Assembly: GCF_000266885.1 (NCBI RefSeq)
Contig: NC_018020.1
Coordinates: 1,798,001 to 1,862,000, forward strand
Direction of reading: 5' to 3'
Length of the DNA stretch: 64,000 bases
Source: Turneriella parva DSM 21527
Lineage (GTDB): Bacteria; Spirochaetota; Leptospiria; Turneriellales; Turneriellaceae
This document shows, in pieces, positions 1-64,000 of the stretch (position 1 is its first letter; every line of letters starts with the position of its first letter). A program made the translations under genes and the position numbers. Under the pieces are notes generated by a model, which saw only the letters and a list, made by a program, of their open reading frames with translations, did no database searches and was not told the origin of the DNA.

Positions 1-486
1 TGCGGCAATCAGCAGCAGCAGGCCGAGCAGAATCTGCATGATCGCAGAAGACTTCTTGCCCCCCGAGACAGCAGGGGCCGCACTTTGGGGTTCGCTTGTC
101 GATTGGGCGGTAGGCGCAACAGCTATCGGTGCAGCTTCTGCAGATTTTTTGGCGGATGGTTTGGGGGCCTTCGCGGCTTTTGTTTTTTTACCTGCACTCT
201 TGTTCGCAGCCCATTTGCGAATTTCACTGCGAAAAAACTCATCGCCCTCTTTGGTAAACTTGTAGTGCTTACGAATGTATTCCATCGTCAGCTTCTCGGT
301 CGCTGAATAGTTGTTGGCATCTTTCACCACGCGCAGCAGGTTCTTGGCATCGGCGATAGAGATGCGGCCATCGCCGCGACCGCTCGTGAGGCCCTCTGCG
401 AGTTCGAGCATGCGCCGGTCATATTTCTTGCCTTTGATAACAGTGTAATAGCTGTCGCCAGCTTGTGACGAATTTGATCGGGTCAT
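1..486 (-). CDS. Truncated membrane protein, unrecognised (5' part only)
   Basis: Reading the minus strand from the ATG at 486, an open frame of 162 codons runs off the left edge of the window, so the C-terminal part is missing. The first ~90 residues look like a small soluble domain (segments DGRISIADAKNLLRVV and FFRSEIRKW), followed by a low-complexity Lys/Ala/Pro linker. At the window edge a hydrophobic run (IMQILLGLLLLIAA) is the start of a membrane helix. A cytoplasmic domain, flexible linker and membrane anchor is therefore likely. I do not recognise the family. Ordinary amino-acid composition and the absence of stops support a real gene. Confidence 0.7.
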   Translation of the reverse strand, partial: MTRSNSSQAGDSYYTVIKGKKYDRRMLELAEGLTSGRGDGRISIADAKNLLRVVKDANNYSATEKLTMEYIRKHYKFTKEGDEFFRSEIRKWAANKSAGKKTKAAKAPKPSAKKSAEAAPIAVAPTAQSTSEPQSAAPAVSGGKKSSAIMQILLGLLLLIAA

Positions 487-561
487 GAGTGATGACTTTT
501 TTTTCGCGGGGTTTGTCAATAGTTTTAGAGTCAGTTTTTCGTAGTGAGGATCTACCCTGTG

Positions 562-1302
562 CTACCGTCTGTTTTCCCGGTAGAGTCTCTGCACATACTT
601 GCCGGCAGTGGTATTTCTGTAGCCTTCAATTACCGCCGGTAACGTGCTGCCGGGTTTCACCGAGTTCAGGTCGGGCAGCCTTGCACCGTACTCACTGGGA
701 AGAATGACCGGTGCTGCGAGTGCAGCAAAGGTGATGTCGGCCGCAGAAATCTTCTCGCCGCACAAAAAAGGTCTGCCATCTTGCAGAAGTTTGTCGACAT
801 AGGCAAACTCGGCCTCGAAAACAAGACGTGAGCGCTCCGCCTCGTCGTGGTAGATCGCCATCTCGGCGATCATGCCTGCCTTGAGCATGGGCGCTGCGAG
901 AGGCAGCATACGTTTCTGCCACGCTGGCACGACATCTTGTGAGAAGATTTCAGCGAGCGAGAGCTCGTTGTCGAACAGATGGCGGTAGATGAAGCGGCGG
1001 GTGTGCGGGCCGATGCTCGCGTCGAAGCGCTCTTCGAGCACCAGTGCTTCGGGGTGCGCATAAAGCCAGGTTTGTCGATACCGCGCTGCCAGGTGCTGCA
1101 AAATCGCGGTCGAATCGGGTATAACTTCGCCGTCGTCGATCAAGACCGGGGTCGCCCGGTGCCGGCCACCAGTATGCCAAAGCGTTACCGCGGCGTGTAA
1201 ACCGGGAATATAGCTTTCTTCGGTAAAGGGTAACCCGGCCAATTGGAGCGCCCATTTGACCTTTTCGACGTAATGGCTGATCGATATGGAAATGAGACGC
1301 AT
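562..1302 (-). CDS. Glutathione S-transferase family protein
   Basis: 246-residue protein with the two-domain GST plan. A thioredoxin-like N-terminal half contains ISHYVEKVKWALQLAG and the cis-Pro/glutathione-binding signature ATPVLIDDGEVIPDSTAI at about residues 50-67. An all-helical C-terminal half ends near AADITFAALAAPVIL. The frame stays open upstream to 1371, but those extra codons run into the 1350-1509 repeat, so the ATG at 1302 is preferred. GSTs conjugate or isomerise electrophiles using glutathione; the substrate here cannot be told. The gene stands alone and diverges from the next one. Confidence 0.82.
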   Translation of the reverse strand: MRLISISISHYVEKVKWALQLAGLPFTEESYIPGLHAAVTLWHTGGRHRATPVLIDDGEVIPDSTAILQHLAARYRQTWLYAHPEALVLEERFDASIGPHTRRFIYRHLFDNELSLAEIFSQDVVPAWQKRMLPLAAPMLKAGMIAEMAIYHDEAERSRLVFEAEFAYVDKLLQDGRPFLCGEKISAADITFAALAAPVILPSEYGARLPDLNSVKPGSTLPAVIEGYRNTTAGKYVQRLYRENRR

Positions 1303-1349
1303 GGTACAGGGACGTACCGAGGTTTGCGTCGCGGCCGGCATGCGTTTTT

Positions 1350-1509
1350 GGGACTGCGCGGCAGGTCGCAAAACGACGAATTTCAGGAAAAGTTCCGCGA
1401 TTTTCGAAGCGAAAATCGCTCTATGAACGGGCCAAGGCCCGCTTTTCCCGAATTTCGTCGTTTTGCTATAGCTCTAAAATTTCGAATACGGCGACCTGCC
1501 GCGCAGCCC
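1350..1509 (-). repeat. Nested-palindrome repeat, copy A (inverted relative to B and C)
   Basis: 160 bp element bounded by ~19 bp terminal inverted repeats (CTGCGCGGCAGGTCGC at the left, its complement at the right, with one extra base in the left arm). Inside lies a second ~24 bp inverted repeat (CAAAACGACGAA ... TTCGTCGTTTTG) around a GC-rich hairpin core. Copies B (7077-7235) and C (27965-28123) carry the same parts in opposite orientation. There is no ORF and no obvious target-site duplication. It fills most of the 1303-1641 gap between two divergent genes; nothing else was seen in that gap. Confidence 0.9.
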
Positions 1510-1641
1510 TTTTTTGTTGTCGTAAAGTCTGCCCCTGCCGCGTCGTCTGTAATATAGGAACAAAAGGGCGACCTGTCAGGCCTGCCGCAACCGCTGGGTT
1601 TGCGGGGTCGGGGCTGAGTGTTGTCCGGGGTAAAGGTACTC

Positions 1642-2531
1642 GTGCAGACGAATAAAAAGAGAAAAAGTCTCGAGAAGCTGTCACCTGCAGACTATTCAAA
1701 GCTGCTGGCGCTCTATCTCGACGAGAAAAAGCAAAAGCAGGCCCTGAAAATGGCTGCAGACAATATTTCAGCGCTCGAGATGCTGGTGCAGTTTGAAACC
1801 ATGGTGGCGATGAATAAACGCCTCGAAATCGGTTCTGTGCCTGCCGACTATAAATTGCCCGTTTACCAGATTGTCGAAATAGCCGAGAAGTTCTTTCACG
1901 TTGAAGATCCTAAACTAATCGAAACCGAGCTCAAGGGAAACAAGATCTGGCAAACAATCAAGGCAAGCGCTGCCGATTTTGGTCTCTTTCAAGACACGCT
2001 GGCGTTTCTCTTCACCTGGGGCGACCGGCCCATGATACCGACGCCTGCATACTTGAAACAGATTGTCATGAATCGCATATATATGCCGCGGCACCGGCAG
2101 AAGAAGAGTCGACAATTGTTATTCGGCTCAAAGACGGTCTTCGCCTTATCGCGGGCCATATTCGTGATCTCTATAACCTCAGCAACAGCGACGAAATGGT
2201 TGCGGTGCGTTCATCGGGCGATGGTGCAATCGCCGCGAACGCGCCGGCGACGGGTGCGCTGCAGTTCATGACGACTGAACCCAAACAAGGTGATCTGTTC
2301 TACCAGGTCGTGAAAGACGGTAACGATACCGTGATGCTGACGGTTAAACTGCAGAATTACCGCCCCAGGCCGAAATTCATCAATCTGCGCCGGCAGGGGC
2401 GACTGTTGCAGTCGATTCCGCTGCGCGACGACTTCGCCTGGTTTTCTCAGCTGGCGGTCGGCAAGTACGAGATCGAGCTGCAGAACGCAGGCACGACCTC
2501 GGGCAAACGCATCGATATTCATATCGTTTGA
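1642..2531 (+). pseudogene. Hypothetical protein gene split by an apparent 2-base frameshift
   Basis: Two consecutive reading frames make one coherent ~295-residue protein. The first runs from GTG 1642 (a further GTG lies at 1618) through a Lys-rich helical region to IPTPAYLKQIVMNRIY. The second continues as AAAPAEEESTIVIRLKDG and ends at 2531 after VGKYEIELQNAG. The switch falls in an (AT)4 tract at 2077-2084. Removing one AT unit joins the frames without a stop, whereas the first frame as written runs 190 bases further into basic nonsense ending at 2271. The C-terminal half is beta-rich with charged strands. Family not recognised. It could be a sequencing error, a true mutation or a slippage-controlled gene. 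Confidence 0.65.
2077..2084 (+). repeat. (AT)4 dinucleotide tract at the frameshift point
   Basis: Four AT repeats lie exactly where the reading frame of the surrounding gene changes. A tract of three units would restore a continuous frame, so this is the probable site of insertion or slippage. Confidence 0.6.
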
Positions 2532-2536
2532 TAAAT

Positions 2537-2571
2537 ATTCGTGTTTGCGCACTGTGTGCGCAAACACGAAT
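2537..2571. terminator. Perfect 16-bp palindrome, loop TGT
   Basis: Arms ATTCGTGTTTGCGCAC and its exact complement flank a 3-base loop, 6 bases after the preceding stop and 5 bases before the ATG of the sensor kinase gene. There is no U-tract. It could terminate transcription or limit translation of the downstream gene. Confidence 0.6.
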
Positions 2572-2576
2572 CAGCC

Positions 2577-3821
2577 ATGTCTAAAAAACGTCCGTTACTG
2601 ATCGTTGAGAGCGACGCCGGCTATTTGCAAACGCTGCAACGCCAGCTGGCAGACGAACCCTATGCCCTCACGGCAACAACGAGCGCAGACGACGCGCTTT
2701 CGGCCTTCGCAAAAATTCAGCATGAAGTCGTGCTTCTCGGTGCCAATCTCGCCGGCGACCTCACGGCGCTGCAGGTCTGCCAGCGTCTCTTTGAAGGTGA
2801 TATTGCCCCGATCGTGCTGATGCTGGTCGGCACCGACAAAGCAGAGCTTATTATCGAAGCGCACCGTATCGGTGTTATTGATTTTATCGTGCCAGGTATC
2901 GATGCAGCCGAATTTATTCAGGTGGTTGAACGCGCATTCGCCCGGGCTGAGGCCGAGGCAGTCGGTCGGGCAGCAGAGCGCGACCGTCGCCGCCATATCG
3001 AAAAGCAGCTCGCCAGCCGCCGCGTCGCTGAACAGTTGCTCAGGCGGCAAAACGACAAATTTGCCCGCGCGCTCTTTGGCAACATTCACACGTCATTTAC
3101 CCAGGGCCGCGGTATCGGTTCTCTCACCACCCTGCTGGCGATGCTCGCCGGCTCGCCCACGACGCCCGACGGGCAGAACTATCTCATACCCAAAGAAATT
3201 CTCGATCTGATCTTCAGCAACCAGAGCGCCGTCGGTGACATGATCGACATGTTTTCTGAGCTGCAGCTGCTCGTTTCACAAGATTTCGTGCTGCACGACG
3301 TCACGGTAGGCGAGCTGCATGCGATCGCCCGCAACCTGGTCTATGAGCTAAAGCCGCAGATCGACATACGCGGCCACTCAGTGGTTCTCAATGATATTCC
3401 TGCGCGGCAGGCGGGCGGCAAACTCAAAGTCAATTGGGAGTTCATGCGCAAGGCGCTTAAAGAACTCGTTTTGAATGCGCTCAAGTTTTCACCCGTCGGC
3501 TCGACTGTGATGATTCTCACCGAACACCTGCAGACGCGTGTGCTCGTGACAGTCTGTAATCTGCCAGAGGGTAATGGCGCCGACGGTGTCATGGGAATTC
3601 CCGAAGAGCAGCGGGCCCTGATTTTTGAGCCTTTCTTCAGGGTTTCACGTGTCGTGCACGAACAGTACAGCACCCTTGAATATGGCCTTGGACTCACTTT
3701 TGTCGAGAAAATCGTGCAGATGCACCATGGTAATATTCGCTGCACCACGCTCAATGATTTTGAAAGGCAAGACATGGCCGGTACCGAAATGATCGCCATG
3801 GAAATAGAGTTGCCAATCTGA
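2577..3821 (+). CDS. Sensor histidine kinase with degenerate N-terminal receiver domain
   Basis: 414 residues. Residues ~5-120 resemble a response-regulator receiver (LLIVESDAGYL), but the phosphoacceptor position reads VVLLGANLAG with no Asp, and the conserved Lys near the end is replaced (FIVPGIDA). A helical linker leads to a divergent dimerisation region with a possible phospho-His (LFGNIHTSF), then an HATPase domain with N-box ELVLNALKFSP, a G1-like stretch EEQRALIFEPFFRVS and G2 YGLGLTFVEKIV. ATP binding therefore looks intact, whereas the receiver should be unable to accept phosphate. The ATG at 2577 is chosen because an upstream ATG at 2541 lies inside the hairpin. Soluble, no membrane helix. 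The partner regulator is not in the window. Confidence 0.8.
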   Translation: MSKKRPLLIVESDAGYLQTLQRQLADEPYALTATTSADDALSAFAKIQHEVVLLGANLAGDLTALQVCQRLFEGDIAPIVLMLVGTDKAELIIEAHRIGVIDFIVPGIDAAEFIQVVERAFARAEAEAVGRAAERDRRRHIEKQLASRRVAEQLLRRQNDKFARALFGNIHTSFTQGRGIGSLTTLLAMLAGSPTTPDGQNYLIPKEILDLIFSNQSAVGDMIDMFSELQLLVSQDFVLHDVTVGELHAIARNLVYELKPQIDIRGHSVVLNDIPARQAGGKLKVNWEFMRKALKELVLNALKFSPVGSTVMILTEHLQTRVLVTVCNLPEGNGADGVMGIPEEQRALIFEPFFRVSRVVHEQYSTLEYGLGLTFVEKIVQMHHGNIRCTTLNDFERQDMAGTEMIAMEIELPI

Positions 3822-3842
3822 CTTTTTAACCGGGGCTTCGCT

Positions 3843-6578
3843 ATGGCCCTGAAGAAATCGAGCAAGAAGCCGACCAAAAAGACCGCGACAAAAACCAAGG
3901 CAAAACCCAACAAAAAGAAATTACTGCAGCCGAAAGCGGCCTCGACGCCGATTGCGCGCCTGAAACAGGGCGACCCGACTTCTGAGGCAGAACTGAGTGC
4001 GCTTTTTGAAGTCGCGAGCGCCGACAATTCGCGCAAAGCGCAGGTGCAGCTCGCCGAAGTCGAACACGATGCCGGTGATGAGCCGCGGCCGAAAAGAAAA
4101 ATCTGGCGTTACGTCGCGGCTGTACTCGTCGTATCTTTGCTCGTAGGTTATGGCTGGCTGCGCTTTCGCCTCAAGCAGAGCCTTATACCCGAAGAGGGCT
4201 CAGTCACCGTCGCCGCGATTTCTGCAGATATCGAAATTCGCCGCGATGCTTATGGGGTGCCGTTCATCAAAGCGCAGAATCTCGATGACATGGCGTTCGG
4301 CGCGGGCTTTGCCATGGTGGCCGATCGCGACTTTCAGATCGAGTTCTTGCGGCGTATGGCGTATGGCCGGCTCTCAGAGGTTTTGGGTAACGATACCCTC
4401 GGCGTCGACATCTACATGCGTTCGCTGGGCTTCGCCGGGCTGGCACAGAAAAATTATGCCAACCTGTCGCCCAAAATGCAGAAGATGCTGGCGTCATATG
4501 CCGCGGGGGTGAATGCTGCGCGCGCTGCATACCCCAAAACGCAGTTTGAATACCTGCTGCTCGGCCTCGATCGTCTTGAATGGAAAGCCGAAGACTCGCT
4601 CGCGCTCTACCAGCTGTTCTCATTCTTGCTCGCCACCAACCACATAGAAGAGGTCGCTTTTCTCAAATTCGCTGCCCACCTCGGTCTCGAAAAGGCCGCG
4701 TGGCTTTTTCCCATCTATGCCGATGCTGAGCTGCCATTTGAAGAGGCTGCACAGCTAAAAGATGTCGACTTCAAGAAGATCAGTGCGAGTGAACCTGTGC
4801 TGAAAGCAGAAATCGAGAAGGCAGGTTCACTGTGGCAGGCGCTGACGCCGTCGGTGCCCGCTTCGAATAACTGGGTAGTTGCACCCTCGCGCACGAAAGA
4901 AGGCAAGTCGCTGCTCGCGAATGACACGCACCTGCAGCTGACAATACCGGCGATGTGGTACATGATGAACCTTGAATGCCCTGAATACCGTGCTGCCGGT
5001 GTGGCGCTGCCGGGCACACCCATTGTCGCGCTTGGCACGAATGGAACGATTGCCTGGGGCGCGACGATGGTGATGGCCGACAACCAGGATATTTTTCTCG
5101 AGCAGCTGCGCGAAGAGAATGGTACCACGCAATACCTGTTCAAAGGCAAATGGGAAAATGCAATCGTCAGCGAAGAGCAGATTGGTTTGCGCGGCGGCAA
5201 GACCCATGCCTTCAAGAAGATCAAGACCCGACATGGTGTGCTGCTCAACGAAGCATTTCTGCATCCTTTTCCCGATAAGCACCTGGCGCTGAATCTGCGC
5301 AGCGAGTATGGCCTTGCCTACCGTACCAGCGTTGGCGCGCGCGAAACCACTCTCGAAGGTATTTTTTCCATGGCAGCGGCGCGTGACATGAAAGCGGCGC
5401 GCAAGGCCCTCGACCAGGTGACCGGCATCTATCTCAATGTTGTTTATGCGGATGCAAAAAATATCGGCTGGGTTGCGACCGGCAGGTACCCGGCGCGTGA
5501 GGGTGCTTCGGGGCTGTTGCCCCGCATCGGCTGGACAGGCGAGAACGAATGGAATGGCTTTTTCGCTCCATCAGAAAACCCTTCGGCTCTGAACCCCAAA
5601 GACGGTTATATCGCCACAGGCAACGACCGCATTTGGAACGACGAAACCGAATTGTGGGTGTCGTCGTCGTGGTATGGTTCAGACCGGGCGGGGCGCGCCA
5701 AAGAATTGCTCGCAGGCAGCAAGACTCACACAGCCAGCGACATGGCGAAGTTTCAGGCAGACGTCGAGTCACCGACTGCGCGGTCGTTTGCGGTACTTTT
5801 GCAATCCTCACCTTTCGCTGTCGACGTAGCAGCGGCGATCGACCAGTTACCTGCGTCTGAAAATATTCGCGCCAAAGAGGCATTGGGTATTCTGAAAGAC
5901 TTTCGCGGCGACCTGAGCAAAGAGTCGGCGTCGGCGGCGGTTTACCAGAACTTTGTTTCGGCGATGACCGTGCTGACCTTCGCCGATGAACTCGGTGGCA
6001 AAGGTTCACCGCTGTGGGAGAACTTTCAGGCAATTAACAAGCGCTCTTACAATGCCGTGCAAGATCACCTGCTCGCGCGCGCCGACAGCCCATTCTGGGA
6101 CAACGTTACCACACCGGACAAAGAAACCAAGGCGATGATCTTTGCGGCTGCGCTCGCAGAAGCTATCACCCAGTCAGAAAAGCAGATGGGTGATAACCGC
6201 GGCGATTGGGCGTGGGGTAAGATTCACCAGTACCGCTGGCAGCACCAGTTTGCAAAGAAAGCGCCGGTGCTCGGGCCATACCTCAATCGCGGGCCGGTGG
6301 GCACAGGCGGTGATTTACACACGCTCAACCAGGCGGGCAACCTGTGGGGCGACACACATGACGTTTGGCTGATACCTGCGATGCGCTTCATCGTCGACTT
6401 TTCGGCAGATGAACCGGCGCAGCTGATGCTGCATATGGGTACATCGGGCAATGCGGAGTCGAAACACTATGATGATATGATACCGCACTTCACGGGAGTT
6501 ACAAACCTGCCGTTGTCAATGAAGCCCGCGAACGTTGACGCGCAGTACACTAAGAAGTTCTTGCTGAAGAAACAATAA
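3843..6578 (+). CDS. Penicillin acylase family (S45) Ntn-hydrolase, membrane anchored
   Basis: 911 residues. Penicillin acylases cleave themselves before a Ser that becomes the N-terminal nucleophile; here SNNWVV places it at Ser341. Supporting family blocks are RDAYGVPFIKA and FAMVADRDFQIEF in the alpha part, then LPGTPIVALGTNG, AWGATMVMAD and HMGTSGNAESKHYDD in the beta part. Instead of a simple signal peptide the protein has an ~85-residue, strongly Lys-rich cytoplasmic segment before one membrane helix (VAAVLVVSLLVGYGWL), so the enzyme should face the periplasm on a tether. Likely substrates are N-acyl amides such as acyl-homoserine lactones, lipid amides or beta-lactams; which one is unknown. 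It follows the kinase by 21 bases. Confidence 0.9.
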   Translation: MALKKSSKKPTKKTATKTKAKPNKKKLLQPKAASTPIARLKQGDPTSEAELSALFEVASADNSRKAQVQLAEVEHDAGDEPRPKRKIWRYVAAVLVVSLLVGYGWLRFRLKQSLIPEEGSVTVAAISADIEIRRDAYGVPFIKAQNLDDMAFGAGFAMVADRDFQIEFLRRMAYGRLSEVLGNDTLGVDIYMRSLGFAGLAQKNYANLSPKMQKMLASYAAGVNAARAAYPKTQFEYLLLGLDRLEWKAEDSLALYQLFSFLLATNHIEEVAFLKFAAHLGLEKAAWLFPIYADAELPFEEAAQLKDVDFKKISASEPVLKAEIEKAGSLWQALTPSVPASNNWVVAPSRTKEGKSLLANDTHLQLTIPAMWYMMNLECPEYRAAGVALPGTPIVALGTNGTIAWGATMVMADNQDIFLEQLREENGTTQYLFKGKWENAIVSEEQIGLRGGKTHAFKKIKTRHGVLLNEAFLHPFPDKHLALNLRSEYGLAYRTSVGARETTLEGIFSMAAARDMKAARKALDQVTGIYLNVVYADAKNIGWVATGRYPAREGASGLLPRIGWTGENEWNGFFAPSENPSALNPKDGYIATGNDRIWNDETELWVSSSWYGSDRAGRAKELLAGSKTHTASDMAKFQADVESPTARSFAVLLQSSPFAVDVAAAIDQLPASENIRAKEALGILKDFRGDLSKESASAAVYQNFVSAMTVLTFADELGGKGSPLWENFQAINKRSYNAVQDHLLARADSPFWDNVTTPDKETKAMIFAAALAEAITQSEKQMGDNRGDWAWGKIHQYRWQHQFAKKAPVLGPYLNRGPVGTGGDLHTLNQAGNLWGDTHDVWLIPAMRFIVDFSADEPAQLMLHMGTSGNAESKHYDDMIPHFTGVTNLPLSMKPANVDAQYTKKFLLKKQ

Positions 6579-6580
6579 TC

Positions 6581-7063
6581 GTGAAGCCCCTGAGGCCCAT
6601 ATTTCGCCGCTCAGCGAGCAAAGACGAGCTCGAACGCGAGGCAGCGAAGCTGCGCAACCGCGACTGGGTTGAAATTCTGCGCGTTGTGCACCCGTCGCAG
6701 GCGCAGAAAGTCGAACAGGAGTATCTGCTGTCGCGCCTGCGAGAAGACTGGGGGCGACTCGTGAGCACGTTGCTGGCGCAGCACTCGCTGCCCGAAAAAT
6801 TCGAAGGCAGAAGCCTGCTTGTGCATTGCGACCACAATACGTTTGCGAATGAGCTGGCGATGATTGCGGGTTCCGTAGAAAAACAGATTTTCGAGCTCTA
6901 CGGCATCAGCACGCGCATCAAAGCCAGAGCGACGCAGAAGATTTACTGGCCCGAGTTGCCGGCGACAAAGGCGGCTGAAACTGAGGCTGCAGCGGTGCCG
7001 AAAAGAGCCACAAATAACCCGGCTCTCGATACGCTGATTGCCGACCTGGAATCTTTGCGCTGA
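6581..7063 (+). CDS. DUF721/DciA-like protein
   Basis: 160 residues starting at a GTG two bases after the acylase stop, hence co-transcribed. The central block DWGRLVSTLLAQHSLPEKF followed by GRSLLVHCDHNTFANEL matches the DUF721 pattern (a Trp near the start, a helix, then a strand of the L.V.C type). DUF721 proteins include DciA, the loader of the replicative helicase DnaB in many bacteria that lack DnaC. Here it is not beside recF or gyrB, so the helicase-loading role is inferred from family only. The last ~45 residues are Ala/Lys-rich and disordered-looking. Confidence 0.7.
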   Translation: MKPLRPIFRRSASKDELEREAAKLRNRDWVEILRVVHPSQAQKVEQEYLLSRLREDWGRLVSTLLAQHSLPEKFEGRSLLVHCDHNTFANELAMIAGSVEKQIFELYGISTRIKARATQKIYWPELPATKAAETEAAAVPKRATNNPALDTLIADLESLR

Positions 7064-7076
7064 CCCCCACCCTTGG

Positions 7077-7235
7077 GGGCTGTGCGGCAGTTCGCCGCAA
7101 TTGAAATCTCAGCATTGTAGCAAAACGACCAAATTCAGGAAAAGCGGGCCCAGGCCCGTTCATAGAGCGAATTTCGCGGCGAAAATCGCGGAACTTTTCC
7201 TGAATTTGGTCGTTTTGCGACCTGCCGCGCAGCCC
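7077..7235 (+). repeat. Nested-palindrome repeat, copy B
   Basis: 159 bp with the same plan as copy C: terminal inverted repeats (left arm GGGCTGTGCGGCAG, diverged), inner 24-bp arms at 7121-7144 and 7194-7217 that pair perfectly, and a GGGCCCAGGCCC core. In the inner arms the pair that is G-C in copies A and C is C-G here (CGACC with GGTCG), a compensatory double change. It sits between two same-strand genes, starting 14 bases after the DUF721 stop. The frame of the downstream gene happens to be open through it. Confidence 0.9.
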
Positions 7236-7280
7236 AATTTTAGCATTGCAGCACCACCATTCTATACCGTTGTGGATTTC

Positions 7281-8474
7281 ATGCGTTTAACCAACTGCGC
7301 GCCATTGATTGCCATCGCGCTTTTTGCCTGCAGCAAACCGCCGCTGGCGCCTGCTGCTGTACGCGAAGCATTGCCCCCGGCATTCGAGACAACCGCGCGC
7401 ACCACAGTCTACCCGGGCGCCGACTGGGAAGAGTTGTCGCCTGAAAAAGCCGGTATCAACCGCGAGAAGCTGAAGAATCTTGAACAGTTCTTGTTCACCA
7501 ACACAGCGACCGAGGCAGAACGCAAGGGAATCCGCACCGACGGCGTGGTTATCATTCGCGGCGGCAAAGTTGTGTTCGAGCGCTATGCGCGCGAGTTTCA
7601 CCGCAACCGCAAACACCTGATTTGGTCTGTGACAAAAAGTTTTGCCAACACGCTCGTCGGCATGGCGGTTGCCGATAACAAGCTCAAGGTTAGCGATTCG
7701 GCTTCGTTGTATTACCAGCCGCTGGCTTCGGGTAGCAAGACAGACATACAGATCGACCACCTGCTGCGCATGAGTTCGGGGCTCTACTGGTCTGAGGGGT
7801 ATGAAAGTTCTCCGCTCAAATCTTCGGTAATCGCGATGCTCTATACAAGAGGGCGCAACGACATGGCCGCGTTCGCAGCTTCGCAAGATCTGGCGCACCC
7901 ACCCGGTACGCACTGGTATTATTCGAGCGGCACGACGAATATTCTCATGGCGATGCTCAAGAACGTCTATCAGGAAAAATACGAAGACCTGATCTTCAAC
8001 CGCCTGTTCAAGACGATCGGCATGCGATTCACGACATTCGAGCGCGACGGCGCCGCTACACCGGTCGGCTCTTCGTACCTGTACACAACGGCGCGCGACC
8101 TCGCCCGCTTCGGTTATCTCTATCTTCACGACGGCGTCTGGCAAGGTAAGAGACTGCTGCCCGAAAAATGGGTACGCTACACGACGTCGATGGCGCCTGC
8201 CTATTACACGACGCAGCTGAACCCCGAAGATGCAAAAGATAATCCCGGGGCACAATGGTACATTAACGTGGGTATTCCCGAACGCGGGCAAAAGCCACCC
8301 TGGCCCGACGCACCGGCCGACACGTTTGCCGCGCTCGGTCCCTGGGGGCAGTCGCTTTACATTATACCTTCGCTCGATCTGATTGCGGTGAGACTCGGCG
8401 ATGACCGCGATGGCAGCTTCGATAAGAACCGCTATTTGGGTCTTTTGAAAAACATTCTGGAGAAAGCACCATGA
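7281..8474 (+). CDS. Lipoprotein serine hydrolase, beta-lactamase/PBP-like (S12)
   Basis: 397 residues. Starts at the ATG at 7281 with a lipoprotein signal (lipobox IALFAC, Cys17), so the protein is probably lipid-anchored. It shows the class C/PBP catalytic set: SVTK (nucleophile Ser and Lys) in WSVTKSFANTLVG and Tyr-Ser-Ser in YYSSGTTNILM. The block HLLRMSSGLYWSEGYE is typical of this esterase/peptidase group. Members act as beta-lactamases, D-aminopeptidases or esterases, and the lack of a clear KTG motif argues against assuming beta-lactamase activity. It overlaps the next gene by four bases (ATGA), so the two are translationally coupled. Confidence 0.85.
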   Translation: MRLTNCAPLIAIALFACSKPPLAPAAVREALPPAFETTARTTVYPGADWEELSPEKAGINREKLKNLEQFLFTNTATEAERKGIRTDGVVIIRGGKVVFERYAREFHRNRKHLIWSVTKSFANTLVGMAVADNKLKVSDSASLYYQPLASGSKTDIQIDHLLRMSSGLYWSEGYESSPLKSSVIAMLYTRGRNDMAAFAASQDLAHPPGTHWYYSSGTTNILMAMLKNVYQEKYEDLIFNRLFKTIGMRFTTFERDGAATPVGSSYLYTTARDLARFGYLYLHDGVWQGKRLLPEKWVRYTTSMAPAYYTTQLNPEDAKDNPGAQWYINVGIPERGQKPPWPDAPADTFAALGPWGQSLYIIPSLDLIAVRLGDDRDGSFDKNRYLGLLKNILEKAP

Positions 8475-8851
8475 GTCACGGACGAAACGAGGGCGACCGC
8501 GCCACGGATAGCAGAAGGCCGTCGATGATGCGCAAAATTTTGAAACGGGCGCTTCAACTCGTCGGTGTTGTTGTTCTCGCGGCCGTGGTCTTTCTGCTGG
8601 TCAACTTCAGGCATACGGCCGCTTTCCCGAGTATTATATCGTCGTTCTACAGCAAAGAATTCTGCTCTTGCTATTTTGTGACAGAAGGCACGGTCGAACA
8701 ATGCCATAACTTTGCACGCCAGTGGGTGCCGACTCAGAGTTTTGAGCTCGATAAAGAAAAGCGTACCGTGACCGTCAAAGGCCTCTTCGTCACCACGACA
8801 GCCCGCTACACGGGCGACCGATATGGTTGCGTTCTCGATTCATGGCAATAG
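8471..8851 (+). CDS. Small membrane-anchored Cys-containing protein, unknown
   Basis: 126 residues. One N-terminal membrane helix (LVGVVVLAAVVFLLVNF, about residues 32-48) precedes a short periplasmic domain with four Cys: CSCYFV, EQCHNF and a C-terminal RYGCVLD. The paired Cys spacing suggests disulphides. It overlaps the upstream hydrolase by ATGA and murC by 10 bases, so it belongs to that operon and may assist the hydrolase. No family recognised. Confidence 0.7.
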   Translation: MSHGRNEGDRATDSRRPSMMRKILKRALQLVGVVVLAAVVFLLVNFRHTAAFPSIISSFYSKEFCSCYFVTEGTVEQCHNFARQWVPTQSFELDKEKRTVTVKGLFVTTTARYTGDRYGCVLDSWQ

Positions 8852-10218
8852 ACAGTAACGCATTTTCGGGATCGCGCAGCAATCCCGAAAATGTGCATAT
8901 CATCGGCGCCGGTGGCGTCGGCATGAGCGGGTTGGCAATGCTGCTTGCGCGCACCGGTGCGGCCGTCACGGCGTCAGATCTGAATGATTCCCCATATCTG
9001 CGTAAGCTGTCCGAAAAAGGAATTGCCACATGGGTTGGTTCAAGTCCCGAAAAAATAAAGCCCGGTTCTCAGGTATTCTATTCGACTGCGGTAAAACCCG
9101 AAGACCCTGAGCGCGCTTATGCCGAAGCGCATGGGTTCGCCTGCGCTTCTCGCCATGCATTGTTACAGTTGATTACCCAAAACTATTTCACGATTGCCGT
9201 CGCGGGTTGCCACGGCAAGACCACGACCAGCGCGTGGGTCGCGCGTTTGCTCGAGAGCGCCGGCTTCGACCCGACTGCCCTGATCGGCGGCACAGTACCC
9301 GAGTGGAGCTCAAACTACCGTGAGGGCAAGGGCACATATCGGGGCAAACCGCTGCTCGTCATCGAAGCCGACGAATCTGACCGCAGCTTTCTCAGCATCG
9401 ACACCGACGTGGCACTGGTGACAAATATTGACCTCGACCACACCGACGTCCATTCGAGTCTTGAAAGCCTCAGGGCTGAATTTCGCGAGTTCTTGAGCGG
9501 CGCGCTGTCGCGCGGCGGCTGGGCGCACGTTTCAAAAGAGTGCGATGCTGAGTTTGTGAGTTTGCTGCAAGAGCGCGAGCGCAATATATTCACGCAAACA
9601 CAGGTTGATACCGCCTTGCGCACTGTCGTGTACGGGCAGCAGGCGTTGCAGGTTGGCCTCGCCGGAGTGCACAACCTCATGAATGCTTCTCTGGTCGTTC
9701 AGCTGGCACGTGCACTGAACATAGGCGACGCGGTGCTTGCGCCGATGCTGCGAAACTTCGGCGGTGTCAACAGGCGCATGCAGAAGCTGGCTGAATTTGC
9801 TGAGTTGATGCTGACGGTCATCGACGACTATGCGCACCACCCGCATGAGGTGCAGGCAACGCTCGCGGCTCTCGCGAGCCAGTACGACAAGCTGCTGATC
9901 TTCTGGGAACCTCACCGGCTCAGCCGGTTCACCCATTTTCACCGCGAATTTTCCGACGCTCTGCTGCCCTATGCGACCGGGCACAGCCTCTTCACTTTGC
10001 CGCTCTATGCTTCGGGCGACAAGGCGGGCGACTACCCTGAAACGGAAAAACTCTTCATTCCGTTTTGCAATCCTCCCTTTGTGCACATCGCAAAAAGTGA
10101 GGATTTTCCCCTTACTCGCAACGCGTTCGGTGACCGCAAAGCTGCCGCAGTATTTATGGGGGCTGGGCTCAGCAGCGAATTCGCGCAGCAGTATGTAGAG
10201 TGGTTGGGGAGCCTTTAG
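8842..10218 (+). CDS. murC: UDP-N-acetylmuramate--L-alanine ligase (Mur ligase)
   Basis: 458 residues. MurC adds the first amino acid, L-alanine, to UDP-MurNAc in the cytoplasm using ATP. Visible are the N-terminal nucleotide-binding signature [14 protein letters not shown], the ATP loop [30 protein letters not shown], and the C-terminal domain beginning at [14 protein letters not shown]. The related recycling ligase Mpl is an alternative, but length and motifs fit MurC better. The ATG at 8842 is the annotated choice; a GTG at 8893 just before the Rossmann motif is possible because a 12-bp hairpin lies between. Its stop overlaps that of infA on the other strand. Confidence 0.85.
8861..8893. 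other. 12-bp inverted repeat at the 5' end of murC
   Basis: CATTTTCGGGAT at 8861 and its exact complement ending at 8893 flank a 9-base loop. It lies inside murC if the ATG at 8842 is used, or between the two genes if translation starts at the GTG at 8893. Confidence 0.5.
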
Positions 10219-10433
10219 GCAACCCGATAAGTGATGCGACCGCGGGTAAGGTCGTAAGGTGAAAGTTCGATCGACACCTTATCGCCGGGGTTGATGCGAA
10301 TGTAGTGCTTGCGCATCTTGCCCGAGATGTGGCCGAGAATTTCATGACCGTTTTCGAGTTCGACGAGAAACATGGCGTTGGGCAAAGCTTTTTTGATTAC
10401 ACCGTTTACTGAGATTGCCTCTTCTTTGGCCAT
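10215..10433 (-). CDS. infA: Translation initiation factor IF-1
   Basis: 72 residues, the usual IF-1 length, starting [19 protein letters not shown] and ending with [12 protein letters not shown]. The S1-like OB fold has the standard [14 protein letters not shown] block. IF-1 occupies the ribosomal A site during initiation. Longer upstream codons in the same frame are rejected because the ATG at 10433 gives the exact family N-terminus. It is transcribed divergently from lpxD and overlaps the murC stop by four bases. Confidence 0.96.
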
Positions 10434-10511
10434 TGCGGCATTTTGTCCATTCGACACAGGGCGTCGAACACTTTGAGATTGTGGGGTCGAGTGCAGCGAA
10501 AAACATGGTGA

Positions 10512-11597
10512 ATGAAAACCACCATTGATAAAACCGTCGGCGAAATCGCCGCTGAATGCAACCAAGGCTTTCGCCTCAAAGAAGTTTTGAGCGGAAACGA
10601 CATTAAAGTCAAGACTATCGCCGGCACCGAAGACTGCAAGCCGGGCGACCTGGTGTTCGTGTCTGACGCGAAACAAATTAAAGACGTTTTGGCCCGCAAA
10701 CCGGCGGCAATGGTGGTCGCCGCGGCAGAGGCAGCGAAGCTCGGGCCACAGGCCGAAACCGCAATTATTGCGTCAGAAAACCCGGGTGTCTCTTATGCGC
10801 TCATGCGGCAGAAATATACCGACCGCGACTATACCGAAGGTGGTTTCGAGCGCATTCACCCGACGGCCATTATTCACGAATCGGTGAAGATTCCCGATGA
10901 CGTCAAAATCGGCCCGTACACGGTCATCGAACGGGGTGCTGTGATTGGTAAAGGCGTCGTGCTGCAGTCTCATGTCGTGATCGAGTTTGAGGCTGTGATC
11001 GGCGAGGGAACCGTCATTCAGCACATGAGCATCGTCGGTTTCCAGTGCAAGATCGGTAAGAACTGCCTTATTCTTCCGCATAGCGTAATCGGTTCAGAAG
11101 GGTTTGGTTATGCGCAAGATGAGAACTTTCACCATTACCGCATTCCGCAGACGGGCAATGTCGTGATCGGCGACGACGTCACCATCGGGGCACTCAACGC
11201 GATCGACCGCGCGACATTCACGTCGACCAACTTTCGCGATAACGTGATCTGCGACAATATATGCCACACGGCGCACAACTGCGATATCGGCGAAAACTCG
11301 ATTCTGCTCACCGGTTGGAAAATGGCCGGGTCTTCAAAAACCGGCAAACGTGTGATCGCGAGTGGCGACGCAATGGTAAAAGATCATGTTTCGATCTGCG
11401 ATGACGTCGTGCTTGTGCACCGTGCGGGTGTAATCGCCGATATCACCGAGAAGGGTATGTATGCACAGTCGCCTTCGCAGCCAATGCGCGAGTACGTGAA
11501 AAATTTTGCAGCTTACCAGAAGCTCGGCGACATGGCAAAAGAATTCAAAGAGCTCAAGAAGCAGGTCGCCGAGCTGATGGCGGCCAAAGGCGGTTAG
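10512..11597 (+). CDS. lpxD: UDP-3-O-acylglucosamine N-acyltransferase
   Basis: 361 residues. LpxD adds the N-linked hydroxy-acyl chain in lipid A synthesis. The N-terminal ~100 residues form the substrate-binding domain; the rest is a left-handed beta helix of hexapeptide repeats ([19 protein letters not shown] and onward). The catalytic-site block [15 protein letters not shown] contains the expected His. A C-terminal helix ([15 protein letters not shown]) completes the trimer fold. Its presence shows a lipid A-bearing outer membrane, as in Leptospira. The last four bases overlap the convergent recG stop. Confidence 0.92.
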
Positions 11598-13666
11598 TTG
11601 CCGAACAGCACCAATCCCTTTTCGAGCGCCTGCTGAATATTTTTTAAAGAGCCGAACTGTGCCTGCACTTCGGGGTGACTCTGCAGGTACTCGACGGCTT
11701 TGTCGAGCAGGTCACCGTGAATTCGCAGGTCGGCAACGTGAAATTCTGACGCGCCAGACTGCCTGAGGCCCGTCATTTCGCCAGCTCCGCGCAGCTGAAA
11801 GTCGGTTTGCGCCAGTTCAAAGCCATCGTCTGTGCGCACGAGTGCGTCGAGCCGTTGCTGGCCCTCGGCGGTCAGCCGGTCGGGCGCTACGAGAATGCAA
11901 AAGCTCTGGTGTTCACCGCGACCAACCCGGCCGCGTAGCTGGTGTAGTTGTGAAAGGCCAAAGCGGTCAGGGTTTCTGATCACGATCACATTGGCATTGG
12001 GTACGTCGATGCCAACTTCGACGACGGTGGTTGCCACCAGAACCTGTATTAATCCCTCTTTGAATTTTTGCATTGCCCGTTCTTTTTCATCGCCTGTAAG
12101 GCGACCGTGCAACAGCCCCAGCCGCAGATCGGGAAACACATCGCGCTCGAGCGCGGCATATTCGCTCACCAGCGACGCCATATCGGAGTTCTCGCTCTCT
12201 TCAATCACAGGATAGATAATATAAACCTGCCGGCCTTCGCTCACATACTTGCGCACCGCCTTGTAGATGCGGTCTAGGTCGCTTTCGGCAAAGAGGCGCG
12301 TGTCTATCTTCAGGCGGTCTTTCGGCTTCTCTTTCAGATAGAACGGTTCAAGGTCGCCATAGTATGCGAGCGTCAGCGTGCGCGGTATCGGCGTCGCCGT
12401 CATCGAAAGCAGGTCAGGGGTTTTGCCCTTCGCGCGCAGCTTCTCGCGCTGCTCAACGCCAAAGCGGTGTTGCTCGTCGATGATGATGAGCGCCAGATTC
12501 TGAAAGCTGACGTCGTCTTGAATGAGTGCGTGCGTGCCGATTGCGAGCCGCGAATCGCCGCGCGCCAACCGGTCGAGTTTTGCGCGGCGTTCTTTCGCGG
12601 CGTCTTTACCGATAATGAGCTCGACACCTTCGAAAGACCCACCGGGTAGAATATTCAAGAACGTCTGGTAGTGCTGCCGCGCGAGAATTTCAGTCGGGGC
12701 AAGATACGCCACCTGCAGACCATTGCGCATATAGACGAGTGCCAGAAGCAGCGCGACGAGAGTCTTGCCGCTGCCCACATCGCCCATGAGCAAATGGTTC
12801 ACCGGGTAGCTGGCCGTCGAGTTTTGCATCAGGCCAAAAATCGCCTTCTTCTGGTCGCTCGTGAGCTCAAACGGCAGAGTCTTCTCGAGAGCTTCGATTT
12901 CTTTCTTAAGCGCCAGATTGATGACGATCTTGTGGCTTTTTTCGATGCGCCGAATCGCCGCCTTTTTTTCTTCGTTCAAAACTGAAAACAGCATGAGCTC
13001 ATCGAATGCCATGCGCCGGCGCGCGTATTCTGTCTCTTCGATCGTTGCGGGAAAATGAATTTTGTGCAAGGCCTCTGCGACCCCCGGCATCTGCCAGGCC
13101 TTTAGGGTTTCTGGCGAAATATAATCGGCGATACGCTTCTCGTATTTCTGCAGGCATGTTTCGATTTTTTGACGAAGTGATTTTACCGTGAGGTAGGCGG
13201 CGCGCATTCCCTCGGTAATGCGGTAGATCGGCACAATACGTCCCGTGTGTACCGTGCTGCCTGCATCACCGTCTTCGGTCATGACCTCCCATTCGGGGTG
13301 CATAAAACTCAACCGCCCACGGTAGACTTCGAGTTTGCCCCAGCAGGCTACCTGTGTGCCGACCTGCAGTACCTTCTGCAGGTACGGGCCTGCGTTGAAG
13401 AAAGTTGCGTAGATGATGAAGCCATTGGCTTCTACTTTTATGGTGAAGCGCCGTCTGCCCGCAAATTTCATCTCTGCGTGCAGTATCTGCCCGACAACTG
13501 TGACGAGGTCGCCGGCGCGCGAGCTGCGCAGATCGAGTTTTTGCGTGCGGTCGATATACTTGCGCGGCAGATAATAAAACAGATCGCGCACGTCTTTTAC
13601 CTTGAGGCGGCTCAAGACCTTCAGTTGTTCGGTTGAGAACAAACCCGTTTCAGTGAGGGAAATCAT
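11594..13666 (-). CDS. recG: ATP-dependent DNA helicase RecG
   Basis: 690 residues, normal for RecG, which remodels stalled forks and Holliday junctions. An N-terminal wedge (OB) domain spans roughly residues 1-250. Helicase motifs follow: MGDVGSGKTLVALL (I), PTEILARQH (Ia), IIDEQHRFG (II), MTATPIPRTL (III), VATTVVEVGIDVPNA (V) and QLRGRVGRGEHQS (VI). The C-terminal block FELAQTDFQLRGAGEMTG is characteristic of RecG. A 24-bp inverted repeat lies just upstream. Confidence 0.96.
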   Translation of the reverse strand: MISLTETGLFSTEQLKVLSRLKVKDVRDLFYYLPRKYIDRTQKLDLRSSRAGDLVTVVGQILHAEMKFAGRRRFTIKVEANGFIIYATFFNAGPYLQKVLQVGTQVACWGKLEVYRGRLSFMHPEWEVMTEDGDAGSTVHTGRIVPIYRITEGMRAAYLTVKSLRQKIETCLQKYEKRIADYISPETLKAWQMPGVAEALHKIHFPATIEETEYARRRMAFDELMLFSVLNEEKKAAIRRIEKSHKIVINLALKKEIEALEKTLPFELTSDQKKAIFGLMQNSTASYPVNHLLMGDVGSGKTLVALLLALVYMRNGLQVAYLAPTEILARQHYQTFLNILPGGSFEGVELIIGKDAAKERRAKLDRLARGDSRLAIGTHALIQDDVSFQNLALIIIDEQHRFGVEQREKLRAKGKTPDLLSMTATPIPRTLTLAYYGDLEPFYLKEKPKDRLKIDTRLFAESDLDRIYKAVRKYVSEGRQVYIIYPVIEESENSDMASLVSEYAALERDVFPDLRLGLLHGRLTGDEKERAMQKFKEGLIQVLVATTVVEVGIDVPNANVIVIRNPDRFGLSQLHQLRGRVGRGEHQSFCILVAPDRLTAEGQQRLDALVRTDDGFELAQTDFQLRGAGEMTGLRQSGASEFHVADLRIHGDLLDKAVEYLQSHPEVQAQFGSLKNIQQALEKGLVLFGN

Positions 13667-13680
13667 TGCGTTTCAAAACA

Positions 13681-13794
13681 GTCGCTTCGAGCGCCTCAGC
13701 GACCGCATCTTCGAGTCACCGAGTTAATCATTACCGTAGCTCGCCAGCCGCCGAGCTGCCCAAACTCACTGGTCGCTGAGGTGCTCGAAGCGAC
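13681..13794. repeat. 24-bp inverted repeat around a 66-base spacer
   Basis: GTCGCTTCGAGCGCCTCAGC at 13681 recurs as its complement ending at 13794 with one mismatch over 24 bases. It fills the space between recG and the coiled-coil gene. The CTTCGA...CTCAG core resembles the element at 57046, suggesting one REP-like family. Confidence 0.7.
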
Positions 13795-13799
13795 CTGCC

Positions 13800-16700
13800 T
13801 TACCCTGGCAAAGATAAAATAGTTTCGATGGTATTAATATCGAGGTTTACGCGCTGCGAAATTTCTTCGGCTGTCCAGCCGAAAGTCGACAGCTTGCGCA
13901 CCATGTCTTTCTTGTCACCTACGCCGGCGGGTGACAGGGTTTTTGTAATGGTAACTTTGTTGGTCGATTCTTCATCGAGCGCTTTCATGAATTCTGAAAG
14001 CTGGCGCACCTTCGATTCTGCATTCTGTTCGATGCGCTCAATCTGCTGCACGCTGGTCGACATGGCCTTGCGCAGTTCTTCAAATTGCTTGTTGAAGGCG
14101 ATTATCTGGGTCTTTTTCTTCTCGATATCGGTCATCAGGTCTTCGATTTCCATGAAGCGGCCCTGAATCGATTGCAGTTCTTGTTCGTTCTTGTGCAGAC
14201 CAACCATCTGGTCGGTGATTGTATCGAGTTGATCTTTCAGCAGGTGCGAACGCTGTTCGACGCGCTGAAAAAAGCCATTGAGCTGCGCGATGCCTTCGTT
14301 AAGTGAGTCAATATGCTTGTCTTGTGCTTCAATTTTGTCGATAGTTTTCTGAATCAGGCGGTTCTCGTCGATTAGATTCTGCATCAAGACGTCGGCTTTG
14401 CGGCGCTCGTCGTCGAGCTTTGCATAATGCGCTGAGAACTCGTCGAGGTTCGACTGCAGTTTCTTGAGCTGTACAGATTTGCCTTCGATTTCGTTCTGCA
14501 TCGACAGCACGAAGTTGATGCTCTCTTCGAGGCGATCGACCTTGTCGCGCTTCTCTTTGAGCATCAGCAGCTCGGTTTCGAGCTTCGTGCGCATTTCTTT
14601 CAGCTCTTCGACACGCTGGTAGACTTCGCCCAGAACCTGATTTTTGCTTTCTGCCTGCTCGATTTTCTGCGAAAGTTCACGAACCAGATTGCGCATGTTT
14701 TCGGCAGATTGTTTGCTCTTCTCAATGCTCAGCCCTTCTGCCTTCAGTTCGCGCAGAGCCTCTTTGAGATCTCGTATTTCTTGCCCGGTTGACCTGGTCT
14801 CTTCGACGATTGCCGCGTAGACTTCTTGCTGGTTTTCTTGAAATTCGCGAAAGGTTGAAGTTGTGTCTGACTTCATTTCCATGAGGCGATCCATCAGCTC
14901 ATTGACTTTGCCCTTGAAGTCACTCACTGAATCAGCTGAGAGGTTCTGCAGCTGTTGTTTGTGCCGGTTTTCGCGCTCGCTGAGTTCGCTGTCGAAAAGT
15001 TTGAGCTGCTGGTCGTTCGTCTGGCGCATTTCGTTTTCAATGCGGCGCTTTTCGCTTTGCAGATTTTCGATGAGGCTCTCTTGCGATGTCTCGAGGCTTT
15101 TCTTCATGTCGAAGAAGCGCGCGATATTCAGCTCGATTTTCGAGCTGAATTCGTTCTCTTTTTCTTCGATGCGGGTTTTGAATTTCTGCAATGCGTCGGC
15201 GAAAGAATTCGCTGATTTTTCCTGCGCTTCTTCGATGAAATGTTTTGCGTGGCCGAGCCGGTCTTCGAGTTCGGCGTCCATATCGCGCATTAGTTCAGCG
15301 CGGCTTTTTTCAATTTCGAGAGTGTTCTTGTGCAGGGCGTTGCGCGCATCTTTCACAATCTCTTCGAGTCGCGCCTGCGCGCTTTCAAAGTGCCGGTCTG
15401 CATCGGCGATCTTGTCGCGCAGGTTCTTGTCGAGGCTCGTGAGGTTCTGCATGAACTGGCGTTCGCGTTCGCCGAGCTCTTCGCGGTAGTCGTTGAGCCC
15501 TTTCTCTGCCGCTTTCTTGAGTTCTTTCAGGTAGTTGGCGAATTCTTTTTCGGTGTTCTGAGAAATATCAGCTACCTTCGTTTCGAGGTGCTCGCAGCGC
15601 TCTTCTGTCTGCTGAACGATCTGCGTGACTTCAGCCTGTACTGAACTCAGTTTTTCGCGCAGCATGCCCGACTCGCGCAGTATTTCATCTTCGATATCGC
15701 TGAAGAGTTCACGTGAAGCGGTTTTGATTTCGCCCAAAGCCTTGTGCAGCTCATTCTGCATTTCTTCAAGACCCCGGGACCGTGTCGTCGACAGCGTGGT
15801 CGTGATGCTTTTGTTCAAATTTTCGATCTCGTCGAGTTTGTTCGAAAGTTCGCTCTCGCGGCGAGAGGCTTCTTGAAACAGCGTCTCACGCGCTCGGGCA
15901 TACTGGTCGTTGAACTCTTCGATGTTCTTCTGTATCTTTTGCGCTTCGCTGCGCGCCGACTTGATAATTTCGTCTTTCTTCGCAAGCGCGTCGAGGTCGA
16001 GATTCGAAATCTGGTCGCGAATGCGCTCTGCTTCTCCCGCGATTTCATGGAACAGCAGCGAGCGCTGTTGTTCGAGCTCTTCGCGAAACACGTGCAGCTT
16101 TTTGCGCATCGTGTCTTCGGTGCCACTCAGCGTGAGTTTCAGAGTTTCGAGTTTCTGCGCCTGTTCATGCATGTCGCGCAGCAGGTCGTTCTTGATGTCC
16201 CGAATCATGTCGGGCACTGTGACTTCGAGATTCTTCTCGGCTGAGAAAATGCGTTCTTGCAGGTCGGTGACCGCCTGAATCTGGGTGTTGATGCGGTTCT
16301 CGATATTTAGAGTAAGGTCTTGCGCGCTCTTCTTTAGGTCGATCTCAAGTTGCTCATAGCTGTGCTCAACCTCGCCCTTGAGGTCGACGTGGCGCGCCAT
16401 GAGGTCGTCACGCAACTCGCCCTGCATGCGCAATGTTTCGTTGGTGATCTCTTCAAACTTCTTTTCGAGTACGGCTAGAATTTCGCCCGACTTGTCTTTG
16501 AGGGCTGCCTGAAAAGCATCGATCATGTTCGCAGCTTCGTCGTCGACCTGCTTCACATGATCTTGCAGCTTTTTGATCTTTTTCTGCTGCTGGTCAATTT
16601 TCTCGAGCGAGTCGTTAATGAATTTCAGCTGGTCTTTCACTGAACGCGTGGTGTTATCGAGCGACTGCAGCTCAGTATCCATCACGCGAAGGCTTTGGCG

Positions 16701-16973
16701 GGTGCTTTCAACCGACGTCAGATCGGCTCGCGCCTGCTCGAGTTTTTCGCCGAGCGCGCCCAGGTACTTGTCGGCGTTGATGAGCAACGAATCAAAGCGC
16801 ACGGTTGCGTCTTTCAGTTCTTCTTTTTTCTTGAGTGTCAGTTCTGCGAGTTCGCGTTCTGCCCTTTCAGCGATTGCCTTGATTTTCTTGAGGTTGACGT
16901 TAGATTTGTCGAGCCGGCGAAGAAACAGGGTGAAGAACACCGATGCCGCTACCGGTAGGGCGTACTCGAGCAT
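13800..16973 (-). CDS. SpiroCoCo-type giant coiled-coil membrane protein
   Basis: 1057 residues. One N-terminal membrane segment (ALPVAASVFFTLFL) precedes ~950 residues of almost uninterrupted heptad-rich Glu/Lys/Leu/Gln coiled coil. A short globular C-terminus (WTAEEISQRVNLDINTIETIL) looks like a small helix-turn-helix motif. This plan matches the spirochaete coiled-coil family called SpiroCoCo. Function is unproven; a structural or cell-shape/motility scaffold at the inner membrane is plausible. The ATG at 16973 gives the membrane helix directly. Many long antisense frames in this region are by-products of its composition. Confidence 0.85.
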   Translation of the reverse strand: MLEYALPVAASVFFTLFLRRLDKSNVNLKKIKAIAERAERELAELTLKKKEELKDATVRFDSLLINADKYLGALGEKLEQARADLTSVESTRQSLRVMDTELQSLDNTTRSVKDQLKFINDSLEKIDQQQKKIKKLQDHVKQVDDEAANMIDAFQAALKDKSGEILAVLEKKFEEITNETLRMQGELRDDLMARHVDLKGEVEHSYEQLEIDLKKSAQDLTLNIENRINTQIQAVTDLQERIFSAEKNLEVTVPDMIRDIKNDLLRDMHEQAQKLETLKLTLSGTEDTMRKKLHVFREELEQQRSLLFHEIAGEAERIRDQISNLDLDALAKKDEIIKSARSEAQKIQKNIEEFNDQYARARETLFQEASRRESELSNKLDEIENLNKSITTTLSTTRSRGLEEMQNELHKALGEIKTASRELFSDIEDEILRESGMLREKLSSVQAEVTQIVQQTEERCEHLETKVADISQNTEKEFANYLKELKKAAEKGLNDYREELGERERQFMQNLTSLDKNLRDKIADADRHFESAQARLEEIVKDARNALHKNTLEIEKSRAELMRDMDAELEDRLGHAKHFIEEAQEKSANSFADALQKFKTRIEEKENEFSSKIELNIARFFDMKKSLETSQESLIENLQSEKRRIENEMRQTNDQQLKLFDSELSERENRHKQQLQNLSADSVSDFKGKVNELMDRLMEMKSDTTSTFREFQENQQEVYAAIVEETRSTGQEIRDLKEALRELKAEGLSIEKSKQSAENMRNLVRELSQKIEQAESKNQVLGEVYQRVEELKEMRTKLETELLMLKEKRDKVDRLEESINFVLSMQNEIEGKSVQLKKLQSNLDEFSAHYAKLDDERRKADVLMQNLIDENRLIQKTIDKIEAQDKHIDSLNEGIAQLNGFFQRVEQRSHLLKDQLDTITDQMVGLHKNEQELQSIQGRFMEIEDLMTDIEKKKTQIIAFNKQFEELRKAMSTSVQQIERIEQNAESKVRQLSEFMKALDEESTNKVTITKTLSPAGVGDKKDMVRKLSTFGWTAEEISQRVNLDINTIETILSLPG

Positions 16974-16999
16974 ATTATGTCACATTATTATGTCGCATG
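16974..16999 (-). repeat. Two adjoining 13-bp direct repeats before the SpiroCoCo start
   Basis: ATTATGTCACATT is followed at once by ATTATGTCGCATG (plus strand), one substitution besides the last base. On the coding strand this gives two CATAAT hexamers immediately upstream of the ATG at 16973, either duplicated -10-like boxes or a regulator site. Confidence 0.5.
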
Positions 17000-17054
17000 T
17001 GGTTCTACAAGCCTTTTTTAAAAGGAAGAGACTGGTAAAACTCATCTATCCTCA

Positions 17055-17393
17055 TCATGCGTGCATAGAATTTATCGCGTCTGCTTCTCGCAGAAAAATT
17101 TCAAAAAAACCAGACAGGCGTGTGAGTTGAAAAACTTTGTTCACACCGGGGCTCAGCTCGGCAAGTTTCAACTGTCCGCTGCGTTTTTTAACCTCGCCGA
17201 GGGTAGCCAGCAATGCGCCTATACCCGTCGAGTCTATATATGAAACCTGAGCCATGCTCAGAATCAGGTTCTGCGCTCCGTTATGGATTGCGTCGAGCAG
17301 CGTAGACTTCAGCTCGCCCGCGTTGAATAAATCCACTTCGCCGCTGACCCGCATTATTGTATAGCCTGATTTACTTTCAGATTCGATTCTCAC
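17055..17393 (-). CDS. STAS-domain anti-sigma factor antagonist
   Basis: 112 residues, the size of SpoIIAA/RsbV proteins. The fold runs from YTIMRVSGEVDLFNA to the phosphorylatable loop YIDSTGIGALL, whose Ser is the switch residue in this family. When dephosphorylated, such proteins sequester an anti-sigma kinase. A SpoIIE-type phosphatase able to act on it is encoded at 57770. No RsbW-like kinase is seen in the window. It lies 81 bases upstream of the coiled-coil gene on the same strand, possibly co-transcribed. Confidence 0.9.
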   Translation of the reverse strand: MRIESESKSGYTIMRVSGEVDLFNAGELKSTLLDAIHNGAQNLILSMAQVSYIDSTGIGALLATLGEVKKRSGQLKLAELSPGVNKVFQLTRLSGFFEIFLREADAINSMHA

Positions 17394-17485
17394 GTTGGGT
17401 GCAGTGTCTCAGGGGCAGCGAAGAGGGCCGGTTTGCTGTGTCAATAATTAGTTGATTGGCGAAATATAGAATAATATGCGGTCAC

Positions 17486-18091
17486 ATGCAAATGAGGATT
17501 TCGAGCCTGCTGCCGTTTCTGGCGCTTGCGGCCGCCATTTTCGCCGAAGAACCCTGGATTCGATCTCTCGAAAAGGCAGGCATAGTTATTGAAACGCGCA
17601 AAGTTTCCGGGTCTGATTATAAAGAATTTCGAGCGACGATGAGAGTCAATGCGAGTCTGCAAAAATCCCTCGCTGTGATGCAAGACTTTAACGGCTACAA
17701 AAGCTGGATGAAAGACTGTAAAGAGTCGCGCCGCCTGGTCGAGCTTTCTCCCTCCAGTGGCATCGTCTATTCGCTGCAATCGACGCCCTGGCCTATATCT
17801 GAGCGTGAGGCAGTCGTGCGCTATAGTTACCAAAAGACCGCAAAGCCCGCGACTGCATTAATCTGGCTCGCCGCCGCACCCGATGCGCTGCCACCGACAC
17901 CCGGCAAAGTGCGCATCGCTAAACTCAAGGGTTACTGGCGATTTCGCGAGCTCGACGCCGGCCACACCGAGGTAATTTATTCGATGCATTCTGAACCGGG
18001 GGGCAGCCTGCCGGGTTGGGCCGCTGCTGGTATGGTTGCGCATTTGCCTTTCGAGACGTTAAAAAAACTGCGCGAAGTTCTCGAGAGGTAG
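17486..18091 (+). CDS. Secreted START/polyketide-cyclase-like domain protein
   Basis: 201 residues. An N-terminal signal peptide (MRISSLLPFLALAAAIFAEE) directs export. The remainder looks like a START-type lipid-binding domain (KSLAVMQDFNGYKSWMKDC, STPWPISEREAVVRYSY, GYWRFRELDAGHTEVIYSMH). Such domains bind hydrophobic ligands; the ligand is unknown. The ATG at 17486 is chosen over a TTG at 17456 because it starts the signal peptide. It ends 4 bases before the convergent EAL-GGDEF gene. Confidence 0.78.
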   Translation: MQMRISSLLPFLALAAAIFAEEPWIRSLEKAGIVIETRKVSGSDYKEFRATMRVNASLQKSLAVMQDFNGYKSWMKDCKESRRLVELSPSSGIVYSLQSTPWPISEREAVVRYSYQKTAKPATALIWLAAAPDALPPTPGKVRIAKLKGYWRFRELDAGHTEVIYSMHSEPGGSLPGWAAAGMVAHLPFETLKKLREVLER

Positions 18092-18095
18092 TCTG

Positions 18096-19925
18096 CTAGA
18101 GGCCCACTACCGCCACCGCCATTTTTTCTGGGCTGTGTTTTGCCGTTTTTTTCGTTTGTGCGAGCAGCATCGACATCTGATCGGCATCGGCTGTCTGGCG
18201 ACCCGGCTTCAGTTCAATGATCGCGGTGCTGACCGTCAGCAACGGTAACTCTGCCGCTTCACCGCTACGGTCGATCGTTTTATATGTTTTTTTCACCCGC
18301 TCTTCGTGCGAAAAAAATGGCAGAAGCTCCGCTTCGAACTGTAGTCGCACAGCATCGGTTACAGATTGCAGGTTAATCTGCTGATGCAATGACGCATTCA
18401 GGCCCAGAAAAAAATCATCGCCGCCGATATGCCCGACGAAAACTTCTGACGGCACTACCTCGCGCAATATGCGCGCGAAGATCGTAATCGCCCTGTCGCC
18501 CTGCCTGAAGCCGAAATGGTCATTGAACGGCTTGAAATGATCGAAGTCCATGTAGGCCATGAAGCCGTGCGCGGCAAGGTCGCCGAGCAGGTTGTCTGCA
18601 AAGGCGTGTATCAACCGGTTACCCGGCAATCCGCTGAGCGGGTTCGTGTCTCGTGCGGCCGCAATCTGCTTTTCGTTGATGACACTCAAGAGAGACTTTG
18701 CATTCAAGAACCCGAAGTATTGCATGTCTTTGACGAATATAACACCTTCACTTTCGGGGTTGTTGATAAATATTTCGAGTATCTTTTCTTGTGGAGTGTT
18801 GACGTCGGTTACGGGGTTTCGCGTGATGAATGATCTGAGGCCATGCGTCACAGATTTATTCGCGAGAAGTTCGCGACCGAAGGGCGAATAGATATATTTC
18901 TTGAGATCGCGCTCGTGTATTATCCCCAGAGGGTAACGATTCGAGTCGACAACTGGTAAGAAGTTGTAGGTCACTTGGTCATGAAACATGTCGAGCAGAC
19001 TGCGCACATCTGCCGTGACATCTATCGGCTCGATGCGCAAAATGCTGCGCTTCAAGAGTTCAGCGTCTTCTTCTTGCCGCTGGTGTAACGGGGCTTGTTT
19101 CTGTATTGTCTCAGCGTAACTGCCGCGCAAAAGACGAACGTCAGTTTGCGGCCTCTCGACAATAAAGCCTTGAATCAGGTCGAAGCCCATGCGGCAGCAA
19201 ACCTGAAGTTCTGCTTCGGTTTCAACACCTTCGGCGATCGTCGTTACACCCTGCACTTTGCAGAGGTTGACGATGTGCGAACAAAGGTTGCGTTTGCGCG
19301 CATCAGATTCAATATTCGAAATCAAAAACCGGTCAAACTTCAGAACATTCGGTTCAGAATGGTAAAAGAGTTCAAAGCCCGCATACCCGGCACCAAAATC
19401 GTCGAGTGCAATCTTGATGCCACGGCTTTGCAGATTTTTGACGAACGCATTGAGCACGGCATTGGAGCCGATTTCATATTTTTCGTTAATCTCAAAGCAA
19501 ATCTGGTCGCAGCTCAGGTCAAAATTTGTCATGAGCCTTTCGGTCACGCCCGGTCGGTAGTCGGGCATCTGCAGAATGCGTGGGTCGTAATTGTAGAATA
19601 AGATGAGCTTCTGATGAAAGGGCAGCTGTTTGAATTTGGCGATCGCCAGCTCTCGCAGTCTTATATCCGCAAAAAACAGAGCATTGTCATGGTAGGCCGC
19701 ATCGAACAGATCTTTAGGCGTCTCAAAGCCGAGCGGCCCGAACCCCCTGACCAATGCTTCGACCCCATAGAGGCTGCCGGTGCTGGCATGCACGATTGGC
19801 TGCAGCGCAAAATCAAGCTGCTTAATCAGGTGACGCCAGCGCGAAAACCCGGCGGCGGCGTCAGGTATCGGGCCGCGGTAATTATGCTCTGGGCCAGCCG
19901 TATTCTCAGAAGCGCGCAGATCCAT
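18096..19925 (-). CDS. Cyclic-di-GMP enzyme with EAL, CBS-pair and GGDEF domains
   Basis: 609 residues. An EAL phosphodiesterase domain comes first (GVEALVRG, CFEINEKYEIG, DDFGAGYAGFELF, IAEGVETEAEL), about residues 35-270. A CBS pair follows, about 300-415 (NFLPVVDSNRYPLGIIHERDL; SEGVIFVKDMQYFGFL). A GGDEF domain is at the C-terminus (YMDFDHFKPFNDHFGF, then GGDDF in place of GGDEF). EAL domains degrade and GGDEF domains make c-di-GMP. Both active sites look usable, so the CBS pair may set the balance by binding a nucleotide. No membrane segment. The ATG at 19925 is preferred; a TTG at 19937 is in frame. Confidence 0.9.
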   Translation of the reverse strand: MDLRASENTAGPEHNYRGPIPDAAAGFSRWRHLIKQLDFALQPIVHASTGSLYGVEALVRGFGPLGFETPKDLFDAAYHDNALFFADIRLRELAIAKFKQLPFHQKLILFYNYDPRILQMPDYRPGVTERLMTNFDLSCDQICFEINEKYEIGSNAVLNAFVKNLQSRGIKIALDDFGAGYAGFELFYHSEPNVLKFDRFLISNIESDARKRNLCSHIVNLCKVQGVTTIAEGVETEAELQVCCRMGFDLIQGFIVERPQTDVRLLRGSYAETIQKQAPLHQRQEEDAELLKRSILRIEPIDVTADVRSLLDMFHDQVTYNFLPVVDSNRYPLGIIHERDLKKYIYSPFGRELLANKSVTHGLRSFITRNPVTDVNTPQEKILEIFINNPESEGVIFVKDMQYFGFLNAKSLLSVINEKQIAAARDTNPLSGLPGNRLIHAFADNLLGDLAAHGFMAYMDFDHFKPFNDHFGFRQGDRAITIFARILREVVPSEVFVGHIGGDDFFLGLNASLHQQINLQSVTDAVRLQFEAELLPFFSHEERVKKTYKTIDRSGEAAELPLLTVSTAIIELKPGRQTADADQMSMLLAQTKKTAKHSPEKMAVAVVGL

Positions 19926-20003
19926 ATATTTCGCCAATCGACGAAATAAGGACTGAGTGAAAACCGTTTGCTTGGCCCGTGCAGTTTCTGCGCTGATTGC
20001 ACT

Positions 20004-20708
20004 TTAAGAATAAAATTTCACTTTATCGGCCAGTGCCTCACGCGGGGTGTGAAAGCGGTTTAGCTCTGGCTCGGCGAGTGGGTACCCGAGACTCAGCCCC
20101 ACGAGCACCTTCTGCTCTTCGGCGAGACCGAGTTCTGCGCGCACCACTTCGGGTGCAGCCGACAATGCCGCCTGTGGGCAGGTGCCAAGCCCGTGTTCGC
20201 GCGCGAGCAGCATCACCGACTGCAGATAGCAGCCAATGTCGATGCCGACGTAATAGTTCATTTCAAAGTTGCTCGTGATAAAAACGGCTACCGGTGCGTC
20301 GAAGAACTTGAAGTTGTCGACCATGAACTGGTCGCGTGCCGCTTTATCTTTGCGGTCGATGCCCGCGACGCCATAAATTTTCATGCCGAGATCGAACATA
20401 CGGCGCTTGGCGTCGGCAGGGTAAACGGCGGGCCAGGCGATGTCGGGCTTGAGGTTGCCGGCAATAGCGGCTTCGGTCAGCAGCGTCGCAAGCCTGCTGC
20501 GCTTTTCGCCCGTGACGACGTGTACCTGCCACGGCTGCGAGTTTTTCCAGCTGGGGGCCCGAAGGCTCGTTGTGAACAGCGCATCGAGTTTCGCCTGTTC
20601 AACTGGGCGCGGGTCAAAGCGGCGAATGCTGTGCCTTGTGTTCATCGCTTCGCTGACACTCGCTGCGGCGCCGGTGATTTCTTTCAGTTCGACAGTTTCC
20701 GTTTCCAT
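20004..20708 (-). CDS. Nitroreductase family protein
   Basis: 234 residues of the FMN-dependent nitroreductase fold. TRHSIRRFDPRPV near the start binds FMN phosphate, followed by LRAPSWKNSQPWQVHVVTG, and GIDIGCYLQSVMLLAREHGLGTCPQ in the second half. These enzymes use NAD(P)H to reduce nitroaromatics or quinones. The ATG at 20708 follows a good Shine-Dalgarno (GGAGGT), so upstream in-frame codons are not used. It is divergent from a TetR regulator with an operator between them, suggesting induction by a toxic compound. Confidence 0.88.
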   Translation of the reverse strand: METETVELKEITGAAASVSEAMNTRHSIRRFDPRPVEQAKLDALFTTSLRAPSWKNSQPWQVHVVTGEKRSRLATLLTEAAIAGNLKPDIAWPAVYPADAKRRMFDLGMKIYGVAGIDRKDKAARDQFMVDNFKFFDAPVAVFITSNFEMNYYVGIDIGCYLQSVMLLAREHGLGTCPQAALSAAPEVVRAELGLAEEQKVLVGLSLGYPLAEPELNRFHTPREALADKVKFYS

Positions 20709-20750
20709 TCTACCTCCGCCTGATTTTGGCTTGACGCTCGGCGTCGCCAT

Positions 20751-20764
20751 ACAGACAAGTCTGT
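20751..20764. promoter_or_regulatory. TetR-type operator ACAGAC-AA-GTCTGT
   Basis: Six-base inverted half-sites with a two-base centre lie between the divergent nitroreductase and TetR genes, 17 bases before the TetR start. AGAC-NN-GTCT is a common TetR-family operator core. Position and symmetry suggest autoregulation and control of the nitroreductase. Confidence 0.7.
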
Positions 20765-20780
20765 CTGTTCAGAGGGGTCG

Positions 20781-21386
20781 ATGCCGCCGTCAATGAAAAA
20801 AAGCTCCACAGCTACCCCGGCCAAAGAAAGGCTGCTCGCGACTGCGGCGCGCCTCTTCGAAGCGCAGGGCTATGAATCAACGGGTATTAACCAGATAATC
20901 GCCGAATCTGAGACCGCAAAGGCCAGCTTTTACGACCATTTTCCCTCGAAAGAGCTTTTGGGGCAAGAATACCTCGCCCGTTATGGCCGCAAACACCTCG
21001 AACTTCTCGGGCTGCTGATGCAGCGCTCGGCGACCCCGCAAGATTTTATTGCTGCATGGGTTCGCCTCATCAGGCGGCAGAACCGCTCGGGTGTGTTCTA
21101 TGGCTGCCCCATGGCGAATCTGCGCGCGCAAATCGGCATCGGGTCGCCGGCGCTGGCAAGTGCAATCGCATCGCTCGCCGCCGATACGATTGAAGCGCTC
21201 TCTGGCTACCTGCGCGCATTCTACGGCGAGAAGGCTGGCACGGCAAAGCATGCCCGGGCAGTAGCAAGGCGGATTTTTCAAATTTACGAGGGTGGCGTGC
21301 ACGTCTGGCGGCTCACCGGCGACGACGCTGCGCTCGACGATATTGAGCCTCTTTGTCTTGCTATACTTGACCGCGATTGCTGTTGA
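20781..21386 (+). CDS. TetR/AcrR family transcriptional regulator
   Basis: 201 residues. The N-terminal DNA-binding helix-turn-helix is clear: KERLLATAARLFEAQGYEST, then INQIIAESETAKASFYDHFPSKE. The ligand-binding half is generic, containing GVFYGCPMANL and a Cys pair at the very end. It probably represses itself and the divergent nitroreductase through the site at 20751. The ATG at 20781 is used; an ATG four codons later is equally possible. Confidence 0.9.
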   Translation: MPPSMKKSSTATPAKERLLATAARLFEAQGYESTGINQIIAESETAKASFYDHFPSKELLGQEYLARYGRKHLELLGLLMQRSATPQDFIAAWVRLIRRQNRSGVFYGCPMANLRAQIGIGSPALASAIASLAADTIEALSGYLRAFYGEKAGTAKHARAVARRIFQIYEGGVHVWRLTGDDAALDDIEPLCLAILDRDCC

Positions 21387-21422
21387 CGCGGTGTCTCAAA
21401 GCCGCTTTTCGACTCGATACCG

Positions 21423-21494
21423 CGGGATGTAGCGCAGCGGTAGCGCACTTGCTTTGGGAGCAAGGGGTCGCTGGTTCAAATCCAGTCATCCCGA
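21423..21494 (+). tRNA. tRNA-Pro (anticodon TGG)
   Basis: Full cloverleaf: acceptor CGGGATG pairs with CATCCCG. The anticodon arm CTTGC-TTTGGGA-GCAAG reads TGG and the T-loop is TTCAAAT. CCA is not encoded. First gene of the cluster. Confidence 0.96.
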
Positions 21495-21529
21495 AATTAA
21501 AAGCGCCAGACAGAGGTCTTGCGTGATAC

Positions 21530-21603
21530 GCGCACGTAGCTCAGCTGGATAGAGCAACAGCCTTCTAAGCTGTGGGTCAGGGGTTCGACTCCCTTCGTGC
21601 GCA
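21530..21603 (+). tRNA. tRNA-Arg (anticodon TCT)
   Basis: Acceptor GCGCACG pairs with CGTGCGC. The anticodon arm ACAGC-CTTCTAA-GCTGT reads TCT and the T-arm is AGGGG-TTCGACT-CCCTT. CCA is not encoded. A broken second copy follows at 21671. Confidence 0.96.
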
Positions 21604-21670
21604 CAGCCGAAGTGAGCATTTGACTGTTGGCGCACGCAGCACCGAAGACGGAGCAGTGGCGTTTCGATGA

Positions 21671-21798
21671 AACGCCTTAGCTCAGCTGGATAGAGCAACA
21701 GCCTTCTAGGCTGTGGGTCAGGGGTTTAGCGCGACAGGATGTCGCAAAGTCTGCGCGGCCACGGATGGCCTGGCGCAGACCGACTCCCTTCGTGCGCA
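21671..21798 (+). pseudogene. tRNA-Arg-like copy with interrupted T-loop and lost 5' acceptor strand
   Basis: From 21678 to 21726 the sequence nearly repeats the tRNA-Arg from position 8 to the T-loop, including a TCT anticodon loop (CTTCTAG). At 21727-21780, 54 bases interrupt the T-loop between TT and CGACT, after which the normal tRNA-Arg 3' end (CGACTCCCTTCGTGCGC) resumes. The 5' acceptor strand is absent: its place is taken by the right arm of a hairpin (GGCGTTT-CGATG-AAACGCC, 21658-21676) that cannot pair with CGTGCGC. It is therefore probably not an amino-acid acceptor, though the conserved body could still be a structured RNA. Confidence 0.75.
21727..21780 (+). other. 54-nt double-hairpin insertion in a tRNA T-loop
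   Basis: Contains hairpin GCGACA-GGA-TGTCGC, then a nested hairpin with outer stem GTCTGCGC/GCGCAGAC and inner stem GGCCA-CGGA-TGGCC followed by a 2-base bulge. It resembles in design the two 58-nt units after tRNA-Leu. Confidence 0.7.
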
Positions 21799-21805
21799 CA
21801 TGAAT

Positions 21806-21850
21806 CTTTTAGCGACATCGAAACGCATCGCGTTTCGATGTCGCTAAAAG
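21806..21850. terminator. Perfect 21-bp palindrome between tRNA genes
   Basis: Arms beginning CTTTTAGCGACATCG pair over 21 bases around a 3-base loop (ATC), ending 8 bases before tRNA-His. The ...CTAAAAG-AAAAATT end could serve as a terminator for the upstream tRNAs. Its GCGTTTCGATG core recurs in the hairpin at 21658. Confidence 0.6.
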
Positions 21851-21858
21851 AAAAATTC

Positions 21859-21932
21859 GGTGGTCGTAGCTCAGTTGGTAGAGCGTCAGATTGTGATTCT
21901 GAATGTCGCGGGTTCAAGCCCCGTCGATCACC
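21859..21932 (+). tRNA. tRNA-His (anticodon GTG)
   Basis: The anticodon arm TCAGA-TTGTGAT-TCTGA reads GTG. The His-specific extra G at -1 (21859) pairs with C73, and acceptor GTGGTCG pairs with CGATCAC allowing one G-T. CCA is not encoded. Confidence 0.95.
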
Positions 21933-21980
21933 CATAGCTCATCGGAGCGTTGCGCGACCTGTCACCAGTCCGTGACTAAC

Positions 21981-22046
21981 GCAACCGAAAGCAGCGCAGC
22001 GCTTTAGCAGCAGTTTGCCGAAGCAAACTGCGAGGCTTTCGGTTGC
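21981..22046. other. Nested hairpin between tRNA-His and tRNA-Leu
   Basis: Outer arms GCAACCGAAAGC (21981) and its exact complement (22035-22046) enclose an inner GCAGTTTGC/GCAAACTGC hairpin (22010-22031). A separate 9-bp hairpin (GTAAACGCT/AGCGTTTAC) follows at 22069-22100, directly before tRNA-Leu. They are possibly terminators or RNA-processing signals. Confidence 0.6.
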
Positions 22047-22106
22047 GGCGCTTCGATGGGCAGAAAAGTAAACGCTCTTGCCAGGTGCAAAAGCGTTTAC
22101 GCGACA

Positions 22107-22188
22107 GCGAGCGTGGTGAAATTGGTAGACACGCGGGATTTAGGTTCCCGTGCCGCAAGGCGTGGGGGTTCAAGTCCCTCCGCTCGCA
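22107..22188 (+). tRNA. tRNA-Leu (anticodon TAG)
   Basis: 82 nt with the long variable arm of tRNA-Leu. Acceptor GCGAGCG pairs with CGCTCGC; the anticodon arm CGGGA-TTTAGGT-TCCCG reads TAG. CCA is not encoded. Its last bases (GCTCGCAC with the following base) are repeated twice downstream. Confidence 0.95.
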
Positions 22189-22297
22189 CAGGAAGTGCGC
22201 GGGTCGGCAGCTGGCACGAGGCCATCGACGCTGACGACCGCTCGCACATGACGTGCGCGGGTTGTTGGCTGACACGATGTCATCTAGGCCAGCAACG
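22182..22297 (+). repeat. Two tandem 58-nt structured units beginning with the tRNA-Leu 3' end
   Basis: GCTCGCAC recurs at 22182, 22240 and 22298, exactly 58 bases apart. Each unit holds hairpin CGCAC-N5-GTGCG and a nested hairpin (unit 1 outer GTCGGCAGC/GCTGACGAC, unit 2 outer GTTGTTGGC/GCCAGCAAC; inner TGGC/GCCA versus TGACA/TGTCA, loop CGA in both). Four base pairs differ between the units by changes on both sides, so the structure is conserved while the sequence is not. Confidence 0.85.
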
Positions 22298-22314
22298 GCT
22301 CGCACAACGCAACC

Positions 22315-22386
<72 letters not shown>

Positions 22387-22449
22387 CAATTCAGATTCGT
22401 TTATGAATTGCGCGAACGTGTCTCACTTCTCAGAGTGGGGCTGCAAGTC

Positions 22450-23934
22450 ATGAACTGGCAATCGTTGAAACATTCATCTTTTAGATATTCATTGACCCAA
22501 GACCGTTTGCTGGCAGTCGCTGCCAGATTCATTTGCGCATTTCTGTGTGTCGCCTCGCTAGTAAGCTGCGGAGGTGACGACAAGCCTGCGGGCATCATCA
22601 CAATACCTTTAAAATACCGCGCTGAGATTCTCGACCCGCTTTATGCAGTCGATGAATCGACGGTGATGGTGGTGAATTTTCTACACCGCCGGCTGTTCGC
22701 GTACGATGCCGATGGTCGCCTAGTTTCAGACCTGGCAGAAAGTGAAAGCCTCGCTGGCCGGGTGGTGAGAGTGAAACTGCGCCATGGCAGCGCAACGGCC
22801 GACGACGTGGTTTATGCGCTGCAGCGGGTGCAGAAAGACGCCAACCAAAGCTGGGTAATGGAGCAGATTGCCGCGGTACGAAAAGTGGGTCCGCTTCTAA
22901 TTGAGATTGAACTGAGCAAGTCGCCCCGGCCGGCGAGTGCAGATTGGCAGATGGCGCGCATTAAACTGACGCTGCCGCAATGCGCTGTATTCGTTGCAGC
23001 AGAACACCGTAAGGGCAATGGCTTCGTGCCGTTCACGCGCTACCGTATAGAGTCGCAGACCGGTGACCGCATCGTATTTTCGACGACCGATGGTTCGCCA
23101 CGGCTCGAGTTTCTCGTGATGCCCGACGAGACAGCGCGGTATTTCGCTTTTCGCGAGGCGCGGCTCGACGCCTACGAGGCGCTCGGTATTCACCGCAAGC
23201 TACCCTATGATGCCGATATTTATGAACCGCAGACGATGCACGACCTGGTGGTGCTATACGCTGCATTTAATGTGAGTGCCCCTTCGGCATTGGCCCAGCC
23301 GGGGCTGAGGCGGGCGATTAACCTGGCTTTCGACCGGCAGGCAATCTGCCAGAAAACGCTGCTCGGTGCCTGTTCGGGCGCAGACTACCCCGTACCGGCC
23401 GTGCTGTCGCCCCCGCCGGGCCGGGCTTTTCCACCGGCGGGTGACTATGTTTTACCTCAGACAAAAGAGACGGTGACGCTCTTTACACTGAGCGACAAAG
23501 AGCGCATGCTGATTGCAGAATACATGCGGCACGTTTTCGCGAAGTTTAACATTCACCTTGAATTTCGCATCGTCGATCTGCCGAGCATGGTGCGTGAAAG
23601 CAACAAAGGCACGCGCGGTGTATACCTCATGAAATGGTCGGCGGATTATCCACACGCAGAAAACTTTCTCATGCCGCTGTTCCATTCGCGTAACGCGGGT
23701 ATTGGCGGCAACCGTGCGCACTTCAAAGACCAAAAGCTCGATACGATGCTCGACAGATCGGGATATTCGGCCAGAGAAGTCGACGATATTCAGCAGCGGC
23801 TGCGCGAGTTGTCACCTTGGCTTTTTATCGGCTTTCAGAACATGCAGTTTTACCGGTTGAAGAAATCGCGCCTGCGCATACCCAGAATATTTGCGGGCTG
23901 GGGTGAGCGCGCTATCAGCGAGCCGGTACGCTAG
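22450..23934 (+). CDS. ABC transporter substrate-binding lipoprotein (SBP_bac_5 type)
   Basis: 494 residues. A signal sequence ending CVASLVSC (lipobox) marks a lipoprotein. The body matches the oligopeptide-binding family 5: [22 protein letters not shown] near the N-terminus, [28 protein letters not shown] in the centre, and [18 protein letters not shown] towards the end. Such proteins deliver peptides or similar solutes to an ABC importer, but no permease or ATPase genes are adjacent. The ATG at 22450 is used because upstream in-frame codons overlap tRNA-Gly. The 3' end overlaps the convergent gene by 20 bases. Confidence 0.85.
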
Positions 23935-25189
23935 GCTGAGGCGACTCTTTGGCTTTTTTCTCTTTTTTCGCCTTTTGCTCTTCGCCGGCTTTCTGCGCTT
24001 CGCGCAGGTCATTTTCAATCTTCTGAAGAATCGCAAGCATTCGTGGGTAGAGGTCGGCAGTGATGTAGCCTGCGTTGAATGAACTCAGAACGAACGTGTC
24101 GCGCGGTCTGACCAGGGTTTTGTCTTGCTGCAATGCCATGCCGCCGGGCGGTTTGGTATCGGGCGCGAAAAAGGCGTAGCGCGACACGAGAGTGTCTTGC
24201 TTGTCTGTCTGTTTAACGCTGACCGAGCCTTCGATCGCGGGCAGCACTTTAATACCGAGGCCCACTGACTTTGCGATATCGGCGAGCGCAGCGTTCGGCG
24301 CGGGTGCATCGATTGCCAAAAGCGCATTGATGCGCATCGCCTGCAACAGCTGTGCATATTCGGCTGCATGCGATGGTTTGATGCTCAGCAGCTTTTCAAC
24401 ATGCCACACGTTTATCTTGCGGTTACCTTCATCTTTGACGAGCATGCGCAGCTTGAGTGTGCCACCTGTCTTTTCACGCAGCAAAGGGTATTTTTCAAGC
24501 AGCACCGGCGACACCTTGAGATCAACAGTGTCGATGCCCTCGTTGCCATAAGGGTGTAATGATTGCTCGCGCTGGGCAAAGATATTATTCAACAGGCGGC
24601 GCACGGTGTAATCGGGGCCAATGACTATCTGGTTCTTCTGCCGGTCGAGCAGGTAACGCCGCGTGTCGCCCTGGCTGGCGGCGCCGATGCAGAACTCTTT
24701 TGTGTCGGCTTTAAACTGCAGTTTCAGCTGGTTTGGGCAATTTTTAAATCCGTATTCTGTTTCTTTCGCCTCGGTGATTGCTGACTCGTATGGCAGCAGA
24801 AAATAATAATCAGGTGCTGCCCAGTCGAGTACAATAGTCTTCACGAGCGAACTCGCATAAAACCGCTTGAGTTTTGAGAGGTCGGCGACCCGTGCCATGA
24901 GACTCTTGTCAGTGGTATTGAGTTCGCGCACTTCGATGCGATATACCGGCTCTTTCGGTTTCAGTACATTTTCTTCTTTGAGGATATCGTAAGCAACGGA
25001 AACCTTTTGCTTGTCGCCGAGCTGCATCTCGCCTTGATACGAGATTGCGACGAGTTGGTCGGCTGGCCGGGTGTAGTATTTCTGCAATTCGCCCGATTTT
25101 TTGGCTTCAGGCCAAAAGAGCGCCAGCAACAATATGACAAATGAACCCGCAAAGAGCAGAGCAATGCGGTTGCGCAGTATAAAATTCAT
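23915..25189 (-). CDS. Inner-membrane anchored protein of unknown function
   Basis: 424 residues. A single N-terminal membrane helix (IALLFAGSFVILLLALFW) is followed by a large periplasmic region of mixed alpha/beta character and a Lys/Glu-rich C-terminus. I recognise no motif. It overlaps the end of the class A PBP gene by four bases (ATGA), so it is translationally coupled to it and may take part in peptidoglycan synthesis or its control. Confidence 0.75.
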   Translation of the reverse strand: MNFILRNRIALLFAGSFVILLLALFWPEAKKSGELQKYYTRPADQLVAISYQGEMQLGDKQKVSVAYDILKEENVLKPKEPVYRIEVRELNTTDKSLMARVADLSKLKRFYASSLVKTIVLDWAAPDYYFLLPYESAITEAKETEYGFKNCPNQLKLQFKADTKEFCIGAASQGDTRRYLLDRQKNQIVIGPDYTVRRLLNNIFAQREQSLHPYGNEGIDTVDLKVSPVLLEKYPLLREKTGGTLKLRMLVKDEGNRKINVWHVEKLLSIKPSHAAEYAQLLQAMRINALLAIDAPAPNAALADIAKSVGLGIKVLPAIEGSVSVKQTDKQDTLVSRYAFFAPDTKPPGGMALQQDKTLVRPRDTFVLSSFNAGYITADLYPRMLAILQKIENDLREAQKAGEEQKAKKEKKAKESPQPSVPAR

Positions 25190-27495
25190 GGTGTAGTTGC
25201 CTCAGGTGTCGCGGGTGATTCGGGCGGTACCGGTGTTGTCACGGGTGGGTTTACCGCATTGGTTTCATTTGCCGGTGGTACTTCGGGTGTGGGCTCGGGT
25301 GTACCCGATGGATCAAAGTCTTGGGGTTCGGTACCACGTACAAAGGGTTGGTCGAGCACTTCGTCTTCGCACGCGCCGGGAAATTTCGATAAGAGCCCAG
25401 TTGCCGGGCAGAACGATTTTTTAACAACCTGGCTTTGGTCAAAGAGTTCGGCAAATGGTTGTGGTTTGTTGGCTGCGGTGCGCGTCGACTTAAGGTAATC
25501 GGCGTAACGCGGGGCGCAGAGGCCGCTACCTGAACGGCCGGCGCCGAGCGTTGTGTTGGCATCGTTGCCTACCCACATGACTGTCGCTTCGTCGGCGACC
25601 AGCCCTACAAACCATGCGTCGATATATTTTGACGTGGTGCCGGTCTTGCCCGCCACTTCAAACGCAAGCCGACCTTCAGAATTTCTCAGAACCTTCATCG
25701 CGGGCTCGGCCGTGCCGCCGCCGCCGACGACTGCCTGCATCAGGGTGATTGCGACGTAGGCGGCGGCTGGGTCCATGATTTGCTGTGGTTCTGCGGGTTC
25801 GGGGGCTTCCCAGATTTGCCGACCCTGGTTGTCTTCAATACGCAGCAGGTCGCGTGGTTCGACACGTCGGCCACGGTTGAGCATTGTCGCATACATCTGC
25901 GCCAGTTGAAGGGGCGTGAACGATGAGCTGCCTAGCGCAACGCCGAGTTCGCGGGGTATCTTCTTCTCGACGTCAGAATAGGGAATCTGCAGAATCTCGT
26001 GAATGAGCGAGCGCAGGTCGTCGAAATCGAGTTTCTGCAAAACGCGAATCGCGGTCGGGTTGCGGCTGAGCTTTAAGGCATCGCGCACGGTAATCTTACC
26101 GAGAAATTTGCCGTCGTAGTTCTGGTAGTCTTGCAGCGGCTCGTCGGCGATGAGCGTCGCCGGCGTAATGACCTGCTTCGCGAGGCCCAGATAAAACAGC
26201 AGAGGCTTAATCGTTGAACCGATTTGCCGGTCAGCCTTTAGCGCACGGTTAAACTGGTTTTGCTGTGAGAACTCCGCACCACCGACCATGGTCAGAATGT
26301 ACCCGGTTTTGGGTTCAATGCTGATAAAGGCCGCGTTCGTCGTCGCGAGGGCGCGTTCATATTCTTGCACGCGGGCGGCGTTTTTTTTCTTGCGTGCGCC
26401 TTCGAGCAGTTTCTCGTAATGTTTCTTTTGCAGTTCGACCGCCGCCTTCGCCGAACGCTGCGCAATCATTTGCCGGCCAAGGTCGAGTGTCGTGAAGATG
26501 CGCAGCCCGCTGCGGTTCAGCGCGTCTTGCGTGAACTGCGTTGCGAGCTTCTGCCTCAGGTAATCGAGAAAAAACGGGGCATAGTTTTTTCCGGTGAGCC
26601 TGTCGGGAAAGTCAGCGATTGCCGACTGTTTACTCTCTTTCGTCGCGATGCGCCATGCCTGAAAAAACTTGCGGCGTTCGTTGTTGATCTTCTCTGGCGC
26701 AAGCTTACCCACCGCAACGAGTGCCTGCATGACCACCAGCTGGCGTTCGAGAAAGCGCGGCAGATCGGTGATCGGCGAATAGGCCTTCGGGTTGGGTATA
26801 ATGCCCACAAGGCTCGCCGATTCGCCGGGCGTCAGAGCGCGTGCCGATTTATTAAAGTAGAACTGCGCGGCGGTCTCGAGACCATACATGCCATGCCCCA
26901 TATAAATGAGGTTGAGGTACATTTCAAGAATTTCTTGTTTCTTGTATTTCTCTTCGATTGCCTGCGCGCAGAAAAATTCGAACAGCTTGCGGTCGAGTGT
27001 CTTCTCCTGGTTGGTAAAAAGCACCTTTGCCAGCTGCTGCGTGAGCGTCGAGCCACCCTGCACAAAGCGCAGCCGCAGCGTGTTGCGCACGATCGCGCGC
27101 AGAATGCCCGCGTAGTCGATGCCGTGGTGTTCATGAAAGCGGCGGTCTTCACTCGCGATGAGCGCCTCGACCAGGTGTTTCGGGTAATCTTCGAAATTGA
27201 GCAGGCTGCGGCGCTCGGTGTAGAATTCGCCGATGAGTTTGCCATAGCGGTCGAAAACCTTTGAAGGTATCGCGACTGCGCCCGGTTCAATCGACGCGAC
27301 GGTATCTTGCGCGATGGCACCGCTGCGCAGGCGGTCGAGCTGCTGCTTATAGAGCGTCAGCTTCTGCATCACGGCGGCTTCTTCATCGACCCAGCGGTTG
27401 TGCGCCAGAAACACACGCACCCCGAAATAGAGTGCGAGCAATATAAGATAGTAGCGAATTTTACCGCGAATGAAAGTCTGATAGAAGCGGCGCAT
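25186..27495 (-). CDS. Class A penicillin-binding protein (PBP1A-type)
   Basis: 769 residues; polymerises glycan chains and crosslinks peptides in the periplasm. An N-terminal anchor helix precedes the GT51 glycosyltransferase (ASEDRRFHEHHGIDYAGI, FVQGGSTLTQQLAKVLF, EILEMYLNLIYMGHGMYG). The transpeptidase domain has the three active-site motifs: STIK in RQIGSTIKPLLF, SRN in KLSRNPTAIRV and KTGT in VAGKTGTTSKYIDAW. The last ~60 residues are a Pro/Thr/Glu-rich tail, probably disordered. It is followed by an overlapping partner gene. Confidence 0.94.
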   Translation of the reverse strand: MRRFYQTFIRGKIRYYLILLALYFGVRVFLAHNRWVDEEAAVMQKLTLYKQQLDRLRSGAIAQDTVASIEPGAVAIPSKVFDRYGKLIGEFYTERRSLLNFEDYPKHLVEALIASEDRRFHEHHGIDYAGILRAIVRNTLRLRFVQGGSTLTQQLAKVLFTNQEKTLDRKLFEFFCAQAIEEKYKKQEILEMYLNLIYMGHGMYGLETAAQFYFNKSARALTPGESASLVGIIPNPKAYSPITDLPRFLERQLVVMQALVAVGKLAPEKINNERRKFFQAWRIATKESKQSAIADFPDRLTGKNYAPFFLDYLRQKLATQFTQDALNRSGLRIFTTLDLGRQMIAQRSAKAAVELQKKHYEKLLEGARKKKNAARVQEYERALATTNAAFISIEPKTGYILTMVGGAEFSQQNQFNRALKADRQIGSTIKPLLFYLGLAKQVITPATLIADEPLQDYQNYDGKFLGKITVRDALKLSRNPTAIRVLQKLDFDDLRSLIHEILQIPYSDVEKKIPRELGVALGSSSFTPLQLAQMYATMLNRGRRVEPRDLLRIEDNQGRQIWEAPEPAEPQQIMDPAAAYVAITLMQAVVGGGGTAEPAMKVLRNSEGRLAFEVAGKTGTTSKYIDAWFVGLVADEATVMWVGNDANTTLGAGRSGSGLCAPRYADYLKSTRTAANKPQPFAELFDQSQVVKKSFCPATGLLSKFPGACEDEVLDQPFVRGTEPQDFDPSGTPEPTPEVPPANETNAVNPPVTTPVPPESPATPEATTP

Positions 27496-27552
27496 AGTAA
27501 GTACTATGGCAGGGCGGCGTTAACGTCTGGCGAGAAAAGAAAAATTTGAATT

Positions 27553-27591
27553 AGCTTAAAGATTTTGCCCGCAGGGCAAAATCTTTAAGCT
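27553..27591 (-). terminator. rplU terminator, 18-bp perfect stem
   Basis: Arms AGCTTAAAGATTTTGCCC and its complement, loop of 3, overlap the rplU stop codon at 27585-27587. On the minus strand the stem contains its own A- and U-rich halves and is followed by AATTCAAATTTTTC. Confidence 0.75.
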
Positions 27592-27896
27592 TTAATTGAG
27601 GTAACTTGTAGCTTGTGGTAAGACTGGCGATGGCCCCACTTGCGGTGGTTGTGCTTCTTCGTGCGATAGAATACGCCGACGATTTTTGGGCCTTTGACTT
27701 CTTCAACGACTTTGGCTGTCACCGAAGCGCCTGACAAGAATGGTTGGCCAACTTTGATCTGGCCATTGCCGCTGACAGAGAGCACTTCATTGATGGTGAG
27801 GTCTTTGCCCGGTTCGGTTCCCGTGAGTTCAGCGAAAAAAACTGTGTCTTGAGCCACCCGGTATTGCTTGCCACCGACTTGAATTACTGCCTGCAT
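27585..27896 (-). CDS. rplU: 50S ribosomal protein L21
   Basis: 103 residues, normal L21 length: MQAVIQVGGKQYRVAQDTVFF at the start and the conserved FYRTKKHNHRKWGHRQSYH near the end. L21 binds 23S rRNA in the large subunit. The ATG at 27896 gives the family N-terminus; an ATG three codons upstream is possible. Unlike the usual rplU-rpmA-obgE order, L27 does not follow: a terminator and the PBP gene come next. Confidence 0.96.
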   Translation of the reverse strand: MQAVIQVGGKQYRVAQDTVFFAELTGTEPGKDLTINEVLSVSGNGQIKVGQPFLSGASVTAKVVEEVKGPKIVGVFYRTKKHNHRKWGHRQSYHKLQVTSIKA

Positions 27897-27964
27897 GACC
27901 GTCATTTTGGGGCGCCGAGACATGCGGTCAAATCAATAGTGGTACCTCAGCCCGCAGCCGGTTG

Positions 27965-28123
27965 GGGCTGCGCGGCAGGTCGCCAAATTCGAAATTTTAG
28001 GGCTATAGCAAAACGACGAAATTCGGGAAAAGCGGGCCTCAGCCCGTTCATATAGCGATTTACGCTTCGAAAATCGCGGAACTTTTCCTGAATTTCGTCG
28101 TTTTGCGACCTGCCGCGCAGCCC
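27965..28123 (+). repeat. Nested-palindrome repeat, copy C
   Basis: 159 bp. The terminal inverted repeats (GGGCTGCGCGGCAGGTCGC and complement) match perfectly over 19 bases. Inner 24-bp arms at 28009-28032 and 28082-28105 pair with one G-T. Core hairpin CGGGC-CTCA-GCCCG. It lies between the divergent rplU and SRPBCC genes and fills nearly half of that 354-bp gap; the rest holds only a probable ribosome binding site (AGGGGG) before 28251. Confidence 0.92.
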
Positions 28124-28250
28124 CTGCGCCCCGGTCAGAATAATTGGCTGTACAGACTACAGCGGCTGCCACAGCCTGCAGGCTGGTTTCGCATCGAAAT
28201 CCACCTGAATGCGCAATTAGACAGGTGGGTATGAAGCCTCAGGGGGATCT

Positions 28251-28793
28251 ATGAAAATTCTGAAAATATTCGGCCTTGTCGTGGGTCTGGCCGTGCTGCT
28301 GATACTGGCAGTTGCCGCGTTCAGCAAAAAAGAATATTCTGTCGCGCGCGATGCGACCATCAACCTGCCGAAAGACAAGGTTTTCGCGTATCTGCTGCAG
28401 CTTAAAAATCAGGATAATTTCAGCGTCTGGGCCAGCATGGATAAAGACATGAAGAAAACCTACCGGGGCACCGACGGCACGGTTGGCTTTGTCTCAGCCT
28501 GGGACAGCGCGAAAGACGATGTCGGCGCCGGGGAGCAAGAAATCAAAAAAATTCTGCCGGGCGACCGCATCGACTATGAGCTGCGGTTCTTGCGCCCCTT
28601 TGAATCAAAAAGTGACGCTTTTCTGAAAACCGAGGCGGTTGAACCCAACAAGACGAAGGTCACCTGGGGGTTTAGCGCAAAGATGCCTTACCCGATGAAC
28701 CTCATGTTGCTTTTCACTGACATTGAGGGCATGATCGGCAAAGACTTTGAAACGGGCCTGTTGAACCTGAAGCTTTTGCTCGAGCGCAAGTAA
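28251..28793 (+). CDS. SRPBCC family (polyketide cyclase-like) membrane-anchored protein
   Basis: 180 residues. An N-terminal membrane helix (IFGLVVGLAVLLILAVAAF) precedes a single SRPBCC domain: ATINLPKDKVFAYLLQLKN, FSVWASMDKDM, FESKSDAFLKTEAV and KDFETGLLNLKLLLE at the end. This helix-grip fold binds hydrophobic ligands; the ligand is unknown. A clear Shine-Dalgarno (AGGGGG) precedes the ATG. It converges with the adenylate cyclase gene. Confidence 0.85.
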   Translation: MKILKIFGLVVGLAVLLILAVAAFSKKEYSVARDATINLPKDKVFAYLLQLKNQDNFSVWASMDKDMKKTYRGTDGTVGFVSAWDSAKDDVGAGEQEIKKILPGDRIDYELRFLRPFESKSDAFLKTEAVEPNKTKVTWGFSAKMPYPMNLMLLFTDIEGMIGKDFETGLLNLKLLLERK

Positions 28794-28808
28794 CCGCGCG
28801 CCACCGAT

Positions 28809-30869
28809 TCACGGCGCGCCCGCGAGCGGTTTGGTGCTGCCGATGAGTTCGAAATACCGAGCCTTCTCGAGATACATGTCGGCGACGCTGTCACCGGGAT
28901 TAATCTCGATCACCTGGCGAAACATCGCCTGCGCATCTGCAAAACGACGCTCGTGAAAACTCAAGAAGCCGCGTTCGAAGGCGCCGCGGGTTTTGTCGAG
29001 CATCTCGATCTGGTAATCGGGCATGCCGTCGAAAACCTGTAAAACAGTCACGGGTTGTTCTTTCCCTTTCACTTTAACCCGGGCGATCACCCGCGTCATG
29101 TACACGGTCGGGTCGGCAAGGTCATGAAACACACTTTCGCTGATCAGCACATCGGCGTCGAATTTCTTTGTTAAGGATTCAATACGTGAAGCGAGGTTTA
29201 CTGCATCAGAAATCACCGTCCCGTCCATACGCTCTTGCTCGCCGACTGTGCCGAGCATCAGCGCCCCTTTATGAATACCGATGCCAATACGTATGGGGTC
29301 GTAACCCGATTTCATGCGGTGGTGGTTATACTTGCGCACGGTCTGCTGCATCGTAATTGCCGCCTTAAGAGCCGACTCAGAATTTTCAGGAAACAGCGCC
29401 ATTATGCCGTCGCCCATAAATTTGTCGATGAAGCCATCGTGCGCGCGAATGATCGGACTCATGCGCTTGAGGTAAGAGTTGAGAAATTTGAAGCTGTCGC
29501 GCGGCGTCATTTTTTCTGAGAGGGTGGTGAAGCCGCGAATATCTGCGAACAGCACCGTCATGTCGCGTTCTGTGGCATCGCCCAGCGTGACCTGTTCGAC
29601 GCTGTCGCGGTCGAGAAGCTCGAGCATTCGCCTTGGAAAAAAACGGCTATAGGCGTCGGTCAGCCGCTTTTGCTTGTCGAGCGCCTGTTGCTGAATTCGC
29701 TCTTTGTCTTTTTTGAGCACGTTAATGCGATCGGCCAGTGCGAGCGAAAGCAAAATCACTTCAAGCGCGCTGCCGACAAGCATCGCGTTGACGAAGAAAG
29801 GGTTAGGGGGCAGCACGCCGCGCGTCGTCAGCGTAAATACCACCGTACCTGCAAGCATCACGATCCAGGCGGCGAGAAAATACCGGGCTGGTTTGTAATC
29901 GCGCCACCACGCCAGAACGGCGCTCGAGAGCAATGCGAGCACCCAGGGTATACCGAGTACGTTGGCTATCCTCACTGAGGTACCGGGGTCGAGCACGAAC
30001 GCGCTCAAGGCAACGCCGGTGCCGGCTGCGCCTACTGCGTGTGCGGCCAAATAGAGTGGCCTTGAAAGTTGTTTCAAATTGAGAAACAGCATCGCGAAGA
30101 TGATGCCAAAGCTCATTGCACTGCCCGCGAATATGGAAAACGCGCGGTTCTGCAGCCAGGGGCTCGCCGGCCAGAGAAGCTGGTACGAAATACCGTTGAG
30201 TGTGCCGGCAAGTATCGCAAATGAACCGATATAGCAGCAATAGAAGAGATATGCCGGTTCGCGCAGGCTAAAGAACAGAAAAAAATTGTAGAAGAACATT
30301 ACGGCGATGGTGCCGAAAAACATGCCCAGAAAATACTGCGAGACATGGTCGCTTTCGAGAGCCTGCGTCGCATCAGCGAGCGTGAATGCCAGATTGACGC
30401 TGCCCTTGGTCTGCAGGCGAATGTAATACCAGTCTGTTGAGCGCGGCGTTATCCAGAACGAAACCAGGCGGTGTTTCACGTCGCGCCGCGCGAAGTCGAT
30501 CATATCGCCCTGGGTGTTTTCATCGTAGCCGTTTTTTCCCGGTTCGTAGAGCGTGACGTAGTCGGTCATCGCGTAATCATGCCTCAGCATCAAACGCTCG
30601 GCGGTGGGTGTGAAGCGAAACCGCAGCCAAACAGGTTTTACGAAGAACCCGAGGTTGGCCTTATCTGCACTCGCAAACGCTGAGTCTGGCAGTTTTCGCA
30701 CGGTGGCAAGCGATGCCTCCCCGGTTTCGTCTTTGTAAAAATCCATCGACGAGCCCAGATTCAGCTGTTTCGTGCCAGTGCCCCAATCGATGGGCGATGT
30801 TGCAGCTGCAGCAGTTTTGCCTGCCAGCAAGCCGATCATCAGCATCTTCACCAGATTGAATTTCTTCAT
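28809..30869 (-). CDS. Class III adenylate cyclase with 7TMR-DISM sensor module
   Basis: 686 residues. A signal sequence and an extracellular beta-rich DISM domain (~40-170, RFRFTPTAERLMLRHDYAM) are followed by seven membrane helices (~185-385), a helical linker and a cyclase domain (~430-600): TVLFADIRGFTTLSEKM, DKFMGDGIMALFP and ISDAVNLASRIESL. Both metal-binding Asp and the transition-state Asn/Arg are present, and the Lys in DKFMGDG favours ATP as substrate. A C-terminal helical tail (FERGFLSFHERRFADAQAMF) looks like a single TPR. It probably makes cAMP in response to an extracellular carbohydrate or similar signal. Confidence 0.9.
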   Translation of the reverse strand: MKKFNLVKMLMIGLLAGKTAAAATSPIDWGTGTKQLNLGSSMDFYKDETGEASLATVRKLPDSAFASADKANLGFFVKPVWLRFRFTPTAERLMLRHDYAMTDYVTLYEPGKNGYDENTQGDMIDFARRDVKHRLVSFWITPRSTDWYYIRLQTKGSVNLAFTLADATQALESDHVSQYFLGMFFGTIAVMFFYNFFLFFSLREPAYLFYCCYIGSFAILAGTLNGISYQLLWPASPWLQNRAFSIFAGSAMSFGIIFAMLFLNLKQLSRPLYLAAHAVGAAGTGVALSAFVLDPGTSVRIANVLGIPWVLALLSSAVLAWWRDYKPARYFLAAWIVMLAGTVVFTLTTRGVLPPNPFFVNAMLVGSALEVILLSLALADRINVLKKDKERIQQQALDKQKRLTDAYSRFFPRRMLELLDRDSVEQVTLGDATERDMTVLFADIRGFTTLSEKMTPRDSFKFLNSYLKRMSPIIRAHDGFIDKFMGDGIMALFPENSESALKAAITMQQTVRKYNHHRMKSGYDPIRIGIGIHKGALMLGTVGEQERMDGTVISDAVNLASRIESLTKKFDADVLISESVFHDLADPTVYMTRVIARVKVKGKEQPVTVLQVFDGMPDYQIEMLDKTRGAFERGFLSFHERRFADAQAMFRQVIEINPGDSVADMYLEKARYFELIGSTKPLAGAP

Positions 30870-31044
30870 GCGGTAGACCCTTGCGCAACTTGTATAGCCA
30901 GCGCGGTCAGCACTCTGGTAAATTTACGCCTGAAATGGCAAGCGATTTGGCGCCCACCGGCCGGCCATTCTCAGGCCGAAGCGCAGTTTCACACCGGAGG
31001 CCGCACACCGCTTTACGCGGTGTCTGAACCTCATTTCATGCCGT

Positions 31045-31650
31045 ATGAAGCTGAGTCAATTTACCGCGCACCCCTGGCATGGTGTCGCGATTGGCGACGA
31101 AGCCCCGAGCGTTGTCACAGCTTTTATTGAGATCGTGCCCTCAGACACGATCAAGTATGAAATCGATAAGGCATCGGGCCTCATGAAAGTTGATCGCCCG
31201 CAGAAATATTCATCGCTGCCGCCGGCTCTCTACGGTTTTATTCCGCAGACGTATTGCGACGAACGCATTCGCGCGCTCGCGAACGACAAGAAAGTCACCA
31301 GTGGTGACCATGATCCGCTGGATATCTGCGTGATTACCGAACGAAGCATCGGCAGCAACGGCTTTCTCGTGCGCGCCCGCACGATCGGCGGGCTAAGGCT
31401 CATTGACGAACAAGAGGCCGACGACAAGATTATCGCGGTGATGGCTGATGATCCGATTTACGGCAGCATCGAAACGCTGAAAGATGCACCGCAATCGCTT
31501 ATCGACCGCATTCGCCATTACTTTCTTACCTACAAAGATTTTCCTGGCCAGAAACGCAAAATTGAAATGGGCGAAGTTTATGAACGCGACGTTGCCTGTA
31601 AGGTCATCGAAGCTGCGGTTGCAGACTACAAGGCGAAGTTTCATTACTAA
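31045..31650 (+). CDS. ppa: Inorganic pyrophosphatase (family I)
   Basis: 201 residues. Hydrolyses PPi to drive biosynthesis. Family I signature: IEIVPSDTIKYEIDKASG, the active-site block GDHDPLDICVITE with its metal-binding Asp residues, and ADDKIIAVMADDP. It is slightly longer than the E. coli enzyme. A short hairpin (ACACCGC/GCGGTGT) lies at 31003-31021 just upstream; no clear Shine-Dalgarno. The stop TAA shares one base with the ATG of the next gene, so the two are coupled. Confidence 0.92.
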   Translation: MKLSQFTAHPWHGVAIGDEAPSVVTAFIEIVPSDTIKYEIDKASGLMKVDRPQKYSSLPPALYGFIPQTYCDERIRALANDKKVTSGDHDPLDICVITERSIGSNGFLVRARTIGGLRLIDEQEADDKIIAVMADDPIYGSIETLKDAPQSLIDRIRHYFLTYKDFPGQKRKIEMGEVYERDVACKVIEAAVADYKAKFHY

Positions 31651-33545
31651 TGATCAGTCTGCAAAACCTCGGCATGTCTTACGGTGAGCGCGACCTCTTC
31701 ACCGGGGTTTCGCTGCAGCTGAACGAGAGCACGCGCTATGGTATCACCGGGGCGAACGGCTCGGGTAAATCGACACTGCTGAAAATTCTCGCGAACCGCG
31801 ATGTACCGAGCGAAGGCAAGATTGATGTACAGAAAGGTACGCGCATCGCCTACCTCGAACAGAACCTGCCACTCGATTCTGGCGAAACCGCGATACAGAT
31901 CGTGATCGCCGGCGACGAAATTTTATCCAAGGCGCTCGCTGAGCGTGACAACCCCAACGCCGACCCGGCGCATGCCGGCGAGGTCGAAGAGATTATCATG
32001 TCGCGCGAAGGTTACCGCGCCGAAGCCGAAGCGGCCCGCCTGCTCTCGGGTTTGGGTCTGCCCGACGAAGTACACAATATTCCCGCGAACAAACTTTCGG
32101 GCGGCCAGCTGATGCGGGCCCTCTTGGCGCGGTCGCTTTTCGCTAAAGGCGAGGTGCTGCTGCTCGACGAACCCACCAACCACTTAGACATGCCGGGCAT
32201 CAAGTGGCTCGAGAACTATATTCTCAACGAGTTTCAGGGCACTCTGCTTTTAATCACGCACGATCGCGGGTTCTTGTCGGCCCTGTCAGAGCAGATTTTG
32301 GATGTCGACTACAAGACAATCACGCTCTTCAACATGAACTATAATCGCTTTGTCGGCGCGCGCACGCTCGCCGCCGAGCAGAAAGAGCGCGAAGCTGAGG
32401 CGGCAAAAAAGAAAATCGCCGAACTTACCGAGTTTATCGACCGCTTCAAAGCCAAAGCGTCAAAGGCGCGCCAGGCGCAGTCACGCGTCAAACAGGTAGA
32501 AAAGATTGAAGTCCCCGAGATTATCCCATCTTCGCGGCGCAAACCCTCATTTAACTTTCGCTATGAGCGCGAATCGGGCCGCGATGTGCTCAACATACAC
32601 GGTGTTTCTATGCAGTTCACAGAAACACCGTTGTTTCAGGGTGCGGAGTTTTTGCTCAGAAAAGGCGACAAGGCGGCAATTGTCGGCCCCAACGGTCATG
32701 GCAAAACGACGCTGCTGAAAATCATCGCAGGCGAGCTGACACCGAAGTCGGGTTCAGTGCAATTCGGCCACGAGGTACGCATGGGTTATTATGCGCAGGT
32801 ACACGAAGAGCTGCGTAAACTCGGCGAGCCGCTGCATGAACATCTGCATACGCTGCACCGCGAAAAGGCGGTCAAAGACGTGCGCGGTTCGCTCGGCCTC
32901 ATGCTGTTTGAAGGCGATGAACAGAAGAAGAAACTCTCGGCGCTTTCGGGCGGCGAGATGGCGCGTTTCGTGTTCGCCGACTTGATGCTGCAGAAACCCA
33001 ATTTTCTCGTACTCGACGAACCCACGAACCACCTTGACATCGAGGGTATCGAAGCGCTCGAAGACGCGCTCGCGGCGTATCAGGGCACCGTGCTCATGGT
33101 GAGCCACGACCGGGCATTTATCAAAAAGGTCTGTAACCGCGTATTCGAACTCAAAGACGGCACCCTCAAAGAACTCAATGCCGGCGTGCGCGCGCTCGAC
33201 GACCGTGAAGATGCTGAGGCAAAGGCGCCGCCGACCGCTCGCCAAAAGGCCGAAGCTGCCGCAGAGTCAGACCGCCAGCAGGCGAGCGCCGAAGCGAACC
33301 TCAGCTATGAGCAGCGTAAGCGCCTCAAGAGTGAAGCCGGCAAAGCGCAAACCCGCGTGAAACGCCTCGAGCAAGAAATTGCCGACCACGAAGCGCGCAT
33401 TCAGGCGCTCGACGCGCTCTTCGGTGACGGCGGCCAGTTGCAGTCGCTTTCTGCCGATGAACTGCGCACAAAGACCGAAGAGCGGGCTCAGCTGCAGAAG
33501 CAGCTCGAAGAACGCCTCGCTGAATGGGAATCTCTGGCTTCGTGA
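31650..33545 (+). CDS. ABC-F family ATPase (housekeeping type)
   Basis: 631 residues with two ABC ATPase domains and no membrane part, as in ribosome-associated ABC-F proteins. First domain: GANGSGKSTLLKIL, KLSGGQLMRALLARSL, LLLDEPTNHLDMPG. Linker: basic helices (FKAKASKARQAQSRVKQ). Second domain: GPNGHGKTTLLKII, ALSGGEMARFVFADL, LVLDEPTNHLDIEG. A C-terminal coiled coil (~540-631) resembles Uup/YdiF-type members. It probably acts on the ribosomal E site; no sign of specific antibiotic resistance. Contrast the interrupted ABC-F at 33563-34990. Confidence 0.9.
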   Translation: MISLQNLGMSYGERDLFTGVSLQLNESTRYGITGANGSGKSTLLKILANRDVPSEGKIDVQKGTRIAYLEQNLPLDSGETAIQIVIAGDEILSKALAERDNPNADPAHAGEVEEIIMSREGYRAEAEAARLLSGLGLPDEVHNIPANKLSGGQLMRALLARSLFAKGEVLLLDEPTNHLDMPGIKWLENYILNEFQGTLLLITHDRGFLSALSEQILDVDYKTITLFNMNYNRFVGARTLAAEQKEREAEAAKKKIAELTEFIDRFKAKASKARQAQSRVKQVEKIEVPEIIPSSRRKPSFNFRYERESGRDVLNIHGVSMQFTETPLFQGAEFLLRKGDKAAIVGPNGHGKTTLLKIIAGELTPKSGSVQFGHEVRMGYYAQVHEELRKLGEPLHEHLHTLHREKAVKDVRGSLGLMLFEGDEQKKKLSALSGGEMARFVFADLMLQKPNFLVLDEPTNHLDIEGIEALEDALAAYQGTVLMVSHDRAFIKKVCNRVFELKDGTLKELNAGVRALDDREDAEAKAPPTARQKAEAAAESDRQQASAEANLSYEQRKRLKSEAGKAQTRVKRLEQEIADHEARIQALDALFGDGGQLQSLSADELRTKTEERAQLQKQLEERLAEWESLAS

Positions 33546-33562
33546 TTTGACTCGGTTGAAGT

Positions 33563-34198
33563 TCAACTGCGTTCAAGCGTTACTTCAAGAGTTGCCTCAA
33601 TCCGCCTGGCGAAAAGATCGTCGTGTGTGGCGAACACCACAACGCCCATGAAGCGGCGTAGAAAGTCGGCCACCGCGAGCCGGCTTTCGAAGTCGAGACC
33701 CACCTCAGCCTCGTCAAAGAAACAAAACCCGGGAGTTATTTTGCCTGCGGTGGCGAGCAGAATCTGCAGCCTGATTCTTTCACCTGCGCTCAGATTCGCT
33801 TGTCTATCGAACACTCTTTCGCCTCGGTAACCATAGCTGCCGAGAAGGCGGCGCAGCTCGCATTCGCTGAAGTCAGGCAGTTTCTCATGTGCCAGCTGCA
33901 GCAGACTGCGCGGCTCGTGAGAAACTTCTGTTTCTGCTCTGAGTAGCATCGATTCGTGTTTCGAACAGGCGACGGTACCGCTGCTCGCCAGTTCGCGCCC
34001 GCCTCTGAGGTGTCGAATCAGCAAACTCTTGCCTGCTCCGTTATGGCCATTGAGGCGAATGCGGTCGCCGCCGGTGGCGCTGAAGCTCAGGGGTTTTCGC
34101 CACACCGGGCGGCCTCTCTCAAGGTAAAGCTGCAGATCAACCACCTCGAGTCTCGCATGTCCGCTGAGCGGCTTTTGCCATGCACCCTGAAATCGCAA
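33563..34198 (-). CDS. C-terminal half of the interrupted ABC-F protein
   Basis: 211 residues if started at the TTG at 34198, which is in the same frame as the upstream half; codons between the TAA and this TTG also make sense. Motifs are intact: Walker A GHNGAGKSLLIRHL, signature NLSAGERIRLQILL, Walker B FCFFDEAEVGLD and switch His in FATHDDLFA. No clear ribosome binding site precedes it, so independent translation is doubtful. Confidence 0.5.
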   Translation of the reverse strand: MRFQGAWQKPLSGHARLEVVDLQLYLERGRPVWRKPLSFSATGGDRIRLNGHNGAGKSLLIRHLRGGRELASSGTVACSKHESMLLRAETEVSHEPRSLLQLAHEKLPDFSECELRRLLGSYGYRGERVFDRQANLSAGERIRLQILLATAGKITPGFCFFDEAEVGLDFESRLAVADFLRRFMGVVVFATHDDLFARRIEATLEVTLERS

Positions 34199-34288
34199 GT
34201 CGAGCTGGTGAGAAATCAGGGTGCGTGTATTCTTGATGTTCGCTTCAAGTTCAGTGATGCGTTCTTTGATTCGGACCTCAATTTTTCC

Positions 34289-34990
34289 TTAAGTTCTTTC
34301 GGCGTTCCGTTTCATGAGCCCCAGCGCCACACGGGGAATTCCCGCATTCGGTGCACGGCGGGCAGCGTTCTCACTGCGCTTCTGCTGCCGTTGGAGGTTT
34401 TGCTGTAGCTGCAACCGCTCACTTTTGGCGAGGCGCTCAGCCCGGTTGGCGGCGCTTTCTGCCACCTCACGTTCATGCGCCAGCTGTTCACGGTAAGCGG
34501 CGTAGCCTGAATCGAACACGCGCACTTTTTGATTTTCGACGTGCAAAATACGCGTCGCCAGATTCAAAAGGGCGCCGTCATGCGACACCATCAAGACAAG
34601 TTGTCTGCGCGAAACCAGGTGCCTTGTCAGCCAGCGGCGGTAGGCAGCGTCGAGGTGTGTTTCAGGTTCGTCGAGCAGCAAAATTTCAGACGATTGCTGT
34701 AAGGCGCTTTTTAGCTGCCGCATCTTCTGTTCACCACTGCTGAGTCTTTCATGCGCCTCGGCTGGTAGGCCATGATCCAGCGAGGTGCATAGCGCCGTCG
34801 GTGCAACGACCAGCTCGCCGGCGCTCGGCAGAAGTTCGCCTGCGATGAGTTTTAAAAGAGTCGTCTTACCCGCACCATTTGGCCCGGCAATGGCATAGAT
34901 GCCCCGCTGGAGTGTCAGGTGGATTGTTTTGAGAACAAGCCTTTCGGGCGCGTAGCCAAAGCTCACGCCGTGTAGTTTTATATAAGTCAT
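34289..34990 (-). CDS. N-terminal half of the interrupted ABC-F protein
   Basis: 233 residues ending at the in-frame TAA. Motifs are intact: Walker A GPNGAGKTTLLKLIAG, signature RLSSGEQKMRQL, Walker B ILLLDEPETHLD and H-switch VSHDGALL. A basic linker helix (RAERLAKSERLQLQQNLQRQ) reaches the stop. A strong AGGAG precedes the ATG but is masked by a 9-bp complementary segment in the leader. With a single ABC domain it could function only by dimerising. Confidence 0.6.
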   Translation of the reverse strand: MTYIKLHGVSFGYAPERLVLKTIHLTLQRGIYAIAGPNGAGKTTLLKLIAGELLPSAGELVVAPTALCTSLDHGLPAEAHERLSSGEQKMRQLKSALQQSSEILLLDEPETHLDAAYRRWLTRHLVSRRQLVLMVSHDGALLNLATRILHVENQKVRVFDSGYAAYREQLAHEREVAESAANRAERLAKSERLQLQQNLQRQQKRSENAARRAPNAGIPRVALGLMKRNAERT

Positions 34991-35058
34991 ATCTGCTCCT
35001 GTGAATCGAACGCCTCGATACGAGGCGCGGCTTTACGTGGGGGAGCAGATTAGCGCAT
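34991..35058 (-). promoter_or_regulatory. Putative translational attenuator: Met-Arg-stop uORF and sequestered RBS
   Basis: On the minus strand ATG CGC TAA (35058-35050) is followed, overlapping the last A, by ATCTGCTCC (35050-35042). This is exactly complementary to GGAGCAGAT (34999-34991), which contains the Shine-Dalgarno and abuts the ABC-F ATG. Between them is a 7-bp hairpin CGCCTCG-TAT-CGAGGCG (35027-35011). A ribosome paused on the mini-ORF would cover the anti-Shine-Dalgarno strand and free the ribosome binding site, as in erm-type leaders. Confidence 0.65.
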
Positions 35059-35083
35059 ACGCGCAGCGGGTGGCTGCACGCAG

Positions 35084-35112
35084 ATTATAACAAAAATCTT
35101 TCAGGGCGGCAA
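35084..35112 (-). promoter_or_regulatory. Sigma70-type promoter of the interrupted ABC-F gene
   Basis: Minus strand TTGCCG (35112-35107), a 17-base spacer and a consensus TATAAT (35089-35084). The transcript would start near 35077 and carry an ~87-base leader containing the mini-ORF. Confidence 0.75.
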
Positions 35113-35124
35113 AAAGTTATAGCG

Positions 35125-35152
35125 TTTGGCAGGTGCTTAAAGCCCTGCCAAA
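35125..35152 (-). terminator. Terminator after the SRPBCC membrane-protein gene
   Basis: Nine-base arms TTTGGCAGG/CCTGCCAAA around a 10-base loop, 8 bases after the stop at 35160. On the minus strand it is followed by CGCTATAACTTTTT, a weak U-tract. Confidence 0.6.
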
Positions 35153-35159
35153 TGTGTCG

Positions 35160-36146
35160 CTACCCTTCAGCCTCAGCCCGCGCCTTGATCACCTTCATGA
35201 TGTTTGATTGAATCTCGCTCATCAGAAAATTACTCCAGATGCGGGCATAGAAGTTAAAGTGCGTCGAGATGCGGTGCTCGCTGTAGAGCACGAGATCGAC
35301 TTCACGATCGTTGATTTTACGAATTTCGTACGTGCCAGACATCACGTCAAAAAAGGCACCGCCGACAGTGACATGCTCGTCGAGTGTGGTGAGTGGAGTC
35401 AGATTCGGGTCGGCCTTGATGGTGAACCCGAGCTTTTCATTGACCTTCCAGTCGGTGACCGTTTCGACGAATTGCAGCCCACGTTCGAAGGTGGCGAGTC
35501 TTGTTTGCCCGACACCGTCACCTGAAAGCACAGCCTCTATCGGGCGGGGAAACCCCAGCGTAAAGAAGACACTCTCTTGCGGCTCGGTGATTTTTTCAAC
35601 GCGCACGATTTTGCGCCACACGGTCTCGGGTTTTGCTTTGATACGCAGCGTATTCGAAACGATGCGCTTTTCTTGCGGCAGGTCGATCTGTCTTTCGAGC
35701 AGCGAGAGCGGCATCGGCAGAACCATAAAAGCGACAAAGATCAGGTTTTTTTGGCGCACGTTGATGATGATGCGCATCGCCAGGCCACCGAGCGCCGAAA
35801 GGCCCATCACAATGGGAAAAGCCATAATCAGGCAAATCGTGCCTTCCCAGCCGATGACCAGCGACACCATCAGGCATAAAACTGCCGGCAGCATCGGCTC
35901 GAAAATCGACAAGACAAAGTCACGCAGGCCATCTCGCTGCCGCAGGTAGACGTGCAGCATACCCACAGCAAAGGGTACAAAAAAGACGAACCCCAGAGTC
36001 ATCACCATAAAGCTGCCATTGCCAAACTTATTGCCCTCGTCTTTCGACATGAAGCGCATAAAAATCTGCGCGCTCGTGCCGTAGGCAATACCGATCACGG
36101 TCGCGATCAGCATCGAAAGTGACATCGGCTTCATTTTTGCAGTCAT
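35160..36146 (-). CDS. Membrane protein with C-terminal SRPBCC-like domain
   Basis: 328 residues. The N-terminal ~160 residues hold about four membrane helices (MLIATVIGIAYG, FMVMTLGFVFFVPFAVGML, MLPAVLCLMVSLVIG, LIMAFPIVMGLSALGGLAM). A further short helix (LIFVAFMVLPMPLSLL) leads to a helix-grip domain (LRIKAKPETVWRKIVRVEKI, RLATFERGLQFVETVTDW, HRISTHFNFYARIW). The ligand is unknown. The ATG at 36146 is used because longer in-frame starts run into the divergent fur gene. Confidence 0.8.
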   Translation of the reverse strand: MTAKMKPMSLSMLIATVIGIAYGTSAQIFMRFMSKDEGNKFGNGSFMVMTLGFVFFVPFAVGMLHVYLRQRDGLRDFVLSIFEPMLPAVLCLMVSLVIGWEGTICLIMAFPIVMGLSALGGLAMRIIINVRQKNLIFVAFMVLPMPLSLLERQIDLPQEKRIVSNTLRIKAKPETVWRKIVRVEKITEPQESVFFTLGFPRPIEAVLSGDGVGQTRLATFERGLQFVETVTDWKVNEKLGFTIKADPNLTPLTTLDEHVTVGGAFFDVMSGTYEIRKINDREVDLVLYSEHRISTHFNFYARIWSNFLMSEIQSNIMKVIKARAEAEG

Positions 36147-36261
36147 AGTGCATCCGCGTTTTGCCCCAGAGCGCGTCAATAAGTCTAGTGCCTGAACTGT
36201 ACCGATTTGCCAGAATGCCAATTCGGCTTGACGTTGCGCTTTTGTATCACCGACTAAACTC

Positions 36262-36741
36262 ATGGAAGAGCGTGCGGCAAACATTTCGAAAGAGATGACT
36301 CTGCTGAAAGAGCGCATGCACCAGCACCAATATAAATCCACACCGCAGCGCGACGAGATCGCCGACTGGGTGTTTCGCACGCATGAACATTTTACCGTCG
36401 AAGAGCTGATTGCGAGCTTTCGCGAAAAGGGAAAGAAGGTCTCACAGGCGACCGCGTACCGTGTCATTCAAATGCTGCTCGACCTCAAACTGATCGAAGA
36501 GCACGATTTCGGCAAAGACTACAAATTCTATGAGCATACGCCCGGGCACGATCACCACGACCACATCGTTTGTATGGATTGCGGCAAGATTATCGAATTT
36601 GCCGATTCGAGTCTTGAAACGTTAAAAGAGAAAATCACGCTTAAGAATGGCTTTCGCATGAAAAAGCACCACCTCACGATCTACGCCGAATGCACTACCT
36701 GCCCGCCCGAAAAGCGCGTGCTGACGCGGCGCGAGACCTGA
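36262..36741 (+). CDS. Fur family metal-responsive regulator
   Basis: 159 residues. A winged-helix N-terminal half (STPQRDEIADWVF, QATAYRVIQMLLDLKLIEE) is followed by the His-rich metal site HTPGHDHHDHIVCMDCGKIIEF and a second Cys pair (AECTTCPP) that would complete a structural zinc site. It could be Fur, Zur or PerR; the sequence alone does not decide. TTGACG lies 34 bases upstream of the ATG with no Shine-Dalgarno between, so a leaderless mRNA is possible. The TonB-C-like genes follow on the same strand after a 20-bp hairpin. Confidence 0.9.
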   Translation: MEERAANISKEMTLLKERMHQHQYKSTPQRDEIADWVFRTHEHFTVEELIASFREKGKKVSQATAYRVIQMLLDLKLIEEHDFGKDYKFYEHTPGHDHHDHIVCMDCGKIIEFADSSLETLKEKITLKNGFRMKKHHLTIYAECTTCPPEKRVLTRRET

Positions 36742-36783
36742 TGCATTTTACTTTGGCAGCTTTGCTGTCAAAGTAAAATGCAT
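36741..36783. terminator. 20-bp hairpin beginning at the fur stop codon
   Basis: Arms starting ATGCATTTTACTTTGGC pair over 20 bases (one G-T) around loop TTT. The right arm is A/T rich. It separates fur from the following genes. Confidence 0.65.
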
Positions 36784-36827
36784 GAAAACGCTTTGCCCCA
36801 AGTTTTGAGGTCTCGCCGTGGCGGCAG

Positions 36828-37526
36828 ATGGGCGAGCTTGACGGCATCGTTTTACCTTCGGGCGAACAGGTCTTTTCAGGGCTGACGAATTCGTTTCGTC
36901 GTCGCGGCGACAAAAAGAAAAATAAATACCTTTCGATCGCCATTGGCATCATTCTCTTTATAGAACTCGTGGCGTATCTGACCGTCAGCTGGCAGGGTGA
37001 GGCGCGTGAAATTCCGTTCACCTCGGCTTCGATCGACCTTGGCGATTTCAAACCCCGCGCCCGCAAGGCTCCTGTGATCGAGGTCGATGAGGTGTTCGGC
37101 AACCAGTTTGTGAAAGAACGCAAAGACGCGACGACGCTGCCTGCCAACGAAGCTGGCGGTTCTATCGACGGCGAAGGTGTTGTCGACCTCGATGTCGAAG
37201 GTTCGGGCGGCAGCGGTGGCGGCGCGCCGAATATTGCACGCTGTGCGGTCAGAAACTTTCCGCCCGAGGCAAAGGCATACGTTGAAGAGGCGCTCGTGCT
37301 CGTGAATCTGCTCGTCGACAAATCGGGCCTCGTGCGCGATGCGAAGCCGCTCTATGTGCAGTTCAAGAAGAACCTGCCCCCCGATCTCAAAGAGCGCATG
37401 AAGAAGCTTTTCATGAGCGCCGCTCGCAATTCATTGCAGGGGCGCCGTTGTCCGGTGTATTACGCCGCCGGCGTCGCGACTGGCTATCGGCTTGAAGTGC
37501 CACTCAATTATGAGCTGACCAACTGA
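36828..37526 (+). CDS. Membrane-anchored protein with TonB-C/AgmX-like C-terminal domain (paralogue 1)
   Basis: 232 residues. A cytoplasmic N-terminus and one membrane helix (LSIAIGIILFIELVAYLTV, ~45-63) precede a Gly/Asp-rich linker and a C-terminal ~95-residue domain: ARCAVRNFPPEAKAYVEEAL, LVDKSGLVRDAKPL, MKKLFMSAARNSLQGRRCPV. The plan (anchor, linker, domain with a V..DK.G.V pattern) is that of TonB-like energy transducers. Two Cys in equivalent positions are shared with the next gene, suggesting a disulphide. Placed after fur, a role in metal uptake is inferred but untested; no ExbB/ExbD is seen here. Confidence 0.7.
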   Translation: MGELDGIVLPSGEQVFSGLTNSFRRRGDKKKNKYLSIAIGIILFIELVAYLTVSWQGEAREIPFTSASIDLGDFKPRARKAPVIEVDEVFGNQFVKERKDATTLPANEAGGSIDGEGVVDLDVEGSGGSGGGAPNIARCAVRNFPPEAKAYVEEALVLVNLLVDKSGLVRDAKPLYVQFKKNLPPDLKERMKKLFMSAARNSLQGRRCPVYYAAGVATGYRLEVPLNYELTN

Positions 37527-37548
37527 CGTCTTTTTCAGTTTATAACCC

Positions 37549-38121
37549 ATGTCGAGAAACAGAATTTTCGTCGCGGTTTTCGCGGCGGCGCTTGCAGCTT
37601 TGCTCATATGGTTTCTCGAACCCTGCGGCAAGGCGACGACGCCCGAAGAAGCTTCGCAAGGCGGATTTCTACCGTCATTAAAAGCGAAACTCAAGAAGAA
37701 ACCGGCCGAGCCGAAGCCCGCAACTGAGCCGGCGCCCGCGCCGGCAGCGCCACCATCAGGGCCCGCAGCCGCAGTGGAGCAGATTGACAACACGCCACCC
37801 GTCAATCTCACCGAAAGCGAAGAGGTACCCAACGTCGCCAAGTGTGTCATACGCAACTTTCCCGCCGAGGCAAAGCCCCATGTGAAGACGGCGACGGTCA
37901 CCGTGCGACTGAACGTTGACCGGTTCGGCAAGGTTCGCGAGGTAAAACCGACGGCGGTCGAGTTTGGGCAAGAGGTCGAAGAAGACCTGCAGCCACGTAT
38001 GCGTAAGCTCTTTATAGAAGCGGGTCGGCGGGCGTTCGGCACCAGGCCGTGCCCTCCGCACGTCGTCAATGGCCAGAATGCCGGTTACGTGATTATCGTG
38101 CCCCTGCTTTACACCCATTAA
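37549..38121 (+). CDS. Membrane-anchored protein with TonB-C/AgmX-like C-terminal domain (paralogue 2)
   Basis: 190 residues. An N-terminal signal anchor (FVAVFAAALAALLIWFL) is followed by a Pro/Ala-rich linker (PATEPAPAPAAPPSGPAAA) typical of TonB-like proteins. The C-terminal domain parallels the preceding gene: AKCVIRNFPAEAKPHVKTA, LNVDRFGKVREVKPTAV, MRKLFIEAGRRAFGTRPCPP. Both Cys are conserved between the two, so they are tandem duplicates that diverged in their N-terminal regions. The spacing of 22 bases indicates one operon. Confidence 0.7.
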   Translation: MSRNRIFVAVFAAALAALLIWFLEPCGKATTPEEASQGGFLPSLKAKLKKKPAEPKPATEPAPAPAAPPSGPAAAVEQIDNTPPVNLTESEEVPNVAKCVIRNFPAEAKPHVKTATVTVRLNVDRFGKVREVKPTAVEFGQEVEEDLQPRMRKLFIEAGRRAFGTRPCPPHVVNGQNAGYVIIVPLLYTH

Positions 38122-38129
38122 GAGCTGAA

Positions 38130-38158
38130 TTGCATTTGCCGCGACGCGGCAAATGCAA
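38130..38158. terminator. 13-bp perfect hairpin between the TonB-like pair and the HAD gene
   Basis: TTGCATTTGCCGC and its complement flank loop GAC, 8 bases after the stop at 38121. No U-tract. Confidence 0.6.
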
Positions 38159-38176
38159 ATGAGGCTATACATCGCT

Positions 38177-38830
38177 ATGAAATACGAATTTTTCGCACTC
38201 GACATCGACGGAACCGTTTTCTCGTCTGAAGAGATTATTTATCCTGTTTACAAAGAATCGATCGAGTTATGGTCCAAGGCAACCGGTAATGCGCTCGATA
38301 CCCCGGGCCGCGAGCGTATCATGCTCGAGATCGGCAAGCCGGTGAAAAAAATCTTTCAGAACCTTTTTCCCCAGCTGAGTGAAGACGACCGCGACACGCT
38401 TTCTGATTCGGTGCTGCGACTGCTCTGCGACAAGATAGCCGCGGGTGCCGGCGAGTATTACCCCGAAGTCAAGAAGACCATCGACGCCATCACAGAACGG
38501 GGCGGCAAGATTCTCGTCGCGTCGAATGGTCGGCGCCCCTATATCGAGGCGATTCTTGGGTATGCGGGCGTGCTGCAGCACGTTATATATCCCACTTATA
38601 TCGACGGTGAAAAAATTTTCACCAAGAGCGACATTATGCGTCACTACACTTCGATAGGCCTCGACGCAAAAAAAATTGTGATGGTCGGCGACCGATTGAG
38701 CGACCTCGAAGCCGCGCAGACGATTGGCTGCGATTTTGCCTGGTGCGAGTACGGGCATGCACCGCCAGGTGAGATCACAACCTGGCAGGTGAAGCTCGAA
38801 CAATTTTCAGACCTGCTCAAATATGCCTGA
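38177..38830 (+). CDS. HAD-superfamily hydrolase
   Basis: 217 residues. Motif I FALDIDGTVF (nucleophile Asp), motif II ILVASNGRRPY, motif IV IVMVGDRLSDLEAA. A helical cap domain lies between motifs I and II. Members are mostly phosphatases such as phosphoglycolate phosphatase; the substrate cannot be read from sequence. The ATG at 38177 gives the usual short lead to motif I. It overlaps the HIT gene by 8 bases. Confidence 0.88.
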   Translation: MKYEFFALDIDGTVFSSEEIIYPVYKESIELWSKATGNALDTPGRERIMLEIGKPVKKIFQNLFPQLSEDDRDTLSDSVLRLLCDKIAAGAGEYYPEVKKTIDAITERGGKILVASNGRRPYIEAILGYAGVLQHVIYPTYIDGEKIFTKSDIMRHYTSIGLDAKKIVMVGDRLSDLEAAQTIGCDFAWCEYGHAPPGEITTWQVKLEQFSDLLKYA

Positions 38831-39239
38831 AAGGTTTGTACTGCACCCACAGCTCGCGGCCGACACTTTCGCCGTGAAAGAACTTTCGCTCTGCCGGCTC
38901 GTCGCGATGAACTGCCGTGCGGTGCCCTGGCTCATTCTCGTGCCCCGAATTGCCGGTGCGCGCGAAATCATCGACCTTGCGGCCGCAGAACAACAGCAGC
39001 TTATAATCGAGATCGCACTCGTGAGCAGGCTCTTGCAGACCGAGTTCAAGCCCGACAAAATCAATGTTGCGGCGCTCGGCAACGTTGTGCCGCAGTTGCA
39101 CGTGCACATTATCGCGCGTTTCACCCATGATGCCGCGTGGCCGAAGCCCGTGTGGGGCAATGTCAATATCGAGCCATATAAGCCTGAGGATGCAGAAGCG
39201 TTCTTGAACCGGCTGCTGAATTCGAAGTTGCTCTCATAA
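38823..39239 (+). CDS. HIT-domain nucleotide-binding protein
   Basis: 138 residues. The histidine triad is visible as QLHVHIIAR, preceded by DKINVAALGNVVP, the other conserved block of this family. HIT proteins are nucleotidyl hydrolases or transferases acting on AMP-linked substrates. The overlap with the HAD gene suggests a shared housekeeping or nucleotide-salvage role. Confidence 0.88.
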   Translation: MPERFVLHPQLAADTFAVKELSLCRLVAMNCRAVPWLILVPRIAGAREIIDLAAAEQQQLIIEIALVSRLLQTEFKPDKINVAALGNVVPQLHVHIIARFTHDAAWPKPVWGNVNIEPYKPEDAEAFLNRLLNSKLLS

Positions 39240-39277
39240 AGTATTGACTTCTCAAACGCGGCAGATAGCTCTGCTGT

Positions 39278-39823
39278 ATGAGAAACCTTAAATTCTATAT
39301 CGCAGTTGCGGCGGTTTTCGCGGTGACCGGCTGCAAATCGGGTGACGCCCCGAAGGAGCGCTTCATGTTCACAGGTAAAACCGACCCGCAGGTCGAAAAA
39401 CTTCTCGGTGGTATCGACGTCTACGCTGACGCCGTGCGCGTTATACCGGTGATTGTCAATTCAGACCCCAACTCTGGCGGTAAGAAAGAGAATCTTGAAG
39501 GTTATGCGATTGTCAAAAAAGGCAAGATCATGACCCCCGACCAGGTGAAAAAATTGCAATCGGTTGTATTCGACGTCAATGTATACGATTTTAATTCATC
39601 GAAGCGTTGTTTGTTTTCCCCCTACATCGGCTTTATCTTTGAAAAGGGCGGCAAACAATCGCATGCACTCTTCTGCTTCACCTGCAACGAGGTGAGTTAT
39701 GGCCGCGACGGTAAACAGGGCAACCTCGAAGATTTCGACCCGGCTCGCAAAGAGATACTGTCTCTCGCAAGGGAGCTTTTCCCGAACGATGCGAAGCTAG
39801 CGGCGATCAAAGACGAGCTATAA
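39278..39823 (+). CDS. Lipoprotein of unknown function
   Basis: 181 residues. Lipobox AVTGC (Cys19) after a short signal peptide. The rest is a small globular domain with a Cys-rich stretch (FCFTCNEVSYG) and a further Cys in KRCLFSP. No family recognised. Its stop at 39823 and the following ATG at 39825 place it in one operon with the caspase-like gene, making it a candidate partner. TTGACT lies 34 bases before the ATG and no Shine-Dalgarno is seen. Confidence 0.8.
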   Translation: MRNLKFYIAVAAVFAVTGCKSGDAPKERFMFTGKTDPQVEKLLGGIDVYADAVRVIPVIVNSDPNSGGKKENLEGYAIVKKGKIMTPDQVKKLQSVVFDVNVYDFNSSKRCLFSPYIGFIFEKGGKQSHALFCFTCNEVSYGRDGKQGNLEDFDPARKEILSLARELFPNDAKLAAIKDEL

Positions 39824-39824
39824 C

Positions 39825-40958
39825 ATGAAAAGATTGAATCTTCGCGCTATTGCAGCCTGCGTGCTGTTTTCGGCCAGCGTGACGCCGGCATTTTCGGCGT
39901 CTTTGCGCGTGCTGCTTGTGGGCGATACGAACGACCGCTCGATCGGCAAATCGGTGGTGACAGACTTAGCGAATTTTGAAGGCTTCGCGCAGCAGATTGC
40001 GGCCCGTACAGGATTAAAGCTCGACATCAAGGTCATTAAAGGCGCCGGATTAAAATCACGCCCGATCATGGACGCTGTAAAAAACCTGAAGGTCGACAGC
40101 GACGATACGGTCATCTTCTACTATTCGGGCCATGGCTTTCGCACCCAGCCAGTGAAAACACGCTGGCCTCTGCTCTACATACCCGACGCCGGCACAAAGG
40201 GCGTCGATTTTCAATGGGTCATCGACACCATCGACGCGAAGAAGCCGCGCATGGTACTGGCGATCAGCGATTCGTGCAACAATTACATCGACCTGCCGCA
40301 GGCCGGCCTCAACTCACGTGCGATGCTTGAAGATCAAGATGAGGCCTGGCGAAAGCTGTTCGTCGAATTCTCAGGGCGCATCTATGCGTCGGGTTCGATC
40401 GTCGGCCAAATGTCTTTCGGCCAAGATGCTGCCGGCGGCGCCTTTACCAGCCGTTTTCTCGCCATTGTGCGTTCAGAAGTGAAGAGTACGTCAGCCAACT
40501 GGGACCACATCATGAAACTTGCGACGCGACAGATTGTCATCAACAGTCCGCAGCAGAAAACGCAAGACCCGCAATACGAGCTCGTGAAGGGCGCTGCAGT
40601 GCAGACACCGCAGGCGAGCGTCGAACAGCAGCATGAGATTCACATCGCAGAACCCGAGCCGCCTGAAGAGCATAATGAACAATGCAAGGCGCTCGGTGAA
40701 TTTGCCTCGGCACTTTCGACTGTCAAATCTGGTATGCCTGCGAAATTCGACTTTCGCCGTCAGCGCCAAGAGCTTGCAGGCTATCAGCAGATGGTAACCG
40801 CGCTGGTTCAGGCCGGTGGCGATAAACAGATGATACAGCTGTCGCGTACGATGCAAATGGGGTTGAGGCAGAAGAACTGGCCGCGGTTCAGATCGGCCGT
40901 CTGGGCTTACGAAGGCCACATCGCGTCGCTGCACAGCTCGGCCTGCGGCTCTCATTAA
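39825..40958 (+). CDS. Secreted caspase-like (C14/metacaspase) protein
   Basis: 377 residues. A signal peptide (LRAIAACVLFSASVTPAFSA) precedes a caspase p20-like domain: SLRVLLVGDTND, then DDTVIFYYSGHGFRTQ with catalytic His103 and MVLAISDSCNNYID with catalytic Cys151. Caspase-fold proteases cleave after basic or acidic residues. The last ~180 residues (helical, Gln/Glu-rich) match nothing I recognise and may be regulatory or a binding domain. Export is unusual for this family, so it may act in the periplasm. A lipoprotein gene precedes it. Confidence 0.85.
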   Translation: MKRLNLRAIAACVLFSASVTPAFSASLRVLLVGDTNDRSIGKSVVTDLANFEGFAQQIAARTGLKLDIKVIKGAGLKSRPIMDAVKNLKVDSDDTVIFYYSGHGFRTQPVKTRWPLLYIPDAGTKGVDFQWVIDTIDAKKPRMVLAISDSCNNYIDLPQAGLNSRAMLEDQDEAWRKLFVEFSGRIYASGSIVGQMSFGQDAAGGAFTSRFLAIVRSEVKSTSANWDHIMKLATRQIVINSPQQKTQDPQYELVKGAAVQTPQASVEQQHEIHIAEPEPPEEHNEQCKALGEFASALSTVKSGMPAKFDFRRQRQELAGYQQMVTALVQAGGDKQMIQLSRTMQMGLRQKNWPRFRSAVWAYEGHIASLHSSACGSH

Positions 40959-40967
40959 TCGTGAGAA

Positions 40968-40988
40968 CGCGCACCTTTCAGGTGCGCG
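40968..40988. terminator. 8-bp hairpin between convergent genes
   Basis: CGCGCACC-TTTCA-GGTGCGCG lies between the caspase-like gene and ppdK and could end transcription from both sides. Confidence 0.55.
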
Positions 40989-41000
40989 CCCACAAACCAT

Positions 41001-43718
41001 TTAGGCTAACGCTGCCTGGGCTGCCGCGAGCCTCGCGATGGGTACCCGGTAAGGTGAACACGAAACGTAGTCGAGGCCCACGCGGTGGCAATAGCCGATT
41101 GAGGCCGGGTCGCCACCGTGTTCACCGCATACCCCGAGTTTTATTTTCGGGTTAGTCTTGCGCCCCTTTTCAATCGCAATCTCGACGAGTTTGCCGACAC
41201 CTTCCCAGTCAAATACCTGAAATGGGTTTTGCGGGTAGATGCCCTTTTCGATGTAATAGGGCAGGTAGTGCTCTGAATCGTCGCGTGAGAAACCCGATGT
41301 CATCTGCGTCAGGTCGTTGGTACCGAAACTAAAGAACTCCGCATGCTCGGCAATCTCGTCTGCGGTGACGGCAGCGCGCGGCACTTCAATCATGGTGCCG
41401 AGCGCGTATTCGACTTTGATACCCTTTTCTTTCATCACGGCGTCAGCAGTCTCACGAATGACCTTCGCCTGATTCGCGAGCTCTTTGAAGTGGCCCACAA
41501 GCGGTACCATGATTTCGGGAAATACCTTTTTGCCCTCTTTCAAGAGCTCAGCCGCTGCTTCAATAATCGCGCGCGTCTGCATTGCGGTGATTTCAGGGTA
41601 TGTGACCCCTAACCGGCAACCGCGATGCCCGAGCATAGGGTTGAACTCTTTGAGGTCATCCATCTTTTTGTGAACGTACTGCGAGGTCTTGCCGAATGCT
41701 TTGGCAAGTTCTTCTATCTGTGCCTCTTCGTGCGGCAAAAATTCATGCAAAGGGGGATCAAGAAGTCTCACGGTGACCGCGAGCCCTTCCATGGCTGAAA
41801 AGATTCCCTTGAAGTCGGCCCGCTGGTAAGGCAAAAGTTTTGCCAACGCCTTCTCGCGTTCTTCAAGGCTTGAAGACAGAATCATCTCGCGCATTGCGGC
41901 GATGCGCTCTTCGGCAAAGAACATGTGTTCGGTGCGGCAAAGGCCAATGCCCATTGCACCATAGCTGCGCGCCACAGCAGCGTCTTCGGGGGTGTCGGCG
42001 TTGGTGCGCACCTTGAGGCGGCTGTACTGGTCAGACCACTGCATGATGCGCGCGTATTGCTGAGCGAGCAGTGATTTTTCCATGGGGAGGGTCTTGGTAA
42101 CAAACACCTGCTCGAGTTCGCTCGGTATGGTATTGAGAGAAGCGTTCAATACCTGGCCGGTGAAGCCGTCGATCGAGATATGGTCGCCTTCTTTCATTTT
42201 TACCGCTTTCGCAGTGCCCGAGTTGAACTCTACGGTGCCCGTCTTGTAATCGACTTCGAGTGCACTGCAACCAACAATGCAGGGTTTATTCATGCCGCGC
42301 GCAACCACCGCAGCATGCGACGTCATACCGCCGCGCGCAGTCAGAATACCTTCTGAGCTATGCATACCTGAAATATCTTCTGGTGACGTTTCGACACGAA
42401 CGAGTATGGACTTCACGCCTTTCTCTGCCCACTCCACGGCTTTTTCGGCGGTGAGGGCAATCTTGCCGCTCGCTGCGCCGGGGCCGGCCGGCAGACCGGT
42501 GGCGACGACGAGACCCTTCGCGAGCACTTCTTTTTTTTCTTTTTCGTCGAAAATTTTTGCGAGCAGCGACGGCAACGTGCTTGCGTCGATTCGCTTCAGT
42601 GCAGCCTTTTCATCGATCAGTTTTTCGTCGACCATTTCGACTGCGGTGCGAATCGCTGCGAATGCAGTGCGTTTGCCCGAGCGTGTCTGCAGCATGTAGA
42701 GTTTTGAGCGTTCGATCGTGAACTCGATATCTTGCATGTCTTTGTAGTGGTGCTCGAGTTTGTCTGCGTAGCTGTGCAGCTCTTTCAGAGCCTCTGGCAT
42801 TTTTTCGCCCAGCTTTTCGATTGAGAGGGGAGTGCGAATGCCTGCAACCACGTCTTCGCCCTGCGCGTTCATCAAGAACTCCCCATAGAACTTGCGCTCG
42901 CCGTTGGCAGGGTTACGCGTGAACGCGACGCCGGTGCCGCAGTCATCGCCCATGTTGCCGAAGACCATCGATTGCACGTTGACGGCTGTGCCGAGAGCCT
43001 CAGAAATATTGTTGAGTTTGCGGTAGGTGATCGCGCGGTCGTTCATCCACGAGGCGAACACGGCATCGATTGCGCCCATGAGTTGTTCTTTCGGTGATTG
43101 CGGAAAGTCACGCCCGATTTTCGCCTTAACTTCAACCTTATATTCAGCGATCAGCTTCTTGAGGTCTTCGGCGTCGAGCGCGAGGTCTTCGGTGACACCC
43201 TTCGACTTTTTAAGCCCGTCGAGAATGTGCTCGAAGTCATGGTGTTTCAGGCCGAGCACGACGTTGCCGTACATTTGTATAAAGCGGCGGTAGCTGTCGT
43301 AGGCGAACCGCGCATTGCCGGTGCTCGCGATGAGGCCCGCAACGGTTTCATCGTTGAGGCCGAGGTTCAAGATGGTATCCATCATGCCGGGCATGGATAC
43401 CGGGGCTCCCGAGCGAACAGACACCAGAAGCGGGTTCGCTTTATCGCCGAATTTCTTGCCTATGGCTGCCTCGAGTTCGGCGATGCCCTTGTCGATCTGC
43501 GCTTGCAGATCGGCGGGGTACTTGTTGCCGTTGGCGTAATAATAGGTGCAGACTTCGGTTGAGATCGTAAAACCCGGGGGCACGGGAATGCCGAGCGTGG
43601 TCATCTCGGCAAGGTTGGCACCTTTGCCGCCCAGAAGCTTCTTATCCCCTGCACCGCCTTCGGTGCGACCGGCCGAGAAGAAATAGACAAACTTGCCGGG
43701 TTGAACTGTTTGAGCCAT
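41001..43718 (-). CDS. ppdK: Pyruvate, phosphate dikinase
   Basis: 905 residues, close to the usual ~880-900. It interconverts pyruvate, ATP and Pi with PEP, AMP and PPi. An N-terminal ATP-grasp half (LLGGKGANLAEMTTLGIPVP, FGNMGDDCGTGVAFTRNP) is followed by the swivelling phospho-His domain (GGMTSHAAVVARGMNKPC, His468) and the C-terminal PEP-binding TIM barrel (SFGTNDLTQMTSGFSRDD, KLGVCGEHGGDPASI). PPi made here could be removed by the Ppa encoded at 31045. A palindromic site lies in the upstream divergent region. Confidence 0.96.
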   Translation of the reverse strand: MAQTVQPGKFVYFFSAGRTEGGAGDKKLLGGKGANLAEMTTLGIPVPPGFTISTEVCTYYYANGNKYPADLQAQIDKGIAELEAAIGKKFGDKANPLLVSVRSGAPVSMPGMMDTILNLGLNDETVAGLIASTGNARFAYDSYRRFIQMYGNVVLGLKHHDFEHILDGLKKSKGVTEDLALDAEDLKKLIAEYKVEVKAKIGRDFPQSPKEQLMGAIDAVFASWMNDRAITYRKLNNISEALGTAVNVQSMVFGNMGDDCGTGVAFTRNPANGERKFYGEFLMNAQGEDVVAGIRTPLSIEKLGEKMPEALKELHSYADKLEHHYKDMQDIEFTIERSKLYMLQTRSGKRTAFAAIRTAVEMVDEKLIDEKAALKRIDASTLPSLLAKIFDEKEKKEVLAKGLVVATGLPAGPGAASGKIALTAEKAVEWAEKGVKSILVRVETSPEDISGMHSSEGILTARGGMTSHAAVVARGMNKPCIVGCSALEVDYKTGTVEFNSGTAKAVKMKEGDHISIDGFTGQVLNASLNTIPSELEQVFVTKTLPMEKSLLAQQYARIMQWSDQYSRLKVRTNADTPEDAAVARSYGAMGIGLCRTEHMFFAEERIAAMREMILSSSLEEREKALAKLLPYQRADFKGIFSAMEGLAVTVRLLDPPLHEFLPHEEAQIEELAKAFGKTSQYVHKKMDDLKEFNPMLGHRGCRLGVTYPEITAMQTRAIIEAAAELLKEGKKVFPEIMVPLVGHFKELANQAKVIRETADAVMKEKGIKVEYALGTMIEVPRAAVTADEIAEHAEFFSFGTNDLTQMTSGFSRDDSEHYLPYYIEKGIYPQNPFQVFDWEGVGKLVEIAIEKGRKTNPKIKLGVCGEHGGDPASIGYCHRVGLDYVSCSPYRVPIARLAAAQAALA

Positions 43719-43745
43719 TACTCAGCACCTGAGTTTTTGACGTCT

Positions 43746-43761
43746 TGTAAACGAGTTTACA
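43746..43761. promoter_or_regulatory. Palindromic site TGTAAAC-GA-GTTTACA
   Basis: Seven-base arms with a 2-base centre, placed between divergent ppdK and the sensor-like gene, 28 bases from the ppdK start and 7 bases upstream of the -35 box at 43769. Size and symmetry suit a repressor or activator dimer; the protein is unknown. Confidence 0.5.
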
Positions 43762-43768
43762 CTCAAAA

Positions 43769-43796
43769 TTGACGCCCGGTCTGCCGATCATATAAT
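43769..43796 (+). promoter_or_regulatory. Sigma70 promoter abutting the ATG at 43802
   Basis: TTGACG, 16-base spacer, perfect TATAAT, then only 5 bases to the ATG. Transcription starting ~6-7 bases after the -10 box would begin at or next to the start codon. No Shine-Dalgarno is present. Confidence 0.7.
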
Positions 43797-43801
43797 TACG
43801 T

Positions 43802-45271
43802 ATGTCTTCATCGCCCGTGACTGCAAAACCGCATCCCGCCCTTGCTGTCAGGTTGACGATGACACTCGGGCTGATCATGCTCGCCGTTGGGGCAGCCTTT
43901 TCTGCAATCTACTTTGTACTTTCTGTTTCGCTGTTTTCGAGGCTGGCGACGCAGCAACTCGACCAAAAGGCAAAAAGCGCCGAGGTGATTGTGCGCGCTG
44001 TGTCGCTTTCGCGCGACGCGATCAATACCATGACTTATATTCGAAATCTGCAAAATGGCGGATTTAACGATGCCATCGGGGTTTTTAACGAAAAAGGCCA
44101 GCTTGTCACGCATACCGACGAAAGCATCGCGACTGCGCTCGGCAAGGTGGTCACTGACCCAAAACTGAAACTCGCAGAGGTCGTCGCGCAAGAGAAACTT
44201 CTGCAAGATGTTCTCGCGTACCGCCGTACGCGGCCCGTGAACCCGCTGTACAATCTGGGTGAAGCCCACTATACCGCACTGGTACAAGAAAAAGCGACTA
44301 TCCTCATTGCGCTTACGGCGCAAAAGCCGAAGATGGTTACCCTCGCGGCTTCGTTCTTTTTGCTCTGTCTTCTTGCAGTCGGCATCAACACACTGTTCGT
44401 CTATCACTACGGTCATTCGATTGCGCACAGTCTGGCGCAAATCGTGCGTGGCCTGGATGTCGATTCAATACGGGTAGAAAGCATCGAATCGCAGTATATT
44501 GAGATCGATGCGCTGGCGCAGGCAGTCGATGAAAAGATCAGGCAGAGCCGTGTGGCACTGCCGCCACCTGCCGGTGAAGTTTCGAAGAGTGACGGCGTAA
44601 TTTCGACCCTACAGGCGAAACTTTTTGAGAGACCTTTTCCGCGAATGGAAGGTTATGAGCTCGCCGTTTACCCGCGCCGCCCCAAGAACGAAACCCATGA
44701 ATTTATTTCAGGCGCTTATGAGCCGGGGCACGTCGATGTACTGATCGGCATTACCGACGCCGACAGCGTCGAAGCCCTGCTGGCAAAACACCGCATGCAA
44801 GAGCGATTCTTCGCTTTGGCGAAACAGAATCTCAGCTCAGACGAACTCGCCCGCAACATCTGGACTGCATTTTTCGCGCACAGCGAACTTGTGCCCGGCA
44901 TATTCTTCGCGCGCCTCGACGAAGCCGCCAAATCGATGGATATCTGCCGCGCGGGTGGTGTGCACCTCTTTGAAGTTACCCCCGACAGCGTCTGCCATGA
45001 GATCAATGTGGGCAGCACCGAATTTGGCTCAGAATACACGATGATTTCAGAGCACCGCCTGACAGCGGGCAGCTACTTTGTCATGGTTTCTCACGATGCT
45101 TTTAGCGCGATGGAGCTTTCGTCTGGCGATTTCGCAGAAGTTATCGCAAAGCTTTCAGCAAGTAAGAGCGCCAAACTTCTGCTCGCAGGCCTTTTAGAGA
45201 AGATTCACCAGAAACTGCCGGCCGGTGAAACCGTGCCCGGTCTGATTGCTGTTCTTTCAGAAAGAAAGTAG
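43802..45271 (+). CDS. Membrane sensor with degenerate SpoIIE-type C-terminal domain
   Basis: 489 residues. Two membrane helices (~25-45 and ~180-200: LTMTLGLIMLAVGAAFSAIY; LAASFFLLCLLAVGINTLFVY) flank a periplasmic ~130-residue sensor region. The cytoplasmic part, from LQAKLFERPFPRMEGYELAV onward, follows the order of SpoIIE/RsbU phosphatase domains, but metal sites are missing: the GGD position reads ISGAYEPG, the second Asp block reads GITDADSVEALLAK, and the final SDG position reads VSHDAF. It is therefore probably a non-catalytic relative. Classification is by overall pattern and is moderately certain. Confidence 0.65.
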   Translation: MSSSPVTAKPHPALAVRLTMTLGLIMLAVGAAFSAIYFVLSVSLFSRLATQQLDQKAKSAEVIVRAVSLSRDAINTMTYIRNLQNGGFNDAIGVFNEKGQLVTHTDESIATALGKVVTDPKLKLAEVVAQEKLLQDVLAYRRTRPVNPLYNLGEAHYTALVQEKATILIALTAQKPKMVTLAASFFLLCLLAVGINTLFVYHYGHSIAHSLAQIVRGLDVDSIRVESIESQYIEIDALAQAVDEKIRQSRVALPPPAGEVSKSDGVISTLQAKLFERPFPRMEGYELAVYPRRPKNETHEFISGAYEPGHVDVLIGITDADSVEALLAKHRMQERFFALAKQNLSSDELARNIWTAFFAHSELVPGIFFARLDEAAKSMDICRAGGVHLFEVTPDSVCHEINVGSTEFGSEYTMISEHRLTAGSYFVMVSHDAFSAMELSSGDFAEVIAKLSASKSAKLLLAGLLEKIHQKLPAGETVPGLIAVLSERK

Positions 45272-45272
45272 G

Positions 45273-45725
45273 CTAGCGCTCAAATATTCTCACGGGGCGG
45301 CCATTTGCGCCTACAGCCACATAAGTCACTTCGCAGGCGATAATTTCGCGCGATGTCTGCTTCTCAGGGTCGTACGCCACGGCTTTGCCTTCGGCGGTAA
45401 CGCTGCTGCGGCGAACGTCTTTGATGCGCGCATAGATCTGAATGATATCACCGAGGTAGCCTGGCGCCTTAAAGTAGACGTTGTTCATGCTCACAGTCAC
45501 CATCGACTTATAGCGCAGCCGGTTGGTGCAGTGCAGGTAAACATCGGTGTCGAGCCACGCAAGCAGCTGCCCACCAAAAATATGGTGGTTCGGGTTCAGG
45601 TGCTCTGACATTACCATGTGCTGCGTCACGAGCGAAAAATCTTCTTGCACCAGATCGTGTACGGTCGGCTCACCGGCGCGGTCGCCGCGTTGCCGGCGTT
45701 CGCTGCCCTCACCCTGTATAGCCAC
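45273..45725 (-). CDS. Acyl-CoA thioesterase family (hotdog fold)
   Basis: 150 residues. The signature HLNPNHHIFGGQLLAWLD is that of YciA/BFIT-type acyl-CoA thioesterases, followed by VSMNNVYFKAPGYLGDII. They hydrolyse acyl-CoA to free fatty acid and CoA. The start is uncertain: the GTG at 45725 is the longest, while the family-like part begins ~30 codons later. It lies 14 bases after the OmpA-type gene on the same strand. Confidence 0.82.
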   Translation of the reverse strand: MAIQGEGSERRQRGDRAGEPTVHDLVQEDFSLVTQHMVMSEHLNPNHHIFGGQLLAWLDTDVYLHCTNRLRYKSMVTVSMNNVYFKAPGYLGDIIQIYARIKDVRRSSVTAEGKAVAYDPEKQTSREIIACEVTYVAVGANGRPVRIFER

Positions 45726-45739
45726 GGTAATATTCTGCC

Positions 45740-48031
45740 TTACTTGATGCGTATTTCAGTATTCGGTATCGCACCCGGTGTAGAGTTTTCAGGGGGCACG
45801 GGTTCGGCAACCGGCTTTGCCGGTGCGGCCGGTTTACCGGGTTCAATAACCCCCGTTTCTGCGCCTGGCACAATTTTGTCGTCTGTCGGCTCTGGTTTTG
45901 CCGATGGCTCAACTTCTTCGGGCGGCAGCGGCTTTTTCTTGGCGGGCTTTTTCGCCGCTTTTGCCGGCTTCTTGACCGGTGCGGGCTTTGCTGGCTTCAC
46001 GGGCTTTTCGGGCTTCTCAGAGGTATCGGGCGCGACATCTTCGCCGCCATCATTCTTATCTTTGCTGGCGTCGAAATAGATCTCGGCGCGGCGGTTTTTG
46101 CGTCGGCCTTCGACAGTGCTTTCGTCTTTGCTCGCCGGCCGTGTTGCGCCGAAGGCTTTGGTGATAATCATCTCGGCCGGAATACCGTATTGCACGAGCC
46201 GCTTCTTCACGAACGCAGCGCGCGACCGCGAGAGTTTCATGTTATAGTCGGGGCCGCCGCGGCTATCGGCATGGCCATAGACATAGACGTATTTGTGGGG
46301 CTGCTTGTTCCACAGGTCGACCACATTCTTGAGACCTGAAGCTTTCTCGTTATTGAGGCGGTTCGAGACGTTGGTTGAAAAGTACACGATTGCCTCGAGT
46401 CCGCCGGGGCCTTTTGTCGGTACCACTTCGACGTCGCCCTGGTCTTTGCGCTTCATGACGAGCTTCAGCTCTGCGTCACCTAAGAGCTCGCCGTTGGGGC
46501 CGCGAATCAGATCACCGACGTTGCGCGATTCGGCGAGGTTTTCAAAACCCTTGAGCGATGCTGAAACTGTCAGCTTTTGCTTTTCGAGCGCCGCGAGTGC
46601 GTCTTCGGGTTTTTTGTACCGCGACATTGCGGGTATGCTCAGGCGACCGGCGCCGTTTTTAAACGGCAGAATTGTTTCGTCTTTTATATCGGGTGCCAGT
46701 GTGTAAGTGGCTGCGGGTTTCAACGTGCGATTCTTGTCGTCGACGAAAAGTACCGTGAGGTTGATCTGTTTTGGTAGCGCGATGGCCCGTACCATTTCGA
46801 AATCCTTCTGAATGGTGACGGGCGTGTTCACGTCGCGCAGGTCTGCGATGTATTCAATCGGCTGGTAGCCGGGTGCAGTGACCGTGAACTTGTATTGTTT
46901 CTTGTTGATGAGGTCTGCGCTATAGAGACCGTCGGGCTGCTGCGTCGAAAAGTTGCGTTCACCGTCGAGATCAGATATGCGAATATTCGCCTCAATGCCT
47001 TTGTCGCTGAATTTTTCTTTCACGCGCCCTTTGATTGTTACCACAACTTCAGGTTTGGCAAAATCGGGAACGCGCGCCCGGTAAATATCGAAGCTGCCCT
47101 GGCCGTTCTCGCGGTTTGATGCAAAATACATGAAGTTACCATTGCGCACGACTGTCGGGTATTCGTCGTCGAATTTTGAGTTGTAGGGAGTACCCAGATT
47201 GGCCGGGCGTTTCCATTTTGATTCTTCGTCGTTGCTGCCGCCGTTTGCCGCGATGTCTTGCAGCATCTGCGTCACGTAGACGTCGTAGCCACCGACGCCG
47301 CCCGCGCGGTCAGACGAAAAATAGAGCGTAATGTTGTCTGAGTGAATAGCGGGAGTCACCTCTGATGAGGGCGTGTTGATCGTTCTGCCGGCATTGCGTG
47401 GCTTGCCCCAGCGTTTTGCCGCAAAATCGTATTCAGAAACCCAGATATCGTCGCGGCCAAAACCGCCTGGCCGGTCAGAACTGAAAAACAGGTAGTGACC
47501 GTCTTGAGAAATAGAGGGCATTCGGTCGTGAAAATCGGTGTTGATCTCGACCACGGGTTCGGGCACGCTCCATTTGCCGTCACGCTGAATCGTGTAATAC
47601 AGGTTGGTGAGCTGCGGGCCGGGCCGGCCGTCTTCACCGAACGATGCAAAATACATTTCGTAGTCTCCGCTCGGCAATTTACGCAAAGTGGGATGTCCGT
47701 CGAAATAGCCAGAATTCACCGGCAGGCCGACATTCGCGGGTGTTTTGAAACGGGGTGCACCCGCGGTGACCTCATTCTCCGCAAACCACAGGTCGAAATC
47801 ACCCGATTCGCCGACACCACCCGGGCGGTTCGACTGAAAATAGAGAAAGTGTTCGTCTGCAGTAATGTAAGGCGTGTATTCGCTGTATGGGGTATTGACC
47901 GCACCAATGTTCTGAATCTGGGCCACATTGTCGGCAGTGACGGGCAGGCGTGCGCCCTGCGCAATTAAAGCAGGCATGACCATCAGCAAGGCGGCAATGC
48001 TGCCCGCAGCGCCCATATTTCGAAACTTCAT
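45740..48031 (-). CDS. OmpA-family protein with PD40 repeats and Lys/Pro-rich tail
   Basis: 763 residues, exported by an N-terminal signal (IAALLMVMPALIAQGA). PD40/TolB-like beta-propeller repeats come first (YLYFQSNRPGG-type blocks: FLYFQSNRPGGVGESGDFDL, YLFFSSDRPGGFGRDDIWV, TLYFSSDRAGGVGGYDVYV). A carboxypeptidase-regulatory-like beta domain follows (TIKGRVKEKFSDKGIEANI), then an OmpA peptidoglycan-binding domain (YVYGHADSRGGPDYNMKLSR, RRKNRRAEIYF). Unusually, ~110 residues of Lys/Pro/Ala/Glu-rich sequence follow the OmpA domain. It probably links outer membrane to cell wall. Confidence 0.9.
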   Translation of the reverse strand: MKFRNMGAAGSIAALLMVMPALIAQGARLPVTADNVAQIQNIGAVNTPYSEYTPYITADEHFLYFQSNRPGGVGESGDFDLWFAENEVTAGAPRFKTPANVGLPVNSGYFDGHPTLRKLPSGDYEMYFASFGEDGRPGPQLTNLYYTIQRDGKWSVPEPVVEINTDFHDRMPSISQDGHYLFFSSDRPGGFGRDDIWVSEYDFAAKRWGKPRNAGRTINTPSSEVTPAIHSDNITLYFSSDRAGGVGGYDVYVTQMLQDIAANGGSNDEESKWKRPANLGTPYNSKFDDEYPTVVRNGNFMYFASNRENGQGSFDIYRARVPDFAKPEVVVTIKGRVKEKFSDKGIEANIRISDLDGERNFSTQQPDGLYSADLINKKQYKFTVTAPGYQPIEYIADLRDVNTPVTIQKDFEMVRAIALPKQINLTVLFVDDKNRTLKPAATYTLAPDIKDETILPFKNGAGRLSIPAMSRYKKPEDALAALEKQKLTVSASLKGFENLAESRNVGDLIRGPNGELLGDAELKLVMKRKDQGDVEVVPTKGPGGLEAIVYFSTNVSNRLNNEKASGLKNVVDLWNKQPHKYVYVYGHADSRGGPDYNMKLSRSRAAFVKKRLVQYGIPAEMIITKAFGATRPASKDESTVEGRRKNRRAEIYFDASKDKNDGGEDVAPDTSEKPEKPVKPAKPAPVKKPAKAAKKPAKKKPLPPEEVEPSAKPEPTDDKIVPGAETGVIEPGKPAAPAKPVAEPVPPENSTPGAIPNTEIRIK

Positions 48032-48078
48032 AAGTCACGTCTGCCGGGCAGACATACGCGGTGAATTACTTTAGCAGG

Positions 48079-48786
48079 TTATGGCTTGAGGTCTTCCCGA
48101 TATGTGATCTTCACGTTGGCAGCGTCGCCCTCGAATGTATGCACCGACAGGCCAAGCGACAGACAGAGCGAACCCTCGTCGGTGAAATCCATGGCGAGCT
48201 GGCCGCGCGCAACCGCGCGCGATTCAGCCTCTTGAAAAGTGTTGTAGTGTACCAGCTGCGGGGTTTGCACACGGTTGAGCTCCCCCCTGTTCTCGTAGGT
48301 GACGACGTTCTTGCCGTCAACGCGCACGATAGAATCGACCACCGGCATCACAGGTATAAATGCAGGCAACGCGGGGGATAACAAACCCAAATGTTTGCTT
48401 ACCCGCTGCAGAAACTCACCCGAAAGGTAGGGTCGATTGGCGTCATGTACAAGCAAGCGCTCGACGTTCTGAAACTTTCGCACCGCATTGATGCCCGACA
48501 AAAAACTGCCAAAACGCGTCACACCCGCTGCGGCATATCTGAACTGCCTGCCTGGAAAATCCGCTGCCAGTTTCTCGAGAATCGGGTTCAAGACAGCGCT
48601 GCCGGCCGTGTTCTTCGGCGAGACAAAAATGGCGATGTCGATCGGCAAAGCGGCGAGCAATTTGCGCGCGGTGACTTCAAACAGCGGGCGCGCAACGCCT
48701 TCATGCTCAAGTTCGAGAAATTGTTTGGGGGTAGGGCCACCGAAGCGGCTGCCAGAGCCGCCCATAAGTAACAGCAGAGCGTTCAT
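48079..48786 (-). CDS. ispD: 2-C-methyl-D-erythritol 4-phosphate cytidylyltransferase
   Basis: 235 residues. IspD activates MEP with CTP in the non-mevalonate isoprenoid pathway. The N-terminal CTP loop LLMGGSGSRFGGPTPKQFL, VHDANRPYLSGEF and RVQTPQLVHYNTF match family blocks, and DFTDEGSLCLSLG is near the C-terminus. The neighbouring PIN-TRAM and CarD genes are commonly found beside ispD in bacteria, which supports the call. A 46-bp perfect palindrome separates it from the PIN-TRAM gene. Confidence 0.88.
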   Translation of the reverse strand: MNALLLLMGGSGSRFGGPTPKQFLELEHEGVARPLFEVTARKLLAALPIDIAIFVSPKNTAGSAVLNPILEKLAADFPGRQFRYAAAGVTRFGSFLSGINAVRKFQNVERLLVHDANRPYLSGEFLQRVSKHLGLLSPALPAFIPVMPVVDSIVRVDGKNVVTYENRGELNRVQTPQLVHYNTFQEAESRAVARGQLAMDFTDEGSLCLSLGLSVHTFEGDAANVKITYREDLKP

Positions 48787-48795
48787 ATAATTTGC

Positions 48796-48841
48796 CCTCG
48801 CGCAGTAGGGGTAGGTTTAAACCTACCCCTACTGCGCGAGG
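48796..48841. terminator. 46-bp perfect palindrome, no loop
   Basis: Two 23-base arms (CCTCGCGCAGTAGGGG... and complement) meet at TTT/AAA, 9 bases upstream of the ispD ATG and 15 bases after the PIN-TRAM stop. Among the most perfect inverted repeats in the window. Confidence 0.65.
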
Positions 48842-48856
48842 AGTTTCAGCAAATAT

Positions 48857-49756
48857 TTACTTTTGCGCCAATTTGGTGAATACCATCTTGCCGGCGTTCG
48901 TCTGAATGACCGAGGTGACGTTGATCTTCACTTTCTTGCCGATCAGTTTGCCGCCGCCTTCGATCACGACCATCGTGCCGTCTTCGAGGTATGCGATGCC
49001 CTGGTTTTCGTCTTTGCCTTCTTTCACAACCTGAAGTTCAATTTCTTCGCCTGGCAGAACCACGGGCTTCAGTGCGTTCGCGAGGTTATTCATGTTGAGC
49101 ACGCGCACGCCCTGAAGCTCTGCAACCTTGTTCAGGTTGAAGTCGTTCGTGACAAGATAACCACCCGTGTCTTTCGCGAGGCGAATCAGTTTCTGGTCAA
49201 CTTCACGCGTTTCTGTGTAATCTTTGTAAGAAATCTTCACCTCGAGATCGCTGCGCTTCTGTAGCTGGTTCAGCATATCAAGACCGCGACGGCCACGGTT
49301 GCGTTTGATCGCGTCTGGCGAATCAGAAATCAGTTGAATTTCACGCAGTACAAAGTTCGGTACAAGAAAAGGTGGCTCGAGAAAGCCGGTCGCGGCGATG
49401 TCGATAATGCGCCCGTCGATAATGATCGACGTATCGAGAATCTTGGTTTTTGATTCGGTGACGGTTGCCGGCTTTGCGTCTTCGCTGTTTGCCGCAGCCT
49501 TGTCAACGCGGGGCCCGAGCGCCGCAGGTTGCGGCGCGACGACAGGTACTTTTGCCTGCGCAGGCCACAGCAGCCCAAAGCCGACTGAACTCGCGATCAC
49601 GAGTACCGCGAGCACAACGTAGCTGATTGTTCCTGGCGTGTCTTTCAGATATGGATTCAGCGAGCCCGCAGCGACCATGCCGGCGAGCGCACCGAGCAGG
49701 TAGGGCAGGTAATTTTTCACGGGCGTCTGCGCCGCAAATGATTGGGAATGTTTCAT
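48857..49756 (-). CDS. PIN/TRAM-domain membrane protein (YacL type)
   Basis: 299 residues. Two N-terminal membrane helices ([32 protein letters not shown]) precede a PIN ribonuclease-like domain ([36 protein letters not shown], acidic residues present) and a C-terminal TRAM RNA-binding domain ([16 protein letters not shown]). YacL of Gram-positives has four helices, so the membrane part is shorter here. A good Shine-Dalgarno (AAGGAGGG) precedes the ATG. The physiological role is poorly known. Confidence 0.88.
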
Positions 49757-49800
49757 TTTCCCTCCTTCTTTATCAGGTCGGGAAAAATGCCGTGCTGATG

Positions 49801-50280
49801 CTACTTCGACAAGATATCTGAAATCATATTACTTGCGTCTTCGGCTGTGATGCCCTTTGCCAGGGCAACTTCGTTGATCATTAGAGAATAAGCCGACTCA
49901 TAGAGCTTTCGCTCCATGACAGAAAGTTCTTTATCCCGCGCCCGCTTATAGAGGTTGCGGCAGACTTCGGCCACTGCAGTGATTGAACCTGACTTTACTT
50001 TGGTCAGGTTGTTCTGGTATCTGATTTTCCAATCTTCTTCTTGCTCGACATAGTCTTCTTGCAGAAGTTTCGAGATTTTAGGAATCTGCTTTTTATCCAT
50101 AATATGCCTGAGACCGATTGTCTCGGCATTGTCTACGGGCACCATGACCCGCATTCTGGTATTAATGAGCTCAACGACGTAATATTTTTTCTTCTTATTG
50201 AGAATCGTCTTGGTTGCGATTTCTACGATCTTGCCGACGCCATGCATCGGGTATACGACATTTTCCTCGAGATTAAACAT
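49801..50280 (-). CDS. CarD family RNA polymerase-binding regulator
   Basis: 159 residues. The CarD/TRCF RNAP-interacting domain is at the N-terminus ([40 protein letters not shown]), followed by a helical DNA-binding C-terminal part ([20 protein letters not shown]). CarD stabilises promoter open complexes. The ATG at 50280 gives the standard N-terminus [11 protein letters not shown], so the longer in-frame start at 50340 is not used. It lies 44 bases before the PIN-TRAM gene. Confidence 0.93.
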
Positions 50281-50366
50281 TATAGTCTTGCCGCCTAACG
50301 GCGACATTAGGGGCTTCGGTGGCGAAAGACGTGTGGTCAATCAATAATCGGACATAGTTTTCTAGC

Positions 50367-50406
50367 TTTGAGTTGAGACACCGCTTTAGCGGTTTCTCAA
50401 CTCAAA
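50367..50406 (-). terminator. 18-bp hairpin ending the polysaccharide operon
   Basis: Arms TTTGAGTTGAGACACCGC and a complement with one mismatch, loop TTTA, overlap the O-antigen ligase stop at 50397. It separates the polysaccharide genes from carD. Confidence 0.6.
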
Positions 50407-51650
50407 CCGATACGGTCGCTGTCGAGCAGGGTTATCAGCGTACCGACGCAGAGCCAGAAGCTCATTTGCACGATTTCAGAGGTAAAATGGCATTGCGTAA
50501 GGCCCATGAGGGCCATGAGCAGCAGCGAAGTGGCTGCGGCGGCGGCCAAAGGCCGGTCGCTTTGCCGGCTTAGGCGAAAGCGTTCCCTGAGGTACAGGGC
50601 GCCCGGGGCAAAGTAATAGAATAGCTGCAGCAGCAAACCGACGAGCCCATAGAGCACCCAGGTATTTATAAAGTCATTGTGCATGTGCGTTATCGATTTT
50701 TCCACATTGTCGTATACCGCTACCCCTGCAGCCCCAGGTACCTGAAAACGGGGGTATTCAAGGTTATAGCCGCGGTCGCCAAAACCTGTCCAAAAACGCT
50801 CTTTGATCATGGCTGAGCCCGCCTGCCAAAGATCACGGCGCTCGGCCTGCGACCCCGCATGAATCTCTGGCGCGGGAAAGCGGTACTGCTCGGCGATACT
50901 TTCGGGAATATTCTGAAAAACGAGGGTGCCCGCGACTGCCACAATGGCCACAAAAATCAAGCGGTGTGCCTTGTTGTATAGCTGCAAATAAACGAATACG
51001 GGAATCACCACCGCGAAAGCGGCGATCGCAGCCCGGGATTTGGTGAGCCATAACCCGATCAATACGCTGAGCGTTAGCAGCAATATGCCGAATGCGCGAC
51101 CTTTTCGACCGGCAAAATACGCTGAAAATGTCAGGCCCAGGCCCATCATCGCGGCAAGTGCAGACAGCCCGGCAAAGTTCAGGTGGTGCATGCTGCTGAA
51201 ACCACGACCACGAACCCAGTTCAAAAAATCTTCGCGCATCTGCCAGGCGCCGTACGCCGAAGAGACAGCCGCACCCGCGACGAAAAGCGCGACGACCACC
51301 AGCAGGCGTTTGCGGCTGCTGGCATAAAACCAAATAAATGCAGGTATCAGCATCAGCCAGACTTCGCGGGCCTCAATGAGCTCGGCGACGGGTTGGGGTG
51401 AAATCACGACATGGTAAATGCGCCAGAACACCCACAGAAAAGCACCGGCATAAAAAACCTTCAGAGTTGTCGCGCCTTTGGCGTCGAGGATTGCGCGGCC
51501 CCGGCGTGAGAATAACGTTGCGAGAAAAATGAGAAACGCGAGTCCGAGGCCTGTTTGTGCAATCGATATCGAGAACGCAAGCCCCACAGCGAACAGGCAA
51601 AGAAAAACAAACGCGAGTTTGCCGGCTATGGTATTCTCAGATGCGCGCAT
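50397..51650 (-). CDS. O-antigen ligase family membrane protein
   Basis: 417 residues with ten or more membrane helices and the periplasmic loop typical of WaaL/Wzy_C proteins: ERRDLWQAGSAMIKERFWTG, then ITHMHNDFINTWVLYGLVGL (the H-x-H-N-D type block). These enzymes join undecaprenyl-linked O-polysaccharide to lipid A core, or polymerise it. Last gene of a minus-strand set with GT2, sugar transferase and galE; the spacing to GT2 is 9 bases. Confidence 0.87.
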   Translation of the reverse strand: MRASENTIAGKLAFVFLCLFAVGLAFSISIAQTGLGLAFLIFLATLFSRRGRAILDAKGATTLKVFYAGAFLWVFWRIYHVVISPQPVAELIEAREVWLMLIPAFIWFYASSRKRLLVVVALFVAGAAVSSAYGAWQMREDFLNWVRGRGFSSMHHLNFAGLSALAAMMGLGLTFSAYFAGRKGRAFGILLLTLSVLIGLWLTKSRAAIAAFAVVIPVFVYLQLYNKAHRLIFVAIVAVAGTLVFQNIPESIAEQYRFPAPEIHAGSQAERRDLWQAGSAMIKERFWTGFGDRGYNLEYPRFQVPGAAGVAVYDNVEKSITHMHNDFINTWVLYGLVGLLLQLFYYFAPGALYLRERFRLSRQSDRPLAAAAATSLLLMALMGLTQCHFTSEIVQMSFWLCVGTLITLLDSDRIGLS

Positions 51651-51659
51651 AGAGCCCCT

Positions 51660-52619
51660 TCACTTCCAGTAATTTTTGTGCATGCTGAGCATGCGGCAGA
51701 TTCGCCTGCCGAACACCGTGTATTTGCGGCCTAGTTTGTAACCCAGAAATTTTGCCGCGATGTGAAATGGCATCAGCATGAGAGACAGCAGAGCTGCGGA
51801 TTTCCATAGCAGCGAAGCCTGTCTTTTTACAAATCGAAATCCTTCTTTATTTGCTGAGCCTGCCGTAAAGAGCAGGTCTGCATGCTGTGAATGAAAGACG
51901 CCGATATCGAAATAGCGGGTAAATTCTTGCCACGCGCTGTAGTTGTGCGAATGCCTGACCTCTGCTTCGGGCTCATAGATGACCGTCGCGCCTGCCTGAA
52001 TAATGCGCGCCGCAGCGTGCATATCTTCACCGAGTATAAGGCTTGAGGCAAAACCGCCGGCTTTGGTCAGCGTCGGTTTGTGCCAGAGGCAGCAGCTGTT
52101 CGAGGTGAACCAGGTTTTGATGCCGAGTGAGGCGGCGCTCTGCAGATTCTGCACGATACGCTCTTCACCATAGTTAATGAAGCGGGCGCTCGACGCGAGG
52201 GGGGTAGCATTCGTGTGCGGTAATTGCCGCGCATAAACGGCGCCCACCTTCGGTTGCCGGGTCGCCTCGAGTAACCGCGCCACTGACCCAGGGTTTGCGA
52301 ATACGGCGTCTTGGGTAATGAAAAGCACCCAGTCGTGACGCGCAATCCTTAGAGCTGCGCTGCGGGTGCCGCCATGATCGAATTCATGTTTGCTGATCTT
52401 GATTAGCCGAAACGGTGTCTTGGCCGCAATGGCCTTGAGCTGGGCTGTCGCCCCATCGTTCGAATCGGTATCGAAAACGATAATCTCTGCGGGCATTGCC
52501 GTTTGCTCCATCGCCGCGCGCAGACAATCAAGCAGAAGCTCGCCGCCGTTACGCACCGGAATCACCAGGGAATATTTTGGCAGCGCAGTATCGCGTGGCT
52601 GTTTTTTTGAGGTTGGCAC
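51660..52619 (-). CDS. Glycosyltransferase family 2
   Basis: 319 residues. The GT-A fold shows YSLVIPVRNGGELLLDCL at the start, EIIVFDTDSNDGA and FITQDAVFANP (acidic metal-binding position). A C-terminal hydrophobic stretch (AALLSLMLMPFHIAAKFLGY) may attach it to the membrane. EFDHGGTRSAALRIA resembles rhamnosyltransferase members; the sugar is uncertain. It starts with GTG and overlaps the upstream sugar transferase stop by one base. Confidence 0.88.
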   Translation of the reverse strand: MPTSKKQPRDTALPKYSLVIPVRNGGELLLDCLRAAMEQTAMPAEIIVFDTDSNDGATAQLKAIAAKTPFRLIKISKHEFDHGGTRSAALRIARHDWVLFITQDAVFANPGSVARLLEATRQPKVGAVYARQLPHTNATPLASSARFINYGEERIVQNLQSAASLGIKTWFTSNSCCLWHKPTLTKAGGFASSLILGEDMHAAARIIQAGATVIYEPEAEVRHSHNYSAWQEFTRYFDIGVFHSQHADLLFTAGSANKEGFRFVKRQASLLWKSAALLSLMLMPFHIAAKFLGYKLGRKYTVFGRRICRMLSMHKNYWK

Positions 52620-54112
52620 TAATAGGCCCCGCGTCGCTTAAGCACAACGCCGATGGTTTTGTAAAGAATGACGAGATCGATATAAAGCGACCAGTTGAAG
52701 ACGTACCAGGTGTCCATTTCGACGCGTTGTTCGTAGCTGACGTCGCTGCGCCCGCTGATCTGCCAGAGCCCGGTCATACCTGGACGAACCAGTTTATAGA
52801 AATCGCTGCGCTCTGCATAACATTCGAGCAGCTCACTTTCAGGCACGGGCCGGGGGCCCACCAGGCTCATTTCGCCTTTCAGCACGTTGATCAGCTGCGG
52901 CAATTCATCGAGCGAAGTTTTTCTTAAGATCGCCCCGAGTCTGGTGACGCGCGGGTCGTTCTTCAGTTTCAGATTTTTCTTCCATTCGGCGCGCGCGGCA
53001 GGGTTTTTTGCCAGCAGTTCTTTGAGGCGAACGTCAGCATCGCGGTACATGCTGCGAAACTTATAGACCCTGATCGGCCTGCCATCTTTCCCTGTGCGCA
53101 GCTGTGAGAAGAGCGCCGGCCCAGGTGAGCTGAAGCGAATCGCAAGCGCGATCAGAAACAGAATCGGCAGAACAAATGGCAATGCCATAAGCACGAGACT
53201 GTAGTCGAAAAACATTTTGGTGAGCCGTGCAGGGCGTTCGCGCAGGCTATTGCTCAATTTAATCAGAAACAGCTGGTTGACGAACAGATGGTAGAATTCG
53301 GCGTTTAAGAGAGCTCCCGAACGCATTTCTGGTATCAGCAAGACATGCTGCACGTAGCGGTGAACCTCGTCGGCAACCCGCCCCGATATTTCGGGCGGTT
53401 GCCCGGGAGCCGCAATGAGCACGCAGGTGACCTGCAGTTCACGCAAGATACGCGGTAGATCTCTTTTGGCACCCGCGCGTGTCAGGTCAGAAGGTGCCTG
53501 TTTTTTCCAGAGGATTTCTTGCTGCGCGTCGAGCGGTACAAACCCCGAGAAACGGTAACCGAGCGTTCGCTCTGAGAGCACTTCACCCTTGATTTTGCGG
53601 GCAGCATCGACCTCGCCGACGATCAGAAGATTCTGCGTGCCGAGACCTATTTTGTGCAGCACGATCTTGCTCCAGTAGCGCGCAAAGCCCAGCAATATGA
53701 GAGCGAACGGCGCCATGAGCAATATCGTCAGGCGGCTGATAAGGTGCGATAACTTGCCCACCGAAATGAGGGCGAACAAAAAAACCGTGAGTATCACGAT
53801 CGACTTGGCAATTTCTTTCAACTCGTCGATATAGGGCAGACGCTTCTTGTACAACCCCTCATACGCGAAAATAGTAACGAATAGCACGGGCATGAAATAG
53901 AGGTCGGCAAACCGCATTGCATCGCCAGAAAACTGCGGCACGAACTGCACGGTTTCACCAAGTAAAATGCGGGTATTGACCGCGAGCACGAATGCCAGCG
54001 TGTAGACAGTGAGGTCAATCGCCAATAGAGCAACCAGGTAGAGCACGTTACGTGAAGTCCCTGAGGATTGCGGAGCGAAATGCACCTCGACACCTTTTGC
54101 CGACTTCGCCAT
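52619..54112 (-). CDS. Polyprenyl glycosylphosphotransferase (WbaP/EpsL type)
   Basis: 497 residues. Four to five N-terminal membrane helices and a nucleotide-binding-like middle region (LLIVGEVDAARKIKGE) precede the catalytic bacterial sugar transferase domain: LFSQLRTGKDGRPIRVYKFR, RLGAILRKTSLDELPQL, MSLVGPRPVPESE and LVRPGMTGLWQISGRSD. It transfers a sugar-1-phosphate from UDP-sugar to undecaprenyl phosphate, starting O-antigen or capsule repeat synthesis. It follows galE by 3 bases. Confidence 0.93.
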   Translation of the reverse strand: MAKSAKGVEVHFAPQSSGTSRNVLYLVALLAIDLTVYTLAFVLAVNTRILLGETVQFVPQFSGDAMRFADLYFMPVLFVTIFAYEGLYKKRLPYIDELKEIAKSIVILTVFLFALISVGKLSHLISRLTILLMAPFALILLGFARYWSKIVLHKIGLGTQNLLIVGEVDAARKIKGEVLSERTLGYRFSGFVPLDAQQEILWKKQAPSDLTRAGAKRDLPRILRELQVTCVLIAAPGQPPEISGRVADEVHRYVQHVLLIPEMRSGALLNAEFYHLFVNQLFLIKLSNSLRERPARLTKMFFDYSLVLMALPFVLPILFLIALAIRFSSPGPALFSQLRTGKDGRPIRVYKFRSMYRDADVRLKELLAKNPAARAEWKKNLKLKNDPRVTRLGAILRKTSLDELPQLINVLKGEMSLVGPRPVPESELLECYAERSDFYKLVRPGMTGLWQISGRSDVSYEQRVEMDTWYVFNWSLYIDLVILYKTIGVVLKRRGAY

Positions 54113-54115
54113 ATT

Positions 54116-55099
54116 CTACTTCAGGCCGAGGCGCCGCTTTTCCCACGCGACGGCTGTCTTCAGAATCGCCTCCAGATCGGGAATCTCGGGAGACCAACCG
54201 AGTTTTTGTTTCGCCAGTGCATTGTCGCCCACGAGCATTGCCGCGTCACCTTCGCGCCGGGGGCCAAAGTGAAAATTGATCTTTCGGCTGCATGCGTTCT
54301 CGATGCCTTTCAGTACCTCGAGAATGCTGTAACCGCGATTGTTGCCCAGATTGAATGCATGAAACCCGCTATTCTTGAAGGCGAAATCAATGCCCAGCAC
54401 GTGCGCACGCGCAATATCAGAGACATGAATATAATCGCGCACCGCCGTGCCGTCGGGAGTCGCAAAGTCTCTGCCATTCACGACAAAATCTGTTCGGTTT
54501 TCAAGCGCGGCTCGCACGGCGAGCGGTACCAGATGCGTCTCGGGCACGTGGTCTTCACCGAACTCATTTTCCGGGTCGGCTCCCGTCGCATTGAAATAAC
54601 GAAAAACCACCGCTGAAAACCCGAGCGTTGTACAGTAGTCGCGCATGATCTGCTCACACATGAGTTTTGACCTGCCATAAGGGCTGATCGGATTCTGTGG
54701 ATGGTTTTCGGTGAGGGGTTCTGCTACCGTGAGTTCGGCATAGGTTGCGCAAGTGGACGAGAATATGAGTTTCTTCACATTTGCCGCGAGCATCGCCGAC
54801 ATCAGCGAAAGTGTGCCCGCGACATTATTCTCGTAATACGCGTCTGGCTTTTCGACCGACTCACCGACAAAAATATACGCGGCGAAATGCATCACTGCAT
54901 CGACACGTTTTTCCCGGAGCAGCGCGGTGAGTTTTTCCGTTTCGCGGGTTGAGATTCGGTGGCATTCAGCATAGCCACTGACGTCTGCCTTACCGTAAGA
55001 CTCGTCATCAATGCAGACGACGTTGTGGCCAGCGCGGGCGAGAAGTTTACAGGCATGCGAACCAATGTAGCCACGCCCACCTGTAACCAGAATATTCAT
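54116..55099 (-). CDS. galE: UDP-glucose 4-epimerase
   Basis: 327 residues. Extended SDR fold: NAD loop TGGRGYIGSHACKLL, SSTCATY with the catalytic Thr/Ser region, YxxxK as YGRSK, and the GalE-type block YFNATGADPENEFGEDH followed by GTAVRDYIHVSDIARAH. It interconverts UDP-Glc and UDP-Gal (or the GlcNAc forms) and feeds the polysaccharide genes downstream. Ends 3 bases before the sugar transferase gene. Confidence 0.93.
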   Translation of the reverse strand: MNILVTGGRGYIGSHACKLLARAGHNVVCIDDESYGKADVSGYAECHRISTRETEKLTALLREKRVDAVMHFAAYIFVGESVEKPDAYYENNVAGTLSLMSAMLAANVKKLIFSSTCATYAELTVAEPLTENHPQNPISPYGRSKLMCEQIMRDYCTTLGFSAVVFRYFNATGADPENEFGEDHVPETHLVPLAVRAALENRTDFVVNGRDFATPDGTAVRDYIHVSDIARAHVLGIDFAFKNSGFHAFNLGNNRGYSILEVLKGIENACSRKINFHFGPRREGDAAMLVGDNALAKQKLGWSPEIPDLEAILKTAVAWEKRRLGLK

Positions 55100-55153
55100 G
55101 CGCTGCCGCCCGCCCGGTCGAGGCAGTCACCGTTAACGCGCGGGTATGTTTTT

Positions 55154-56965
55154 CTATCTCTGGCCATCGCGCTGCGGACGCTGGCGACCGGGCCCGCGGC
55201 TACCGCCACGATTGCGGTTGCGGTTACCGCCTGGTTTGCCACGACCACCGCGGCGTGGGCCACGGCCGTCACCGCGACCGGCACCGCCACCACGGTTTTC
55301 TTCTTCAAGAATGCGGCGTGTGCGCTCTGAAATCTGTGGCTCAGATTTTTTGCGCACAAAGAGCGACATGACAGAGCGAGCGATGCGCTTGAAGAGTCCC
55401 ACCTTCTCTTGAGAGCGGGGCACGATCGCAAATTTCTGGCGGTTGTCTTTGCGCGCATTATGGTCGCGTTTGCCGCCCTCATTCTGACCGCCACGCTGTC
55501 GCCGTGCATCGTAATAGGCCCCGTCTGCAACCTGCTTCTGGCGGTTCGGTTGTTCGTTGCGCCGACCGTGCTGCGGGCGCCCCTGACCTTCGCCGCGAGG
55601 CGCACGCGAATCGTCTCTTGGCCCACGTGCATCTTCGCGTCGGGGTGGACGGCCACCCTCGCGTTTGCGGTCACGACCGCCGCGGTCGTTACCGCCTCTG
55701 CCGCCGCGATCGTTGCCTCGCGGCCCGCGGTCACGGCCACCGCGTACATGGTCGGCGCCGTCTTCGCGCTCAACGCGCACGATACGCACAAAGCTGACAT
55801 TTTCAATGTAACGAGATTCGGGTTGCGCTACGGGAATTTTGTATTTCAAATAGCGCTCGAGTTTCGCGAGCGAGTCGTAGTCAAATTCTGAGCTGACGCT
55901 GATCGCCTTGCCGGTTTTGCCCGCCCGGGCCGTGCGGCCGATGCGGTGCACGTACGTCTCGGGATCCATGGGGATGTCGTAGTTAATGACAAGCTGCACG
56001 TCTTCGATGTGCAGGCCGCGGCTTGCGACGTCGGTTGCCACGAGAATGCGAAACTTGCCGTCTTTAAAGTCGTCGAGAATCTTGAGGCGTTTATTCTGCG
56101 TCACCATGCTCGAGAGGCCTGCGGCAGCGATGTTGTGGTGGTTCAGGTTTTTTACCAGCACGTCGACATACTGGCGGCTGTTGGTGAAAATAATCACCGG
56201 CTCGAGCTTATTGTTTTCGAGAAACTGTATGAGGTAGGGCAGCTTTTCGTCTTGCCCGAGGTGCAGCATCTCTTGCGCGATGTTCGCGTGGTCGATGAGT
56301 TCGGGGTTGATGAGAATTTCTTCGGGCTCGCGCATGAATTCCCACACCGAATACAGGGCGCTGAAGTTGATCGTGGCTGAGAACAGCGAGAACTGGCGTT
56401 CTTCGTTCTCGTTCGGCGAGCACTTCGAAAGAATCTTGCGCACGTCGTCGATAAAACCCATGTCGAGCATGCGATCGGCTTCATCGAGAACGATCCGCAC
56501 GACTTTTGAAAGGTTGGCTTCGCCGCCGCGCAGAAAGTCGAGCAGGCGACCGGGTGTTGCGACGATCAGCTGCGCGCCACCGGCGAGTTCGCGGCGCTGT
56601 TTGTCATGGTCGACGCCGCCGTAAATTGTGGCAAGCTTGAGGCCTGCTGCGTCGGCAAAGAACTCAGCCTCTTCGGCGATCTGCACCACGAGTTCGCGGG
56701 TCGGCGCCAAAACCAGTGCAACAGGGGGATTCACCCCGTCTTCGCCATGCGTCTCGCCTTTTTCGATCTTCTCGTGAACGAATTGCAGAATCGGCAGCAG
56801 GTAAGCCAGGGTTTTACCTGAACCAGTCTTGGCGCAGGCGATGAGGTCACGGTTATTCAGCGCAAGGGGTATTGTCTCGGCTTGAATGGGGGTGGGTTCG
56901 GGAAAGCCCTTCTCAGCGAGCCGCTTTTGTATCGGCTCTGAGAGCTTCAATTCAGTAAATAGCAC
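55154..56965 (-). CDS. DEAD-box RNA helicase with RGG-rich tail
   Basis: 603 residues. Motifs in order: Q motif PTPIQAETIPLAL, I AKTGSGKTLAYLLP, Ia PTRELV, II VLDEADRML, III SATINF, V ATDVASRGLHIEDV, VI HRIGRTARAGKTG. From about residue 400 the protein is Arg/Gly/Asp-rich (repeated RGG and RGGNDRGG-like units) with a short ordered island (VGLFKRIARSVMSLFVRKK). Such tails bind RNA nonspecifically. A GTG at 56965 gives the family start (VLFTELKLS); the frame is open further up but runs into a repeat. Long antisense frames here reflect the RGG codons. Confidence 0.92.
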   Translation of the reverse strand: MLFTELKLSEPIQKRLAEKGFPEPTPIQAETIPLALNNRDLIACAKTGSGKTLAYLLPILQFVHEKIEKGETHGEDGVNPPVALVLAPTRELVVQIAEEAEFFADAAGLKLATIYGGVDHDKQRRELAGGAQLIVATPGRLLDFLRGGEANLSKVVRIVLDEADRMLDMGFIDDVRKILSKCSPNENEERQFSLFSATINFSALYSVWEFMREPEEILINPELIDHANIAQEMLHLGQDEKLPYLIQFLENNKLEPVIIFTNSRQYVDVLVKNLNHHNIAAAGLSSMVTQNKRLKILDDFKDGKFRILVATDVASRGLHIEDVQLVINYDIPMDPETYVHRIGRTARAGKTGKAISVSSEFDYDSLAKLERYLKYKIPVAQPESRYIENVSFVRIVRVEREDGADHVRGGRDRGPRGNDRGGRGGNDRGGRDRKREGGRPPRREDARGPRDDSRAPRGEGQGRPQHGRRNEQPNRQKQVADGAYYDARRQRGGQNEGGKRDHNARKDNRQKFAIVPRSQEKVGLFKRIARSVMSLFVRKKSEPQISERTRRILEEENRGGGAGRGDGRGPRRGGRGKPGGNRNRNRGGSRGPGRQRPQRDGQR

Positions 56966-57045
56966 AGGTTTCTTTGTTCGTCTGAAACAGGGGGTCAATG
57001 ACTTTGCACCCGTACGCCCGAATCGTAATTTCGGGGTCAACACCC

Positions 57046-57090
57046 TTCGACAGGCTCAGGGTGACGACTTGTCATGGTGAGCCTGTCGAA
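57046..57090. repeat. REP-like inverted repeat TTCGACAGGCTCA ... TGAGCCTGTCGAA
   Basis: 13-bp perfect arms 19 bases apart in the gap between the divergent helicase gene and the next gene. This CTTCGACAGGCTCAGG type of palindrome is widespread in bacterial genomes. It resembles the 13681 element. Confidence 0.7.
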
Positions 57091-57168
57091 CCATGGCAAG
57101 GCGACATAACGAGCGCCATGCAATCGCCATTTCACTTGACCCCCCGAAGGCCCAACCGGGCATTCGCC

Positions 57169-57675
57169 ATGGCTGTCGCAAAAGTGATTCATCTCGTGAA
57201 GCGGGTCGAGGCAATCGACCGTGAAATCGCCGAGCTGCACCAGCTTGTCGCGGGCATCGACGCTGCACGCTCTTACCGCAACCCGCTGAAGATCGCTGCT
57301 GAGCAACAGATCAATAACCTCGTCGGCGAAAAAGTCAAACTGATGGATCTCAAGATTGAGAACCCGCCCGAGTTCTTGACGAAGCACGTCGGCGAAAATG
57401 TCGCAGAACCTTCGACGCAGCCACGCATTGCGCTTGAGGCTCTCTTGGGCGGTACGACATCCACCTATGTGGCCGCGAGACAGAGCGATGCGCCCGATGA
57501 AACAATTCGCATCGGAGCCCAGAACCCCCTCAGGTCATTCACCCGCATGATGAACGTCGACGAAATTCTGCCAAAGTCTTCGGCTGACCAGACGGTACGC
57601 CCACGCCGGGCCGAGAAGCCGGCTTCTCGCACGCGCGCCGATATTCTGCGCGACCTGCCGCCCCTGCAGTACTAA
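57169..57675 (+). CDS. Hypothetical protein, N-terminal coiled coil
   Basis: 168 residues from the ATG at 57169; an ATG at 57118 would add 17. The first ~60 residues form an amphipathic helix pair (VKRVEAIDREIAELHQLVAG, EQQINNLVGEKVKLMDLKI). The rest is polar with no recognisable domain and a basic C-terminus. It is cytoplasmic by appearance. No family assigned. Confidence 0.65.
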   Translation: MAVAKVIHLVKRVEAIDREIAELHQLVAGIDAARSYRNPLKIAAEQQINNLVGEKVKLMDLKIENPPEFLTKHVGENVAEPSTQPRIALEALLGGTTSTYVAARQSDAPDETIRIGAQNPLRSFTRMMNVDEILPKSSADQTVRPRRAEKPASRTRADILRDLPPLQY

Positions 57676-57735
57676 GTCGCATCAGGGCTGCCCGGGCGCT
57701 GAACGCCCTGTACACAAACCCCCAAGACTATCCGC

Positions 57736-57764
57736 TTGACAGACGCGGCGGACTTTGTTTAGCT
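57736..57764 (+). promoter_or_regulatory. TTGACA-N17-TTAGCT promoter abutting the ATG at 57770
   Basis: A perfect -35 hexamer, 17-base spacer and poor -10 box are followed by 5 bases and the ATG. No Shine-Dalgarno is visible. Same geometry as the promoter at 43769. Confidence 0.5.
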
Positions 57765-57769
57765 TGCTC

Positions 57770-60700
57770 ATGAACTTCTTGCAGAGCGTTTATCTTGACT
57801 ACTTCACCCTCGGGTCGGTGATACCTGTACTCTTTCTTTTTATCTGCGCTGCAGTTTTCTTTCAGGTTAAAGATAAATCGCGCGCGACCAAGGTGCTCGC
57901 GAATGGTCTGCTTATCTATGGCATCTTTGTTTCAAGCTATATAATCGCCTCTACGTTTTATCATCCTCTGGCTGCGTTTCACCGCTGGTCAACCGTGGGC
58001 TTTGTGCTGATTGCGGTGTCGCTGCTGACGCAGATATTTTTTGAGTTTCCCGAGCCGGTTCATACCCGGGTTGCCAAAATTCTCGTTCGGGCGATGATCG
58101 CCGTTGCGATTGGTTTTGCCACCTGGTTCATGGTGCAAACTCATGATTCGGGTTATATTTACCATTTCGAGGGCCACTACTATGATTTTGATGCGGATGA
58201 TGCGAGTTATGTTATCAGCATCGCGATTCTGGTCTATGTTTTTACGCTCATTGGCATAGGCATCTGGCGGGTTATTGCCGTAAAGGGGCGTGATCGTTGG
58301 ACTATTGCCGGTTTGATTCTCGGCATCGTTGCGGCGACAATTCTGCCCGCCTACCTAAATACGCTCAGCCGCGAAGGCGGTATGGACCGCGGAACCTTTC
58401 AGACCGTGTTCGACATGTCGACAATTCTCGGGGCCTTTGTCATCGTTATTATCTATATGAACAACACTTCAGACAAGACGACGTTCATGGCGAAAATCAT
58501 TCTTGTCAGCGTTGTCGTTTTTCTGCTCGTTCTGCAGGGCATCAGTTACTTCGCTTTTCAGGAAAAAGAATCAGCGTACGACGGAGTCAAGAGCGAACAG
58601 GCGAACAGGTTTCGTGAGGTTGGCATTGAACCTGAAGCTCTGCGGTATGCCATTTCATACGACCTCGTCAAAAAGAAAACGGAACCGTTAAAGTCGATCG
58701 CGTCTGCAGAGGTCGATGTTGCCGAACAAATCAACGGCTATGAATTTGCATTCGTTTGGCAGAAGATTTATTATCTCAATGAAGACATTGCGTTTAAAGA
58801 CAAGGTTGAAAAGATTCTGCAATCGGCGCCGCCTACCTTTGCCGGTTACGCGAATGCCATTTTTCCGATGCTCGAGAAAAAAGAGACCTGCACCAAGGCG
58901 GCGATACTCGGGAAAATCGACAAACTGCAGCGACCGGTTATTTACCGGCGGTACAAGCTCAGCAAAATTCCTGATTTCAACTTTCGTGAAGCGGCGATCA
59001 AGTTTCTCGGCAAATCGCACCGGGGTTTTGAAACCTTCAGCGAAGCGATGCGCGCGTACCTGAAAGAGAACACAACCGACAGTGGTGCGGTTCTGAAGGC
59101 CAAGCTACTGCAGTTTGCAGAAGAAGTTGTGCCACCGGGCGCACGACATTACCGCAAAGACAAGAGCAACGGAGCGCACTACACAGCCTATGTTGGCATT
59201 GACTTCAAAAAGGGTAAGATGGTCGAGGTGGGTTTTGACTACCTCGATTACCGCAAGTATGTTCACCCGTTGGGGGTAAAATTTATTCTGTTGCTGATTG
59301 GCGCGATGGTGCTGATTATTGTCGGTTTTCCGTTCTTTTTCAGCCGCGCTCTGGTGACGCCGCTCAACAGCCTTCTGGCTGGCGTAAACCAGGTAAACAA
59401 CGGCGACCTCAATGTCGAGCTGCCGATCTACGTCGAAGATGAAATTGGTTATCTCTCGCGGTCATTTAACGGCATGGTGCATTCGATCAAAGACTCGAAG
59501 CAGAAACTTCAGGAATACGCCGAAACCCTCGAAGACAAAGTCAAAGAAAGAACTGCCGAATTGCAGAAAGCGTTTGAAGAGGTGAATGCGCTGAAGAAGC
59601 AGCAAGACGGCGACTACTTTCTTACCAGCCTTTTGACGCATCCTTTGGGTTCGAACAAGGCTGACAGCCCGAATCTGAACGTCGATGTGCTGCTTGAACA
59701 GAAGAAAAAGTTCGAATTTCGCAAGTGGGCGCGCGATATCGGCGGTGACACCTGCATCACCAGCTCGATCACCCTGAAGGGCAAGCCGCATACGGTGTTT
59801 CTGAATGCCGATGCGATGGGCAAGTCGATGCAGGGCGCCGGCGGCATTCTCGTACTCGGTTCGGTATTCCATTCGGTCATTGAACGCACGAAACTTTCTC
59901 CGAAAGAAGCCGATGTGTTTCCCGAACATTGGCTCAAATACACTTTCATCGAGCTGCACCGGGTCTTTGAAGTGTTCGATGGTTCGATGCTGATCTCGCT
60001 GGTCATGGGCCTTGTCGACGACGAATCGGGTCTCATGTATTACATTAATGCCGAGCACCCCTGGTCGGTGCTGTACCGCCAGGGCAAGGCAGAGTTTATC
60101 GAGAAAGAACTCGTTCTGCGTAAACTCGGCACGCAGGGTGTTGCCGGGCAGATTGAAGTCTGCACGCTGCAGCTAGAACCGAAAGACGTGATCTTCATCG
60201 GCTCAGACGGTCGCGACGACCTGCTGCTCGGTTATGATAACGACGGCGCAAGAATCATCAACGAAGACGAAAATCTCTTCTTGAAAGTCATCGAAGAGGC
60301 CGAGGGACACCTCGATCGAATTAAAGATATTCTCGAAAATTACGGCGAACTCACCGATGACCTTTCGCTTTTGCGCATCGGCTATAAAGAAGATGTGCAC
60401 CACGACCATACGCAGCTGACGCAGCATGTGATTCAGTTGCTGAACCGTGCGCGCCTGGCTGTAAAGGCGAACCAGCTCAAAGTGGCGATTGGTGACCTCG
60501 AAGAGGCGCACCGCATCGACGATGCGCAGCCCGAGGTGATGCGCGATCTGATCAAAGCCTACCTCAAAGACAAGCAGTTCGAAAAGGCGGCGAATCTTGC
60601 AGAAGACTATATTCACATCAAGCCGGCCGATTCTGAGTTTCTCTATATCGCGTCGTATTGCCATAAGGTGCTGCAGAACTACAAAAAGGCAGCAGACTTT

Positions 60701-60892
60701 GGCGAGCGCCTCAGACTCAGGGATCATGACATGGTGAAGAACCTGGTGAATCTTGCAGACATCTATTACCTGCAGGGTCTTTTTGGCCGCTCGCGCACGA
60801 TTATTGACTTCGCCGCGAAAATAGATCCTCATAACCCGAAGGTGAAGCGCGTGCTCGACGCGCTGGCGCGCAAGAACACGGCCACTGCCTGA
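57770..60892 (+). CDS. SpoIIE-family protein phosphatase with membrane sensor, HAMP and TPRs
   Basis: 1040 residues. About seven N-terminal membrane helices (~1-240), a large extracytoplasmic region and another helix (FILLLIGAMVLIIVGFPFFF) precede a HAMP domain (LVTPLNSLLAGVNQVNNGDL) and a coiled coil. The PP2C-type SpoIIE domain retains its metal-binding acids: GGDTCITSS, NADAMGKSMQGAGG, GSDGRDDLL and TDDLSLLRIGY. A C-terminal TPR region (~880-1030) probably docks partners. Such proteins dephosphorylate STAS antagonists like the one at 17055. The ATG at 57770 is used rather than the TTG five codons earlier. Confidence 0.9.
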   Translation: MNFLQSVYLDYFTLGSVIPVLFLFICAAVFFQVKDKSRATKVLANGLLIYGIFVSSYIIASTFYHPLAAFHRWSTVGFVLIAVSLLTQIFFEFPEPVHTRVAKILVRAMIAVAIGFATWFMVQTHDSGYIYHFEGHYYDFDADDASYVISIAILVYVFTLIGIGIWRVIAVKGRDRWTIAGLILGIVAATILPAYLNTLSREGGMDRGTFQTVFDMSTILGAFVIVIIYMNNTSDKTTFMAKIILVSVVVFLLVLQGISYFAFQEKESAYDGVKSEQANRFREVGIEPEALRYAISYDLVKKKTEPLKSIASAEVDVAEQINGYEFAFVWQKIYYLNEDIAFKDKVEKILQSAPPTFAGYANAIFPMLEKKETCTKAAILGKIDKLQRPVIYRRYKLSKIPDFNFREAAIKFLGKSHRGFETFSEAMRAYLKENTTDSGAVLKAKLLQFAEEVVPPGARHYRKDKSNGAHYTAYVGIDFKKGKMVEVGFDYLDYRKYVHPLGVKFILLLIGAMVLIIVGFPFFFSRALVTPLNSLLAGVNQVNNGDLNVELPIYVEDEIGYLSRSFNGMVHSIKDSKQKLQEYAETLEDKVKERTAELQKAFEEVNALKKQQDGDYFLTSLLTHPLGSNKADSPNLNVDVLLEQKKKFEFRKWARDIGGDTCITSSITLKGKPHTVFLNADAMGKSMQGAGGILVLGSVFHSVIERTKLSPKEADVFPEHWLKYTFIELHRVFEVFDGSMLISLVMGLVDDESGLMYYINAEHPWSVLYRQGKAEFIEKELVLRKLGTQGVAGQIEVCTLQLEPKDVIFIGSDGRDDLLLGYDNDGARIINEDENLFLKVIEEAEGHLDRIKDILENYGELTDDLSLLRIGYKEDVHHDHTQLTQHVIQLLNRARLAVKANQLKVAIGDLEEAHRIDDAQPEVMRDLIKAYLKDKQFEKAANLAEDYIHIKPADSEFLYIASYCHKVLQNYKKAADFGERLRLRDHDMVKNLVNLADIYYLQGLFGRSRTIIDFAAKIDPHNPKVKRVLDALARKNTATA

Positions 60893-60897
60893 CGACG

Positions 60898-61323
60898 ATG
60901 GCCGAATTACAGACGGGTTCGATTGCTACCCGCGAAGAAGAATTGCTCGCAGACTTTGAGGTCTTCGACGACTGGGCCGACCGTTACCGCTATCTGATCG
61001 AACTCGGTGAAGGTCTGCCGGCGCTCGCGCCCGAGCACAAAACCGAAGCGAACAAGGTTCAGGGGTGCCAGTCGCAGGTATGGCTGGTGGCAAAAAAAGC
61101 CGATGGCAGAATATACTTCGACGCTGACAGCGATTCTGCAATCACAAGAGGATTAATCGCTCTTCTGGTTCGGCTATTCTCGGGCGCTACGGCCAATGAA
61201 ATCGGCGGGGCGAATCTTTCGATCATCGAGAGACTAGGTTTCGCCAAACACCTTTCGATGTCCCGCGCCAATGGCTTTGCTTCGATGATACAAATGATCA
61301 AACGCCTCGCCAGCCAGTCATGA
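60898..61323 (+). CDS. sufE: SufE-type sulfur acceptor
   Basis: 141 residues. SufE accepts persulfide sulfur from the SufS desulfurase for Fe-S cluster assembly. The acceptor Cys lies in NKVQGCQSQVWLVA; the N-terminal block FDDWADRYRYLIELGEGLP is typical. The gene lies 5 bases after the phosphatase and overlaps the next gene by four bases, so it sits inside an operon without other suf genes. Confidence 0.92.
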   Translation: MAELQTGSIATREEELLADFEVFDDWADRYRYLIELGEGLPALAPEHKTEANKVQGCQSQVWLVAKKADGRIYFDADSDSAITRGLIALLVRLFSGATANEIGGANLSIIERLGFAKHLSMSRANGFASMIQMIKRLASQS

Positions 61324-62771
61324 ATTTTGCTAGCAGGCTCCTCTTTCAGCAACCTGTTAGAATTATTTGCGCGATTCTTGCAGTTTCGGCAACTTACGCG
61401 AATCAGACAGCCAACAAATACGACGGCAGAGTCACCTGGAGCGATGCTTACGTTCTTGAGCTCGTTCGCCCCGTTTCTGAGAGCACGGAAACCAAAGCTT
61501 ACCTCGCCGGAGTCGTGCAGAATCTGATTGCCGACGAACTGTCTCTGCAGCGCTCGGCGGTGACGCGCGGCAAACTTTCGCCGCTCAGTATAGAATATTC
61601 GCTGCAGCAAACCCATGAAGAGCTGCCAGCCGATGAGCGCCGGGCGCTGCTCGAAAGGCATCCCAAACCCGAGGTGCTGCCGCTTAAGATTGTGCGCGTT
61701 CCCGCAGCGCCGGGTGCTTCAGAAGATTGTGCCAAACGCAAAGACGATCGTTATACGCTGGCAACCCGCATACGCGCGGTGGGCACAAAAGTTACGCTGC
61801 ATGTCGCGCTTTGCCAGGGCGCAGAAATTCTGCACGCGCAGAGCACAACCGTCGATGAACAAGAACTGGTGTCAGGTGTCACGAAGCTGGTGAACCCGAT
61901 TCGAGCCAAGCTCACGGGCGACAACTATGCATCTCTCAAGATCGAATCGACACCCGTGCGTGCTTCGGTTTATCTCGACGATCAGTTTTTGGGAAAAACA
62001 CCTCTGAACTATTCGTATCTGATTCCCGGCAAATACCGTTTGGTATTGAAGCTCGACGGTTATGAGTCACAGGCCGTGCCGATTGAACCGCAGAGCGGCG
62101 CGGTCTTCACCCGGTCGTTTTCGCTTTCGCCCGGCAAGACCGGCGGTCGCCTTGAGCTTATCACCGACCCGCCCGATGCGCGCATCTATCTTGATGCGGA
62201 TTATAAGGGCAAGACACCCAAGACGCTTGAAAATATCACGCTCGGAACCTATCGCGTGCATCTGCTTTTGCCTGAGAAAGGTGAAGCCTACAAGACTGTG
62301 ACTCTCACCGAGGCGACCCCCTACCTCAAGATTTCAGAATCACTCACCGAATTTATCGACCAGCGGCAGTCGGGCCTTTTGGGGCTTTCTTACAAGACAT
62401 GGTATTACATGTCGCTCACAACTTCGGCTCTGTTCTTCGGCAGTGGCATCGCATTTTATGTCTGGCGCGACGAAGCTCAAGAGCAGATATTCGGACGTTT
62501 AAGCGGCAAATCTGTTTCGCAGTACACGACAGAAGACAACATATTTCTCGCCGAACAGAACGCAGCATATGAGTCGCGCGGCACGTACGCGACTGCCTTC
62601 ACAGTGACCGCTGGCTTCTTCGCCGCCCTCTCGATCTATTTTTACGTGCAGCATTTGCTTTCGGCCGACGACGGCATCGTCATGAAACAAAAGCCCAAAA
62701 CCGAAGACTATGAAATTCGTATCGGCGCAATGCCGGGCAATCAGGGCGTTTCGGCGCACTTTCATTTCTGA
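61320..62771 (+). CDS. PEGA-domain envelope protein
   Basis: 483 residues. An N-terminal signal (IICAILAVSATYA), an unassigned ~180-residue domain with two Cys, then two PEGA repeats: ASLKIESTPVRASVYLDDQF...LGKTPLNY and LELITDPPDARIYLDADYKG. Two later hydrophobic helices (YMSLTTSALFFGSGIAFYVW; AFTVTAGFFAALSIYFYV) place it in a membrane. PEGA domains often bind surface or wall components. Coupled to sufE through an ATGA overlap. The first domain is unfamiliar. Confidence 0.8.
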   Translation: MNFASRLLFQQPVRIICAILAVSATYANQTANKYDGRVTWSDAYVLELVRPVSESTETKAYLAGVVQNLIADELSLQRSAVTRGKLSPLSIEYSLQQTHEELPADERRALLERHPKPEVLPLKIVRVPAAPGASEDCAKRKDDRYTLATRIRAVGTKVTLHVALCQGAEILHAQSTTVDEQELVSGVTKLVNPIRAKLTGDNYASLKIESTPVRASVYLDDQFLGKTPLNYSYLIPGKYRLVLKLDGYESQAVPIEPQSGAVFTRSFSLSPGKTGGRLELITDPPDARIYLDADYKGKTPKTLENITLGTYRVHLLLPEKGEAYKTVTLTEATPYLKISESLTEFIDQRQSGLLGLSYKTWYYMSLTTSALFFGSGIAFYVWRDEAQEQIFGRLSGKSVSQYTTEDNIFLAEQNAAYESRGTYATAFTVTAGFFAALSIYFYVQHLLSADDGIVMKQKPKTEDYEIRIGAMPGNQGVSAHFHF

Positions 62772-62824
62772 GATGCTCAACAAGCTCCCGATGCCTGCCA
62801 GACGTTTCATTTTTCAGCAGACCG

Positions 62825-63979
62825 CTAACCTTCACCCAAGGGCGTCGCGCGTTTTGTTTCGCTGAGTGACATGATGTTGGGTTTCGCCCCCGCGAACAAG
62901 AAGTGTGGTATGCGGTTGCTGCGAATCTCAAGATAGTCATAAGCGTCCCAGGTGGCGGCGCGCAGCAGGTCGCGTTCTGAAAACTTTTCTTCTTTTTGCA
63001 GCGCGCGCAGTTCTTGCAAGACCGAGAGGTCGGTGTTGGTTGCCAGCGAGTCGGTGCCGATGAGCATTTTGAGCGGTGCGTTTTTAAGCGTCTCCCAGTT
63101 GGTGCGTTCGATACCGAGGTGCTTGTTCGACCGGTGGCACATGACCCACGCGGCGTGCGGCACATAGTCACTCAGCTTGTCGATGTCTTCGACACGGGCG
63201 GCAGAAAGGTGCACCAGCAAAAGTTTCTTGAACGAGAGCATTCCTACTGAATAGAGATAATCGACCGCAGAGCGCCCTTGCATTTCGTGATGCTTCACGT
63301 GCTGGCCGATCTTTTTCAGAAACGCGACAATTTCGCCGCGGTCGTGCTGAAAGTCAATTTCATCGGGGCTTTCGAGCAGGTGAATCGAAACCGAAGTGTG
63401 GCGCGCCTTTTCGCGCACAAAATGCATTTGCAGCGGCGAAGAGCCGTAAACCGAATGCACTGTCGGGTAAAAGGTCGAATCGAGATTCAACAGTTCACGC
63501 GCCTTTTCGATGCGGGCCACATCGCTCGGCGATGAAAAACCGAGAAGCTCGAGATAGCGGTTGCCGCTGAAAGTTGGCAGGTCGCGCAAGAAGCGGATAA
63601 AGTCTGTGCTGTTGCAGATATCGCAGAAGAAAAACGTGCCCTGTTCTTCTGCCTGTTTTATCGCCGCAACGGCGGCCTGGCGAATCTGCTGGCTGGTCAT
63701 TTGACCGCGCGTTGACTGAATGATGCCACCCATATCGGTGAGGCGACTGCCGTAGGGTACCTTGGCGGCCATGCACGAAAGTTCTATGTGGCTGTGCGCG
63801 TTGACGAAACCGGGCACCACAACACCCGGTGGCAGCATGCGCGCAAAAAATTCTTTGGGAGGTTTACCGAAACCCGAATCGACAATCTGTTTGCCCGAGA
63901 CGATATACCATGGGTCGGCGCGAAAGTCGGCTTCGCGGGTGAGGCCCCATTCACCGCGCAGTACCTCAAACAGATTCAT
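62825..63979 (-). CDS. Amidohydrolase family deaminase/hydrolase
   Basis: 384 residues. Metal-dependent TIM-barrel signatures: VPGFVNAHSHIELS, HLLESPDEIDF, LLVHLSAARVEDIDKL, MCHRSNKHLG and GTDSLATNTDLSVL (catalytic Asp). The N- and C-terminal strands form the usual small beta-sandwich. The order of motifs resembles the chlorohydrolase/cytosine-deaminase branch that includes aminodeoxyfutalosine deaminase of menaquinone synthesis; that assignment is only a possibility. The start at 63979 leaves 21 bases to the window edge. Confidence 0.83.
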   Translation of the reverse strand: MNLFEVLRGEWGLTREADFRADPWYIVSGKQIVDSGFGKPPKEFFARMLPPGVVVPGFVNAHSHIELSCMAAKVPYGSRLTDMGGIIQSTRGQMTSQQIRQAAVAAIKQAEEQGTFFFCDICNSTDFIRFLRDLPTFSGNRYLELLGFSSPSDVARIEKARELLNLDSTFYPTVHSVYGSSPLQMHFVREKARHTSVSIHLLESPDEIDFQHDRGEIVAFLKKIGQHVKHHEMQGRSAVDYLYSVGMLSFKKLLLVHLSAARVEDIDKLSDYVPHAAWVMCHRSNKHLGIERTNWETLKNAPLKMLIGTDSLATNTDLSVLQELRALQKEEKFSERDLLRAATWDAYDYLEIRSNRIPHFLFAGAKPNIMSLSETKRATPLGEG

Positions 63980-64000
63980 CAGGGCCTAAGCGGCGTCATC

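Follow-up and report, generated by a model that had tools for sequence, protein, structure and literature searches.

The Correia/NEMIS elements of Neisseria are about 100–155 bp long, carry long terminal inverted repeats (TIRs), lie between genes, fold strongly, encode no protein and are believed to depend on mobilisation in trans (PMC2229807, PMC10969869). Enterobacterial ERIC/IRU sequences are 127-bp intergenic palindromes with a strong fold and no assigned transposase, while the Rickettsia palindromic elements (RPE), at 105–146 bp, can lie within genes and keep the reading frame (PMC2229807). Palindromic as well are the REP/BIME sequences with RAYT and the TIRYT TIR families, some of whose TIRs begin with GGGG (PMC3733652).

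The repeat described here, from the free-living spirochaete Turneriella parva DSM 21527 (Leptospiraceae; PMC3746428), resembles the Correia/NEMIS elements in all these traits, but its TIR measures 20 bp and starts with GGGG (24 bp and TA termini in Correia/NEMIS), its 4-bp target duplications have no fixed sequence and its core is a branched pair of hairpins. It is an intergenic, strongly folded palindrome lacking an assigned transposase like ERIC, which has a 7-bp TIR with TA ends and is unrelated in sequence and host. As in RPE, a copy can lie in frame inside a gene, although this applies to one case among 21, and the repeat has clear TIRs together with target duplications, features that have not been established for RPE. 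Unlike REP and TIRYT families, it has neither the GTAG/CGTC tag nor the GGGGWSAS motif nor a Y1 gene with these ends, and it is associated with 4-bp duplications. We interpret it as very probably a family of non-autonomous DNA transposons (MITEs) confined, in the collections searched, to the genus Turneriella, i.e., a new family of a kind already known, with a conserved fold that is unusually elaborate; a literature search returned no MITE of Leptospiraceae.

Layout of the element and its copies

The window, i.e., the whole 64,000-nucleotide stretch that was analysed (C1:1798001–1862000 of the 4,409,302-bp, two-contig T. parva genome), contains three copies that are ~86–94% identical in alignment (Table 1). 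A first-pass annotation had reported them as related, intergenic, two direct and one inverted, and nearly identical in length, all of which was borne out: the family register spans 161 columns, and this length is nearly constant in T. parva. The ends it gave were up to one base short of that register, and its terminal and inner inverted repeats are present, measuring 20 bp (not 19) and ~25 bp (not 24). Its GC hairpin core does hold hairpins, but two at the apex instead of one, separated by a linker of 8–9 nt, and it had overlooked a segment of ~25 nt. Read from its left end, the element comprises the TIR, this segment (on one arm only), the inner stem and the two apical hairpins.

Table 1 Coordinates of the three window copies and of the parts of the copy beside rplU (window numbering).
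Feature	Position	Strand	Evidence
Full-length element, 161 bp; rplU / gene 28251	27964..28124	+	Searches, family alignment; orthologous site unoccupied in the sister species G003
Left 20-bp terminal inverted repeat GGGGCTGCGCGGCAGGTCGC	27964..27983	+	Sequence, TIR scan
Asymmetric unpaired segment, this arm only, gives element polarity	27984..28007	+	Fold, alignment
Inner stem, 5' arm (GCAAAACGACGAAATTCGGGAAAAG)	28008..28032	+	Fold, covariation
Apical hairpin B (CGGGC...GCCCG)	28033..28046	+	Fold, covariation
Conserved multiloop linker TTCATATA; most copies TTCATAGA	28047..28054	+	Alignment
Apical hairpin A (GCGATTT...AAATCGC)	28055..28077	+	Fold, covariation
Inner stem, 3' arm	28082..28106	+	Fold, covariation
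Right 20-bp terminal inverted repeat	28105..28124	+	Sequence, TIR scan
Full-length element, inverted copy, between divergent genes; GST / gene 1618	1350..1510	-	BLAST, alignment, covariance model
Full-length element, divergent subfamily, between co-directional genes; DciA / beta-lactamase	7076..7236	+	BLAST, alignment, covariance model

In the 27964 copy the TIR is perfect over 20 bp (GGGGCTGCGCGGCAGGTCGC / GCGACCTGCCGCGCAGCCCC), and the element ends read GGGG...CCCC. The fold energy of this copy is −104 kcal/mol (z = −12 against shuffles), a second copy reaches z = −10.4, and folding the element as single-stranded DNA gives z = −13. The asymmetric segment carries more shared variation than every other region. 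The flanks of the copies are unrelated, so the copies do not stem from the single segmental duplication that could have explained them away.

Copy number, range and mobility

In T. parva, BLAST returned 46 matches, 18 of them full length (82–100%), and a covariance model found 21 full-length copies, next to some ten that are short or partial, the short forms being core-deleted elements of 55–67 bp and fragments. Further copies, whose absence would have spoken against a family, therefore exist, and the forecast of dozens to hundreds holds at its low end. Their distribution is uneven: three of the 21 lie in the window, many others at 1.30–2.16 Mb and none at 0.16–1.30 Mb. At C1:3870700–3870895 (L007 / L027), a 31-bp element-end remnant, GATA, a full element and GATA follow one another, i.e., two elements stand head to tail with a common duplication. 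Three tandem 116-bp units, 97% alike (L263:454–799, ~C1:3851453–3851798), each correspond to a half element with its right TIR, the outcome of one copy having multiplied in tandem at this locus. Another, unlike GC-rich repeat, CTCCTCGCGTGCTCGGGTCTGCGCGGCAAAGATCGCG, is spaced at intervals of 10–20 kb (C1:3602789, 3617871, 3637032, 3649785 and 3660109), and the GGGTCTGCGCGGCA repeats at 3.60–3.66 Mb were rejected as family members, being another sequence without a TIR partner.

Between five and seven homologous elements occur in each of the sister species G001 and G003, and none in G004–G006, which also belong to the genus. Of 296 Spirochaetota genomes drawn, only four, all of the genus Turneriella, gave matches, and across 48 scanned genomes of the class the TIR was confined to these. 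The genome MAG-291 (G002; records JAEUSA01) holds ~20 elements with a TIR virtually identical to that of T. parva. By BLAST, the cores fall into three separate groups on this one TIR: core T in T. parva, G001 and G003, and cores A (elements of 170, 191–193 and 213 bp) and B (213 bp) in MAG-291. Core A has the layout of core T, with both apical hairpins and the asymmetric arm, on a different stem sequence, and the T covariance model aligns to it with pairs swapped on both sides. One TIR serves at least three structured cores within one genus, and this TIR–core modularity is a main point of interest of the family. MAG-291 also contains 86-bp and 27–29 bp forms that retain the outer hairpin only. 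Elsewhere, an exact-TIR scan of 84,980 species yielded 97 stretches, which outside MAG-291 had no credible inverted partner and were set aside as chance matches in GC-rich DNA; searches of viral contigs and plasmids gave no hits.

Flanking direct repeats in MAG-291 peak at 4 bp, with exact repeats at 8 of 19 independent elements (8 of 20 listed, one contig being dropped as its locus is common to another contig) where shuffles give a mean of 0.5 (P < 5e-5), and with none at 5 bp. Their sequence varies (AACA, ATCT, GGCT, TTCT, GAGT, CTGT, CATT and GATA). Two contigs of this genome, C173 and C377 (L227, L230), share a flank up to the element and then diverge, the duplication being found only in C377, so that C173 probably reflects an assembly error at the repeat. 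The copies in T. parva are older: duplications survive as GATA at L007, ATAA at L208 and a 7-bp TAAATAA at L004, most copies have no 4-bp duplication, and none of the three window copies keeps an informative intact one.

Insertion polymorphism or empty sites were seen at three loci; the search for empty sites used ~1.9 kb of joined flanks from four of the 18 copies. In G003, the spacer between rplU and gene 28251 does not contain the window copy (54 vs 188 bp between conserved blocks), and an element of its own stands at the far end of gene 28251, where T. parva has none. T. parva copy 2 has an empty site in G001 and G002, and copy 4 has one in G003, with a single (C/T)AAATAA. Given exact 4-bp target duplications and empty sites in sister species, we consider mobility well supported, and together with the TIRs these observations uphold the first-pass proposal of a MITE-like element mobilised in trans. 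In G003, the 7TMR-DISM/guanylate cyclase gene (window 28809–30869) is missing from the orthologous position, and an element occupies the junction in its stead.

Prokaryotic MITEs are defined by features that include a length <500 bp and multiple copies (PMC10969869), bounds within which a 161-bp element with 21 full-length copies falls. The 20-bp TIR lies in the MITE range of ~4–30 bp, exact 4-bp target duplications, a MITE trait looked for at least in younger copies, flank 8 of 19 elements in MAG-291, three loci have empty sites, and the element has no transposase of its own, 161 bp being too short for a transposase-sized ORF. The T. parva copies are not A+T-rich (GC 0.50–0.59 vs 53.6% for the genome), a trait typical of MITEs and not defining, and a matching autonomous IS is likewise usual and not strictly required. 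The 4-bp duplication would fit a DDE transposase. Such an enzyme, acting in trans, would recognise the 20-bp TIR and, with a 4-bp stagger, place the element in non-coding DNA or, on rare occasions, within a gene whose frame is kept; the enzyme's own copy may have been lost from T. parva or may have diverged ends.

Covariation and the role of the fold

An alignment of 31 copies, which are related to one another and represent three species, was fitted to the structure and shows pairing in 95.5% of pair cells, with both sides altered in 34 of 53 pairs; none of 500 shuffles and no register shift came near the observed pairing. With MAG-291 added, 39 of 53 pairs are altered on both sides. Changes private to one T. 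parva copy break pairs in 28 of 46 events, compared to 1 of 11 for changes shared by ≥2 copies (P = 0.002), and across all 31 copies the figures are 58 of 97 private vs 6 of 45 shared (P = 2e-7). When private changes are one-sided, the pair is preserved in 9 of 34 cases (26%), vs 19.5% at random. Copies thus decay freely after landing, but spreading lineages retain the fold. Because private mutations break pairs at a random rate and shared ones nearly always keep them, the fold appears to matter for spreading, i.e., as a requirement at propagation, and not to serve the host once a copy is in place. As its loss from single copies is neutral after they have landed, the fold would be filtered at propagation, whether in transposition, replication or element formation. 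This retention along spreading lineages only is a further point of interest: with a fold inherited where lineages spread and decaying in stationary copies, the family lends itself to a clean natural experiment on the reasons why small mobile elements of bacteria are folded.

Palindrome arms are corrected by template switching, and such homogenisation during replication would mimic selection on structure. The covariation would then arise in an ordinary MITE whose inside is irrelevant, an account that rivals the fold filter only and is compatible with the MITE reading; we regard it as a real possibility, if somewhat the less probable one. Eight private two-sided changes in T. parva copies point in its direction, and arm correction could also have compensated older changes. 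However, template switching would not preserve the asymmetric arm, the 8–9 nt multiloop linker and the constant length, all of which are kept, and MAG-291 has the same two-hairpin layout on unrelated stem sequence.

The filter at propagation could also reach further, with mobility itself requiring both the branched hairpin fold and the TIRs, which we think rather unlikely. The element would in that case go through a stage as a folded single strand or a cruciform and yet be integrated at a 4-bp staggered cut, through an enzyme still to be paired with its ends. Cores T, A and B would then be alternative solutions to one structural requirement.

The mobilising enzyme and gene context

The first-pass annotation had called for an IS with matching ends, and none turned up among the IS families tested (TIR scans of T. 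parva and the class; IS ends of rve and DDE_Tnp_1). Throughout the complete T. parva genome, all 31 TIR matches (≤2 mismatches) lie in short elements or fragments, with no autonomous element and no TIR pair enclosing a gene. The one IS4-like gene of T. parva (PF01609) has ends TAGTGTTCGGTAGAAA, different from the element TIR, and the three multi-copy IS families of PF00665 (rve), with ends TGTAGCGACC, GGCAGATTCC and TGTAATAG, do not match it either. Orphan TIRs in MAG-291, considered as a possible autonomous copy, belong instead to hairpin-only forms of 27–29 bp or to half elements, or stand as a single isolated site immediately upstream of a long gene.

The REP-type alternative offered by the same annotation, in which REP/BIME-type elements are moved as folded single strands by RAYT (a Y1/HUH tyrosine transposase), draws on the palindromic, intergenic nature of the copies, the three Y1_Tnp genes of T. 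parva, the ability of each TIR to form a small CTGC-GCG-GCAG hairpin and the hairpin-only forms of MAG-291. The GTAG/CGTC tag is absent, however, from elements that end in GGGG...CCCC, and the Y1 genes lie between palindromes of their own (GTAGGGGTAGGTTTAAACC... and others), unrelated to the element, with no TIR-like sequence within 1.5 kb of those in T. parva. The 4-bp target duplications of variable sequence, which Y1 enzymes are not known to produce, largely refute this reading, and we judge it highly improbable. At window positions 48807–48834, a perfect palindrome, GTAGGGGTAGGTTTAAACCTACCCCTAC, is the same as those flanking the Y1 (RAYT-like) gene at C1:4295927 (L243), and these palindromes look like a separate GTAG-type REP family of T. 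parva; other Y1 genes have different palindromes, GCCACGGGTTTAAACCCGTGGC and CCACCGAATTAATTCGGTGG.

By ORF inspection, about nine or ten T. parva copies are between divergent genes, about seven between co-directional and one between convergent genes, and one is inside a gene, with mixed orientation relative to the neighbours. Five lie within ~3 bp of a stop codon, which is what one would see if insertions persisted only where they disrupt nothing, 92% of the genome being coding. The annotation's other suggestion, a host-kept, cis-acting structured RNA or DNA module (terminator, mRNA stabiliser or attenuator) duplicated around the genome, could appeal to these stop-codon neighbours, the very stable fold and the strong covariation, but has very little probability in view of the empty sites in sister species, the use of both orientations with about half of the copies between divergent genes, private mutations that break pairs as often as random ones, a best Rfam score of 23.7 bits against a cut-off of 80 (no family) and one copy that is translated inside a gene. 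That copy, at C1:1515934–1516094, is in frame within an 809-aa open frame, an insertion made possible because 161 + 4 = 165 bp, i.e., 55 codons, and paralogues of the frame in T. parva, G001 and G006 are without the 55 residues.
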